Source of the DNA: Cystobasidium ongulense
Lineage: Eukaryota > Basidiomycota > Cystobasidiomycetes > Cystobasidiales > Cystobasidiaceae
Length of the DNA stretch: 64,000 bases
Direction of reading: 5' to 3'
Assembly (NCBI GenBank): GCA_022835595.1
Contig: BQUP01000004.1
Span: 1,488,001 to 1,552,000, forward strand
Shown: positions 1 through 64,000 of the stretch, piece by piece
Layout of the letters: each line of letters begins with the position of its first letter
Numbering within the stretch: the first letter of the stretch is position 1
Translations under genes and position numbers: made by a program
Notes under the pieces: model-generated
Database searches by the model: none
The model's input: the letters and a program-made list of their open reading frames with translations, nothing else
What the model was told of the DNA's origin: nothing

Positions 1-430
1 ATATAGTCTTTGAGCCGGAATCTTTGACCTGATGTTGCAATTCGGACCCTGTGTATGCCGCGTTTGCTGGGGAGACTACGAGTCCGGCGCATTGTCTATC
101 GAGGTAGGACTGGGCGGTTAGTAGTGTGTCGTTCATATATGACTTGTGAGAATAGCAATTCACCCTGCGAGACAGACGACCTGGTAATGTATACTATTAG
201 GAGATACATAGCAGAAGACCTGGAGGATGAGTATATCAGCATGAATGGATCCTGACGCACAAGTGCGGATTTGCATTGCTCACCTCGCCAGGCTGCAGAC
301 CAAGCTTATGCCTGAGACCATGGGCGAGACTTTGCGATCTTCTCTTTAATTCTTTACGGGTGACCTTTTCTCCAGTGGGAGCATAGATAGCGGCTATCTT
401 GTCATCGGATACATCTATTCGTTGCATCAA
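1..430 (-). CDS. Adenylate-forming acyl-CoA synthetase (4CL-like), N-terminal fragment
   Basis: Part of an ANL-superfamily enzyme, which activates a carboxylic acid as acyl-AMP and usually passes it to CoA. Two exons are readable on the minus strand. The first (about 284-390) reads DKIAAIYAPTGEKVTRKELK followed by SLAHGLRHKLGLQPGE, then a GTGAGC donor. This is the usual N-terminal segment (T.ELKRR...A.GLR..LGLQPGD). The second runs to the window edge and contains GLVVSPANAAYTGSELQHQV then KDSGSKTI, the family segment before the P-loop motif. The gene continues off the left edge, so the AMP-binding signature and C-terminal domain are not seen. The start is unresolved: an in-frame stop lies just upstream of the first Met, so the exon probably begins after an acceptor near 403 and a further 5' exon exists. 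Family is fairly sure; substrate unknown. Confidence 0.65.
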
Positions 431-1250
431 AGCAGAGTAAGGTCAATCCTGGTTGTCTGAATTGACTGATTGGCATTCCCCGTAGCTTCTCGACCGGCAA
501 CATGCTGCCCGTGCCACAAAGTTACGGCAACTCACTGTTCTTGTTGCTCCAGACGTATTCGAAGAGGCCTCGCTTGGGATACAACGGTGCAGGGTCCCAC
601 TACATACATGCACAGGAGGATTGTGTTGGATGTCATAGCAGCGCGAGTGTGCAAAGAGTAGAATCGCAGTGTCAGCTTGCCTCTGCCGCACCGGGAGCCA
701 CAGCAAGACGCGACGCGACGCACATGTGATTTGTATACACGACCCATTGTGCTTGGTGTTGTTGATGTGATACGATGATGTCGATGGAGGTACAAAGAGC
801 AAAGCAAAGCAAGGTCCTTCTTCAATCAATTGCATATCACTCCGCATGGCTTTCTTCCTGGATCTCGCCGGCGCAATCGGGAGCCCCGCGTGCCGAGATT
901 GCCGGGGCGTGGGATGATGGCATTGATTGCACTCGGGGCACAACTTGGACAAGTGGAAAGAAAGCTGAATCGAACTCGACAGATAGTCTCTCTATTTCCG
1001 CCAATACAATGCCTTCATTCCCTGGCCTTCCTTCCTTCTCTACTGCCGTGCATGCAACTCCCTCTCAAAACCAGCAGCCGGATCCTCGTCTACTGGACTT
1101 GCTGTAATCTTAGTCTTTTGCTCGTCGTGTGCAGCATCAGGTGGTGAAGACATGATCTCGTCTCTCGAGGGGACGGGGAGCCTGCAAAAGGAATTCAGAA
1201 ATCACCAATGTTCAGCCTACTGTTGAAAATCAATCTGAATGTGATGCGCC
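431..1250. other. Region between AMP-binding gene and MAPK
   Basis: About 820 bases. It should hold the 5' exon(s) and promoter of the adenylate-forming enzyme and the 3' end of the MAPK gene. Overlapping open frames on both strands show no family signature and I regard them as chance. A last short MAPK exon could lie around 1150-1220, but I could not fix it. Confidence 0.3.
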
Positions 1251-3462
<2,212 letters not shown>

Positions 3463-3917
3463 GTCGGGCTGTCTATCAATCACCGTACGGGTGACGGTAC
3501 TCTACGCGGTGGTGACGAGCTGGAGATCCAGGCAGGCGAGTCGACGACGAGCTTGAGTGCTGTCTATGGTGCGTTCAGACCAGTGTTGGGAGTGTTGTGG
3601 ATGCAGTGAGTCCTGTTGGAGATGTGTGACGATGGTTCAAGCTTTCGAGTTGCACGTCGCGGTGAACGTGTGCCAGACGGGGAAGAGAGTCGCTGTGGTG
3701 TGCCAGGTAGCGAGTAAGTAGGTGTACGGTAACGAGTCGAGTCAGTGGTATGATGAGAACTCACAAGCTGAGCTGCTTTGTTCAAAGTCAAGGATGGCTA
3801 TTCTCAAAGTCGCCCACCCTCCAGTCGCTGTATCGCTCGCAATCGATGTCTTTCAAAAGTAGAGAATTGGTAGGAAAGTGAGAGAGAGATGGCCCTCTGC
3901 TCTAGTCTACTCTTGCC
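3463..3917. promoter_or_regulatory. Divergent intergenic region MPK1 / MTF1-like
   Basis: About 455 bases between two divergently transcribed genes, so it must hold both promoters. No clear TATA box or known binding site seen. An ORF on the minus strand (3564-3791) lacks any kinase similarity and would need an undetected splice to join MPK1. Confidence 0.4.
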
Positions 3918-5908
3918 ATGCATGCAGCCATCATGACCACCGCCATGCCGCACATGCTCGCGGTCTGCCGCACCGCACTCGCGTCGACCTCTTATTCCCC
4001 CATGCGCTGTGGGCGGTGTTCTGCTCTCGAGGCGGTACATGGCCTGTCATCATCAGCGCGCATTCCCGCGAGAAGCAGAAGGTTGCATGGGATGGCAGCG
4101 TCGTCGTCGTCGTCGTCATTATCATCACCGCAACCGCAGAGTGTCGTCGGCAGGTCCGCCTTTACGAGCAACGCCTCATCTAGTAAAGAAGACAGCGAGG
4201 TCACCACGCCCGAAAACCCTAGCAAACCCAGGCTGCGAGCGAATCATGAACTGTATGCAATTTCAAGCAAGAAGAAGCGTGTCGTCCTATTCAATGAAGA
4301 AACGGCATCCAAGCTGGTCAATGCAATGCATTTGGAAAAACAAAAGAATCTCGTCGTTCTTGACCTCTATGCGGGTTAGTTACCTAGTCTGTCTGTGTAA
4401 CCAAGTAGATATAAGAGCATTGATGTAATGCTACTTTTATGTACATCGTGTGCAATTGACAGGGCTGGGATTACTCTCTAAACAAGTCCTCAAATTGCCA
4501 AATGTCCGTCAAGTCGTTGGCATTGAAGACGCTGCTGTCTTCTCGCCACAGCTGCACGTGAGCAGGTCTTCAATACTCGCTCCAAGTTTGGGCGCTTCTT
4601 CACCTAGCACCTCTTGCTGATCACACGGCCACCTCTCTCTCCCTGCAATCTAGGAAATGATTGAGACTTCAGCTGGTCGGTTCATGCAGGTTGCATTGGA
4701 TCCATTCTGGTGGGATGCATACAGAGTGGCAGAAGAGAAAGGTTTACTAAAGGACGTCAAGAAGCAACCATGGGAAGGAGGTGAGTCATCAAAAGTCCCG
4801 AAGTCCCTATATTTCAAGAGCTACCTTCCTGACTCCAGTCTATGATATGCCTCGGCAGACGAAACCAACCTCGCCCTGATAGGAACAATACCCGGCAACA
4901 TCAACGGTGAAAGATTGGTAGTCCAGCAAATCACTTGCATAGCTTCTCACATGTGGCTATACACGCATGGTCGATTCAACTCGTACTTCCTCCTGCCGAA
5001 GCTCTTTGCAGATGTAAGGTATCCTATACCAAGGAACCCATATATTGATTTGCTTACGCCCTTCACCTATCTCACACTCGTATGTGACATCCATCTACAA
5101 TGTTCACCTATCTTAAACAGCGCATTATGTCACCACCAGGAAGTAAACTTCGACGCAAATTAGCAGTAATTTTACAATCATTAGTAGATTTTGAAGAAAT
5201 AATACCAAATGAATCTTTACAACCATCATCAGAAAACTTTAAAGGAATAAGAACAAGAACTCCAAAACTTGATTATACTTTTGTTAAAATTAAACCTAAA
5301 TTGAATATAGTGAACGCTTCAAAAGATTTGGAAATTTTGGAATTTTTAACCAGGAACTTGTTTATTCATACTGCGTCTAGATGGGTTGATACTTTGAAGT
5401 AAGTCTCGAATTACCCTCTATGCACTTGGTATTTCATGATGCTCGCTCTCCTCGCAGTCTGTACCCGATTCTATGCAAACAGACTGAAGTACTGATTCAT
5501 TGGTTACTTTTCCTTTTGGAATCGGCAGATATCTAGCACCAGGCGCAGATATACTCAAAACAATGTTAAAAGAACAGAATATTCACATTGATCCAAAAAA
5601 GAAAGCAAAAGATCTAACAACCGAAGATTGGGCTGCTTTAGTCAAAGTATTTGGAGAATGGCCATTTAAACCAGAGGTAAGTCAACATCAATTTCTCATC
5701 GTTATTTCTCCTACGCCTTTCGCTCTTCCGGTGCAATGCTGTGCAACAAGAGGGAGAAAATTGCATAATATTCGTGATTCATTAATACTGATTATGGTCT
5801 GATTCTCTAATTTCACCATATATTCGCTCTTTATACGAACGATTATGCAATCATTAGACTCTGGACCAAGATGATGTGAAAATGGGTTATTTAACGGAAG
5901 ACGATTAG
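3918..5908 (+). CDS. MTF1: Mitochondrial transcription factor B-like (rRNA adenine dimethyltransferase fold)
   Basis: Member of the KsgA/Dim1 superfamily. In fungi the mitochondrial branch (Mtf1/mtTFB) helps mitochondrial RNA polymerase open promoters. The N-terminus (MHAAIMTTAMPHMLAV, then Arg/Ser-rich with a Ser run) looks like a mitochondrial presequence. The SAM-fold motif I is LVVLDLYAG|GLLSKQVLK across an intron at about 4376-4461, followed by VVGIEDA. Motif IV appears as NLALIGTIPGNINGE and is followed by QQITCIASHMWLYTHGRFNS, typical of the family. Later exons (5127-5400, 5530-5675) are Lys/Asp-rich and AT-rich. The last exon starts after AG at about 5857 and ends LTEDD-stop at 5908. 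The catalytic NPPY-like motif is replaced by IPGN, as in degenerate transcription-factor members; this is why I prefer Mtf1 over an active methylase. Divergent from MPK1, convergent with DAHP synthase. Confidence 0.78.
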
Positions 5909-6312
5909 AAAGGCTTGAATGAAGCTCGAGTCGAGGTCATGTCTGGGCAACTTTAGATTGGGCTTGTCCTGTCCCTGAATCGACCGAAAGAGTTTATCAG
6001 AAGGATCAAAGCCCTTCTGTTGGAACAATCTAGACAACAGTCTGAATTGAAGGGCTTGCCTTGATACAGTAATATACCCTACCGACCTCAGTTGCCGCAA
6101 ATATAATGTTGTAAATACGCCATCAAATAGAAAAGAGTCGTACAAGCAAGTCTTGTGCAAATGATGACGGAAAAACGGTCAATTTAAAAAAAGTCCAAGA
6201 TACGTACTTCCTACATCCTCGCTCAAATTATAAGAAAATAAATATCGCTGAACATAACATTTTAAATCCACGCTCATTGCCAATGCTACCAGGGATTAGC
6301 ACTCTACAATTG
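5909..6312. other. Convergent 3' intergenic region
   Basis: About 400 bases between two stop codons facing each other. It contains AT-rich stretches suited to 3' processing. A minus-strand ORF at 5891-6160 overlaps the MTF1-like terminal exon and has no recognisable content. Confidence 0.4.
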
Positions 6313-8141
<1,829 letters not shown>

Positions 8142-8736
8142 GTTGGTGATGATGTTCTGTTTGCTGCGTAGGAAGTCCTATACTGTTCAGCGTGTCAGAG
8201 TAAATGTAAGGGAAAGCTTCTTGACTTTTGCACAAAGTATCAACGCTGAATTTCAAGATATGACTTGCTCTCGTTTCCGCGGACGGATGATCGGATACTG
8301 TGTGCATTGCGGTCCAGCCTGCATCAAGCACAGCAGTGGCATACCGAGGCTACCCATACGTGCAGAAGCAACCTGGTGCCCCTCATTCAGCAATCTACCT
8401 CGTACCGCTCCGCCCGAGTGAATAATTCTACCAGACTTCCGCCAGAGGTGATCGAGAAAGTCGACACGTGTTTTGTAGAGCTTTGTCGCGCTCGTTCACA
8501 GCGTATTGCAGTGCTGTACTGGTGCAAACGCATTGCTTGTTAGCGTAGCACAGCTGCTCGGATCGCTATCATATGCTGTACTTCCCTGGTCCGATCATGG
8601 AGAAGCGGAGTATCGGCGGGATTTGTGTCGTTATCGGGCTTCTTCATCTTTCGGCATCTTCCTTCCTTCGACTTAGCAGGCAAGCCATCACATTCGACAT
8701 CTCCTTAACTCTACGACTCGCCAACTATCCTCTTCA
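8142..8736. promoter_or_regulatory. Divergent region DAHP synthase / serine racemase-like gene
   Basis: About 595 bases expected to hold two promoters. Pyrimidine-rich stretch with CTTCCTTCCTTCG just before the plus-strand start (about 8660-8675). ORFs here match no family. No binding site is assigned. Confidence 0.35.
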
Positions 8737-10069
8737 ATGGCCATCGGTGCAGACCCTTTACCGTTGACGCCAGATTCGGTCAAAGCTGCCTCACGAGTAA
8801 TCGAGCAGTACATCCATCGGACACCTTTGCTAACTAGTCAAACCCTCAACAAAGCTATCGGCACTCCCTCAAATGGAACATCTGCAGCTCCCAAAGTCTG
8901 CGTATACTTGAAATGCGAAAACTTCCAGAAGATAGGCGCTTTCAAAGCTAGAGGTGCACATCATGCTTTAATTAGACTTATTGACAGACTGGGAATTGAA
9001 CAAATTAGAGAAAAGGGTGTCGTCACTCATTCTTCTGGTGAGCTTACCCTTCACAAAATGTTGTTTTGACTACTTATGCTGAGAATGTTGGCAATTCGCA
9101 GGTAATCATGCGCAAGCTTTGGCTCTAGCTGCTCGTACCTTTAACATACCTTCATACATTGTAATGCCCAAGATCTCGACCCCAAGTAAGATCAAAGGGA
9201 CGCAAGCGTACTCCGATAATGTGGTGAGTCTGATCCATATGCATCTGGTTCGCCATTTCGATAAGGGCTCTCTATTCATCTACTTTGCCTGTCACTAGAT
9301 TTTCAGCGGTTCAACTAGTCAAGAACGCGAAGCCGTAGTGAACGAGGTGATAGAAAAGACAGGCGCGATTCTCATACCACCTTATGATCATGAAGATATA
9401 ATGCTAGGTCAAGGAACATGTGCTCTAGAAATGGAAGAACAATTTCAAGAAATGCAACAAACGTCAGACTGTCCCAAAAAGCACTTAGATCTTGTCCTTT
9501 CACCTCTAGGCGGTGGTGGATTGCTATCTGGTATTTGCATCTACTTTTCTGACAACCCGAAGACCAAAGTGTTCGGTTGCGAACCTTCTTATCAAGGCTG
9601 TGATGATGGTAAGCGAGGACTGGAAGCGGATCCTCCAAATCGAATCACTTCAGTCAAGTCTTTGACTATAGCGGATGGACTAAGAACACCAGTAGGCGAG
9701 AAACCTTGGAAGGTTTTCACGAGTGGATCAACTACGAAAGCAAAATACTTGGAAGGAGTAAGAAGCGTTAGTGAAGATCAAATCAAGCAGGCTATGCGAT
9801 TATTGCTGGAGCGCGTAAAGATTGTGGTGGAACCCAGTTCTTGCGTTGGTTTAGCTGCATTGTTATTCGACAAAGAATTTCGAGAGTGGATCGTGAAAGA
9901 GCAAGGGGAGCAGACGTGGGATGTAGGTTTGGTACTCACTGGCGGGAATACGACGATTGAAGCTATCATAGGCATGTTCAATGAAAGCGAGGAAAGTGGG
10001 AAAGTCGAGAGACAGGAAGGTAAAGTTGGGATGGATGGTTCGACCAAGGTTGAGAATGTAGCTGGATAG
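8737..10069 (+). CDS. PLP-dependent serine racemase / serine-threonine dehydratase
   Basis: Fold-type II PLP enzyme that racemises L-serine and/or deaminates serine or threonine. Three main exons, with introns near 9040-9100 and 9222-9298. PLP lysine motif QKIGAFKARGAHHA is present (K in place of the family S.K.RG Lys). The phosphate-side loop SSGNHAQALALAA spans the first splice junction. The tetraglycine phosphate cup is SPLGGGGLLSG, and the C-terminal LVLTGGNTT matches the family's final PLP-ring contact. Residues EPSYQGCDDGKRG and ADGLRTPVGEKPW resemble eukaryotic serine racemase more than the biosynthetic threonine deaminase. There is no C-terminal ACT-like regulatory domain, so this is not ILV1. 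The tail after position 235 of the last exon is charged and probably disordered. Followed 200 bases later by GPD1 on the same strand. Confidence 0.88.
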
Positions 10070-10271
10070 CAGACCACAGCTGTGTGACATTTCCATTGTA
10101 GCCTATCTATGTGAATCTGTATCATGTGCTTACATAACGAGCATGATCGAGTGAAGGCCTCGCAGGACAGCGACGAGCGTGCGTGCTTGCATCCCACCAC
10201 AATCCATGCTGAGGACTGCAGTGCAACGACTCGCACATACATCTCGTCATATTTCAACCTCGACGGCCATC

Positions 10272-12087
10272 ATGGCTCCCAACAAAGTCGTCGTGATAGG
10301 TGGGTGTCTTGCTTGCTTTAGATGATGCGACTCAGGTTGAGACGTGTCATTATTTGCGAAAACAGGCTCTGGGTGAGGAATCAGGCTGGCAGTACCACAC
10401 AGCAATCCTGATCTGACGTGACGACTCTTGATATCCAGTAACTGGGGCTCTTGCATCTCGCGCATGATAGGTGCGTGTCCTGTATGCACTCGCTCATCCG
10501 AACACAAGTCTAGGTCCTTGGTTGATTTGGACAGGCGGGGCATAATAACACAAATAACAACGAAGCTGAATGATGCGTTTACACAGGCGAGAACGTCAAG
10601 AAATATCCTAAAGAATGGGAGGAACAAGTCCAGATGTGGGTGTTTCAAGAAAAGGTGCGTCGCTTCATGCACAATCTAATACATCCCAGAGCTTGAGCTA
10701 ACCTCATCCGAACAGGTCAACGGGCGCAACCTCACAGACATCATCAACGAGGAGCATGAGAATGTCAAGTAATTGCCCATTCCCCAACTATGTTCTGTGA
10801 CAAGACAAAGAGCTAAAGTACTTCTCTTGCTCAGATATCTGCCTGGCCACAAATTCCCGGAGAACGTGATCGCAAACCCGGACTTGGTTTCTGCTGTCAA
10901 AGGTGCGAATACTCTGGTGTTCGTAACGCCTCATCAGGTCAGTCACTGGATCGCCTATTACAGCTAGTTCGACCATCAAAGGTGACCAGTACTGACGGAT
11001 ACCTTCGCTTTCTGTGGCACCAGTTCGTAGAGAAGCTTTGCGATCAGCTGAAGGACCATATTCCGAAAGAAGGCGTACGAGCTATCACGCTAGTCAAGGT
11101 AGGTTGTCAGATTGCCACTGCTTCAATCGTCAAGTCCTGTCACTTACCTTGTGTTGTGCCTGTACTCAGGGCGTGGACGTGAACGAAGACCGCATTCGCA
11201 TCTTTGCAGATGTTATTCAGGAAAAGCTTGGCGTGAGATGCAGTGCCCTGTCAGGTGCCAATGTAGCAAACGAAGGTGTGGAAGAAAGCTCATCTGCTTC
11301 ATGTGTTTTTCACGCGTATAGCTCACACTGTTCCCACTTTCAACGTCGCTTCTCTCCCTTCGTAGTCGCCGACGGCAAGTTCTGCGAAACGACAATAGGC
11401 TATCGAACTCAAGAAGATGGCCAATTATTCAAAAGATTATTCCAAACGCCAATGTTTCAAGTTCAACTAATCGACGATGTTGATGGAGTTTCATTATGTG
11501 GAGCATTAAAGAATATAGTAGCAATAGCAGCTGGGTTATGTGATGGATTAGATCATGGTACAAATACCAAATCTGCTATCATTAGAATTGGTTTATTAGA
11601 TATGAGAAATTTTGCGAAAGAATATTTCCCTAATGTTAGATCTCAGACTTTCTTGGAAGAATCTGCTGGAGTTGCAGATGTCATTACTTCTTGTAAGTCT
11701 GGAATTTGCGCCGCCGGCCAGAAGGTCAGAACTCTTGGCTAGGAATTTGGCTTAGCCGACATCTCCAAAGAAACACGCATCGCACAAAAAGCTGACAACT
11801 CTTTACTTCTTATTCTATCAGGTTTCGGAGGACGAAACAGAAAAGTAGCAGAAGCATACGTTAGAACAGGAAAGTCATTTGAGGAATTAGAAGATGAATT
11901 ATTATCGGGACAAAAATTACAAGGTACATCAACAGCAGAAGAAGTACACAAATTCCTAAAATTAAGAGGCAAAGTAGATGATTATCCTTTATTTAAAGCA
12001 GTCTATGAAATTGCTTTTGAGAACAAAAGTCCTAAAACTTTGACTCATTTCTTATCCGAAGAATGGTCTTCTGGTCGGTTCAAGTAA
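10272..12087 (+). CDS. GPD1: NAD-dependent glycerol-3-phosphate dehydrogenase
   Basis: Reduces dihydroxyacetone phosphate to glycerol-3-phosphate with NADH, for osmolyte glycerol and lipid synthesis, in cytosol or peroxisome. Exon 1 (10272-10299) encodes [10 protein letters not shown] 7-nt exon, GCTCTGG (10366-10372), and exon 3 (10439-10470) then complete the nucleotide-binding loop [12 protein letters not shown]. Later exons give [26 protein letters not shown] and, in the large 3' exon, [20 protein letters not shown] with the catalytic Lys, [10 protein letters not shown] and the helix [16 protein letters not shown] (after an intron at 11693-11820). Ends SSGRFK-stop at 12087. All signature motifs of eukaryotic GPD are intact. 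The two 3' exons use A/T-ending codons far more than the 5' exons. Confidence 0.96.
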
Positions 12088-12502
12088 AAAGGATGCATTC
12101 AGCGGAGAAGGAATAGGGAAGGGAAAGACCTTGAATTCGTCACTTTGGCAATGCTCTTCTGAAAACAAGTTAAGTCAGAGCCCACTTGCCTGCTTAGTAC
12201 TTAAAAAAAGCAATCTCAGTACTTGAACGTAAATGTAGTCTCGGAAAGCATACACAACGTGGAAGCCACGATGTATAATAGTAAACCAGTATTGCAATGA
12301 AGTGAAATAACGAGACAGGCTGTTTCTGCTTCAAGCTACCCGATCAAGTGGATAAGTAATCGTATCTGCATTGCGAAATTGACAATCATAGCTCTAGCTA
12401 TCCGAAACTATCTATTCGTATGCAAGATGATGCTTGTCACGCAGTATGGCCTATTTTAACTAATGCTCAAGTGCGTTTGTTGTACTTGTTCAATCCCACT
12501 AT
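12088..12502. other. Convergent 3' intergenic region GPD1 / AKR
   Basis: About 415 bases between facing stop codons. AT-rich with poly(A)-like stretches near 12200; nothing else seen. Confidence 0.4.
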
Positions 12503-14280
12503 CTAAGCGAAGATGGGAGCAGGGATGCCGTACTGTGTAACACGGAATATACAATATTATCAGTATACCGAGTACGTTCCAGTGGAGCTTGGCGGAAGAA
12601 AATAGATGGAGACTCACAGCAAGAGGATCATTGAATCTCAAGTGCTTATCCAAAGCATCGATAGCTTCCAAATCTTCCTTAGGTAAATCAAAAGAGCAAA
12701 CATCTAAATTTTGAGCTAATCTATTAGGGTTATTTGATTTAGGAATAACAGCAATTTTATATTGAGTTGCCCATCTAAGTAAAATTTGTGATGGTTCTTT
12801 GTTGTGCTTCTTTGCGATTGATGTAATTGTTGGATTCTCGAATAAGAGTGGGACATCGTGTGCCATGTCCATTTCTCGATAACTCATAGGACCGAAAGAA
12901 GAGTAAGCTGTGATTTGAATGTTTCGCTCTTGGCACCAGTCGGTGAGTACTGCAGGCACCATTCAAGAGGTAATCAGTAAGTGCCGCTTCCATTGTATTA
13001 CCAACGAACGATGCAGAAAGTACTCACGCTTTTGTCTCAAATAAGGATGGTGCTCAATCTGTAGCGTAGCAGGCATAATTCTAGCGTATCTCTCCAAATC
13101 CATCATCAAAGGAGCCGAATAATTCGAAACACCAATGCTTCTAGCTAGACCTTCATCGACTAGAGATTCCATCGCTCTCCATGTTGCGTGTAGAGGTGCT
13201 TTTGTGAAAGAGACTTTGCCTTCTGCATTTTGCCAGCTGGAGACGTTGTACAAAGAAGACAAGCGGTGAGTCAGTGAGATTGACAATTCTAGAGGAGTCG
13301 TTCGGAGCTAGACGAGTATGTGCTTACCTGGGTGGGTAACGAACTGAAGGATCGACGTATTCCAAAGCAATAGGGAAATGTACGATATAGCTACATTCGA
13401 AAAAAGTGTCGAGTCAGCAAAGGACACCTGTGATGTATACGTAATAGATGGAATAAAAGAAGTCTCACAGATCAAAGTAGTCCAATCCCCAATCCGCTAG
13501 TTGCTTCTTAGCGACAGGTTTGACTCTTTCTTCATCATGGAAAGAATTCCATAATTTAGAAACGATGAATAGTTCTTCTCTTTTGACTAGACCATCTTTG
13601 ATTGCTCTTGCTACACCTTTGCCGCATTCGACCTGTTAAAAAAGAGCACAGTCAGTCCACGATTCTGAGATTTAGATGTTCGGGGGGTGTATTTAGCTTA
13701 CCTCATTGCCGTAACTATAGGCACGCAGATGAAAAGAGAATTAGCAAGCGTGTGAAGGCCAATGTAATGGAAAATTTGTCCAGACTCACTCTGTTCAGGT
13801 AATATTTGGGTAGTGTTTTGTATGACTGTCAGATTTCCTTCTAGTTTCCAGCATGTCCTAAAAAACAGAACCTACCGCAAGCACCATCGAAAAGACGGTA
13901 TCCAGCTCTAGAGGACGAGAGTAAGAGCTTGTCATCAGGGCATGTCCTCGTCAAGCTTCGCCTAGATTGGAAGTTGCCTACTCACTTGATAGCGTTATAG
14001 ACTGTGTCTGCTGTACCTTCGGTGACTTTCCAGAGACCGAATCCAACTGCAGACCGTAAATATGAAAGAGTTAGCTACTGAAGCTCGGTCCAAAGCTGCA
14101 CATGATGGGATGGGAAGACCTTACCCAATGGCATCTAAGAGCGGATCAGCGATAGCAGAGTAGAAAAGCATAATACATCAGCGAGGAGCAAAAGTGGGAA
14201 TGACGATCTTCTCTTTTTCTGTTGGTAGTATGTAAACCCACCTCGTGATTCGAGCTTAGCTTTACTGTAGGGGCGACCAT
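12503..14280 (-). CDS. Aldo-keto reductase, D-xylose reductase type (XYL1/GRE3-like)
   Basis: NAD(P)H-dependent reductase of aldoses (xylose to xylitol) and other aldehydes. Starts [13 protein letters not shown] at 14280, continues through a 10-nt exon (14125-14134) giving MPL, then [30 protein letters not shown] (catalytic Asp), and a 13-nt exon (13702-13714) giving YGNE with the catalytic Tyr. Then [10 protein letters not shown] (catalytic Lys), [18 protein letters not shown] (catalytic His), [32 protein letters not shown], and cofactor motif [16 protein letters not shown], where the K.N..R pattern is that of xylose reductases. It ends YGIPAPIFA-stop at 12503, the conserved xylose-reductase C-terminus, encoded on a separate small last exon. 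About ten exons. The junction before the 13-nt exon is ambiguous: a donor at AG|GTTCTG keeps frame. Whether xylose is the natural substrate is inferred. Confidence 0.93.
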
Positions 14281-15325
14281 GATGACTTGAATATGTGTTT
14301 CCTGTGGACGAGTACGAGAGTGTAAGAGGAAGAGAAGAGCAAAGCGAGGAAGGCAGCGGTGAGTAAGTTGAGCCTGGAAAATAGAATGGCTTGATCGAGC
14401 AGTCTACTTTGTATATCCTCACCGGAAGACGTAGCTAGGGTAGCCTGAGTGTGGAAAGCAGCGAGTGGATGGGAGGGAAGCAAGCAAGGAAGGAAGAGCT
14501 ACGCAGATCTCAACAAGCATGCAAAATCTCATTAAAATTCATCACCACTGTAATGATGATTCGCGGATCAATGACACGGACAGCTGAGAATAACCTGCCG
14601 GCCGGTCAGTTATTGCCGGAGCAAAAGGCAGTACGAATTGCCGAGCTCGACTCGAGGTGCAGGATGAATGCTGTGAATGACATGGATAGGTGCAAGTCAA
14701 GGCGGCGAGCCTGGACTACCGGTGCTGGCACAGCAAACATGCACTGTGAGAACCGAGGCTCAGTGACTTTCACTGCCCGGGTGGATGGTGGATACAGTAC
14801 CCTGCCTACCAGCTACCTTGCTGCTTTCTCGGCGGGTTGTTGCATACAGTATTGCACGCCCAAGGCCGCAGTGGGTGCGATAGACTTTTGTGGATGGACA
14901 CGGAAGGTGGACAGACACACCCACCAGATGGATGGATTGGCTGGAACGACTCGTACCTCGGGCTACAAGCTATCCATTGCTATCAACTGCCATGTTCTGC
15001 GAGACACACTGCCCGATCACCCGCCTCACACCATCAACGACGAATGCTATGTAAATGGCACTCTCGACGGCTTCAGAGCAACACGATATCCACAGACTGA
15101 CGGCTTGCCTGACACCGGACACCAGCTACATACCCGTGTGTGTGTGCGATCTGGTTCGGCTCTGCTACCCGTGCTGCAGGGCGTCTCAAGATAGGACAGC
15201 CATTCTTCCAGTGACACCTCGCACTGTCACCGATCACGAGCAGGCTGTCCAGCATGCTCCTCTCAAGACAAGCAGGCTGTATCACGCCGACGAGAGCCTG
15301 CTCGACAGCTTCATTGGCGAGTGGC
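14281..15325. other. Divergent intergenic region AKR / MCU
   Basis: About 1,045 bases. A plus-strand ORF (14451-15194) has no recognisable domain, unusual Cys/Arg/Thr composition and no homologous splice pattern, so I do not call it a gene. It presumably holds the two promoters, but I see no convincing motif. Confidence 0.35.
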
Positions 15326-17292
15326 ATGCCTGGCTTGCTCGCTTCAAAGCCTCGGTTCAGACGGTCAGTCGGCAGTCTTGCAAGATTCGCAGCATGACGT
15401 TCTCTTGGCTTTGACATGCAGTTCTGCCAGTCTATGTTAGCTTACCAGACTGCCTCTCCTTACTCAGGAGTCCGCTTCTAGCACATCAGGCTTCTCTACA
15501 GCGACGCTATGCAGGAAGGTAGGCACCTTTGACGTTGTCGTAGCGGATGAGCGGGATCTTGTTCTTATTACTCGTTGCGGTTCTATCCGTCAGTGAACCT
15601 ACGAAGATAACAGAAGATGATCATCTAGATCAAACTAGGAATAGTAAAGAAGAAGGTGCTATAATGGCAGTACAATCTGGTTTATTCAAATTACTACTCC
15701 CTTTGCCCAATGTACCCGCTTCTAGTCTGGCTAAGAGACTCGCACCAGCCTCTGCTTCCGATGGAGAGGAGGACAACGGTGTCTTATTCTTGCTGCATCC
15801 TAAGCAGCCTTTGTCTATGATAGCTGTGAGTTTGCATTTCTCCGTCTGACTTTTGGTGGCGAGACATCCGTCAGACCAACTCTGATGTGATATTGGATGC
15901 GCATTTCCCGCTCGTCTTGTCAATCTACTCTTGCCAGACTCTCATTCAATCTGAAATATCGAATAAAGATAACAAAGAACCTCTAGAAGTGACATTTCAT
16001 GGAGCAGAAGAATCAGTACCTTCTATCGCAAGCGATAGTGATAGTTCAAAGACTTCGTCAACAGATGGATCAAATAAAGATCAAGATTCAAAGTCAAAAT
16101 CTAAAATAACAACACATCAATGGTCACAATCAACTGAATTAGGTGATTTCGTACAAGAAGCTGCAAAAGATCGTAAATTTGTAATCGCAATCAAACATCA
16201 TGAACAACAGGAACAACCTTCTTCGTCTTCCTCTACATCTACATCTACCTCTACTTCTTCCTCTCCTTCGTCTTCTTCCTCGGGTAATCAAGTCAAACTT
16301 ATAAATATCAGAGTACCTTCTTTTGAAGAAAGGACTCTTTATCTAAGGAGGAGATTGAATCAGGTTACTAAGGAAATGCAATCTCTCCTCGACATCAAAT
16401 CGGAATGTGATGTGAGTTTTTCTTCTATTTCACACGAATAGGACTTGGCTGGTGTCTCTCGTTTGACCTAGCTTCTTGCTGAATGTTTTGGAAAAAGGCA
16501 AGATGCTAATGCTTGGTTTCTATCTCCAGATGCTTGCATTGAAAGGAGCGAGAAGAATGGCCATGGCGGGCTTCGGTGGTTTATTATCTTGTAGGTTGAT
16601 CATCCTCGGAAGTCGTATTTGGGTGTCTCGTATGTCTTGGTGTTGACCCTACCTTTTTTCTCGTCTTTTTTTTTCTCTCCTCGCAGACTGGGGTGGCGTG
16701 TATTTCCTCACTTTCCATGTTTATGGGTAAGTTATATACTGTACAACGATACCGAATTTACACCAATGCCTTTTCTTCTTATGATTGATAGATGGGATCT
16801 CATGGAGCCGGTAAGCAGAATCAGATTAAACCCTTTGACGCATCTGCAATTAGAACACAGCAAAGTGAATGACTAACTCTCTCAATCTCAACCGCTTGTT
16901 TCTTTGCGAACATTTAGGTTACCTATTTGACAGGATTATCAGGTCTAATGGGAGGTTATCTATGGTTTTTATTCAATCAAAAAGAAATTTCCTATAGATC
17001 AGTATTCGAAATGTCTTCTTCAAAAAGAAGAGAACAATTATATGATGTAAAGGGTTTTGATAGGAATAAATGGAAAGATTTAATTGATGAAGGTACAGAA
17101 TTGCGCAGAGCTATTAAGAAAATAGCTATCGATTATACAATTGATTGGTCTATGAATGATGAATTGAATGATGAAAATGCTGCAGAGGAGATTAAAAAAC
17201 ATGAAAAGAAGAAATTTGGTAATGATAGTGTTAGTAGCAGTAGTGATAAACAGAAGGATCAAGAAGATCATTCGGCTAGATCAAAATCATAA
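15326..17292 (+). CDS. MCU: Mitochondrial calcium uniporter pore subunit
   Basis: Ca2+-selective channel of the inner mitochondrial membrane. Exon 1 (15326-15363) reads MPGLLASKPRFR and exon 2 (from 15469) SPLLAHQASLQRRYAG, an Arg-rich presequence without acids; phases agree and join EPTKITEDDHLD. The N-terminal matrix domain follows (MAVQSGLFKLLLPLPN). It is interrupted by a long Ser/Thr/Asp/Lys-rich segment and a polySer/Thr run (about 16217-16285). The coiled coil is FEERTLYLRRRLNQVTKEMQ. The first membrane segment ends YFLTFHVYG, the filter WDLMEP lies on a 19-nt exon (16792-16810), and VTYLTGLSGLMGGYLWFLF forms the second membrane segment. Both acidic filter residues of W-D-x-x-E-P are present. 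The C-terminal matrix part is helical and very Lys/Glu/Ser-rich. Ends ARSKS-stop at 17292. Regulators (MICU, EMRE) are not in this window. Confidence 0.93.
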
Positions 17293-18014
17293 AAGAGGGG
17301 CTCGTAATATCAGCAGAGTAGTGTCGGTCCGTTCCAGCCTTGTCATAGCATTATTCATATCGTCGCCGGACGCAAAGGAAACCTTGCATATACAAATTGT
17401 ACCATAGTACCCGGCCCTATTAGCTACTTCAGTAAATGGTCCCAAATTCATACACGCATCCTGCTTTGGTGGACAGTAACGAAACCAATGTCTAAAATTC
17501 CCTCATGGCTGCATTGTCAGTCAAACGAGTTAGCGCAAGCTAGAGTAAGTAAGGAACTGAGATTCCGAAGGATACTGTATTTGCTCTATACCCAACAGGC
17601 CCGATACTACTACACGGAGAGGGACATAACCATAGTGAAGCGGGACAGCAACAAGTCAATAAGATTCCAATAAGGGTAGAGTGACGTTATACGAGACTAG
17701 TCGAAAGGCAGCCTGGAGGAGGGGGGGCCAGTACATGGTGTCGCTGTCTGTTTCCAACCACGAATTCCTGAAGTTTAAAAGGATTTACTCCAATAAGGCA
17801 AGTACAGGCCAAAGATGAGAAAGTGCATTTGCGAAAAAAGCATTGACCTTTGAATGAACCATAGATTTGACACAATAGAGATGAAAGAGAGGTAAAAAAA
17901 AACACAAGGTAGTAGGGAGATAAACTCGAGAAAGAGAGAGAAAATTGTCCGCTTGTAAAAGGATGAAAGCTGCTCTAATTACTGAACCTGACTTCTAATG
18001 TCTGATCGTCCCTT
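17293..18014. other. Convergent 3' intergenic region MCU / GFA1
   Basis: About 720 bases with A-rich stretches (17840-17930) and a G8 run near 17719. No gene recognised. Confidence 0.4.
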
Positions 18015-21082
<3,068 letters not shown>

Positions 21083-21722
21083 GTTGAGCGAGTGAGAAGT
21101 CGAGTGGGAGGGCGATGGGAGAAGAGAGAGGCCAGAGGATAGCAAGCAGTATATATGCTATGCGACGAGGCTGTGGATGGCCCGGATGCTGTGCTGCTGC
21201 TGCTGTGCTGGTTGAGATAAGATAGAGAAGGACGGCGTCGAAGCTCTGCCAACAAACACCCAGGACAACACGCGTGGCCGTGGCGGAGCTGTGCAGAATA
21301 TTCCGAGCGCAGACAGACGGCTCTAGATTGTTGTTATCATTACATCAGCAGAATGAATTACAATTACAAACATGCTCTAACCTGGGTTAATGCTGCTCCT
21401 CCTTCAAGCTTCATGGGGAAGTAAGTTCAAGAGAGTTAATTGAGCTTGATCGACCAAGTTGGATTAATCCAATATCGTTAACGGCCGGATGGGGAGATGG
21501 CTCATCCTAATCCAATTGCTAACTTGTGGCTGGATTGGTGGTAGTACGAGTGTCAGGCAGCCATCCTTCATCCCGTCCAACCCAACTCTCTTCTCTTCTC
21601 TTCTTGCTGCCGGTCTGCTTGCTCGGCTTGACTTGGGATATCTTCATTCGATCAGCCGTCCTCTGTTGCAGCTGCATCGCACCCACTAACTCAATTGCAT
21701 CCTACTGACTGACAACAACAGC
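21083..21722. promoter_or_regulatory. Divergent region GFA1 / nitrilase
   Basis: About 640 bases. It holds CT-rich and CTG-rich stretches close to GFA1 and a pyrimidine-rich tract before the nitrilase start (21585-21610). No specific site is assigned. Confidence 0.35.
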
Positions 21723-23245
21723 ATGCCCTCACTCACAGCCTCGGTCGTCCAGTGCGGCACAGTGTACAATGACACCCCAGCTACAATCGCAAAGATGCGA
21801 ACACTAGCTGGACAAGCTAAGAGAGAGAACAACGCTCAGCTGGTTGTGTTCCCAGAAGCGTTCATCGGTGGTGAGGCGCATCCTACCCACCATCATTCAC
21901 GTTTACATCGTATTCATCGTCTATGCTACATCTCCAGGTTACCCCAAATTCTCCACTTTCGGGGTAAGCGTAGGATCACGTTCATCAGAAGGCAGGCAAG
22001 AATACGTAGAATATTACAAGAATGCAATTCAAATATCATCTGATAGTCCTGAGATTATTCAAATTGAAGCTATAGCCAAAGAGTTAGATATTTTCATCGT
22101 TTCGGGAATTATCGAGAAAGATGGCGGTACCCTTTATTGCTCTGTTGCTTTCTTCTCGCCCTCCGAGGGACTTTTATACAGTCGCAGGAAGGTTAGTATT
22201 GCTCGGTTATAGTGAGCAGAGAGGTAGAAAGCTGACTTGCTACCGTCTCCTACCCGAAAACATCAGTTGATGCCAACAGCTGGAGAACGATTAATATGGG
22301 GTTTCGGAACTGAAAAAGATACAAAAGTAGTGAAAGCTTCATTTCCAATTTCCAACCCCAGTGGAGAAACGCAGCATCAGGATATCACCTTATCAAGTGC
22401 GATTTGTTGGGAGAATATGATGGTGAGCTCCTTTTATTGTTTTCTGCTTTGTATGCGTCTACACAGTCGATATACCGTCAACAGAGTAAACAAGGAGAAG
22501 CGTCGGGTATACTACTTCAGGTGATCCTTTTACTGATTTGTCACTCTCCCTCCTCCTCCCTGCCAAACATCGATTCATCACTTGCATCGAATGTAACTCC
22601 ACGATATATTCGATCAATTATCCTCACGAACAGCCCCTCTTTCGAACTCATTACTATCAACAAGGTACTCAAATACATTGCATACCTACAGTAGACGGAC
22701 GTGAGAATTGGGAAACAGTATGCAAGATGATTGCTTTAGAAGGGAGATGTTTCGTTTTAAATGCTTGTCAAATAAGTCTATTTCGCGTTCCTGCACACAT
22801 CCATACAAGTTAAGGTGAAAAACAATGCTGACTATCTTTTTTGCTCTGTTTACTTCTCCCAGCAAAAAGATTTCCCAAATGATCACCCTGTAGATGGAAA
22901 TTCAAAAGATCCTGAAGGAATCATGATCAGTGGTGGCTCTTGTATTGTCGATCCTTTGGGTGAAGTATTAGCTGGTCCACTGAGAGGGAAAGAAGGGTGA
23001 GTACGACATTCTTTGGCTGAAGGGGCGCAGTTTCTGCTGCGTGAACCTTGTGCTCCATACCACGGAGAGCAGCAAGGAAGGAGGCGTCATAAACACTGAC
23101 TCTCTCTGTACCGATTTTTCTTCTTAGGATCCTATCTGCCACACTCGATCTAGACATCATTATAGCCGGCAAATTCGACCTAGATGTAGTCGGTCATTAC
23201 TCACGACCAGATCTATTCAAGCTTATATCGCCAAAGCAATCCTGA
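21723..23245 (+). CDS. Nitrilase-family C-N hydrolase (nitrilase branch)
   Basis: Hydrolyses nitriles to acids and ammonia, or related C-N bonds, with a Glu-Lys-Cys triad. Begins [20 protein letters not shown]. The Glu is in [19 protein letters not shown] (joined across an intron at about 21871-21938). The Lys is in [19 protein letters not shown]. The Cys is in [10 protein letters not shown], followed after a roughly 215-nt intron by [20 protein letters not shown]. Then [20 protein letters not shown] and [18 protein letters not shown]. The segment [10 protein letters not shown] and the large insertion after it are typical of true nitrilases (branch 1) rather than amidases or Nit2. Ends SPKQS-stop at 23245. 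Substrate cannot be told. About six introns. Confidence 0.9.
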
Positions 23246-23673
23246 TTCATCCGAACAACGAACACCAATACTGAAAGAAAAACACTCGGTGAAACATTAT
23301 GGCTAGATCGTCATTCAATCCCTGTTTATGTAACAATAGGGACTTCTTGGAAGCCTGAAATACACAAACACTATCTCCGTTAAGCCGACTAGAATATGCA
23401 GTTCTGGCATCTCTGCCGCTTGGGAAGATGGCTACGAGGCATAGTGCCGTTTCCATCCATCGCGTCTAAATGGCTGACTGCCTTCGTAGTTTCCCCTTTC
23501 TGAGATGAGCGTCAACGTCGTATCAATGGTTTTTGGCCATTAAAACAAAGGTAAAAAGGAGTTAGCAGACGATGCCTGGGGAGTCAGCGGCTTTTGCCAG
23601 TTCCTTGTTATCTTTCTCTCGCGCGCAATTCGACTATCCCGCCCTTGAAGTGGTGATTTTGACAAGGAACAAG
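23246..23673. other. Intergenic region nitrilase / secreted protein A
   Basis: About 430 bases. Holds the nitrilase 3' end and the promoter of the next gene. No motif assigned. Confidence 0.35.
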
Positions 23674-24680
23674 ATGAAATCCTCAACTCTGTTCATTTCG
23701 TTTGTATTATGTGCTTCAATTGGCTCGGTACTTGGCAAACATGGCGGTAAACATCATAAGGAGTGTGTCAAGAGAGCTCCGGTAAGTCTGAAGAAAATAC
23801 TCAATCTATTACAAAGCGGGAAGACAAGTACTGATTCTTTCATCGCGCACACACGCAGAAGAAGAAGAGTATCACGCTCGTTAATTTGAAGACTATAAAG
23901 ACTGATGGAACGGCCGTAGCTTTTATAGAAGGGTATGCTAGGCGGGGTCATCTTATCCTCGTCGCTCGCTTTCATCTCACTCCGCGCCGATCTTCTGACC
24001 TTTGTTCCGATTGAAATAGCGGAGCTTGTCCGGTTCTAATCCCAGAAGAAGATGCCACTTTCGAGAAAGAGAATAAACATCATCAGACTTACAAGATTAC
24101 CCTTAGAAATGGAGCGAGATGTGCCGTCGAAGGATGGGACGTCGGTCCTACTACGATGGGTTGGTCCGATTGCATACCCGCGAGAAAGGAATGACGAAAC
24201 TTATTCTCTTATTCTTGTGGTCACTAGAATGCGTGAAAGATGGAGTTGATGATAAGATAGAGCGAACTTGGAAGGTGAGATTTCCGTCTTGCATATTGCT
24301 TTTATAACACTACGTGACTTACCCAGCTAATTGATGAACTCCCTTGGTTGCGATCCAAAAGGACGCTCTTTACGAGGCTCAACCTTGCCCTAGAGGTTGC
24401 GAGGCGGAGTGCAAAGCTATTGATCCAGAATGGAATGAGAACGCTCTAAAGATGTTCGCTTTCAAGGTAAGTTCTGGCCCCTTATGTTCCAGATTATTCC
24501 TTGGCATACTGGTTTACGGCGTGCTAAATCCGGGAGGCTGATGTACACTTACCCATCAACATTCATCAGTGGGAAGAGAAATCGAGAGACGCCAAACCTA
24601 AGAGCTCAGTTACGCTTACTACCACAACCACAGCTGAAGCTACTGCTAAGAACAGGCGATCTGTACGATTCTGGGGATAG
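23674..24680 (+). CDS. Small secreted cysteine-containing protein A
   Basis: Not a family I recognise. Six exons fit together in frame: 23674-23781, 23859-23932, 24020-24159, 24228-24274, 24362-24466 and 24570-24680, 585 nt in all (194 residues). The N-terminus MKSSTLFISFVLCASIGSVL is a clear signal peptide, followed by GKHGGKHHKECVKRAP. The mature part contains EGGACPVLIPEEDATFEKE, RNGARCAVEGWDVGPTT, MECVKDGVDDKIERTWK and a last Cys cluster PCPRGCEAECKAIDPEW, ending in a Lys/Arg/Thr-rich tail. A paralogue with the same layout lies convergently at 25081-25991. It is likely an extracellular or wall protein, role unknown. The third donor (GTTGGT) is weak, so that junction could be wrong. Confidence 0.68.
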
Positions 24681-25080
24681 GCTTGTTTACCAGGCCCTTT
24701 GAAACTTTTGCGAAAGTTCGTGTCAATACGAGAGAAATCAGCGGCTTTGTTGTAGTTGTATCGTACCTTATCCTGTGCGTGGTTAGGCCTGCAATGACTT
24801 AACGGAGCAGGCTCCCAAAAACCAGACAAAGAAAATGCTTGCTGATTACCGTGTGAAAGTTTGCTGAAAGGAGAATATTGGTATATTGCAAGCAAGTCTA
24901 TCAAAAGCCTGACACCGTCAACATGTTCATGCAAGACATCAACGAATGACACGTAAAGATGACCAGCAGTAGATCAGAGGAGTGTGTAAGCCCGGTACTA
25001 ATCGTATCAGTTAGAACTAAAACTTTGGAGAGAAGACTTGGAAGCTCAGACAAAACAATTTCGGAATGGATGGAACTTTT
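24681..25080. other. Spacer between convergent paralogues A and B
   Basis: About 400 bases between the stop codons of the two secreted-protein genes; presumably both 3' untranslated regions. An ORF here (24566-24952, minus) overlaps gene A and is taken as chance. Confidence 0.4.
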
Positions 25081-25991
25081 CTAGTGATTCAAGAGACGAG
25101 ATTGACCGTGTGGGTGGCGCTTGACCTTTGCAGTTTGCGTGTCTGTCCACTACGAGAAGTAGACAAGTCCCAGTGCATCAGCAAGATCCGCGGGATCTAG
25201 GGAACCGAGGTTCAAAGTACTTACCGTGAACTTGTAGGCGTAAACAGAGTCGACCCAATCCTTGGGCAGGGCCTCGCATTCCTGTTTACACTTGTCCGGG
25301 CAGTTAACTATTCTCTCGGGTGGCATGTCCTGAGAGGGTTCGAAGTTAGGTGGATGCTTGCATAGTGGAGTACAAGCTGAAATATGCAGCTCACGATGTA
25401 TGTTCTTTCAAGAGGGTCGCTGTCTTTCTCCCCACACCCTATCGTCGGAATCAATACACAAATGTTCAGGCAGGTGTAAAGGTCAGATATGGTTCACAAT
25501 GCAGTAGGAACAGTTTCCACTTACACATCACGGACTTAAACTGCCAATTTTCGATGACACATTGTTCCGAGTCCAAGATGAAGGTACTGCGGTAGTGAAA
25601 TTCATCTTTCGCAACCTTTTTCACCGTGTGGAACATCGTAGGGCATCCCGCACTGGTTAAACAGAATTATCAATAATCTTTAGTCTGTTTACTGCTCTTT
25701 GCCTCAAGCGGTTGGCCGCCGTCCGTGAGGCAGTGTTTCGAGGAGAAAAGGCTCACGACTCGAGATAACCCCATGCCATACCTGTCTCGATGGATCGAAA
25801 GACGTCGATAGAGCACTGCGTGACAAATTAGCCAGTGACCCTGCGTCAATTAAACGCCCTGCTCGCTGTGATGCGAAAAACAGTAGACTCACTTCACCAT
25901 TCGCTTTGCAGGCTGCAGATGCGCTGCACAAGCCAGTTGCGAGCGAAAGAGTCAACACAGAGGGAAGGATAGCCGTTTTAAGATCAAACAT
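25081..25991 (-). CDS. Small secreted cysteine-containing protein B (paralogue of A)
   Basis: Starts MFDLKTAILPSVLTLSLATG, a signal peptide followed by LCSASAACKAN. Later exons read GCPTMFHTVKKVAKDEFHYR and DSEQCVIENWQFKSVM, then CGEKDSDPLERTYI, then DMPPERIVNCPDKCKQECEA with LPKDWVDSVYAYKFT, then WTDTQTAKVKRHPHGQSRLL and a stop at 25081. Exon for exon this matches gene A: GACP.../GCPT..., ...DKIERTWK/...DPLERTYI, CPRGCEAECKA/CPDKCKQECEA, and a last exon beginning W(E/T). Sequence identity is low, but intron positions and Cys spacing correspond. The junction between exons 1 and 2 is uncertain; a donor at N|GTGAAG keeps the frame into the small second exon. Function unknown; secreted by inference from the signal peptide. 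Confidence 0.62.
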
Positions 25992-26719
25992 GTCTTAGAT
26001 AGAAATTGGTTGGAAGATGACGGTGGTTCTGGATTGGTGTCTGTTCTGTGCGAGGGGAGTGATTTGGTGTGCCACAAAGAGGTACTCTGAAATGACACAT
26101 ACTGTACGCACAGCAGTGTACGGACCAGTCAGATGCTCACTGCCAGGTGTTAGTAAAAGCGTGCGAGCCGCATTGGCATAAAGCCCTGCAATTGAGCCGA
26201 CAAGCCGGTTTTATACCTCGCCCAAGCATCCCTTTGGAGATAGTCGGGGAATGAGAGTGCGTGTCCTAAGGGAGACTATCACTTTCTTCGCATTCTTGAA
26301 TTGCGCGGCCATCGCGTGAGTGATTAGCATTACTTGTGGGCACACCTCGAAAGTCGATTATTATTGGATTTGGCGCGCGTTGACGATGCATTGCAAAGCA
26401 GCGCCTTCAATAAGCTAGAGCATAATTGGTGCCATATTCATGGTCTATGCCGGATTCAGTAGACCTGCCATCAAATGGAACCTTCCTGCAGTTTGCTATG
26501 CGTCCGGCCGTCGCGATGTCTGTCTCGTGAGGCACAATGGCATGCGGCTTCGCTCTCGACAACAACGTTAGAGCGAACAACTCGAGAGCGAACATAATAG
26601 AAGAGTCTTGCAGCAGTAGCATAGCGTCGAGGCAGTAGGACCGCAGCTAGAGTCGCCGTACCTATCCCATCAATTCGAATCAGTCCGTCGAAGCAAGAGC
26701 ATCGAAGGCCGATAGCACC
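25992..26719. promoter_or_regulatory. Divergent region secreted protein B / SEC23
   Basis: About 730 bases between two divergent genes. Minus-strand ORFs at 26407-27010 overlap SEC23 and are its shadow. No binding site assigned. Confidence 0.35.
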
Positions 26720-29675
<2,956 letters not shown>

Positions 29676-29884
29676 AATTCAGACGTAGATCAAACGAGAA
29701 TAGACCTGGGAAAGTTGAAGTAGACACGCTGTATGCAACTTGTAGAGTGTTGTGCTTGCGAGGTGAAAGTGCAATGGAAAGCCTTGATATTACGAAATCG
29801 CTATGAAGGTGATCGACCGCCGTCTATGTATTCTCGAATATCCTCGTGATGCTCTTTCACAGCAATACAGACCAGCCATCAACG

Positions 29885-31224
29885 ATGCCTCAACTCCGAG
29901 TGTCCTGCGGGCCATCACGCGACAAGCTGACCGTTGTTCCCGTCAACTACGATGTCTCGTGTCCAGTCGACGTCTCGTCCGACCACTTCGAAGGCCAGAT
30001 CATGATCCGCATCCGCGACTTCTCTGGCGAGGTGGGCAGCAGCAAGACGCGGTTGGCGAGTACAGAGAGCGACTACTTCGAGACGCATCCACGCCTGTCA
30101 TGGTCCATGGCCATACAAGGTGCTTTTGCTGCAAATGGATACTTCGACTGTGCCTCGCCGTGCGTCCTCACTGACGTTGCTGTGGCGATACCGCAGGAAG
30201 ATTCAAGCAAGAAGTGAATGCAAACGATGTCTTGTATGGCAAGTAAGTCAAGTTTGTGTAGACTCGACGAGATTGAGACGTACAGATGGCTTATCTGGCA
30301 CGTCTGTCGACAGCATCTTCGACAAGCCTATCAAAGATCGCTTGCCGTACGGTACAGCAGGTAAAGAGCAACCTTCAAAGCTCGACTTGAACCTCTTACT
30401 GCAATTAATAATCCTCTATGATGTTCCTTTCACTCAGCTGCTCTACGCTTCATTCACTTCGTTGATCCCGCTCTCGAACAAGATATATACGGTGACAAAC
30501 CATGGGCTCTATCGCCGATGATTGCTAGTATGTCCTTTTGTTGGCCATTCATCCTGCAACAGCTAATTATTTATCTTCAGCCATGAACTTTCTCCAGGTT
30601 TCTGCTGCAGAGCCGGAATCCGGCAAGAAGATCGCTTGGTCATCCTCTCAGCCAGACGAAGATGCCTCTGTTCTGTCGCAGGATAAGGAAGATGATGTCC
30701 TTAGCAGTCTGAAAGGCAATGCAGACGGTAGACGAGCTCACTTTGCTAAAGAAGAGAATCGGAAAGCAGTCACCATCAAACCGAATCATTGGTTCAACAT
30801 GGATTTCTGCAATGGTAGATACGTTTCTCCAGACTCAGTATAGCTAGACGGCTGATGTCCGTCTGTAGGGTATATGGACTTCAATACGCTCTCGCTGAAG
30901 CTTCCAGGTGGTCTCTCATTCTCCCTTATGCGCTATTGGGACGGACAGGTAAGTCACATAATTACATCTGCACAGGTAAATGGCGCTGACGCTGAATCGC
31001 CTCGGCAGCCCGTAACCTATGTCTGCAAATCCCGAGATTCGTCCAAAGAGTACTTCTTCATAGTCTTTGTGAGTTCAAGGTACCCCGGTCTTTATAGGGT
31101 CATGTGGTTTAAGCAAGACCATTTCCGTTGTTGCAAACTGCACCTACAGGATATCATCGACGAAGCTCCCGCGGCTGTAAAAGCGGAAGAAGAAGAGGAG
31201 GAGACAAATCCCGACCTTGATTAA
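29885..31224 (+). CDS. DUF1769 / UPF0590 family protein
   Basis: Uncharacterised conserved fungal protein. First exon MPQLRVSCGPSRDKLTVVPV then DHFEGQIMIRIRDFSG and YFETHPRLSWSMAIQG. Next exons RFKQEVNANDVLYGN (after an intron 30119-30194) and IFDKPIKDRLPYGTA, which carry the family's core (S..VQG.F....D.V.FGN.FD.P). Later exons read DIYGDKPWALSPMIA, TMNFLQVS, VTIKPNHWFNMDFCNG, MDFNTLSLKLPGGLSFSLMR and PVTYVCKS, ending in an acidic EEEEEETNPDLD tail, stop 31224. An upstream in-frame Met at 29846 would add 13 residues; I prefer 29885 because conservation begins there. The function of the family is not known. Convergent with the RRM gene 247 bases on. Confidence 0.78.
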
Positions 31225-31470
31225 TGTAAGTAAAGTAAGCCGTGCCAGTTAGTATAAGGTAATAGAGACATGTTATGCGAACCAATCCTAGTTACAGTTC
31301 CATAGATAGACATCTGTGCCCAAACAAGCAGTCCCGCTGTGATATATCCAAACTACCATGCGTATATAAAATCAGACTCATTTTTTCAATCATCAAGTTT
31401 ACAGGTACAACATCGCACTGCCTTGCCCTACTGACGTACTTCATTCCATGCTCTCAAAATGGATTTGTAA

Positions 31471-34400
31471 TCATTGCTTCTTCAGCCAGGACAAGTTCCA
31501 AGCGCTCTTCTTCGATTGTGCAGCCTGAGAGGTTGATTCGTTACTGGGAGCTGCTGGACTTGCAGCTGGCGGAGTATCTTCGCCATCATCCAAAGCAGAA
31601 CCGCCACCAGCGAGCGACGCAATCTCGCCAAGCTTCATGTCCGGTCTAGGTATATCTAAAGAACCTCCACGATTATTGCTTGTTGAAGGTACACCCAACA
31701 GGAAATTTGTCTTCTGCTCTTTGAAAGACGAACGCCGACCAGTAGGGATGCTTGTTTCAGCTTCCGGGCTCAATTCTGGCTCGACCGCTTCAGGCTTGCT
31801 GGGTAATGGCTGTTGGATCTCCGAATGGGCAAGCGTAGGTGTCAGAGATCCTTGATCTGCTGACCTGGTCTCTGTAGCCTCAGTGTAGCTCTTCACTTCC
31901 GCTTCATCTGCTGTGGAAATATTATCGCTGTGCACCGATCCGGTCTTCGCAGTATTTCGCATGCTGGCCTGAGGCTGGTCAGGCAAAGGAGGAAAGTAGT
32001 TGCCTTGCTGATGTGTCGCCTGATGAGCATTTGGACTTTGTAGCGGCGTATAGTCGGTATCTACGATTGTTAACAATATTAGCCTAGTACCTCGGAAATG
32101 TTGAGTCGTTCTTACCTCCTGGAGCAGAATTACGGAGACCTGAGGGTCCATTATAACCAACAAAGGCTCCCGGTGTTCCGAACAGAGGTGGAGAGAACGG
32201 CCCTAAGCCCGGAGATAAGAAATGCGGCAAGAGTGGTGGTGTTTGAGGGAAAGGGTGGAAGGAAAAGCCAGGCACTGATGAACCAACTCATTTAGCTCGA
32301 AGGAGTCTTCTAGGTCACGACAAAACAGGCCACTCACTTGACGGGGTCATCATGGGACCCATTCCAGGCAAAGGCGGTGAAAAAAGGCCACCGGGGCCGG
32401 GCGACGGCATGGCCATTGACATCGGGGGTATCATCAATGGACTCAATGGCATGGCGTGACTATGTTGCATGTGCGGACGCCCTTCATGCTGAGCATGAGG
32501 AGCACCAGATCCAATAGGCGCGACTGGCACACCATCTGCGTTAAAGCCTCTCCGACGCTGGTCGGCAGATTGAGCTGTGGAGAACTGATTTTGGATGGGC
32601 GATGCAAATCCAGGTGAGGGGAAGGCTGCCATCTGAGCGAGGCTCATTTCATGTATTGGCGTGCCTGGCACTGAAGAATTGTCGTCGTAAGACATGCCAT
32701 GATTGCCGTTGTTATGCTGCCAATCGCCTTGTCCAGCGTAATTGTACCCATTTCCATTAAAGTGAGTGCCTCTCATGGCTGCCTGTCCGTTTTGCGACCC
32801 GCCATTCCCAGAGGATTGTATAAATTGACTCTCGTGCACATGATTTACGGCCGATTGATAGGGGTTGACAGGGGGCATTGGATTTAGGGGAGTTCCACCT
32901 GGAGCAAACTTGTCGAAATGTACTTTCAGCGGTCGACCTTGGAACTCGTATCCGTTGAACATTTGCATAGCATTGATGGCGTCTTCAGGCGTTGCGTACA
33001 CTACGCGACCAAAGCCTCTACTCCTGCCATCGGGACCTAAACTGACGTCCGCGCGCATGATTGAGCCCGCTGCCCTGAACAAATCCTTGAGATCTTGCCA
33101 TTGGCAATTGAAAGGAATGTTACCAACAAAGAGCTGGCGATCTGCGAATGCTGGAGCAGGAGAGTTGCGTCCACCAGCAGGTACGCCATACGATGTAGGA
33201 GGTTGTATAAAGTTCGATGGCGCTCGGTGTTGCTGATAGAAGTTAACAAGGCCGCCTGGGAGAGGCGCAGCAGCCGCAACAGGCTGAGGAGAGACGGAGG
33301 CGTCCGACTCGAGGTTTGCTATCTGCTGTTGACGTATATGCTGACCGGGATGCGCAGCTGGTTCTTGCAGAGTACCGGATCCCCGGCGACTACCAGCACC
33401 CATGTCGCGAGTCGATGATGAAGCATACGAAGGCGTGCCATGACGAGATCCACCACTAGCCTCATTGTCAAGAGAATACCCGGCAGCCATCGCTGCAGCA
33501 GCTGCAGCTGGTGGATTCGGAAGTTGTGCATTCTGAGGCATGCCTGCGAAGATGGAAGGTGGCATCGGTCCGAGGCTACCTGGAGGAGCTCGCCTAGCAG
33601 AGGTCGGAGACACAGAATCGCGATGCTCTGTGACACCAGCTATTGGAGAGGGAGAAGCTGCCTTATTCATTGATGTACCATATAGAGTTGGAGAAGCAGG
33701 TGAAGTACCTGGAAGGGATGCTGTTCCGGCGGATGCCTGTGTCTGCACGCCACCGTCTCCTCTGCCAGCAGGCACCCCCAAAGACGATGAAGAACCTGAC
33801 TGGGGTAAAGATGGTCGAGACGAGCCTTCTGTGGAATTTGAATTTCGCCTCAAAGACATGTTTGCAAGGTCGTTACCCAGTTGAACAGATCTATAAGGTG
33901 ACGCGGCCCGTCCAGGCATCATATACTGAGCCTGTCCTCCCTGTTGGTGCATGGAGGGCTGAGCATGTTGCTGAAAGCTATTAGGTCCGTGGTGACTGGG
34001 TCGAAAGTTGTTCGCCATAGCAGCCGCCATCCAAGGGGAAGATCCAGGACCTTGGCTGAACATTGGATATCCTTGAGCCTGCTGGTACATTGCTGCGGCC
34101 GCAGCGCCCTGATTGGCACCAACCATATTTGCCATGTTCTGCATAGCTTGCTGATGCGTCTGATAAGCATGATGCTGGGCTTGCTGAGCAGCAGCATTCG
34201 CTAACGAAATTGAGCCAGTCGGGTCTTGCTGATCAACGCGAACGTCAAGCACGCGAGATTGCCAAGTATAGCCATTGAAGGTCTCTATAGCATTGCGAGC
34301 ATCCTCTTCGCTTGCATACAATACTGTTCCAAACCCTTTGCTTCGACTGTGAAGAAACAAGTCATAGATTGCGTTCGTTAGCGCGTGTCTGAAGCCTGAG

Positions 34401-35289
34401 GTTTGCCGGCAAAGACATAGACATACTTGTCAAGCGTCAAGGCAACATCGCTTCGTAACACAGCACCACATTTGCGGAACAGGTCTTTCAGGTCTTGCCA
34501 TCGAACTCGGAAGGGCAGCTGCAGTGAGATGCAAGCTTATTAGTCAGTCGAGTGCATCGAAAAGTATCCGTTCCCTTTGGGTCAGCAGCCACTCACATTG
34601 CCAACGAAAAGCTGCATACGGTTGTCACCAAGCGCTCGACCAAACCCATCTCCATTATGCGACATTTCATGGTGATTAGATGCTCTCGAGTGATTACGGC
34701 TGACAGGTCGGGGGGATATTCGACCTTCGTGTGGGCGCCCTAGACCGCCCAGATGCCCTGAATGGCCAGCAAAGCCATGGGGCAGGGGTGCTGGAGCAAT
34801 CAGAGAAGCGTTGTTCGCGATGACTGGTGGGGTGTTGTGAGGCGAAAGGCCTGCTCCGGCGGAAGTGTGATGTTGCGAAGAAGTAGCGTACTGACTAGTA
34901 GGTGATGAAGCCGAAGATCCGGGTCGCAGAGCATTGGCCGTATGACCAGCAGTATTTCCTAGAGCGTACGATGTAGCATTGGTATCCCCATCTGTCCGAG
35001 TGAGACCCTCGCCTTGATCCTCAGACATGTGGACGTGCACTTGCGGCGCTGTAGCTGTCGCAACTTGATCGCTGTTGATGCCCGGTGAGACAGGCACGCT
35101 GGTTTCGACGGCAGAGTGGGCAGCATTGCTGTTCGGCCTTGCAAGGCTCTGTTCAGAAGTCATAGCATTCGGCTGCTCCATTGAAGACTGCGGTGGAGTG
35201 AGGCGCAACCATCGGTCGTCATCAGCGATGCGCTTTAGCCTGGATTGCATGTGGAAGCCTGCTGCTCCGACACGATGAACAGCTGGCAT
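31471..35289 (-). CDS. Large RNA-binding protein with two RRM domains and low-complexity regions
   Basis: Two RRMs are seen. RRM1 is split by introns: MQLFVGN (34600), [20 protein letters not shown] (34490-34430) and [20 protein letters not shown] (34345-34285). RRM2 lies inside the roughly 2-kb central exon: [51 protein letters not shown]. Both have RNP2 (LFVGN) and RNP1 ([16 protein letters not shown]). The W-Q-D-L-K-D-(L/M)F pattern recalls fungal Gbp2/Hrb1-like mRNA-binding proteins. Between and after them are long Gln/Ala/Gly/Pro/Ser-rich stretches ([16 protein letters not shown]) that should be disordered. C-terminal exons give [20 protein letters not shown] and end [10 protein letters not shown]-stop at 31471. 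About 1,150 residues. The start at 35289 is the first Met of the open frame but conservation begins later, so it is provisional. Confidence 0.85.
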
Positions 35290-35706
35290 CCCCAGGGAAA
35301 GAAGTCGTACTCACTTGCATGATTGCATGTGTGCGAGCTCCAAGATGAAGTCTGCGCGTGTGTAGTGTGGGTGGTAATGGCGTGTTGTCCTTTGTTGACT
35401 GAAGCAGGACCGATACTGGAGGACCAGAAAGAACCCGACAGATGATACCGAAAGAATCCCCGATGCCCGTCTACTGTGAATCCCTACTGCAGACTGATCC
35501 CAATAAATAGCCTTGTTTCCCAATATCCAGATTGTCCGTGGAGAGCAGAAGTAAGCGCGAGTTATGAGCCTCGTATTTGTCTAAGTCCCTCGATCATGCG
35601 AGCATATAGGCATCTTTTCTCATTGCATCCAGTCCGTCCACACGCCATTCGCACCTGCATCACGCTTTACTGAGGGCAGTCGAGTGTGTCAACTCTGGTA
35701 GCTCCA
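35290..35706. promoter_or_regulatory. Divergent region RRM gene / uS5m gene
   Basis: About 415 bases with both promoters. No motif assigned; an in-frame GTG at 35686 precedes the uS5m ATG but is not needed. Confidence 0.35.
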
Positions 35707-36979
35707 ATGCAGACCTCATCCGCCAGGCTGTTCTGCAGCTCCTCCTGCAGCGCGGCCATCAGGCAGGCGAAGCAGGAAAAGAAGGCTGTCCATCTACTAC
35801 AAGCTGTGTCGACACGAAAGAAGCAAAAGCAGCGTGCAAAGGACGGTTCAGACCCTGTAGCGGCTGCAGTCTACGCGCAGCCTCCCGAAGACGCTTCCAC
35901 CTACCTCTCGCCGTTCTTCAGGCCCTCCTTCGACCTAGCACAATTTAACCAGATCCTCGACATTCACCCGCAAGCATATTCTAACCCTACACCCAACGCT
36001 AGAGTCGTGCACATCAACAGTCCATCTAGTCCTCTCTTCACACCTCCTACTGGCTCAGCTCTAGCACTCCTCCAATCCCAAGCTGCGTCAGACGATGGAG
36101 AGAATGCCGATCCACTTCGGCAGCTCGCAGAAGACAAATCTTTGAATCTATCCCTTCGAGAATTACGAGACTTACATCGCTATGTTCTAGTAGTGAGAAG
36201 AGTGGTGAACATGACGAGCAAGGGGAAACAGCCGTCCATGTCCGTCTTGGTCGTCGCAGGCAATGGCAAAGGTCTACTAGGATACGGCGAAGGAAAAGCA
36301 GAAGGTGTAGCACAAGCTGCAGACAAAGCTTTCGTTCAAGCAGTCAAGAATATGGACTTTGTACAGCGTAAGGATAATCGCACAGTCTGGTCGGAAAGCA
36401 TGAAAGCAAAGTGGGGAGCTACCGTCGTCGAAGTCAGAAGTCGACCGCCAGGTGCGTTACAGAGCGAACCTCGATCCATTCGAGTTGCCTGAGCTAAGCT
36501 TTTTAATCTACAGGATTCGGCCTGAGAACATCGCCCGTCATCCATCAAATAGCTAAAGCAGCTGGTATCTTGGACTTGAGTGCCAAGATTCGAGGCTCAC
36601 GGAATGGAATGAACACTGTCAAGGCTACAGTACAACTGCTGCACGGAGGTGCTGCACCACAAGGTACGCTTTAACTCTTATCGTTTGGAAGGAGTCATTC
36701 GAGCAAGGTAGATCTGTCAACGCTCGTGGCATTGGCCTACCTCTGATCCGCTACGTAAAGAAGCGGTTAGATGTGAGGCCGGTGTTGCGAAACATTGGCA
36801 GATTTACTTGCCTGTGACGTCCCTCCACTATGCACTACTCATGCTGATTGCATTCGCACGCAGGCCTGGGTGACTTGAGCGGCAAGGACAAGCTAGCCAG
36901 ACGTTTTAAAGGCTCCGGAATGCGCACAGCACCTGAGATTGGGCTTGATCTAGGCAGAAGGGTTAGAGAACTTCGGTGA
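35707..36979 (+). CDS. MRPS5: Mitochondrial small ribosomal subunit protein uS5m
   Basis: Structural protein of the mitoribosome small subunit. Starts MQTSSARLFCSSSCSAAIRQ at 35707, a Ser/Arg/Ala-rich mitochondrial presequence without acids. The S5 RNA-binding fold begins RYVLVVRRVVNMTSKGKQPS and continues VLVVAGNGKGLLGYGEGKA, with the conserved G.G.GY..GK loop, then TVWSESMKAKWGATVVEVRS. After an intron (about 36452-36514) FGLRTSPVIHQIAKAAGILD carries the second S5 motif (R....I..I...AGI.D), then AKIRGSRNGMNTVKATVQLL. The last exon ends GRRVRELR-stop at 36979. Organisation and length (about 380 residues) suit a fungal uS5m. Confidence 0.9.
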
Positions 36980-37327
36980 TACACATGCAATTTATATCAG
37001 AACCTTCAACTGCGCCTGGAAGGACCTATTGACGATGACTACGAGTTTCCACAAGTGTCTGGATATTTCCTCTGCTTACAGTGCGGTTATACACTCATAC
37101 TATGAGACGGCTTTGTTGCGCTGCGCCGTTTCACTGAAGCCTCGCACAAAGTAGTGATTCTGAGGTTGGATTCGAAAGAGGCGAGATGAGCCTCTTGGTT
37201 AGTATACGAATCAAGAGAGTGCCGCAGTCACCGATGAGTGTGACATTGACATCTTACCCCGTGCATTGTTCGAGACTATATGATGTCCTCAAAGTGTGCA
37301 TTGCATGTTCATGAGTACTCTGCCACT
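36980..37327. other. Convergent spacer
   Basis: About 350 bases between the uS5m stop and the stop of the 23-residue-repeat gene. Nothing recognised. Confidence 0.35.
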
Positions 37328-38830
37328 TTAGTTGCATTGCCGACAATTTCCGAAATGCTGAGCAAGTGTTAAACCATCAGCAGTTAAGGTATTCATGCGT
37401 GTAGCGGCTCCTTTAGCAGACGCTTCCTGTGCCATCGTTTTTCCACTGGCCAGCGTGGTCGTCATCATCGTGGCGTTGGCGGCCGCCGTCCCTTCTTGGG
37501 CGATCGTCAGTCCGTTTGGCAGCACTGTGGTATCTCTCTACAAGAAATACGAGCTCATCAGATTAAGATACAGCGACTATCGATGCCAACCTACTTGTGA
37601 GGACCGCCTTAACATTGCCAACTTGATAGCTATTCAAGGCATTTTCGTCGACGTTCGCCAACCCTGATGATCGATAGGTTCAGTCACTTGTTATCATGGT
37701 ATAGTGTCTGCTCACTAGTGGCAACTGCGTTAGCAGTCCCCTGCTGCATCAGCGTTAGGCCATTGGCAAGTACTGTTTTATGCTCTATAACACAAAAGCA
37801 AGATTCAGACAGTTTCCCCTTTCGGAGAGAATTCTCAGGTGCGGCTGCAATAGCCCTACTGGTAATGACAGCCTTGATCATGGCTGCTTTGGATATAGTG
37901 AGTCCGCTTGGCGTGAGAGTCGTGGTCTCTGTAATATGTTGGTCGGCTTACAACACAAGGATTCTCAATTGGACGCACTCACTCGTCAGGCTTCCTTTGA
38001 TTCCAGCTTGCTTCAATATGGTCAAGCCGTTCGGTAAGAGAGTAGTAGTGCCTTGGTATACGATATATTGTAAGCACCGCTGTGTTGCCCTCGACGGAAC
38101 GAAAGACGCGACTGACGAGTAGTAGCACCGCGCGCAGATGCCTCCTGCGCAATGGATAGACCACATGGCAGCAAGGTATGTTCTATGTAGCGCACAAGAG
38201 CCCGTCAGCTTCGATCTCGATGGTTATTAGGAGTCGCCTGGACGTACTCGTCGCAATTATCTTCTCCTGCTGCTCTTCGAGTATCGTCTTCCCACTGGGA
38301 AGGACTGTATTGCGGCCTATGATGGGCTCGAATAAGCGTTCGTTCATGGGCACGCCAGCCATAACACTGGAAAGCGTGATAGACGTGGTAGACTTACGTG
38401 TGTCCCATGCCCTTTCGGAATGAAGTCGCATCGCCTGACGGATGCACGACTCGGTTCCGCTAGACGGATCGATTGCATCTCCAAATGTAGAACTGCAATA
38501 GTCGCGGATATATTCCGGAAGTTTCGCCCAGGGGATGTCTTTACCACTATCTATCTCTTTTCGACGAGCAATTGGGAAGGTCAGGTGATGGATTCGTTCC
38601 TTTCCTCCAGAAGGTTTTGCTCGCCAAGCAAAACTATTGGTAGTCGTGATGGCGGCGTCTTCGCCTACGCTAGATGTGTGGAGTAAGTGTGTGATAGAGT
38701 CAAGAAATGCGCCATGGCGCCAAGTACCATCATTAGGAGGGTTTTTCCTAGCACTAGCCAGGCAAAGGTGTTCTGTGAAACAGACTAGCTTTCCGATATG
38801 AACCTGGCCCATAACGATTCGGTAGAACAA
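37328..38830 (-). CDS. Unrecognised protein of 23-residue repeats, one repeat per exon (copy I)
   Basis: No known family recognised. Near the 5' side an exon reads KDIPWAKLPEYIRDYCSSTF then GDAIDPSSGTESCIRQAMRL, ending at a GTAAGTC donor near 38398. After it come six small exons, each one degenerate repeat with a core like T(V/L)LPNGLTIAQEGxxKAxAT: 38248-38316, 38117-38182, 37983-38051, 37860-37928, 37716-37784 and 37595-37663. Five are exactly 69 nt and one is 66 nt, each starting with two bases and ending with one base of a codon (phase 1 on both sides). The last exon holds about three fused repeats (LPNGLTIAQEG, LASGKTMAQEA, TADGLTLAQH) and stops at 37328. The acceptor of the last exon does not join cleanly in frame, so the gene may be decaying. 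The 5' end above 38570 is unresolved. No signal or membrane segment seen. Confidence 0.55.
37595..38316 (-). repeat. Six consecutive repeat-encoding exons (69 nt, one 66 nt)
   Basis: Minus-strand exon repeats with phase-1 borders; introns between them are 52-75 nt and unrelated in sequence. Encoded cores in transcript order: NTVLPSGKTILEEQQEKIIA; HTLLPCGLSIAQEASARGAT; TTTLLPNGLTILKQAGIKGS; TTTLTPSGLTISKAAMIKAV; HKTVLANGLTLMQQGTANAV; LANVDENALNSYQVGNVKAV. The intron always falls at the same point of the repeat, within the Lys/Ser codon after (A/V)(A/I)T. Confidence 0.75.
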
Positions 38831-38969
38831 ACGCTGCGAGTGAAAAACCAGAGTCGAATCAATATCATTGACTATGCATGGTCATGGTCGTGGTCAAAGA
38901 CATACGCAATTGAAGGTGTAACCGCCTTTCGGCCATTCTCCGCTTTCAGACCTTACGTTTACCAACAGG

Positions 38970-39600
38970 TTCGGTCACTTGTTCTCACGGTAGACGGTCT
39001 GCTCACTAGTGGCAACTGCGATGGCAGTCGTCTGCTGCATCAGCCTTAGACCGCTATCAAGTATTGTTGTATGCTCTACAACACAAAAGCCAACTCACGA
39101 ACCGGCTTCACAAAGCCATCGTCAACAAGCACTTTCTCGAATACCTTGTCTGATCTGGTGTCATTGAGGCTATTCCCTTTGGGCCATACCCAGGAGAATT
39201 GCTCCTTCGGTATCTTCACGCGTAGATCGAACTGGGCACTCAGGTCTAGTTGCATCGACATTTCACAATCAACGACCCAATCCGCAAGGATTGCCTTGTC
39301 TTCTGGCGACCTGTGGAAATGTAGAACATTATCAAGTGCATCAGGCCATATTCGGACGTACTTGTTGGACGGAAGGACTACATACCAATATAGACAAATG
39401 CCAGCACCTCGAGGGACAGCTTCTCTTCCCGTTGGAGAGGATCACGTTGCGTCCTATGATGAAGTAGAATCAGCATTTGTTCATGGATCTGCAACCTGTA
39501 TACTGCAAATAGTGGTAGACCTGATAGACTTGCTTGTGTCCCTGTCCTTTTCGCCATGAAGGCGCATTACCTGGCGTAGACACGACTCGATGTCGCTAGC
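38970..39600 (-). pseudogene. Decayed partial copy of the 23-residue-repeat gene (copy II)
   Basis: Between the two better copies lies a third set of matching pieces. ESCLRQVMRLHGEKDRDT (39585-39530) matches ESCIRQAMRLHSERAWDT of copy I. An exon after TCATAG (39386-39453) begins RNVILSNGK, matching RNTVLPSGK. A 69-nt exon at 39007-39075 (HTTILDSGLRLMQQTTAIAV) is a close copy of the 37716-37784 exon, flanks included. Between them another open stretch reads VLPSNKYVRIWPDALDN then HFHRSPEDKAILADWVVDCE and FDLRVKIPKEQFSWVWPKGN, with no counterpart found in copy I. Relative to copy I, about one base is missing near 39610 and the first repeat exon is 68 nt, so the frame is not kept. It seems a truncated copy joined head-on to copy III. 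Confidence 0.5.
39007..39075 (-). repeat. Isolated 69-nt repeat exon, duplicate of 37716-37784
   Basis: Same length, same phase-1 borders and the same flanking intron ends (...TTTTGTGTTGTAG before, GTGAGCAGAC after). The similarity runs from about 38969 to 39090 against 37678 to 37800. Confidence 0.75.
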
Positions 39601-40834
39601 CGATTGATTGCTTCATCGATTTTAGAAGCGCCTTCTTGCGCTATTGTCCTGGCACTAGGGAGGAAAGTTGCGCTCTTCGTGGCCGCAGCCATACGGGCGC
39701 CATGTTGCGCTTTGGAGAGTCCATCGGGACGTATCATCGATGTCGCAGTAGCCGCTGCTTTCATTCCGGTTTCTTTGGCCAGTGAATTGCCGTTTGGCAG
39801 TATCGTAGCCATTTTGGTCGCAGCTGCCTTGGATCCACCTTCCTGAGCAGGGGTTTTGCCATTGGGTAGAATTGTGGCCTTCCGTGTGGCGGTAGCTGCC
39901 GCCGAGCTGGCCTTACAAGCTTGTCCGAGGTACGAGAGAGTAGTGTCGTCGCGGTCAATAACATCACCGTATTTGCGATCACAATATTCTCTCAAATCTT
40001 CCGGAATCTCCAGGTACGGTATCGCTTGTCCGCCTTCTAGTTCATTGCGAAAATGTTGCCTTCTGTGATCCTGCACGTATTGGGAGGGGGGGCGTGCTAT
40101 CTACGATGAGTCCTGTGACTGCGTCCAACGTGGACGTATAGTCTGAGAATAGAGGAAGAAGCATCGAGTCACTTGCATGCTTTTTCGTACACACATGTAC
40201 ACACGTGTTTCACTGCTTTTGCGTATAAATGCCGGATGTGCTGGTCGATGGTATAGCTGCCGTTCGCTGTGTTGGGTAGAATCTGAGCGAGAGCTTGTAA
40301 TTATTTCTGGACGAACTTATAAGGAGCCTGATAGGTAGCTACTTATCATGGAGAGGCTGGAGAGTAGTAGGTCTAATGACAAAGGAAATGCAACTCGTCA
40401 GCGAAAGCCAGAAGATAATTTTATGCTTGCAAGCGACTCACTCAGGGTATCCAGCGTGAACTGCCTTTTCTTCATGAAAGAATGCAGCAGTACTCTCTTC
40501 GGTAGAAGCTGTGTTTAGCTGGAAGAAGGTAGTAATGTTGTGTTCATCTTGAGCAAACTCTTCTTCCTGGAAGAAGGTAGTAGTACTGTATCGGAGAGCA
40601 ATGCCTCAGACACGGAACGCACTCGTTGTTCGATGCAGCTAATGGAACTCACGGTGAAGGCATTAGGTCTCGCTTCTTGCGCTCTGTATCCTGAGCGTGA
40701 TAGATCTTGCCCAAAGCCATATCGTAGAAGCCGCGTCTTTGTTGTATTTGCTGTCTCCTCGACATGTCTAAGCCCGAATCTTCTTTCGCCAGTCCATCCA
40801 GAAGCTCGGAGGGTAGGTCAAGATTTTCCAGCAT
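39567..40834 (-). CDS. Unrecognised protein with four fused 23-residue repeats (copy III)
   Basis: Exon 1 reads MLENLDLPSELLDGLAKEDS then MSRRQQIQQRRGFYDMALGK and ends at CC|GTGAGT near 40656. A second exon gives EEEFAQDEHNITTFFQ and TASTEESTAAFFHEEKAVHA. After further introns an exon starting GATCAC after a C-rich acceptor (about 40071) reads HRRQHFRNELEGGQAIPYLE then IPEDLREYCDRKYGDVIDRD. This matches copy I (IPWAKLPEYIRDYC..TFGDAID). It runs straight into four repeats in one exon (39609-39884): ATILPNGKTPAQEGG, ATILPNGNSLAKETG, SMIRPDGLSKAQHGA and ATFLPSARTIAQEGA, with exact 23-residue spacing. The last 15 residues to the stop at 39567 are read out of frame from copy II sequence. The repeats have small amphipathic character and many Ala/Lys/Thr. 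Function unknown. Confidence 0.58.
39609..39884 (-). repeat. Four 23-residue tandem repeats without introns
   Basis: Four units of 69 nt in one open exon, same repeat family as 37595-38316. The positions where copy I has introns are here ordinary Lys or Ala/Thr codons (AAATK|M, AAAT|A, AAATK|S). Confidence 0.75.
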
Positions 40835-41784
40835 GACTTCATACTTCCAAGATATCACGAAGTATTGCAAATTGCCCAACTCCCCGAGGGAGTGGAGCTG
40901 AAGTTCATTAATTTAGTTGGTCAAAACGAAGACAAGATTGACCTGGCCCCAAGCTGCTTTTATACCCCGAAAGTGGAAGCTATACGAGCCTTCCAACCTT
41001 CCAATTAGTAACACGACGTCAGTGGCCTTCCACCTGGGATAGGTATCCGTACATATCCACGTCCCTTCTATGCAACTCTCGGAAGGGAAGCATCTCCTTT
41101 GAGCGTCGAGCCAGGCATAAGGGAAAGTGAGTGGTTGGTTGCCAGCAAAGTGAGCCAGTCCCGCTCCTTGATGCTTGCCCTAGCCTATGGAAGGATGGAT
41201 GCATGTCTGCGTCTTGCTGAAGAAGCGTGGTAGGCAGTCGATGTGACATGCATATGCGCCTTGCCACGGCGGATCGATCAACGTTCGACAGCTCGCGCAC
41301 TTGCCTGAATGGACCCTCCCTGGAGACCAACGGGCACATGCGAGGACTCGTAGTCGTTAGCAGTGTGACCTGTTGCTTCTCCTGGCGCGTGGGCTAGTGG
41401 ACAGACTAAGGGCGAGGAACTTCATCTCGCGTCAGGCAAACCGCAACTGGAACAAAGCTCGATTGGGAGAAATGGTCAATGAGGCTGAGAGTCGCCTAAG
41501 ACAAGTTGAAGCCTCTACGACATAAGGAAGGTGAAAACCGAGCAAGTCTAGCTGGTATGGAGCAGACCTGAGTGCTTCAGGCAGGAACAACGACTGATGT
41601 TAGGAAATGGTTATAGGCGGGGCAGATTTCAAAGAATCATCAAACTAACAGCGAGGAAGTGAACTAGGCTACATCGTGGAGAAGGACAAAAGGATGGGAG
41701 GACAAGAGGTCGTAGAAGCAGTCCGAAGCGCACCGCGTCCAGTGGAGGACCGTATAATTGTGGTGGCGCTGAGCTGAAAAGTCT
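40835..41784. other. Intergenic region upstream of repeat gene
   Basis: About 950 bases. An ORF on the minus strand (41019-41339) has no recognised content. It should hold the promoter of the copy III gene and the 3' end of the first Rds1-like gene. Confidence 0.35.
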
Positions 41785-42885
41785 CTAATAAGAGAAGTTT
41801 CGGTTTGGAAGGGGAACATTAAGCAGAGCAGGTCCTGCAGCAACTGCCTCATCTGCAATACTCTTAGTCTTGGTAAGAAGCAGGTAGCTCTGTCCTCGAA
41901 TGCCGTCTGGGATGGTGATAGTCCCTTCGCTTCCGGAGATGTCCATGAATTGAGTGCTGGTAGCAGAGACGAAAGCAGCGTACTTGGCGCCGACTTGCTT
42001 GGCAGCCTTGAAGTTGACCTTGGCACCTGGTTTGGGTGTGCCCTCGATGGTAGCGCTCAAGCCGGGGAAAGCAGTGAAAGGTAGAGCTGGGTTGGACTTG
42101 GGGCAGCTCTTGATGAAGGGAGCAGCGAGCGAGTAGACTTCAGAAAAGTCAAGTCCAGCAGCGAAAGCGCGTGGGAAACCATCCTGAGAATCGACAGCCG
42201 ACTTGAGCCAGGTCTCGTGCTGAGACTCGACAACAAGAATGCTTCCTGCAACAGCGAGATATGCCTTGTTGGAGATGGAAGGAGCAGCTCCGAGGTAAGC
42301 AGCCATGCCTGAGAAGAGAAAGACAGAAACAATGTTAGTTGCGTATATATGCTGACTTTGATGATGCGATATCCAGCTTACCGACACCCTCTAGGATCTG
42401 AGCAGTGGCGACAAATGTCTGAGGAGAAGTGACACCAAAGTCGTAAGTGCAAGGTTGGACTGGAGTGGCACCAGCAGCCTTGAGAGCGGTAGTGAGGAAG
42501 TCGACGTGAGTCTTCTCGTGGCTAGCAATCTCAGTGAGACGCTCTCGGACCCAAGCAGGGCTGGCAAACAGGAACAAGTTAGCAACAGCNNNNNNNNNNA
42601 ACTCACTACTTGGCATCGTTGAAGGCACCAGCATTGTACATCTGGAGGCCGGACTTGTAGAAGGCAGCCTCTAGATGCTCGAGACTGTCACGTGCAAGAA
42701 AGTCAGCTATAATTCATCGACAAGCAAACCAATGTTACTCACGTAAGAGCGTAGTTCAAGATGGTAGCATCATCGTACTTGCCGCCATTGTTACGTGCGA
42801 CGATGGACTTCTCCTGAGTGGAGGGAGCGGCAGCGACGAGACTGGCGACGGCGAGGGGAGCAGCAATTTTCTTGGTGAAGTGCAT
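41785..42885 (-). CDS. Rds1-like ferritin-fold secreted protein, copy 1
   Basis: Ferritin-like domain protein (Pfam Ferritin_2 type, Rds1 group); the family is linked to stress and nutrient change in fungi and its biochemical role is unclear. MHFTKKIAAPLAVASLVAAA is a signal peptide. Then DDATILNYALT|LEHLEAAFYKSGLQMYNAGA, PAWVRERLTEIASHEKTHVD, the segment TYDFGVTSPQTFVATAQILE, and AAYLGAAPSISNKAYLAVAG followed by ESQHETWLKS. The E..H motifs (LEHLE, SHEKTHV, ESQHETW) match the four-helix ferritin fold. The C-terminal half (PFTAFPGLSATIEGTPKPGA onwards) is beta-rich and ends LPNRNFSY-stop at 41785. Four exons. Ten N bases (42590-42599) lie in the second intron. It is nearly identical to copy 2. 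Confidence 0.92.
42590..42599. other. Assembly gap (10 N)
   Basis: Ten undetermined bases in intron 2 of Rds1-like copy 1. The matching stretch in copy 2 is about 27 nt, so the real length is probably longer than shown. Confidence 0.95.
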
Positions 42886-43031
42886 GTTGAAGAAAGTTGG
42901 AGTGACGTTGGGTAGGAGGAGCTTGTCTTTAAAAGAGCGTGATAAAAGAGTGTGGGTGAGCTGTTGCTTTGTGTGTTGAGAGGATTCGTTGATAAGAAGA
43001 AAGGGAACAAGAACCGCTGTTTAATCATGTC

Positions 43032-43038
43032 TTTTATA
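43032..43038 (-). promoter_or_regulatory. TATA box of Rds1-like copy 1
   Basis: TATAAAA on the minus strand about 150 bases before the start codon; equivalent boxes stand before the other two copies. Confidence 0.6.
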
Positions 43039-43110
43039 GCAACGGTGCAGGATCCTGTTGTCAGGCGGCCATCTCTCTGAACAATCGAAACATTGTGCAA
43101 TCTCATTTCA

Positions 43111-43122
43111 AGCGGGCTTGCG
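43111..43122. promoter_or_regulatory. Conserved 12-bp upstream element, copy 1
   Basis: AGCGGGCTTGCG (plus-strand reading) about 226 bases upstream of the start codon, shared exactly with copy 2 although the surrounding promoter sequence is diverged. A CACGTG box lies further up at 43315-43320. Confidence 0.5.
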
Positions 43123-45116
43123 GCGAACGCGTCTCCGTCCTGACTGACCACCAAGATGAACTCAAATGGTCGCGCCATGTTGAAGGATTCACTAATTTAA
43201 ATGACTGCTACCCTCGGTTGCGATTTGCGGAGCTCCAGCCACGTCCGATCAGTCCAAATTTCTTGGTAAACAGCGCCCTGAAGGTAATTGTTCTGATCAA
43301 GTGGCCGCAATATGCACGTGATGAATACTAACGCGACGCTACCAATTACCGGTATAACTTATGGGACTCTGCTCGTTCTGACGCGTCAGCTTACTTGTGA
43401 ATGCGACCATAGAAGGCACTTTAGCTCGGGCTCTGTCATTATTTGCCCCATCCTATATTGACCACATCTAGTCGTCACGGTCCCAGACCGGTAGATGACC
43501 ATCTTCGCAAGCAGAGGGTTGGCTGTCGGTACCTCTTGATTTAACAGCCAAATTCCGATTGACCATGCTCTGTGTTTTGTGACGGTCCAATTAGACCAGC
43601 GCGCACAGCGTCTCGCGCCTGCGAACTTAACGTACATGCATTCGGGGAGAACTTTCATTCTGACTATAGGCATCTTACGTTCGTGTATACTGAAGAGCTT
43701 CATCTTGCCGTGCGAGACTGCGAGTATTATCTTTGCAGTCAATGTAACTAGGAAGTCCGGCAATGGTACCGATGGCCGCTAAGTGGTGCAGACCGCTTGC
43801 AACTTCGGACTTGATTATCCATATGGGTGTACTTAGATTGCTGGTTATAGCGCTGCAGCAGTGGAAATGTAAGTATCTGTAATGAGACCTCGGGGACATC
43901 TATCACAATGACCTGAGTAGTGATGGTGAAAGCGACGCCTAGCAGTTGTCTTCGCTGTGAGTCTCAACTCGCCGTTCTTACCATTCGCCCACTCCCCTGA
44001 GGGGTGACGGGAGTCCGAAGTCTGCTTTGAGACTTGTTGCGGGATACAGAATACTGAATGCGTTGAGCAAGCGCATTCCACTCTGGAGAGCGCTCGGCAG
44101 AGCTAGTAGGCTCGAAGCGTGTGAGGTGCCACACCCGCTGCACGAATCATTGTTGGGATGAGTAGATCCACGAAGGATGTTAGGAGACTAGAGCAGGCGT
44201 GATGACTCGCGTTGGCTTGGCTGCAAGTTTGCAGTTGGAAGTCGAGAAGCCCTCTGGCCGCTTCTTCGGAACAGGGTAGAGACCTATCAGTCAGGCATAG
44301 ATTCGCCCGACATCTTGTGACTGTCTTATGAAACTTCTAGAGTGCTTGAATCGGGATGGCGCGATATATTGTGAGAAGTCGTATGCACAGTCGCCTGACG
44401 TGTCTTCACTTTGATGGGCATCTTCCTGCAATTCACAGAAGGCAGCTCGGTCGTTCGGCGAGTGGCAGCTGAGTCGTTTCATCTTAATGGCAGTGGGGAG
44501 GAATTGTCGACGGTGTGCTTCATACTGGTCATCTGCTATGAGTCGAAGGCTTCCGCATATCCTATCCCTCTAAAGGCAACTGGCTTCTTGCAATGCGATA
44601 GCCTGGGTGAAGCTAGACTGGTATTGATACCGATGTCCTGCTACGACCAGGCCATGCGACCACGTCTTCGAGCCTGTCCTTCAGCCTTGCGGTCGGAAGC
44701 GCGGTCATGCTGCTCGTGCTGCTCGATTGGCACAGCACTTGAGGCTTCGTTATTCAAGAGTTAACCTTGCGTTTCGACCATCGAACAGCTGCGAGGTAGC
44801 GGCAGGCTACAGCACTGGCTTGTCCACCAGCCAAATGCTGCTGCTGTAACTCGGTTCTATGTTAGACAAAGTGCAGCCTGGGACAAGCAAACCTCTGCAA
44901 GTTCCATGGGCAAGTAGCGATCGCCGTTGCAATTGGACACGGATTCCGCAGCATTTCGGAAAACCAAGATAACCATCTGATGAACAACTAATCTACTGGA
45001 CTACAGCAATGGAAGGACAAATGAAGGCCGGAGAAGGTCGGAAAGAGGGAGCTCGAAAGTGCATCCCGTGGAAAGAGGGTGTCAAAACTACCAGTACTGC
45101 AGAGCTGAAAAGTCTC

Positions 45117-46233
45117 CTAATAAGAGAAGTTTCGGTTTGGAAGGGGAACATTGAGGAGAGCAGGTCCTGCAGCAACTGCCTCATCTGCAATACTCTTAGT
45201 CTTGGTAAGAAGCAGGTAGCTCTGTCCTCGAATGCCGTCTGGGAGGGTGATGGTTCCTTCGCTTCCGGAGATGTCCATGAATTGAGTGCTGGTAGCAGAG
45301 ACGAAAGCAGCGTACTTGGCACCGACCTGCTTAGCAGCCTTGAAGTTGACCTTGGCACCTGGTTTGGGTGTGCCCTCGATGGTAGCGGTCAAGCCGGGGA
45401 AAGCAGTGAAAGGTAGAGCTGGGTTGGATTTGGGGCAGCTCTTGATGAAGGGAGCAGCGAGCGAGTAGACTTCAGAAAAGTCAAGTCCAGCAGCGAAAGC
45501 GCGTGGGAAACCATCCTGAGAATCGACAGCCGACTTGAGCCAGGTCTCGTGCTGAGATTCGACAACAAGAATGCTTCCTGCAACAGCGAGGTATGCCTTG
45601 TTGGAGATGGAAGGAGCAGCTCCGAGGTAAGCAGCCATGCCTGAGAAGAGAAAGACAGAAACAATGTTAGTTGCACATATATGCTGACTTTGATGATGCG
45701 ATATCCAGCTTACCGACACCCTCTAGGATCTGAGCAGTGGCGACAAAGGTCTGAGGAGAAGTGACACCAAAGTCGTAGGTGCAAGGTTGGACTGGAGTGG
45801 CACCAGCAGCCTTGAGAGCGGTAGTGAGAAAGTCGACGTGAGTCTTCTCGTGGCTAGCAATCTCAGTGAGACGCTCTCGGACCCAAGCAGGGCTGGCAAA
45901 CAGGAACAAGTTAGCAACAGCAAGAAGCGAACAGCATACAAGCTGGATACTCACTACTTGGCATCGTTGAAGGCACCAGCATTGTACATCTGGAGGCCGG
46001 ACTTGTAGAAGGCGGCCTCAAGGTGCTCGAGACTGTCACGTGCAAGCAAGTCAGCTATAATTCATCGACAAGCAAACCAATATTACACACGTAAGAGCGT
46101 AGTTCAAGATGGTAGCATCGTCATACTTGCCGCCATTGTTGCGTGCGACAATTGACTTCTCCTGAGCAGAAGGAGCGGCAGCGACGAGACCGGCGACGGC
46201 GAGAGGAGCAGCGATTTTCTTGGTGAAGTGCAT
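45117..46233 (-). CDS. Rds1-like ferritin-fold secreted protein, copy 2
   Basis: Almost the same protein as copy 1. It has signal peptide MHFTKKIAAPLAVAGLVAAA, then DDATILNYALT, PAWVRERLTEIASHEKTHVD, AAYLGAAPSISNKAYLAVAG, ESQHETWLKS and LPNRNFSY-stop at 45117. The two differ by few residues, such as SLVA/GLVA in the signal, SAT/TAT and TIP/TLP in the tail. The intron sequences are also nearly the same, while sequence beyond the start and stop codons is clearly different. Four exons with identical junctions. Function as for copy 1; likely cell-surface or secreted. Confidence 0.93.
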
Positions 46234-46370
46234 GTTGACGGTAGTTGACTTAAGGCAGAGTCAGGTGAGAGATTGGGTTATAAGTGAGTGTGGGTGGAGA
46301 AGCTGAAGCTGTGCAGTTGCGAAGGAAGCTGTTGATGAGAGAAGAGACAAGATGCGCAACCTTTCCTCGC

Positions 46371-46377
46371 TTTTATA
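46371..46377 (-). promoter_or_regulatory. TATA box of Rds1-like copy 2
   Basis: TATAAAA on the minus strand, about 140 bases before the start codon. Confidence 0.6.
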
Positions 46378-46463
46378 CTGTGCGAAATGATGGTTGCTGG
46401 TCCCTGTTGTGACGCTGGCACAATCGACATATCGCAAAGTAATGCGATTATAATGCAATGTTT

Positions 46464-46475
46464 AGCGGGCTTGCG
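46464..46475. promoter_or_regulatory. Conserved 12-bp upstream element, copy 2
   Basis: AGCGGGCTTGCG about 231 bases upstream of the start, identical to the element at 43111-43122. A CACGTG box lies at 46641-46646, also at a matching distance. Confidence 0.5.
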
Positions 46476-47419
46476 CTTGGAAGACATCTCCTTTCTCAAG
46501 CAATATGGTCTGATGTTGACAGACAACCTATGTCCTATCCTCGGTTACGATGACCGGTGGATCCTCAGATCCGAACCGATCGCATATCTCCTAGTCAACA
46601 CGGTCCTGAAAGAAATAAGACCCCCTGTTGCGATCCATCGCACGTGACCCCCGAACATTCAGTAAATGAAGGGTCCATGAGTTATGCAGACGAAGACCAG
46701 AGCGTCCCAAGGACCTAATCCAGCGTCGACAACAATCCCTCATAATTAGTGCAAACATCCTCAAGTTATCGTAAATTAGTCTGGTAGGCACAACGTAGAA
46801 GAATCTAAATATCACAACAATCTTCTGATAGACGGACGGAACACGAAATGAGACAACACGACCTTCCTTCAACCCCTGCGCTTACCGTCAGCTGATGCTG
46901 ATACCTTGCTGTGTACTCGCTAGCGTTTATTGAGTTCGGAAAGCCAGTTGATCTTGCTGTATCCTCCTATACCGTCACATTGTTGAACTGCACCCCAGAG
47001 CAGCTGGCGTCTCGCAGTGTACGATTGCGTTGCAAAGCAAGTGTGTACATCAAAGTGCAATAAGCCATGATGCGAAAATAGTCTGACCTGAAGGAGCGGA
47101 AACATTCCATTGCAAACATGTGAGATCTCCAAAAAAGAAGATGAGAAATGTGTGATGGCACAAGTGGAGTAAATTGCCAATGCGAATATGGTAATAAATT
47201 AAAGTTACATGTTTTGAGCAAGACAAATGTAGTCTGCTGTAATTGGTAAAGCGAAGTGACCGGTAAACCAAATCTCGCATAGTCCATGACACTTTATTAA
47301 GATTAAAGAGTACTTGTGTTTAAACGAACAAATAAATGTAAGGTCACTGAAACCCTCGTTTTACTGCAAAGTGCTGAAGACGAGCCCCAAATCAATTAAT
47401 CTTGACGAAGATGCTTGGC

Positions 47420-48564
47420 TTATGAGGAGAAGTTCTGGGCTGGAACAGGGATGTTTACAATAGCTGGGCCAGCAACTACGGCACTGTCGGAAACAGCCTT
47501 GGACTTGGTGAGAATGAGGTAGCTCTGTCCGGTAATGCCCTCGGGGATCTTGATGGATCCAGACTTGCCGTCAACAGGAACGAAGACAGTACCGACAGCA
47601 GCGACGAAGGCGGCGTATTTGGCACCAACGTCTTTCTCGGTGGAGAAGTTGACGGTGTCACCAGTCTTGAGAGTACCGGTATTGGATACAGTGACAGCTG
47701 GGAAAGGCTTGAATGGTAGAGTGGGGTTGTCGGATGGGCATCCAGTAATGAATGGAGCGGCTAAGGAGTAGACTTGGTTGAAATCTAGACCCGCAGCAAA
47801 AGCTCTGGGGAAAGAGTCCATGTTGTCTGCAGATCCCTTGACCCAAGCCTCATGCTGAGCCTCAACGATGAGAATGCTTCCGGCAGCGGAAAGATAGTCC
47901 TTATTGGAGATGGAAGGAGCGGCACCGAGGTAAGCAGCCACACCTGAAAGCGCGAAGAATACAGTCAGTATGTGCGTAACAGAGGCGTATAGATATCAAA
48001 AAGAATGACTCACCGACACCCTCGAGAATCTGGGAGGTAGCCAAGAAGGTTTCTGGCGAAGTTACACCGAAATCGTACGTGCAGGCCTTGACTGGAGTGG
48101 CACCAGCGGCAGTGAGGGCAGTGCTCAAGAACTCGACGTGTGTCTGCTCGTGGCTAGCAATCTCGGTGAATCGCTCGCGGACCCATGAAGGGCTGTGGAA
48201 AGAGAGAATGAATCGATCAATCCCCTGTAGTACTTGGGAGGGAAGTGCGGAGCGAAGACTCACTACTTGGCGTCGTTGAAAGCACCGGCATTGTACATCT
48301 CTAGACCACTCTTATAGAAGGCAGCCTCGAGGTGCTCTAGACTGCATGGGGAAGAAAGAGGAGTATAAGTACGATATAAGCAAAGCGCAAAGGCTGAAGA
48401 AGCTCAAAATGAAGAACGCACGTGAGAGCATAGTTGAGAATGGTAGCATCATCGTAGCCACCGTTGTTGCGTGCGACGAGCTTCTCGCCGGATTTACCAG
48501 CAGGAGCAGCGGCGACGAAGCCGGCAAGGGCTAGAGGAGCAGCAACTTTCTTGGTGAAGTGCAT
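47420..48564 (-). CDS. Rds1-like ferritin-fold secreted protein, copy 3
   Basis: Older paralogue of copies 1 and 2 with the same four-exon layout. Signal peptide MHFTKKVAAPLALAGFVAAA, then DDATILNYALT, PSWVRERFTEIASHEQTHVE, TYDFGVTSPETFLATSQILE, AAYLGAAPSISNKDYLSAAG, EAQHEAWVKG and a tail ending PVPAQNFSS-stop at 47420. The ferritin-fold residues (E, H in SHEQTH and AQHEAW) are kept. The C-terminal beta-rich part differs most (VSNTGTLKTGDTVNFSTEKD). Introns differ in sequence from the other copies. It is probably the ancestral or an early-split member of the cluster. Confidence 0.92.
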
Positions 48565-48664
48565 GGTGAGATAGTGTGAGATAGGTAAGAAGGTGTGTGG
48601 TAGTTGGAAGTCTGCTGTGAGGTTGTGTGTGGAGAAGAGAAGAGAGACGCAGAATGAAGCTGCC

Positions 48665-48671
48665 TTTTATA
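48665..48671 (-). promoter_or_regulatory. TATA box of Rds1-like copy 3
   Basis: TATAAAA on the minus strand about 100 bases before the start codon. The copy 1/2 upstream 12-bp element is absent here. Confidence 0.55.
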
Positions 48672-49223
48672 TCTCAGCTTTCCAAGGGACGCTCGAACAG
48701 GATCAGTTCCCGACTGGGCGGTCGTTCGCCTTTCCCACAAACATGGCCTGATGTCCTGTTGTAATATGTGTCGATTAGGCCGAAAGTCGCCACATCTGGG
48801 TCGGGTGCCTATGACTTCCCGTTTCAAACTGGGCTGTTTGATCGCTCGCATTGCTGTTGCCCATCCGCAGGTTGGATTGTCTTGTCGCTTGTGGATCCAA
48901 TCAATCCCGTGCGTGCACAAAGTGGTCAGATGTCAGCCCAGATCAGTCGTTGTCATTATGCTGTCTCTGGGCAGCTCGGCACTTTTCGTCCAAAAGTGGC
49001 AATTCCGAATTGTCGATTGCACCACTTGTACGCGGTAAAGGCTTTCCGAGAGGGCCTAGAGGGTCGATGATGTAGATGCATTAGTATATTATTATCTGCA
49101 TCATTTATTATTCGATTCTGCGATAGTGCGCGATTCTGCTGTGACCGCAAGCCCGGCTTCTTTTTTGGTGATGCGCTGGAAACTTGATATTCGTATGATG
49201 ATGTAGCTAGTCCGGCCAGTGAA

Positions 49224-49472
49224 TTAGTCGAGCGATGTTTCGAATTGCTGCAACAAGGGAAGCTCGTCCAGTCGTGCGACTCGTCTGCTAGCGAATTCAT
49301 GGATGTCACTCATTGCTATGACCAAATTCGCTTGCTTGCAGCGCTGAGCTTCCGCTTGCTCGAGTGCAATCGTCTGGAGTCTTCTATGCGAGGCTCTTTC
49401 CGCCCGATCAATCTGGCAGCGGACTTGTTCTTGTACTCGATTCATTATTGCTTGCGTACGCTTTAGGAACAT
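49224..49472 (-). CDS. Possible exon of an unrecognised helical protein
   Basis: Open frame reading TQAIMNRVQEQVRCQIDRAE then TIALEQAEAQRCKQANLVIA and SRRVARLDELPLLQQFE. The charge pattern suggests amphipathic helices, unlike the Cys/Ser-rich shadows around it. Another minus-strand open frame upstream (49475-49711) could supply a further exon, but no splice pair was convincing. This may be chance; only expression data could settle it. Confidence 0.2.
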   Translation of the reverse strand: MFLKRTQAIMNRVQEQVRCQIDRAERASHRRLQTIALEQAEAQRCKQANLVIAMSDIHEFASRRVARLDELPLLQQFETSLD

Positions 49473-50278
49473 GCTCAGCGCCGTAAGTTATCATATGACT
49501 GTCTCTGATGGCCGCCTGCATGCAGGGCGCGACGGTGTTCTTGCTGTTGTGAATCCACATCGGGCGTTATCGCAACTTTGAAGTCGCCTAGGCTGTCGCA
49601 GGCTCTTTGATCATGTCCCGTGTCACAGACGCTCAGCACTTGTCTGCCCGTTGTGGTGATACTGCTGATGCTGCTGTGTGCAGTCACTGGAGCGACGTTG
49701 ATTAGCTGCAATGCTGCTGCCTATCGAGTCTGCTGCTCGTAAAGCTTCGATTACCCTGCGACGGAGCTGGGTGGACGTAAGCGGCTGAGGATACTGAGCG
49801 TGGCCGCTGGAATGAAGTCGTTGATGCCAGTGCTCGTTTTGCTTCGTTTCGCTGCCTGAGTTGCTTGCTGTTTGTTACGGCTTGTTGTTGTGCAACTCCC
49901 TTTTCCTTTGGATGATCATCTTGCCCTGAAAAGCCGACTTCTGACGACAGGAACAGGCTTTTGCAAACCACATATTCTCAGAACGATGTGGCTTGCAGCA
50001 GAGAAGAGTAAAAGCATTATGAATTCGTTTTTACGAGTAGGAAGAGAAGCAAGAGAGCTCAAAGCTCATGCGAAGAAGCTGCTTGGCTTCATCAGTCAAA
50101 CCGAATAAGCTTTTCAAAAGCTTGTCCAAGATCGCCCGCAGTGGCAGCTCCGCAGCGGACCTCCACTGAAACTCGAATCACCAGATAGATAGACGATAAG
50201 ACTTCTCAAGGCCACTGCAGTATGATTACAGCGTGCGTGATATACTACCAATGACTAATAAATGGTAAGTCCTTGAGA

Positions 50279-51413
50279 TCACCATAACAGACTGCCAGCG
50301 AAAAGAGCCGGCCGAGTGAACGGCCACAAGGATTGGGAATACGCCGCGATGCCGAGGACATAGCTAGCCAGAATGACTGTGGGCGAGACAGTGTTAGATA
50401 ACGGCTCTATATGCGTTATTGTATCTGCAACTCACTCCATTTACGCCTGGGAAAATTGTGCAACTGCTCTCCTAGTTGAGGAAAGCCCATGATGTTGCAA
50501 AAGATATGCGATAGGATAGGAGGCAGTAGACTTGCTGTCCGTAGATACAGGAAGGAGGCATGCCAGCCGAAGAGAGTCGTATAGAACGTCTGGAATACTG
50601 TACAGTGAAAAATGTTAGAAATCAATACGGTGACATATGAGACTGTGTTGACTGGCTCACGAGCTTGCAGAATACCCTGCTGCAGCGAACTTCTACTCCT
50701 ACCACCGAGAACATACTGCTCGTAAGCGTGGTGTGCGTGAGCTATGAGGTCCGAAAGGTCAGTTCGGCCTGCATGAAAAGACATACCGGACCTTACCTAT
50801 CGCAAAGTAGAGAGGAGTAACGAAGATAAGGTACTTTCGACTCCGACCATACATGGCTGCAGTACCAATGATACAGCTTCGAAAGAGAACCTCTTCCGTA
50901 ATAGGACCCTGTAGTAGTTGGTTCAGCTACCATCAAGCGAGCTGTATATCAAATACGCACGACTATATAGTTCCGCAATCCAGCGAGACTCTTGAGGGTT
51001 TCTACTACATCATACTTGAAGCTCCAGTTGCGCATGCCAGGGAGGGTCTTCTCCAAGAACATTGCGTAGAGTGGTCCAGCGAACAAGGTCACGGTACATC
51101 CTAGGGGAAGGGCAACGAGGTTTGCAAGCTGTCTAGCTGACATGCCAGGCTTCCATAGTCCAAGAAGTACAGCGATATCTTTCGCAGCCAGATTTGGGTT
51201 CCTTTGTTTCGCTAGAGCTGCGACTGCGGCTAAAGAGGCTATGGAAGTGACAGTTACACTTGCTATACGAGCCTTGATGACATTTGGAGACGACCGGGTT
51301 AGAAGCTGGCCTGTCGTAGGATCCCTTCGACCACCGCCAGTGCGAGCCGAAGGCAGGATGAACAGTGAACCGACATAGCCCGACGTGTAGAGGGTGTTCA
51401 GCAGGATGTCCAT
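50279..51413 (-). CDS. RCE1: CAAX prenyl protease 2 (Rce1)
   Basis: Integral ER membrane protease that removes the last three residues of prenylated CaaX proteins such as Ras and Rho. Starts MDILLNTLYTSGYVGSLFIL at 51413, as in other Rce1 proteins where Y-V-G-S-L-(F/Y) lies in the first membrane segment. The catalytic motif GPITEEVLFRS (E-E-x-x-x-R) is on the exon at about 50930-50855. It is followed by RSRKYLIFVTPLYFA and AHAHHAYEQYVL with the second-motif His. SHIFCNIMGFPQ carries the third motif (H...N). After a donor in WI|GTGAGT near 50432, the last exon ILASYVLGIAAYSQSLWPF adds a final membrane helix, stopping at 50279. All CPBP-family catalytic residues are present. Four or five exons. 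The frame stays open upstream of 51413 with no similarity, so the chosen Met is best. Confidence 0.9.
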
Positions 51414-51951
51414 GGGCAGATTCTTCAGCGAGTCAGAGGCATGGTACGAGTCAAGCTTCGTGCAATTGGCAGTGCTTTGTCCATTGTCACTTTGGCATAC
51501 AAAAGGCGAACAGCACCAGGTGATCGAGGAAGATGTACGGCGCGACCACGACAGCAGTCGTCCATGCATAGCTCCAGAAGCTGTTTGTGTGGGTATCTGG
51601 AATGTAGCTGTGCAAGCGGATCCTCCTGTTGTAGGTCCAGATGCTTCCAGCTGTGCATCTTCCTTGCTTCGAGCAGTCGGGCTGTGTGGCGGCCAAAGTG
51701 ACCTGGCAATTCCAGGCGGTGTTGGACAGAAGAGCCTGGCACAGCTATATCTTCGCACAACGAGCTGCTTCGCTCTTTTGCTCCACTCCTACACATCTGC
51801 TCTCTGCTCGACTAGAACTCTCTACTTGTCTCGGCAGCACGCAAGCTGCTCATTGCACCCGCGTCGACTTCCGTCTGCTACTAGAAGCAACGTCAGAGAG
51901 TAGCTTTTCAGGAACTTCGTATACCTCCGAGCAAGCATCCCGGTACCAAAC
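51414..51951. promoter_or_regulatory. Divergent region RCE1 / Het-C gene
   Basis: About 540 bases holding both promoters. Overlapping ORFs on both strands are taken as chance. No site assigned. Confidence 0.35.
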
Positions 51952-54655
51952 ATGGGCAATTCATTCAACTGGAACCTCGTGCTGCCAGTCCTGGCACTGC
52001 TGGTGCTCTGTTCCGCTACTCCAGCTGCTGCATTCGGCGCTGGCAACATTCGTGCGTACCGTTCTACCTGTATCAGCAGGATCATTCATCCAGCAGTGGT
52101 TTTGGAGGCTGATTCGTACGCACTCTGCATGCAGCAAGCTATGCATATCTCGAAGGCAAAGCTTTCAGACACGGTGATATCGAAGATGTCATTGAAGAGC
52201 TCTCGAGATCAGGCGGCGCCGCAGCTGGTGTGCTGGGAGCATTGACAGGCGGCCTCCTGGCGAAGAAGTTCAAGGGACTCGATATCAAGCGCATCTACTT
52301 CGGCAACTGGTAAGCTTCACTTGCGCTTGACTCTGGTTGAGCACGAAGCTGAGCATGCATTACCGGTGATGATCTAGGCTCCGAGACTATTCCCAAGCTA
52401 TGGACGTAGCTGGCTTGTCCAAGTTATCAGCACAAGCAATCATCAATCTTATCATGGTCCTAGGTTTTATGGCACACGGGTTAGTGTCTAATAGACCCTT
52501 CGTCACTGCTGGAATATGCGTCCTGACAGAGGTTGTTGCACTAATTTGCAGCTATGCAACTGGCGAATTCGAAGTCACTGAAGAAAGGCTAGGATGCTAC
52601 TTGCCTACCGAGCACATCGATAATCCAAAGGACTACAACGACAACAAAGACGCGAGACAGGTCTATGGCAAGCTCCGACCACCGGTTGATCCTATGGAAC
52701 TTGAAATAGATCCGCGCAGTGGCATGCTAGTATGTTGCCCTCCTTATGTTTCATGGAAATACAGTAGACTAACACCTTCGTCCCGTAGAACTACATCGCA
52801 AATGGAAATGGCCATTGGGATACGTCAAGAGCGCTCGTTCGCCGAGTGCTGCTCCAGTGCATCGATCTAGGTAGACGTGCGCGAGGTGGTGCCGGTAGTG
52901 ATGCTCAGTACGAGGCATTCCGCCTCCTCGGCAGTGCTCTTCATACTTTGGAGGATTTCACCGCTCATTCGAATTACTGTGAACTGGCTCTACACAAGCT
53001 TGGATTCAATCAGGTCTTCTGCCATGTCGGCTCCAATGTACATGTCCGCGCTCCAGACGGAAGCATGGTCCCACCTCTCGTCACTGGTACTTTTGGTGGA
53101 TCAGATTTTATTCACTCGCTTCTCGGCGAAGCTACCGATCACATCTCATCTGCCTCGGTCTCTGACTTGAACAAGGAGATTGAGAAGGCAAAGAACCAGC
53201 CTGCAGATCGAGGCATTGATGGTATTCGTGATATGCTCTTCCAGCTACCTGGCGGAGAGGGCAACAACTTATCACGAGACATGGATGATATCAACAACAT
53301 AAGGGCAGGTGGCACTCAAGACCCAATGAACATGTCCCCTCAAGAACTACATGCCGTATTGTGGAAAGTCCTCAAATTTAGAGATGATGTCTCAAAAGCA
53401 ATCACTAACACCATTGAGAGGATCCCCGGCCTAGGCAGCCTCATCGACAAGATCGGCGACTCCGTCAGCACTTTTGTCTTCGTCACTATCGAGCCTTACA
53501 TCAAGCCTATCCTTCAGCAAGCTACCGGCGTCCTACAACAAGGCTCCGCTCAAGTTGTGAACTCGCAAGATCAGTTTAGAGTGTTCAATGACCCTAACTT
53601 CTACCACCCCACGCATTCTAGTAAGTCACTTTCCTTAGCAGTTCTCTTTCTGTGTATACTGATACATCACCTCAACAGTTCTTGCCAAGGACCACTTTAA
53701 CATGATCCTGAACGAGCCCGCTGGTCAGATCGCCCGCCTCGTAGTTAGACATGTTGTGCAAGGTGTCGTAAAGGCATGGGATGACCAATCCATTAATGCT
53801 CAACAGATGGTAGAGCAGTTTTTGGATGTCCTGCATCATCCATCATTCCAGAACGGCAGTCAACTCCAGCGAGAAATGTTTGAATACATGCGTTCGTGGA
53901 TCGGTGCCGAGGATAAGAATTATACTCTCAATGCTCTGACAAAGGATGCTGTACGCAACCACAAGAATCATAGAAAAGGACATGCGACGGAAGAACCTTC
54001 TCATGGACCAGGAGGCTATACTAGTTTCCTGCCTACACCAGCATCTCTACAAAACCAAGCCACAAACTACGTTCACCAACAAGCTCAGCATATACCTGGC
54101 TACTCTCAGTACAATCAGATGTTCCCTACTGGTCCTCGACGTGATTTTGACGCAGGGGATATGTCAGCTCAGAACGTTACCCACTCGCCGGTTGGCGGCA
54201 CCTTTGGTGGCAGTACTGCTGCAGCCCACCAATCTTATGGTGGACATAATGAGCCTCCACATCAGTATCAGCAAAGCCACTCACCATACCCTGGTCAGGA
54301 TCACGGTCAATTTGCCGGACAGCATGCACTCCATCATCAAGGCGGCGGCTTCCCTGGCCCGGGTGGCCCACCCCCTCATGGTGGGTTCGGCGGCCCACCA
54401 CATGCGCCTCATGGTGAATTCGGCGGTCCAGCACATGCTCCTCACGGTGGTTTCGGAGGTCCCCCTCCCGCTGCTGGATGGGGCGGCCCGCCCCCACCTG
54501 GTCAAGGCTGGAACGCTCACCCTCCCCATGGCGGTAGCACAAGCCCATATCCAGGAGCACAATACGAGCAGTCGCATCAGGGACAACACAATCAAGGAGG
54601 ATATCCAGGTAGTAACTGGTCGGCCAATCAACCACCTCCGTCCGGCAGGTGGTAG
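51952..54655 (+). CDS. Het-C domain protein
   Basis: Homologue of the HET-C family (Pfam Het-C), whose founding member in Neurospora crassa controls heterokaryon incompatibility; members also occur in plant-pathogenic bacteria. MGNSFNWNLVLPVLALLVLC plus SATPAAAFGAGN is a signal peptide and the HET-C start. Core segments are RHGDIEDVIEELSRSGG, IKRIYFGNWLRDYSQAMDVA, YATGEFEVTEERLGCYLPTE, HIDNPKDY, NYIANGNGHWDTSRALVRR and LGSALHTLEDFTAHSNYCEL, which is the family hallmark. Then SNVHVRAPDGSMVPPLVTGT. The last exon (53702-54655) has a helical stretch and a long Gly/Pro/His-rich tail made of a short repeat like HGGFGGPPHAP. The tail is as in known HET-C proteins (Gly-rich C-terminus). Allelic specificity regions cannot be judged from one sequence. 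Confidence 0.93.
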
Positions 54656-54932
54656 AATGACTAGCCCCGACTTCTCATGGTATCTGAATCAAAGTAGCAA
54701 TTGAAAGGAAGGGTGGAGCTTTATCCGCCACAATGCTATGTAGCAGTGACCGTTATGTAGCACGATAGTCTTTATAATGCCCGCCCAGTGACGGTCAATG
54801 ATAATTTTGTGTCTGGCTCGTTTTCATTCGCTATATGTACGCTTAAGAATGTTAATTGAGACAGCTTGAGTCCAAGCTTATGCTATACATCAAGCTTGCC
54901 ACCTACACGCTATGTTCCGTTGAGCTACACTT
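54656..54932. other. Convergent 3' spacer Het-C / glyoxalase II
   Basis: About 280 bases between facing stop codons; AT-rich, nothing else seen. Confidence 0.4.
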
Positions 54933-56369
54933 TCAACCTCTGAAGTTGTTCTTCATTTCACGCAGCTTCTCCATAGCTTCCACTGGGTTCTTAGCACCGG
55001 TTTTTTGGACAACGGCTTCGCTTGTGAGACGCATAAAGACGTTGTGCTTGCGCTCATCTTCGATGGTATACTTACCAGTAGTCTCTCCGGTTGAGTCGAT
55101 ATCGGCCTTGAGTGCTTTGATTGCCTCATTATTCGGATCTTGACTGGCGCGTCAGGTAATATTCTGCTAAATGATTTGACAGACTCATGCTTACCAATGT
55201 GTAAAGCAAAGTTCACATTGCCCTGACTATAATTGTGTCCGTCATAGACTTTGGTGTCCGCTGGAAGTCCGGACAGGACGCCGTTAAGAGCCTTGTCCAT
55301 TTCTTCAGCGGTACCTTCGAAGAAGCGGCCGCAACCTCCAACGAATCTGGAAGAGTCAGACCTCAGCCAAGGTGTAAAAGGATTTTCCGGTAATTTCAGT
55401 AGTATCTCACAAAGTGTCGCTGCAAAGGCAAAGGAGTAATCAGCATCACGTCCGTAATGTTCGGTCCTCACATTCGCCTCACCCTGTGAATACGCCTCGT
55501 TGATCCTTGCTACTGTCTTCCACAAAGAAGCAGGTAGAGTCCTGCGTGTGACAAGGCGTATGGAATCCTGTGACTTTGATGTTCTCGCCGATCTGGAAGC
55601 TGTCGCGGTCATTGACCTATAAAGGGAGGCCATTAGCTCCGGGTAGGCACATAAGTGGGAAGTATGAGTACCTTCTTGGTGAGTCCAGCTACTTTTGAAG
55701 AGCCTCCGTACACGGTCACACCAGGAAATTGCTTCTTGAACTCCTCATTGCCACCGGCATGATCACTATGAGAAGAGGATTAGCGATGCAGCAAGCTCTT
55801 CGAAATGGTACGCTACTCACTCGTGATGATGGGTGGTTATGAGGTGCTGGCCTGTGATACGCTTCAGCCTCGTGCCAGGATGAGCCTCTCACTACACTCA
55901 CCAAGCGTCACGCCTTCCTTCTCCGCTGCCGCTACGACTGCAATGAAAGACACAATAAGTAAAAGATCAACGCGAGGATGTAGGTTTGAGTGAAGCATAC
56001 CCTTCTTCACATCGTATGGATCAACGGCTGCTGCAACATTGGTGGCCTCGTCGATGAGGAGGTCTTGTTGGAACGCGCGCAGATCAGCGTCATGCAGCTA
56101 CCCGGTACCGCAAAGCCCGTCGAGGGCAAAGCAGTAGAAGCCTCACAAGCATAGTTGTCGCTCCGGACAGGAACAGGGACGATTCTCATCTTGGTACTGT
56201 TGATGTGCGGTGGTGGGATAGGTTTGGAATAAGCTTGCGACGACGGCTGCTCGGTATTCCACAGCCTGTAGGCTGCAGCGAAGAGAACCACGCACAAGGC
56301 TGACGCGGAAAAGCGTCTGGAGAGTGGAAGCGTTCGGTTGGCGAGTCTCTGAACGGCAAGAAATACCAT
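54933..56369 (-). CDS. GLO2: Hydroxyacylglutathione hydrolase (glyoxalase II)
   Basis: Splits S-lactoylglutathione to lactate and glutathione, the second step of methylglyoxal detoxification. The conserved enzyme begins MRIVPVPVRSDNYA at 56189. The dinuclear metal site is LITTHHHDDHAGGNEEF across an intron near 55765-55820. Then VTGFHTPCHTQDS with the third His, GGCGRFFEGTAEEMDKALNG, VYDGHNYSQGNV (family CGHEYT-like; here DGHNYS) and the tail NPVEAMEKLREMKNNFRG, stop 54933. The exon also reads through upstream from a Met at 56369: MVFLAVQRLANRTLPLSRRF then SASALCVVLFAAAYRLW, which looks like a mitochondrial presequence or anchor before the canonical start. Initiation at either Met would give a mitochondrial and a cytosolic form. 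About eight exons. Confidence 0.9.
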
Positions 56370-56685
56370 GTGCGACTGGTGCAGGGGAAGAAGCCAGTCC
56401 AAGCTCCATCTATCCAAACGACCGGCACTTTGTTCTATGTTCGTCAAGTAGGGTGGCAATGGACTCGCCCAGAACAACTTGCATGCGGGGCCCAGCTGCA
56501 GCTAAGCAGACCCACAGCACAGGCGATGCGAGTCTCCGTGCTAGACTGCTCTCTTCCTTCTCTGGCCATCGCAGACCTTTGAAATGCTCGACATCCCACT
56601 CGCTCGATCACCCTCCGAAATACGAGTGAATGTGAATGGTCAAAGGCCGCAGCTCTTCGCAAAGCTGCAACAAAGACGAGCAAGA
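56370..56685. promoter_or_regulatory. Divergent region GLO2 / oxygenase
   Basis: About 315 bases with both promoters. An in-frame ORF precedes the oxygenase ATG (from 56584), but conservation begins at 56686. Confidence 0.35.
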
Positions 56686-57955
56686 ATGGCTGACTCAACT
56701 TCACTCCCAGTGATACACTTATCATGGGATCCGCAAACGCTGGCCGAGCGCTTACGGCAAGCTGCCAACACTTCCGGCTTCTTCTATCTTCTGGACCACG
56801 GCATTGAAGCCGAAGAGATACAGCAAGCATTCACACTGTCTAAAGATTTCTTCGAGAATACACCCAACGAGGAGCGTATTAGATATGCTTTTGACACGAC
56901 TGCTGGATGCGTAGGTCCACGTCTACTTGAAGTCACTAGAAATTCACTAACCTCCTTATCGCATGGTTGACTTTCCGAACATGCTGATAGGGCTATACTG
57001 GAATCCGTCAAGAAACGCTGGATGCCACGCTCACAAGGGGCGACCTCAAAGAGTCATTTTACCTCGGACCTCTTGCGCAACGACCGCAGGCTTTACCGCA
57101 ACCTTTCGACGGTCCAGCCAGCCGTGCTTTCCTCCAGAACGTGCAAGACAAGCTTCATAAGGCTTCTTTGCAAGTTCTAGGCGGCCTGGCAATGGCTCTC
57201 AATCTCAAGCCAGAAGTCTTTCAATCATGTCACAATGCTACTGAGAATCGCATGCGCCTTATCCATTACCCAGCTATGCCCGGCGAAGTCGACGAGTAAG
57301 CTTTCCAATCTTGGCCCGCCTTCGTCTCCTGCTGACTCTCCAGCAGGCATGATATACGGGCATCAGCACATAGTGACTACGGTTCTGTAACGCTGCTGCT
57401 CTGCGAAGGCCAGCCCGGCTTACAGGTCAGAGGTAGCGATGGCTCATGGAATGATGCACAACATTATCCAGGCGCCTTGATCGTCAACATTGCCGACGCT
57501 TTAGAGGTGAGTCAACAGTCCTCCAATGTAAGTAAGTAAAAGCAACATCTGATGCTCCCTTCCCACAGTTCTGGTCTGGCGGCGCCCTCAAGTCCACATT
57601 ACACCGAGTGATCATGCCAAAAGATCAAAACAAAGCCTTGCCTCGCTTTTCTATTGCATATTTTGTCCAGCCGGACTTCAATACCGCACTGGAGGTCATG
57701 TCTGGCCAGTAAGCGTGTTCTGCTTGATGAACAGCGAGCTATCTTGCCCTAAAAGTATTGTGAAATTCATCAGGAATACGATGAGCGACAAAGAGTTCGA
57801 AGAAAGAGTTAAAGGCAAAGGTATCAAGGCTGGCACCAGACGACTAACCAGTGGAGAGTTTTTGTAAGCTTCGTCGAGCTACCTCCTCCATTACACATGT
57901 CCTGACACTTCATGCGGACTACAGAAAAGCAAGACTAGCAGCAACATACGCCTAA
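56686..57955 (+). CDS. 2-oxoglutarate/Fe(II)-dependent dioxygenase (isopenicillin-N-synthase-like)
   Basis: Soluble oxygenase of the DIOX_N/2OG-FeII_Oxy type. Starts MADSTSLPVIHLSWDPQTLA. The N-terminal domain shows LRQAANTSGFFYLLDHGIEA, the usual GFF...HGI signature. After an intron at 56909-56991 come GYTGIRQETLDAT and LKESFYLGP. The jelly-roll core follows with RLIHYPAMPGEVDEHDIRAS then AHSDYGSVTLLLCEGQPGLQ (metal ligands H.D), VNIADALEFWSGGALKSTLH (third ligand His) and PRFSIAYFVQPD (R.S motif for 2-oxoglutarate). The last exon ends ARLAATYA-stop at 57955. All ligands are present so it should be active. Substrate unknown; related fungal genes act in secondary metabolism or nucleobase and flavonoid-like oxidation. 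Confidence 0.88.
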
Positions 57956-58114
57956 GTAACGTGGGGAATTGCAAGCGCACTCCATGGTATCGCGAAGTAC
58001 AAGCCAAGATGATCATTCTGTAGTGTGTCGGGTATATAGACAGTGCAGTGGGTCTGTCATAGCATCAGGGTATGTATCGTAAAGTCTAGCTGTTCACCAA
58101 TACGTATTGTTCCA

Positions 58115-59517
58115 TTATGAGATCATTCTAAGGGTGATTTCGAAAGCTGCAAAAGTAGCTCCATTGGCGAAGGGTGATCTGATAATGGTTGGAATGAAAC
58201 CTTTCCAGAAACCTTTGATGCCCTGAGTAGCATAAGTTTTGCGAATGCAGCTGAGCACGCCGTGGTATTTTCGCTTGTCTCCCTGAGATGGCAAGCCGTC
58301 CGTCTGAATCTTGGACTTGATGGCATCTAGAGGGTATGCACCACCGAGCCATAGACCGTATCCAGCTAAGGCGCCATAGAGAAGAGAGTCGAGAGCGGGA
58401 ATGTCCTATTCCAGGGTCCGGAGCATCAATATAATGCGCGGAGACAGCAACGTGAAAGGAAGGGTCGGCTTACCTTTCGCTCGATATGATCTTTGGCCAT
58501 TCGTCGCTGAACGAGTAGCTCATATGCTAGGAAATAGCATCCGTAACCGTGGAACTCTCGCAGGAGAGTAGATCCCTGGCCAAAGTAAATTCCTCGTAGA
58601 CCATCGGTGGCGTAGATCTTCTTACACGCATCCCAGGGGCCGTTGAAGTACATTGATCCAGGTGCTTTGGTCTGCGTTTGGAGACCTGCGAGTTTGAAAC
58701 GTCTTATGAGCGACTGTCTGCAAAATTTCTAAAAGCAATGTTATGCGCACGGATACGAATATGCTCGACTGGGCCGGAGACGATAGAGTTCAAGATACCA
58801 CCTCCTGCTCCTGATAGATACAGCTGAGCAGGAGTCAGGCTGGCCGGATTTGACTTGCCATTGCGGGCATTTGTAGCGGTGAAGTAGTTTTTGCATGCAG
58901 CAAGACCGGCGAACTGTAATGAAACGCAGGCACCGATACCGACCAGCGGCATAGCAGTTCCTTAGAAAGACAACCGAGTCAGTTACATTATGCAAGTTTA
59001 CCATAAGCTGACTATGTACCTTTGTAAAACGCCTTTGGTCCTTCTTCCTTTAATATCCGTTGCGCACAATCTAGACCGCCTTTGTAAACATCGCTACTTT
59101 GCAAGCGGACTTTGACGATATCAAACTATGAAGCGTTGTGTGAGCTGTGTGCTTGTCCAGGCAGCCATACATAGGAAATGGTGACCTACGGGCTGTCCTA
59201 CAAGAACCTGGAAAGTGCACGCGAATACAAAGTCAATCGAAAATATGAGAGAGAGAGAGTCACGATGGACAATAGGAAGCATACCTGGGCGATACCTCCC
59301 ACTGTTGCGTTGGAGTTGCCAGTGAAGCAGGAACACGGTCAGTAGTCAGTCTGATGTTGGCTTTGGCGAGCAGCCTGATGGCATTGCGCACTTGTTCCAG
59401 CGAAGAGGTCCTGCAGGAAGTGGTCAGTCAACGCCTGGGTAAGACAACAAGCTGTGCACAGCCTACCTTCCCAACGCTTTGATTGTTGACCGGCTCGGCC
59501 TTGACATGCTTGCTCAT
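58115..59517 (-). CDS. Mitochondrial carrier family protein (YMC1-like)
   Basis: Six-helix inner-membrane transporter of the SLC25 family. Starts [15 protein letters not shown]. Carrier motif 1 is [20 protein letters not shown], then [17 protein letters not shown]. Motif 2 is [20 protein letters not shown], which as G-P-V-E-H-(I/V)-R-I-R-L-Q-T-Q is typical of the Ymc1/Ymc2 branch (glycine/amino-acid or oleate-linked transport in yeast). Motif 3 is [20 protein letters not shown]. The end is [20 protein letters not shown] then [11 protein letters not shown], stop 58115. Seven or so exons, some small. The N-terminal exons differ from the family before FDIVKV and one small exon there (VLVGQP) is provisional. 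Substrate is inferred only. Confidence 0.88.
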
Positions 59518-59907
59518 CTTGACGGTATCTGATGTCCTGCTGTGAGTCAAAGCTGTATCGCCGTTTGCATCAATGGCAGACGAGGGCAATCGAGGCGATA
59601 AGACGCGGTTGAAAGGATAGCGGAAACAATGACTTGAGAACGAAACCGCATTGGACTTTGACCAAGGCGTCAGACAGATAGCATGTGGAAATTACAACAA
59701 AGAAGACTGAATTGTCTGGACTGCGAAAGGCCAGCCCATTCTACTACTCCGAAAACTGATTGATACAAAGCCGGACCAGCGGGACCGGCGGGTCGATAGA
59801 GCGAAGCTATATAGGTGATGTGAAGCCAAGGAGACCTGTCCCACAAAGAAAACAAACTTGCAGAGCTTGGCGGGTTTGCAAGCCAAGCTCAGTGGCAGAA
59901 GGTACCA
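59518..59907. other. Spacer between carrier and TPR gene
   Basis: About 390 bases, the promoter side of the carrier and 3' side of the next gene. Nothing recognised. Confidence 0.35.
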
Positions 59908-62900
59908 CTAGCCGGGGAGGATCTTGTACAAATCCCAGCATGGAAGTGTAGAGGTCGCCAAGTCGTGATCGCTGGCGAAGTGCAGTGGCATTCTGTCTTC
60001 AGGAAGGCAGACCGACTCTGGCACAAAGCTGAAATCTTGGACTACTTCAGACCAGAACTCCTTGTCGAAGTAGGTAGGTCCGTCAGGCGACTGTTTGACG
60101 ACAGGTGGTTTCGGAGTGGACGATAGGGAGAAGAAACGGCTTTCCGTCAGGTTATTTGACTTTTGAGCTGGTGTCTTCTCATTTGATCGCGGTGGGAACC
60201 ATCCTTTGGGTATTGAAGCTAGCACATCTCGACTTTTGGCCAGCGGAGTATCATGCAAGACTCGCTCAAGCGTTGCTGCCGAAGTAAGGTAAGGCGACGA
60301 CTTGTAGGCCTTATTGAAGCAGGACCTAGCCGGTATTCGCGAAGACGTGGACGGCAGATATTGCAGAGTTTCCCGCGAGTCTCTTGAAGAATTGGAACTA
60401 GTCGAAGAGAATAATTGCGAAACGTCCTGACACTCGAAGCAAGGGCACAAGTCCGCTCGGACGGATGAAAGCTCAGAGTAGCCTTCAGAAGACTCAGGCA
60501 AGATTGCAAGAAAGTCGAGTAAGTCTGCGCATGAATTGGTCAGGAGCTGGAAAAAGCGGACTGGAATAATGAATGAATCACGCACCTCTTTCAGCGCCGA
60601 TGAGCTTCTCTATATTCCCCGAAGCGCAAGAGATTGCCCTTCGCGCTTTTGCTCGTCGCCAAAGTGCTTTCGGATTCGTACGGTGTTTGCGCAAGACCGC
60701 AGTACAGTCTCGTTCGGCTTCGTGCCATCGATTGACCTTTAATTCGGCCATTGCGCGATTGAGAAGATAGAGTGGAAGGCGCGGCTCGGATTTGTGGGCT
60801 AACGTGTAGCAAGTAATGGCCTCATCATAGTCGCCTCTTCGGAATGCGGCATTGCCATCTTCTTTGTGTTCTTCTGCGATGAGATAGCGCATAGCGACCC
60901 TCTCGCATCGACACGTTGGATCCGGTCTGATACAAGATGATGAGTCAATCTCACATACTTCATACCAGGTAGCGTAGCTTACTCATCATCCATGTCCCGG
61001 CCTCTGTTTAACCCAAAATAATCGGCGATATCGAAATCATCTGTCGAATCGAGACCGCGCTCCCATACATCCTCTTCGTCTATGATCAAACCGTTAGTCC
61101 ACGGTTCTTACACAGTAAGTGTTTGAACAGGCACTTACGACAGCTTTTCCAGCCAACGAGACCACCACCTCGACCATCGCACTCCGAGCTTTCTCTAGCT
61201 TTTCCGCCTCTTCGTTTTTGAGGGAAGCTACTGGCATAGATACCGTGCGCAAGCTTGTCAATGTCTGTAGAAACGTCTCCCGCGCCCCCTGATTTGTTCT
61301 TTCCTCCAGCCCTCGATGTCGGGGTAGAGGGTGATATCTGTCCCGCACTGCCTTTGAGGCCATATTTCTCTCTTTCCAATCTCTTTTCTTCTTCCTTCTT
61401 CTCTTTCTCTTCTTCCTCTTCTCGAATGATAGCTTCGTAATGTAAAACTGCATCCCAAGCTTTGAGACCAGCCCCAGGTCGAGGAGCGAACATTGATTTG
61501 TAACGATTGTAGTATCCCCTTCTAACATATTCAGTACTTTGCGAGCGTGTCCGGGCGCGTTTGACCGCTCTACGCTTCGCTGGCGACTCGCTGTTTGATA
61601 TCGAGTTCCAAAGTTCGTGCAGAGGATTGTCGCCTTTACCATTAGCACTTGAATCACAATGATCGTAAAAGTCGTCAAGACAGCATTCACATCCGCCATA
61701 GTACTCTTCATCTGCTTCATCGATACTGTCACAGCTAAGATAACCGGGTCCGAATGCTAGGTTGATGTTTTCGCCGAAGGAGCGGATGTCAAACTCCAAT
61801 GCAGTTTGGAAGAGGACGATGAACAGTCTGGAGAGACCTAATGCCAAGATAGAGCGAAGCTCAATTTGAGCATGAATCAGGTCGGCCTTGAGTGTCTTCT
61901 GACTTGCAGCCGAGAAGAGGCCTGGGCCCTTTGTATTTGCCTTCGATGAAACTGGACTTCGAGGCAAAGATGGGAACAGGGCGTCGAAGAGCATGCTTGC
62001 AGGGGACATCGCAGAGGGCGATTTGCTGCCTTTAGTAGGCGATGTGGGTGCAGTGGTGATCTTGTACAGAGATGCTCCCCAGGGCGTACTGCTGGGCAGT
62101 TCGAGAGAGCATTTTCCAGAGGGATGATGAGAACAGGCTAGAAGGATGTCTGGTGCATGCTTGAGGAAACTTGCAAATTTGGCAGAGGTCAATTGAGTGT
62201 CTACAGCTGGACTGTTGGGAGTGTTCGCATTCTTTGCAGGGAGGGCAGGTATGCGAAAGTCGGGGTATAGACTGACAAAGGTGCCAGCTATGCTCTTGAC
62301 AGGATGAATCTCATAGGTTGATTGAGGTGCATTTTCGAGGTTCTCGCACATTGCTTCGAGGAGAGGGATGAGGGCAAGCAGGTCCGTAGCTCTCAGTCCA
62401 ACCGGAGACACGTCCACGCCATTTGAGATAGCCATTCTTCGGATAGCAGTATAGGTCCATTCGCTCGAAATGTGCCACACGCGATCCTCGAGCTCACGCA
62501 GGTCGACTTGAATTTGCAGTCTGAAGTATTCACGTAGGTCCTCGCACTTTGCATTTGCGGCGGCCCATCCAGGTCCACCTCCGGCGGCTGTGGCAGATGA
62601 TGAAAGCAGTTTGGTCAGTCAAAGGTAGGCCAGGCGACAAGTGATCGCACTGCCGTCCGGACGCCTAGGAAAGCATGGAGCATACCGATAATGTTCTGCA
62701 TGAGGTACGGTAGCCTTTCTTTAGCTATTAGAGTGAGCCTTGTAGAGTAGAGCCGTGCTGCATCCTCGTAAAAACGTAGCCAGAAGATGCGTGACAGCAG
62801 CTTGTCAATCTGCGTGACGGATAAAGAGGACATGCAGGACGCGAGTGGGACGAAATAAAACGAATCAGCAACCCTGTGCATTCTCTGATGAGATATATGA

Positions 62901-63184
62901 CAACTGACGAGAGCAAACTCGCGAAGCTCCCTCTGTCGCTTGAGGGCTGCAGCTGTCGTGAGAGGTTTGCTGGGCGAGCTCAGGCCGAGGTCCGAATAGG
63001 GCTTTGCGCTGGAGGAGCCTGGGTGAATTGGATTGCCGCAGCTGCAAGTTGCTCCACTTGCATGGCCATGGGAATGCGCATGATGGCCGTGGCCGTGACT
63101 GGCGCTCGTCGAGCTCGTGTTGGTGCTGCTCCGGTGCATGTCTGCAGAGCCGCTCGAGGCTCTGGTTGCCTTTGCAGGAGCCAT
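59908..63184 (-). CDS. Unrecognised long protein: His-rich N-terminus, Lys/Glu coil, TPR-like C-terminal part
   Basis: No family recognised as a whole. Starts MAPAKATRASSGSADMHRSS at 63184, then a His/Gly/Ser stretch (SHGHGHHAHSHGHASG) with CSCGNPIHPG. After an intron come DKLLSRIFWLRFYEDAARLY and LIAKERLPYLMQNII, then WAAANAKCEDLREYFRLQIQ and a long exon (62480-61130). That exon has a folded-looking part, two CxxC-like spots (GGCECCLDDFYDHCD), a basic stretch KRRAVKRARTRSQ and a Glu/Lys coil. A GTAAGTGCC donor at 61140 can join, in frame, to an acidic exon DEEDVWERGLDS then IADYFGLNRGRDMDD. This leads into a TPR-like pair: AEEHKEDGNAAFRRGDYDEA and LPLYLLNRAMAELKVNRWHE. The rest is Ser-rich, ending LYKILPG-stop at 59908. 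It may be two genes; the second would need to start at RDMDD or VAMRYLIAEE. Confidence 0.5.
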
Positions 63185-64000
63185 GGCTGCCAGTTATTGC
63201 GACATCTGGCAGACTGCTGGGATGGTGCAAGAGTGTGTCGAGTACACTTCTCTGCTTGTTGTCGAAGTCTCGTGCTTGATCGTGCGTGTTGATGAAAGCA
63301 GAGAGACTGGCAAGCCAGAGACGGTTGCTTCCATTTCACCCACTGCCTCTCAAGGCCGGGAGGCGGAGCAGGTCGTGAGAGTATCTGAATGGCTATGATA
63401 TGATATATGTGCAGTCTCGCTCGCCTATCTCGTGACTGTCTGCGCGCTCTCTCTCGACGGTCTGGCTTGCAAATTAATATACGCGAGCAGCGAATTCCAC
63501 CCAGAGAGCAACTCTCGCTCTCCGCTTAGGCTGTGACGGTACACTGATGTACGGTATGTGATCTAGCAGAACCTTCCTCCTCGCGTGTGCTGGCTGACCC
63601 TGTCATCCTTCCAGAGCCTCAGATAGCATTGCCGGTACAGAAGGTAATCTGCACGTGAGCGCCTTTGCTATGCTAGTAACAGAACCAATATTCAAGCTTA
63701 AAGTTCAGCATCCACGTAGGCGAACATTCGACAGCTAAGATGCTTGCTTTGGGACACACCCAACAATGCTCTGGCTATTTTCTTATATCGCTGTAGTAAC
63801 CTTTGATTACTTTCAAGATATAATGAACAGACAGTTACAGCTACCGGTGCGCTTTCTCGCAGATTTGCTGAAGCCTCGACTTGAGCAGCCACCAATAATC
63901 CAGAATGGCTTACTTGTCTCAGTACTTACGTCGCAATTTCTAAAAGTGGAGTAATGCAGCCCACTTCCACATCTTCGCAAATCTGCTTCCAAACTGCGAA
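63185..64000. other. Right-edge region
   Basis: About 815 bases upstream of the His-rich gene, including its promoter. ORFs at 63698-63895 (minus) and 63766-63954 (plus) are short, without recognised content, and the window ends here. Confidence 0.35.

Follow-up and report, generated by a model that had tools for sequence, protein, structure and literature searches.

On the minus strand of a 64,000-nt stretch of the Cystobasidium ongulense genome (hereafter the window), we found a locus of two related genes with a decayed partial duplicate between them, in which a 23-residue repeat is split by introns in some copies and runs without introns in others. In the six intron-split copies (five in gene 2 and one in the relic between the genes), the splice sites coincide with one column of the repeat far beyond chance, and symmetric phase-1 exons carrying a single repeat each are real as judged by the sequence evidence. 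The original prediction, that every repeat of the family is its own exon, is largely correct in its observations but too broad in its title, which is contradicted by 7 of the 13 copies (one of them partial) that lie inside two intronless arrays. Our best explanation of the locus as a whole combines a spliced gene, exon duplication, intron loss and a modular binding array, and we hold its chances of being right or wrong to be about even. Gene 2 would encode an N-terminal domain followed by a basic array of the repeat, with five repeats on exons of their own, one eroded, and a last exon that holds two more and part of a third. A symmetric phase-1 exon would have been duplicated together with its intron, enlarging the array, and the copies would then have diverged for a long time under protein-level constraint. 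Introns between repeats would have been lost from gene 1 and, at its 3' end, from gene 2, most simply via cDNA-mediated intron loss, of which missing neighbouring and 3' introns are the usual mark. The sequence itself shows the exon borders, the constraint on coding, the charge of the arrays and the collinearity of the two genes across intron A, whereas the origin by duplication, the order in which introns came or went, the fold, the binding and its ligand are inferences.

The repeat has the consensus xTxLPxGLTIAQExxxKAxATxx. A profile built from 12 copies by construction recovers these with 33.7 to 41.5 bits and gives 14.9 bits to a partial thirteenth copy at 37349-37393, which is absent from its building set; the strongest chance match elsewhere in the window reaches 5.0 bits. 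Six minus-strand stretches, of 69, 69, 69, 69, 66 and 69 nt, had been proposed as consecutive exons with one repeat each. Their coordinates are correct (Table 1), every stretch is flanked by GT and AG in phase 1, and in this phase the six splice into an open frame. The assignment of one repeat per exon holds for five of them and fails for 37595-37663, which we do not regard as a recognisable repeat because its 3.4 bits fall under the best chance match; its final residues, KAVLT, resemble the end of the repeat. One intronless array forms part of gene 1, and the other, at 37349-37531 in the 3' end of gene 2, consists of two copies and part of a third, arranged head to tail. The period of both is 69 nt, as in the split exons.

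Table 1. Features of the repeat locus, with positions counted from the first nucleotide of the window
Feature	Positions	Strand	Basis or score
Gene 1, modelled with 3 exons, 273 aa: same domain as gene 2, then four intronless repeats	39567-40834	-	predicted model
Four tandem 69-nt repeats without introns (gene 1)	39603-39878	-	33.7-41.1 bits each
Relic resembling gene 2: end of the domain, intron A, beginning of the first repeat	39424-39627	-	71% to 38287-38492
Copy of exon 37716-37784, AG and GT kept	38967-39090	-	85% to 37676-37799
Gene 2, modelled with 8 exons, 343 aa (ATG 38812, stop ends 37328)	37328-38812	-	open splice chain; start codon guessed
First exon of gene 2: N-terminal part, IP..LPE.IR.YC...GD.ID domain	38398-38812	-	domain common to gene 1
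Intron A, 81 nt, GTAAGT..CATAG	38317-38397	-	absent at matching place of gene 1
One-repeat exon, 69 nt	38248-38316	-	length, flank and phase check; repeat profile
One-repeat exon, 66 nt	38117-38182	-	length, flank and phase check; repeat profile
One-repeat exon, 69 nt	37983-38051	-	length, flank and phase check; repeat profile
One-repeat exon, 69 nt	37860-37928	-	length, flank and phase check; repeat profile
One-repeat exon, 69 nt	37716-37784	-	length, flank and phase check; repeat profile
Open stretch of 69 nt between splice sites; only its end resembles the repeat	37595-37663	-	3.4 bits
Final exon of gene 2, intronless: two complete repeats, a partial third, stop	37328-37533	-	profile and splice chain

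To place the splice sites relative to the repeat, we scanned offsets -30 to 0 for AG and +45 to +99 for GT. GT stands at offset +64 in all six intron-split copies and AG at -7 in five, the AG of the sixth (the 66-nt exon) lying 3 nt later, and at every other scanned offset GT or AG is found in at most three of the six. The introns of the gene-2 chain share one phase (phase 1) and, in the split copies, one repeat position apart from that displaced AG. With the recent duplicate removed, a GT common to the five independent copies arose in 0 of 20,000 random placements, and an AG in at least four of the five in 0.29% of them. This coincidence at a single column argues for the explanation given above, and so do the signals of the introns, with G at +5 in all seven gene-2 donors (vs a 24% background after GT on the minus strand) and a CTNA-type motif 20-34 nt upstream of the 3' end in six of the seven introns. 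Several details count against it: intron D is without such a motif, intron C has AAG as its 3' end, splicing to the phase-1 acceptor of the last exon must pass over two nearer AGs, the three being closely spaced, and the junction codons match only loosely (K, R, K, K, R and N in the spliced gene-2 chain; K, A, K, I, M and R at the corresponding codons of six intronless copies). The source genome is intron-rich, and an RRM gene elsewhere in the window has a similar intron, GTGAGT to TGCAG, when read by eye.

The coding statistics of the 12 copies also favour our explanation. In-frame stops are absent from the 252 codons compared (12 copies of 21 codons), the other two frames holding 13 and 7; identity at the three codon positions is 0.56, 0.62 and 0.29; and the mean over pairs is 0.78 for pS vs 0.41 for pN. 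These values show that the repeats diverged for a long time under protein-level constraint and that the region codes for protein now, or long did. They bear as well on the idea that the pattern arose by chance or that the true gene lies on the plus strand, where overlapping ORFs of 151 and 162 aa are found. We consider this scarcely credible, given the splice-boundary statistics and the fact that the third positions of the minus frame are the most variable, a pattern of change by which a plus-strand gene is rejected.

The history of the locus since its last duplication is less clear-cut. In the relic piece at 39424-39627, the coding part differs by one base in length from that of gene 2, the reading frame is unlike that of gene 2, and the donor is GC where gene 2 has GT. 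Intron pieces next to the duplicated exons are common to gene 2 and the relic, and because intron A is recognisable in the relic, it is older than the relic duplication. Between the relic pieces, 39091-39309 is an open minus-strand stretch (SPEDKAILADW...) without a Pfam match, at the place that corresponds to the middle repeat exons of gene 2. For the recent pair 37779/39070, pS is 0.23 and pN 0.17 over 21 codons, which points to little constraint since this duplication. The weak constraint in this pair and the decayed duplicate between the genes count against our explanation, and together with the altered frame and donor of the relic and the disappearance of the motif from exon 37595-37663, they favour the reading that the locus is now dead, an ancient array with tandem pseudogene fragments in which the splice sites are still undecayed. 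We take this possibility seriously but find it rather unlikely, since gene 2 keeps an open chain of 343 codons with seven good donors and the repeat codons are free of stops. Going by its sequence, we regard gene 2 as a genuine spliced gene, or as one that was genuine until recently.

A domain of about 55 residues lies directly N-terminal to the repeats in both genes. When intron A is removed, genes 2 and 1 form a gapless alignment of 64 columns with 41% identity, so that the protein junction is the same in gene 1, where the intron is absent; both this alignment and the open 343-codon chain are in favour of the preferred explanation. Intron A is open in frame and may be retained. The start codon and the 379-nt second intron of the gene 1 model are guesses, and exon 2 of this gene (40519-40589) has a short internal duplication (23 nt, 87%) in which TTFFQ occurs twice. 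The two arrays are basic, with a pI of 9.9 in gene 2 and 10.5 in gene 1, as our explanation would have it, and the whole proteins have a pI of 9.5 (gene 2) and 5.9 (gene 1), the acidity of gene 1 counting against it.

The introns of gene 2 had been described as unrelated in sequence, and this stands for most of them: among 21 pairs, with z from -0.9 to 2.9, z is below 2 in 19, the exceptions being the pairs B-E (2.9) and B-F (2.3), and no near-identical introns were seen in this comparison, which covers this locus. We considered whether the introns may have been gained into an intronless array at the same site in each repeat, either by introner-like insertion or at a shared proto-splice site. 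Intronless copies with the same period do exist, the introns are mostly dissimilar, and the available text of PMC4457414 reports both introner-like elements and parallel intron gains in fungi, the former as the source, in Zymoseptoria tritici, of as many as 90% of the recent gains of single introns. Such elements would place introns at many gene sites, whereas here near-identical introns are absent among the seven of gene 2 (compared at this locus only), and the same text expects independent gains at one position to be extremely rare (PMC4457414). We judge intron gain unlikely. The explanation by exon duplication faces a difficulty from the same source, where tandem duplication is reported as a rare origin of introns, with less than 1% of single intron gains in Z. 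tritici made by duplication within a gene (PMC4457414). In the tree of the repeats, 0 of 9 inner branches are strongly supported, so either loss or gain may have occurred. Recent slippage as the source of the intronless arrays is disfavoured by the mean pS, for which all 12 copies were pooled.

To look for relatives, we searched Pfam, NCBIfam, PHROGs, PADLOC, PDB, phages, plasmids, and viral and prokaryote contigs. Neither the repeat nor the genes gave a significant family match in Pfam, NCBIfam, PHROGs, PADLOC or PDB sequences, in agreement with the earlier statement that no described family has this repeat. No homologue in a further genome turned up in these collections, which counts against our explanation. 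The best weak Pfam listing was Sas-5-like at 0.028, and KH_9, an RNA-binding fold, was listed for the gene-1 domain at 0.04 to 0.13, both under the Pfam cut-offs; the best values were 0.04 in NCBIfam and 0.32 in PHROGs, and PADLOC returned none. No LRR family was listed in the Pfam scans, and the repeat consensus is unlike LxxLxxLxLxxN. A profile search of PDB with the repeat returned 6 sequences at E <= 10. The best of them, to reverse transcriptase/RNase H (E 0.005 and 0.006), were judged to be chance because they consist of two fits, each 16 residues long and worth about 10 bits, to different places of one domain. The pattern LP[ND]Gx[ST]xAQEG had 0 viral and 11 bacterial matches, for a rough chance estimate of 7-8, and none of the 11 had a second scoring copy; a two-copy pattern had one viral match, discarded for the stops in that frame. 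Three queries used in protein scans against viral contigs gave no confirmed match, phages gave no match, and plasmids gave 4 matches at E 3 to 4.

A kinship with NUMOD3 (PF07460), first suggested by eye, would make the repeat a divergent DNA-binding helix of the homing-endonuclease kind. Both are short helical repeats with a similar G-E-K spacing, the best register matching G7, E13 and K17 to the NUMOD3 pattern, and the arrays are basic. Unlike NUMOD3, however, the repeat has no Pfam match to that family at E <= 5 or E <= 10 (HMMER filters drop very weak matches), and it does not reach the gathering score of 20.4 bits; no nuclease domain is listed for the pieces scanned, and a PSSM from ten T4 stretches, which scores -3.2 bits per copy, a value reached by 7% of 2000 column shuffles, leaves the kinship unsupported. 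We consider it very improbable.

Two structure predictions were obtained, both weak and untrustworthy (pTM 0.28 and 0.30), which itself counts against the preferred explanation. In favour of that explanation, the second model builds each of repeats 1 to 3 from a loop and a 14-17-residue helix. The first has separate helices for repeats 1 and 2 and a single 47-residue helix through repeats 3 and 4, and it counts against a loop-helix unit because these two repeats merge. Foldseek, run on the second model, listed 21 matches, 0 of them at E <= 0.001. The repeat array is perhaps a modular binding array. It would act as a modular binding surface, with a conserved turn (LPxG) and a helix that would run from the conserved T/S9 to the conserved T21 and bear the variable residues at 15 and 16. 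The basic charge of the arrays would make nucleic acid a possible ligand, a guess weakened by the acidity of gene 1 as a whole. In a bolder form, the repeats would be fungal modular binding repeats unrelated to LRR and TPR, with symmetric 69-nt exons that are gained, lost or skipped so that repeats differ in number and order, and with reverse-transcribed copies that feed the intronless arrays; the shuffled-exon receptors of algae would then have a counterpart in fungi. This form we regard as a long shot.

Of ten long frames scanned in the window, eight match Pfam families, among them Het-C (E 1.2e-89), Sec23/24 domains, a glutamine amidotransferase domain, ribosomal S5 and Ferritin_2, and the window has no Rfam or tRNA match. 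Three tandem ferritin-like genes lie on the minus strand (41768-42899, 45099-46247 and 47427-48569), the Ferritin_2 match being to the first; identity is 94% between the first and second (1149 bases) and about 67% for the third. Ten N at 42590-42599, inside the first ferritin-like duplicate unit, are probably an assembly gap. A 33-nt tandem repeat of 2.7 copies is present at 54374-54462; the reading frame that contains it is rich in Gly, Pro and His and lies close downstream of that of Het-C.

The layout of one repeat per exon is already known in algae, ciliates and animals. The brown-algal ROCO genes, as the available text of PMC11378527 describes them, have a tandem array of 72-bp, phase-2 exons with one 23-residue LRR each, for which splice variants are reported and exon shuffling and alternative splicing are proposed to diversify binding. 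Our locus is similar in its single intron phase, its tandem array and, for part of its copies, one 23-residue repeat per exon of nearly uniform length (five exons of 69 nt and one of 66, five of the six with a recognisable repeat), but it has another motif and phase 1, 7 of its 13 copies are intronless, and the algal LRRs come with an attached ROC-COR GTPase. In Tetrahymena, LRR exons of 90 bp in phase 2 also form arrays of one exact length and one phase in which each intron splits the junction amino acid, and 566 + 934 genes of T. thermophila have at least one such exon (available text of PMC6564038); in contrast to these many genes with phase-2 LRR exons, we find a single locus with another motif. 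The LRR exons of the animal gonadotropin receptors are repeat-sized with introns all in one phase, as they are here, although that phase is 2 and the motif differs (as described in the available text of PMC11378527). A fungal case was not found among the papers listed in our literature search, which is weak evidence of absence, as most subscription papers were outside its scope. What sets this locus apart within a known kind is the repeat, the phase, the fungal setting and the mixture of split and intronless copies. If transcripts confirm the splicing, the one-repeat exon layout would be brought into fungi with a repeat absent from the searched libraries, and because split and intronless arrays of one repeat adjoin in sister genes, the locus would offer a compact natural case for deciding between introns that came first, with exon shuffling, and introns later added or lost at repeat borders.
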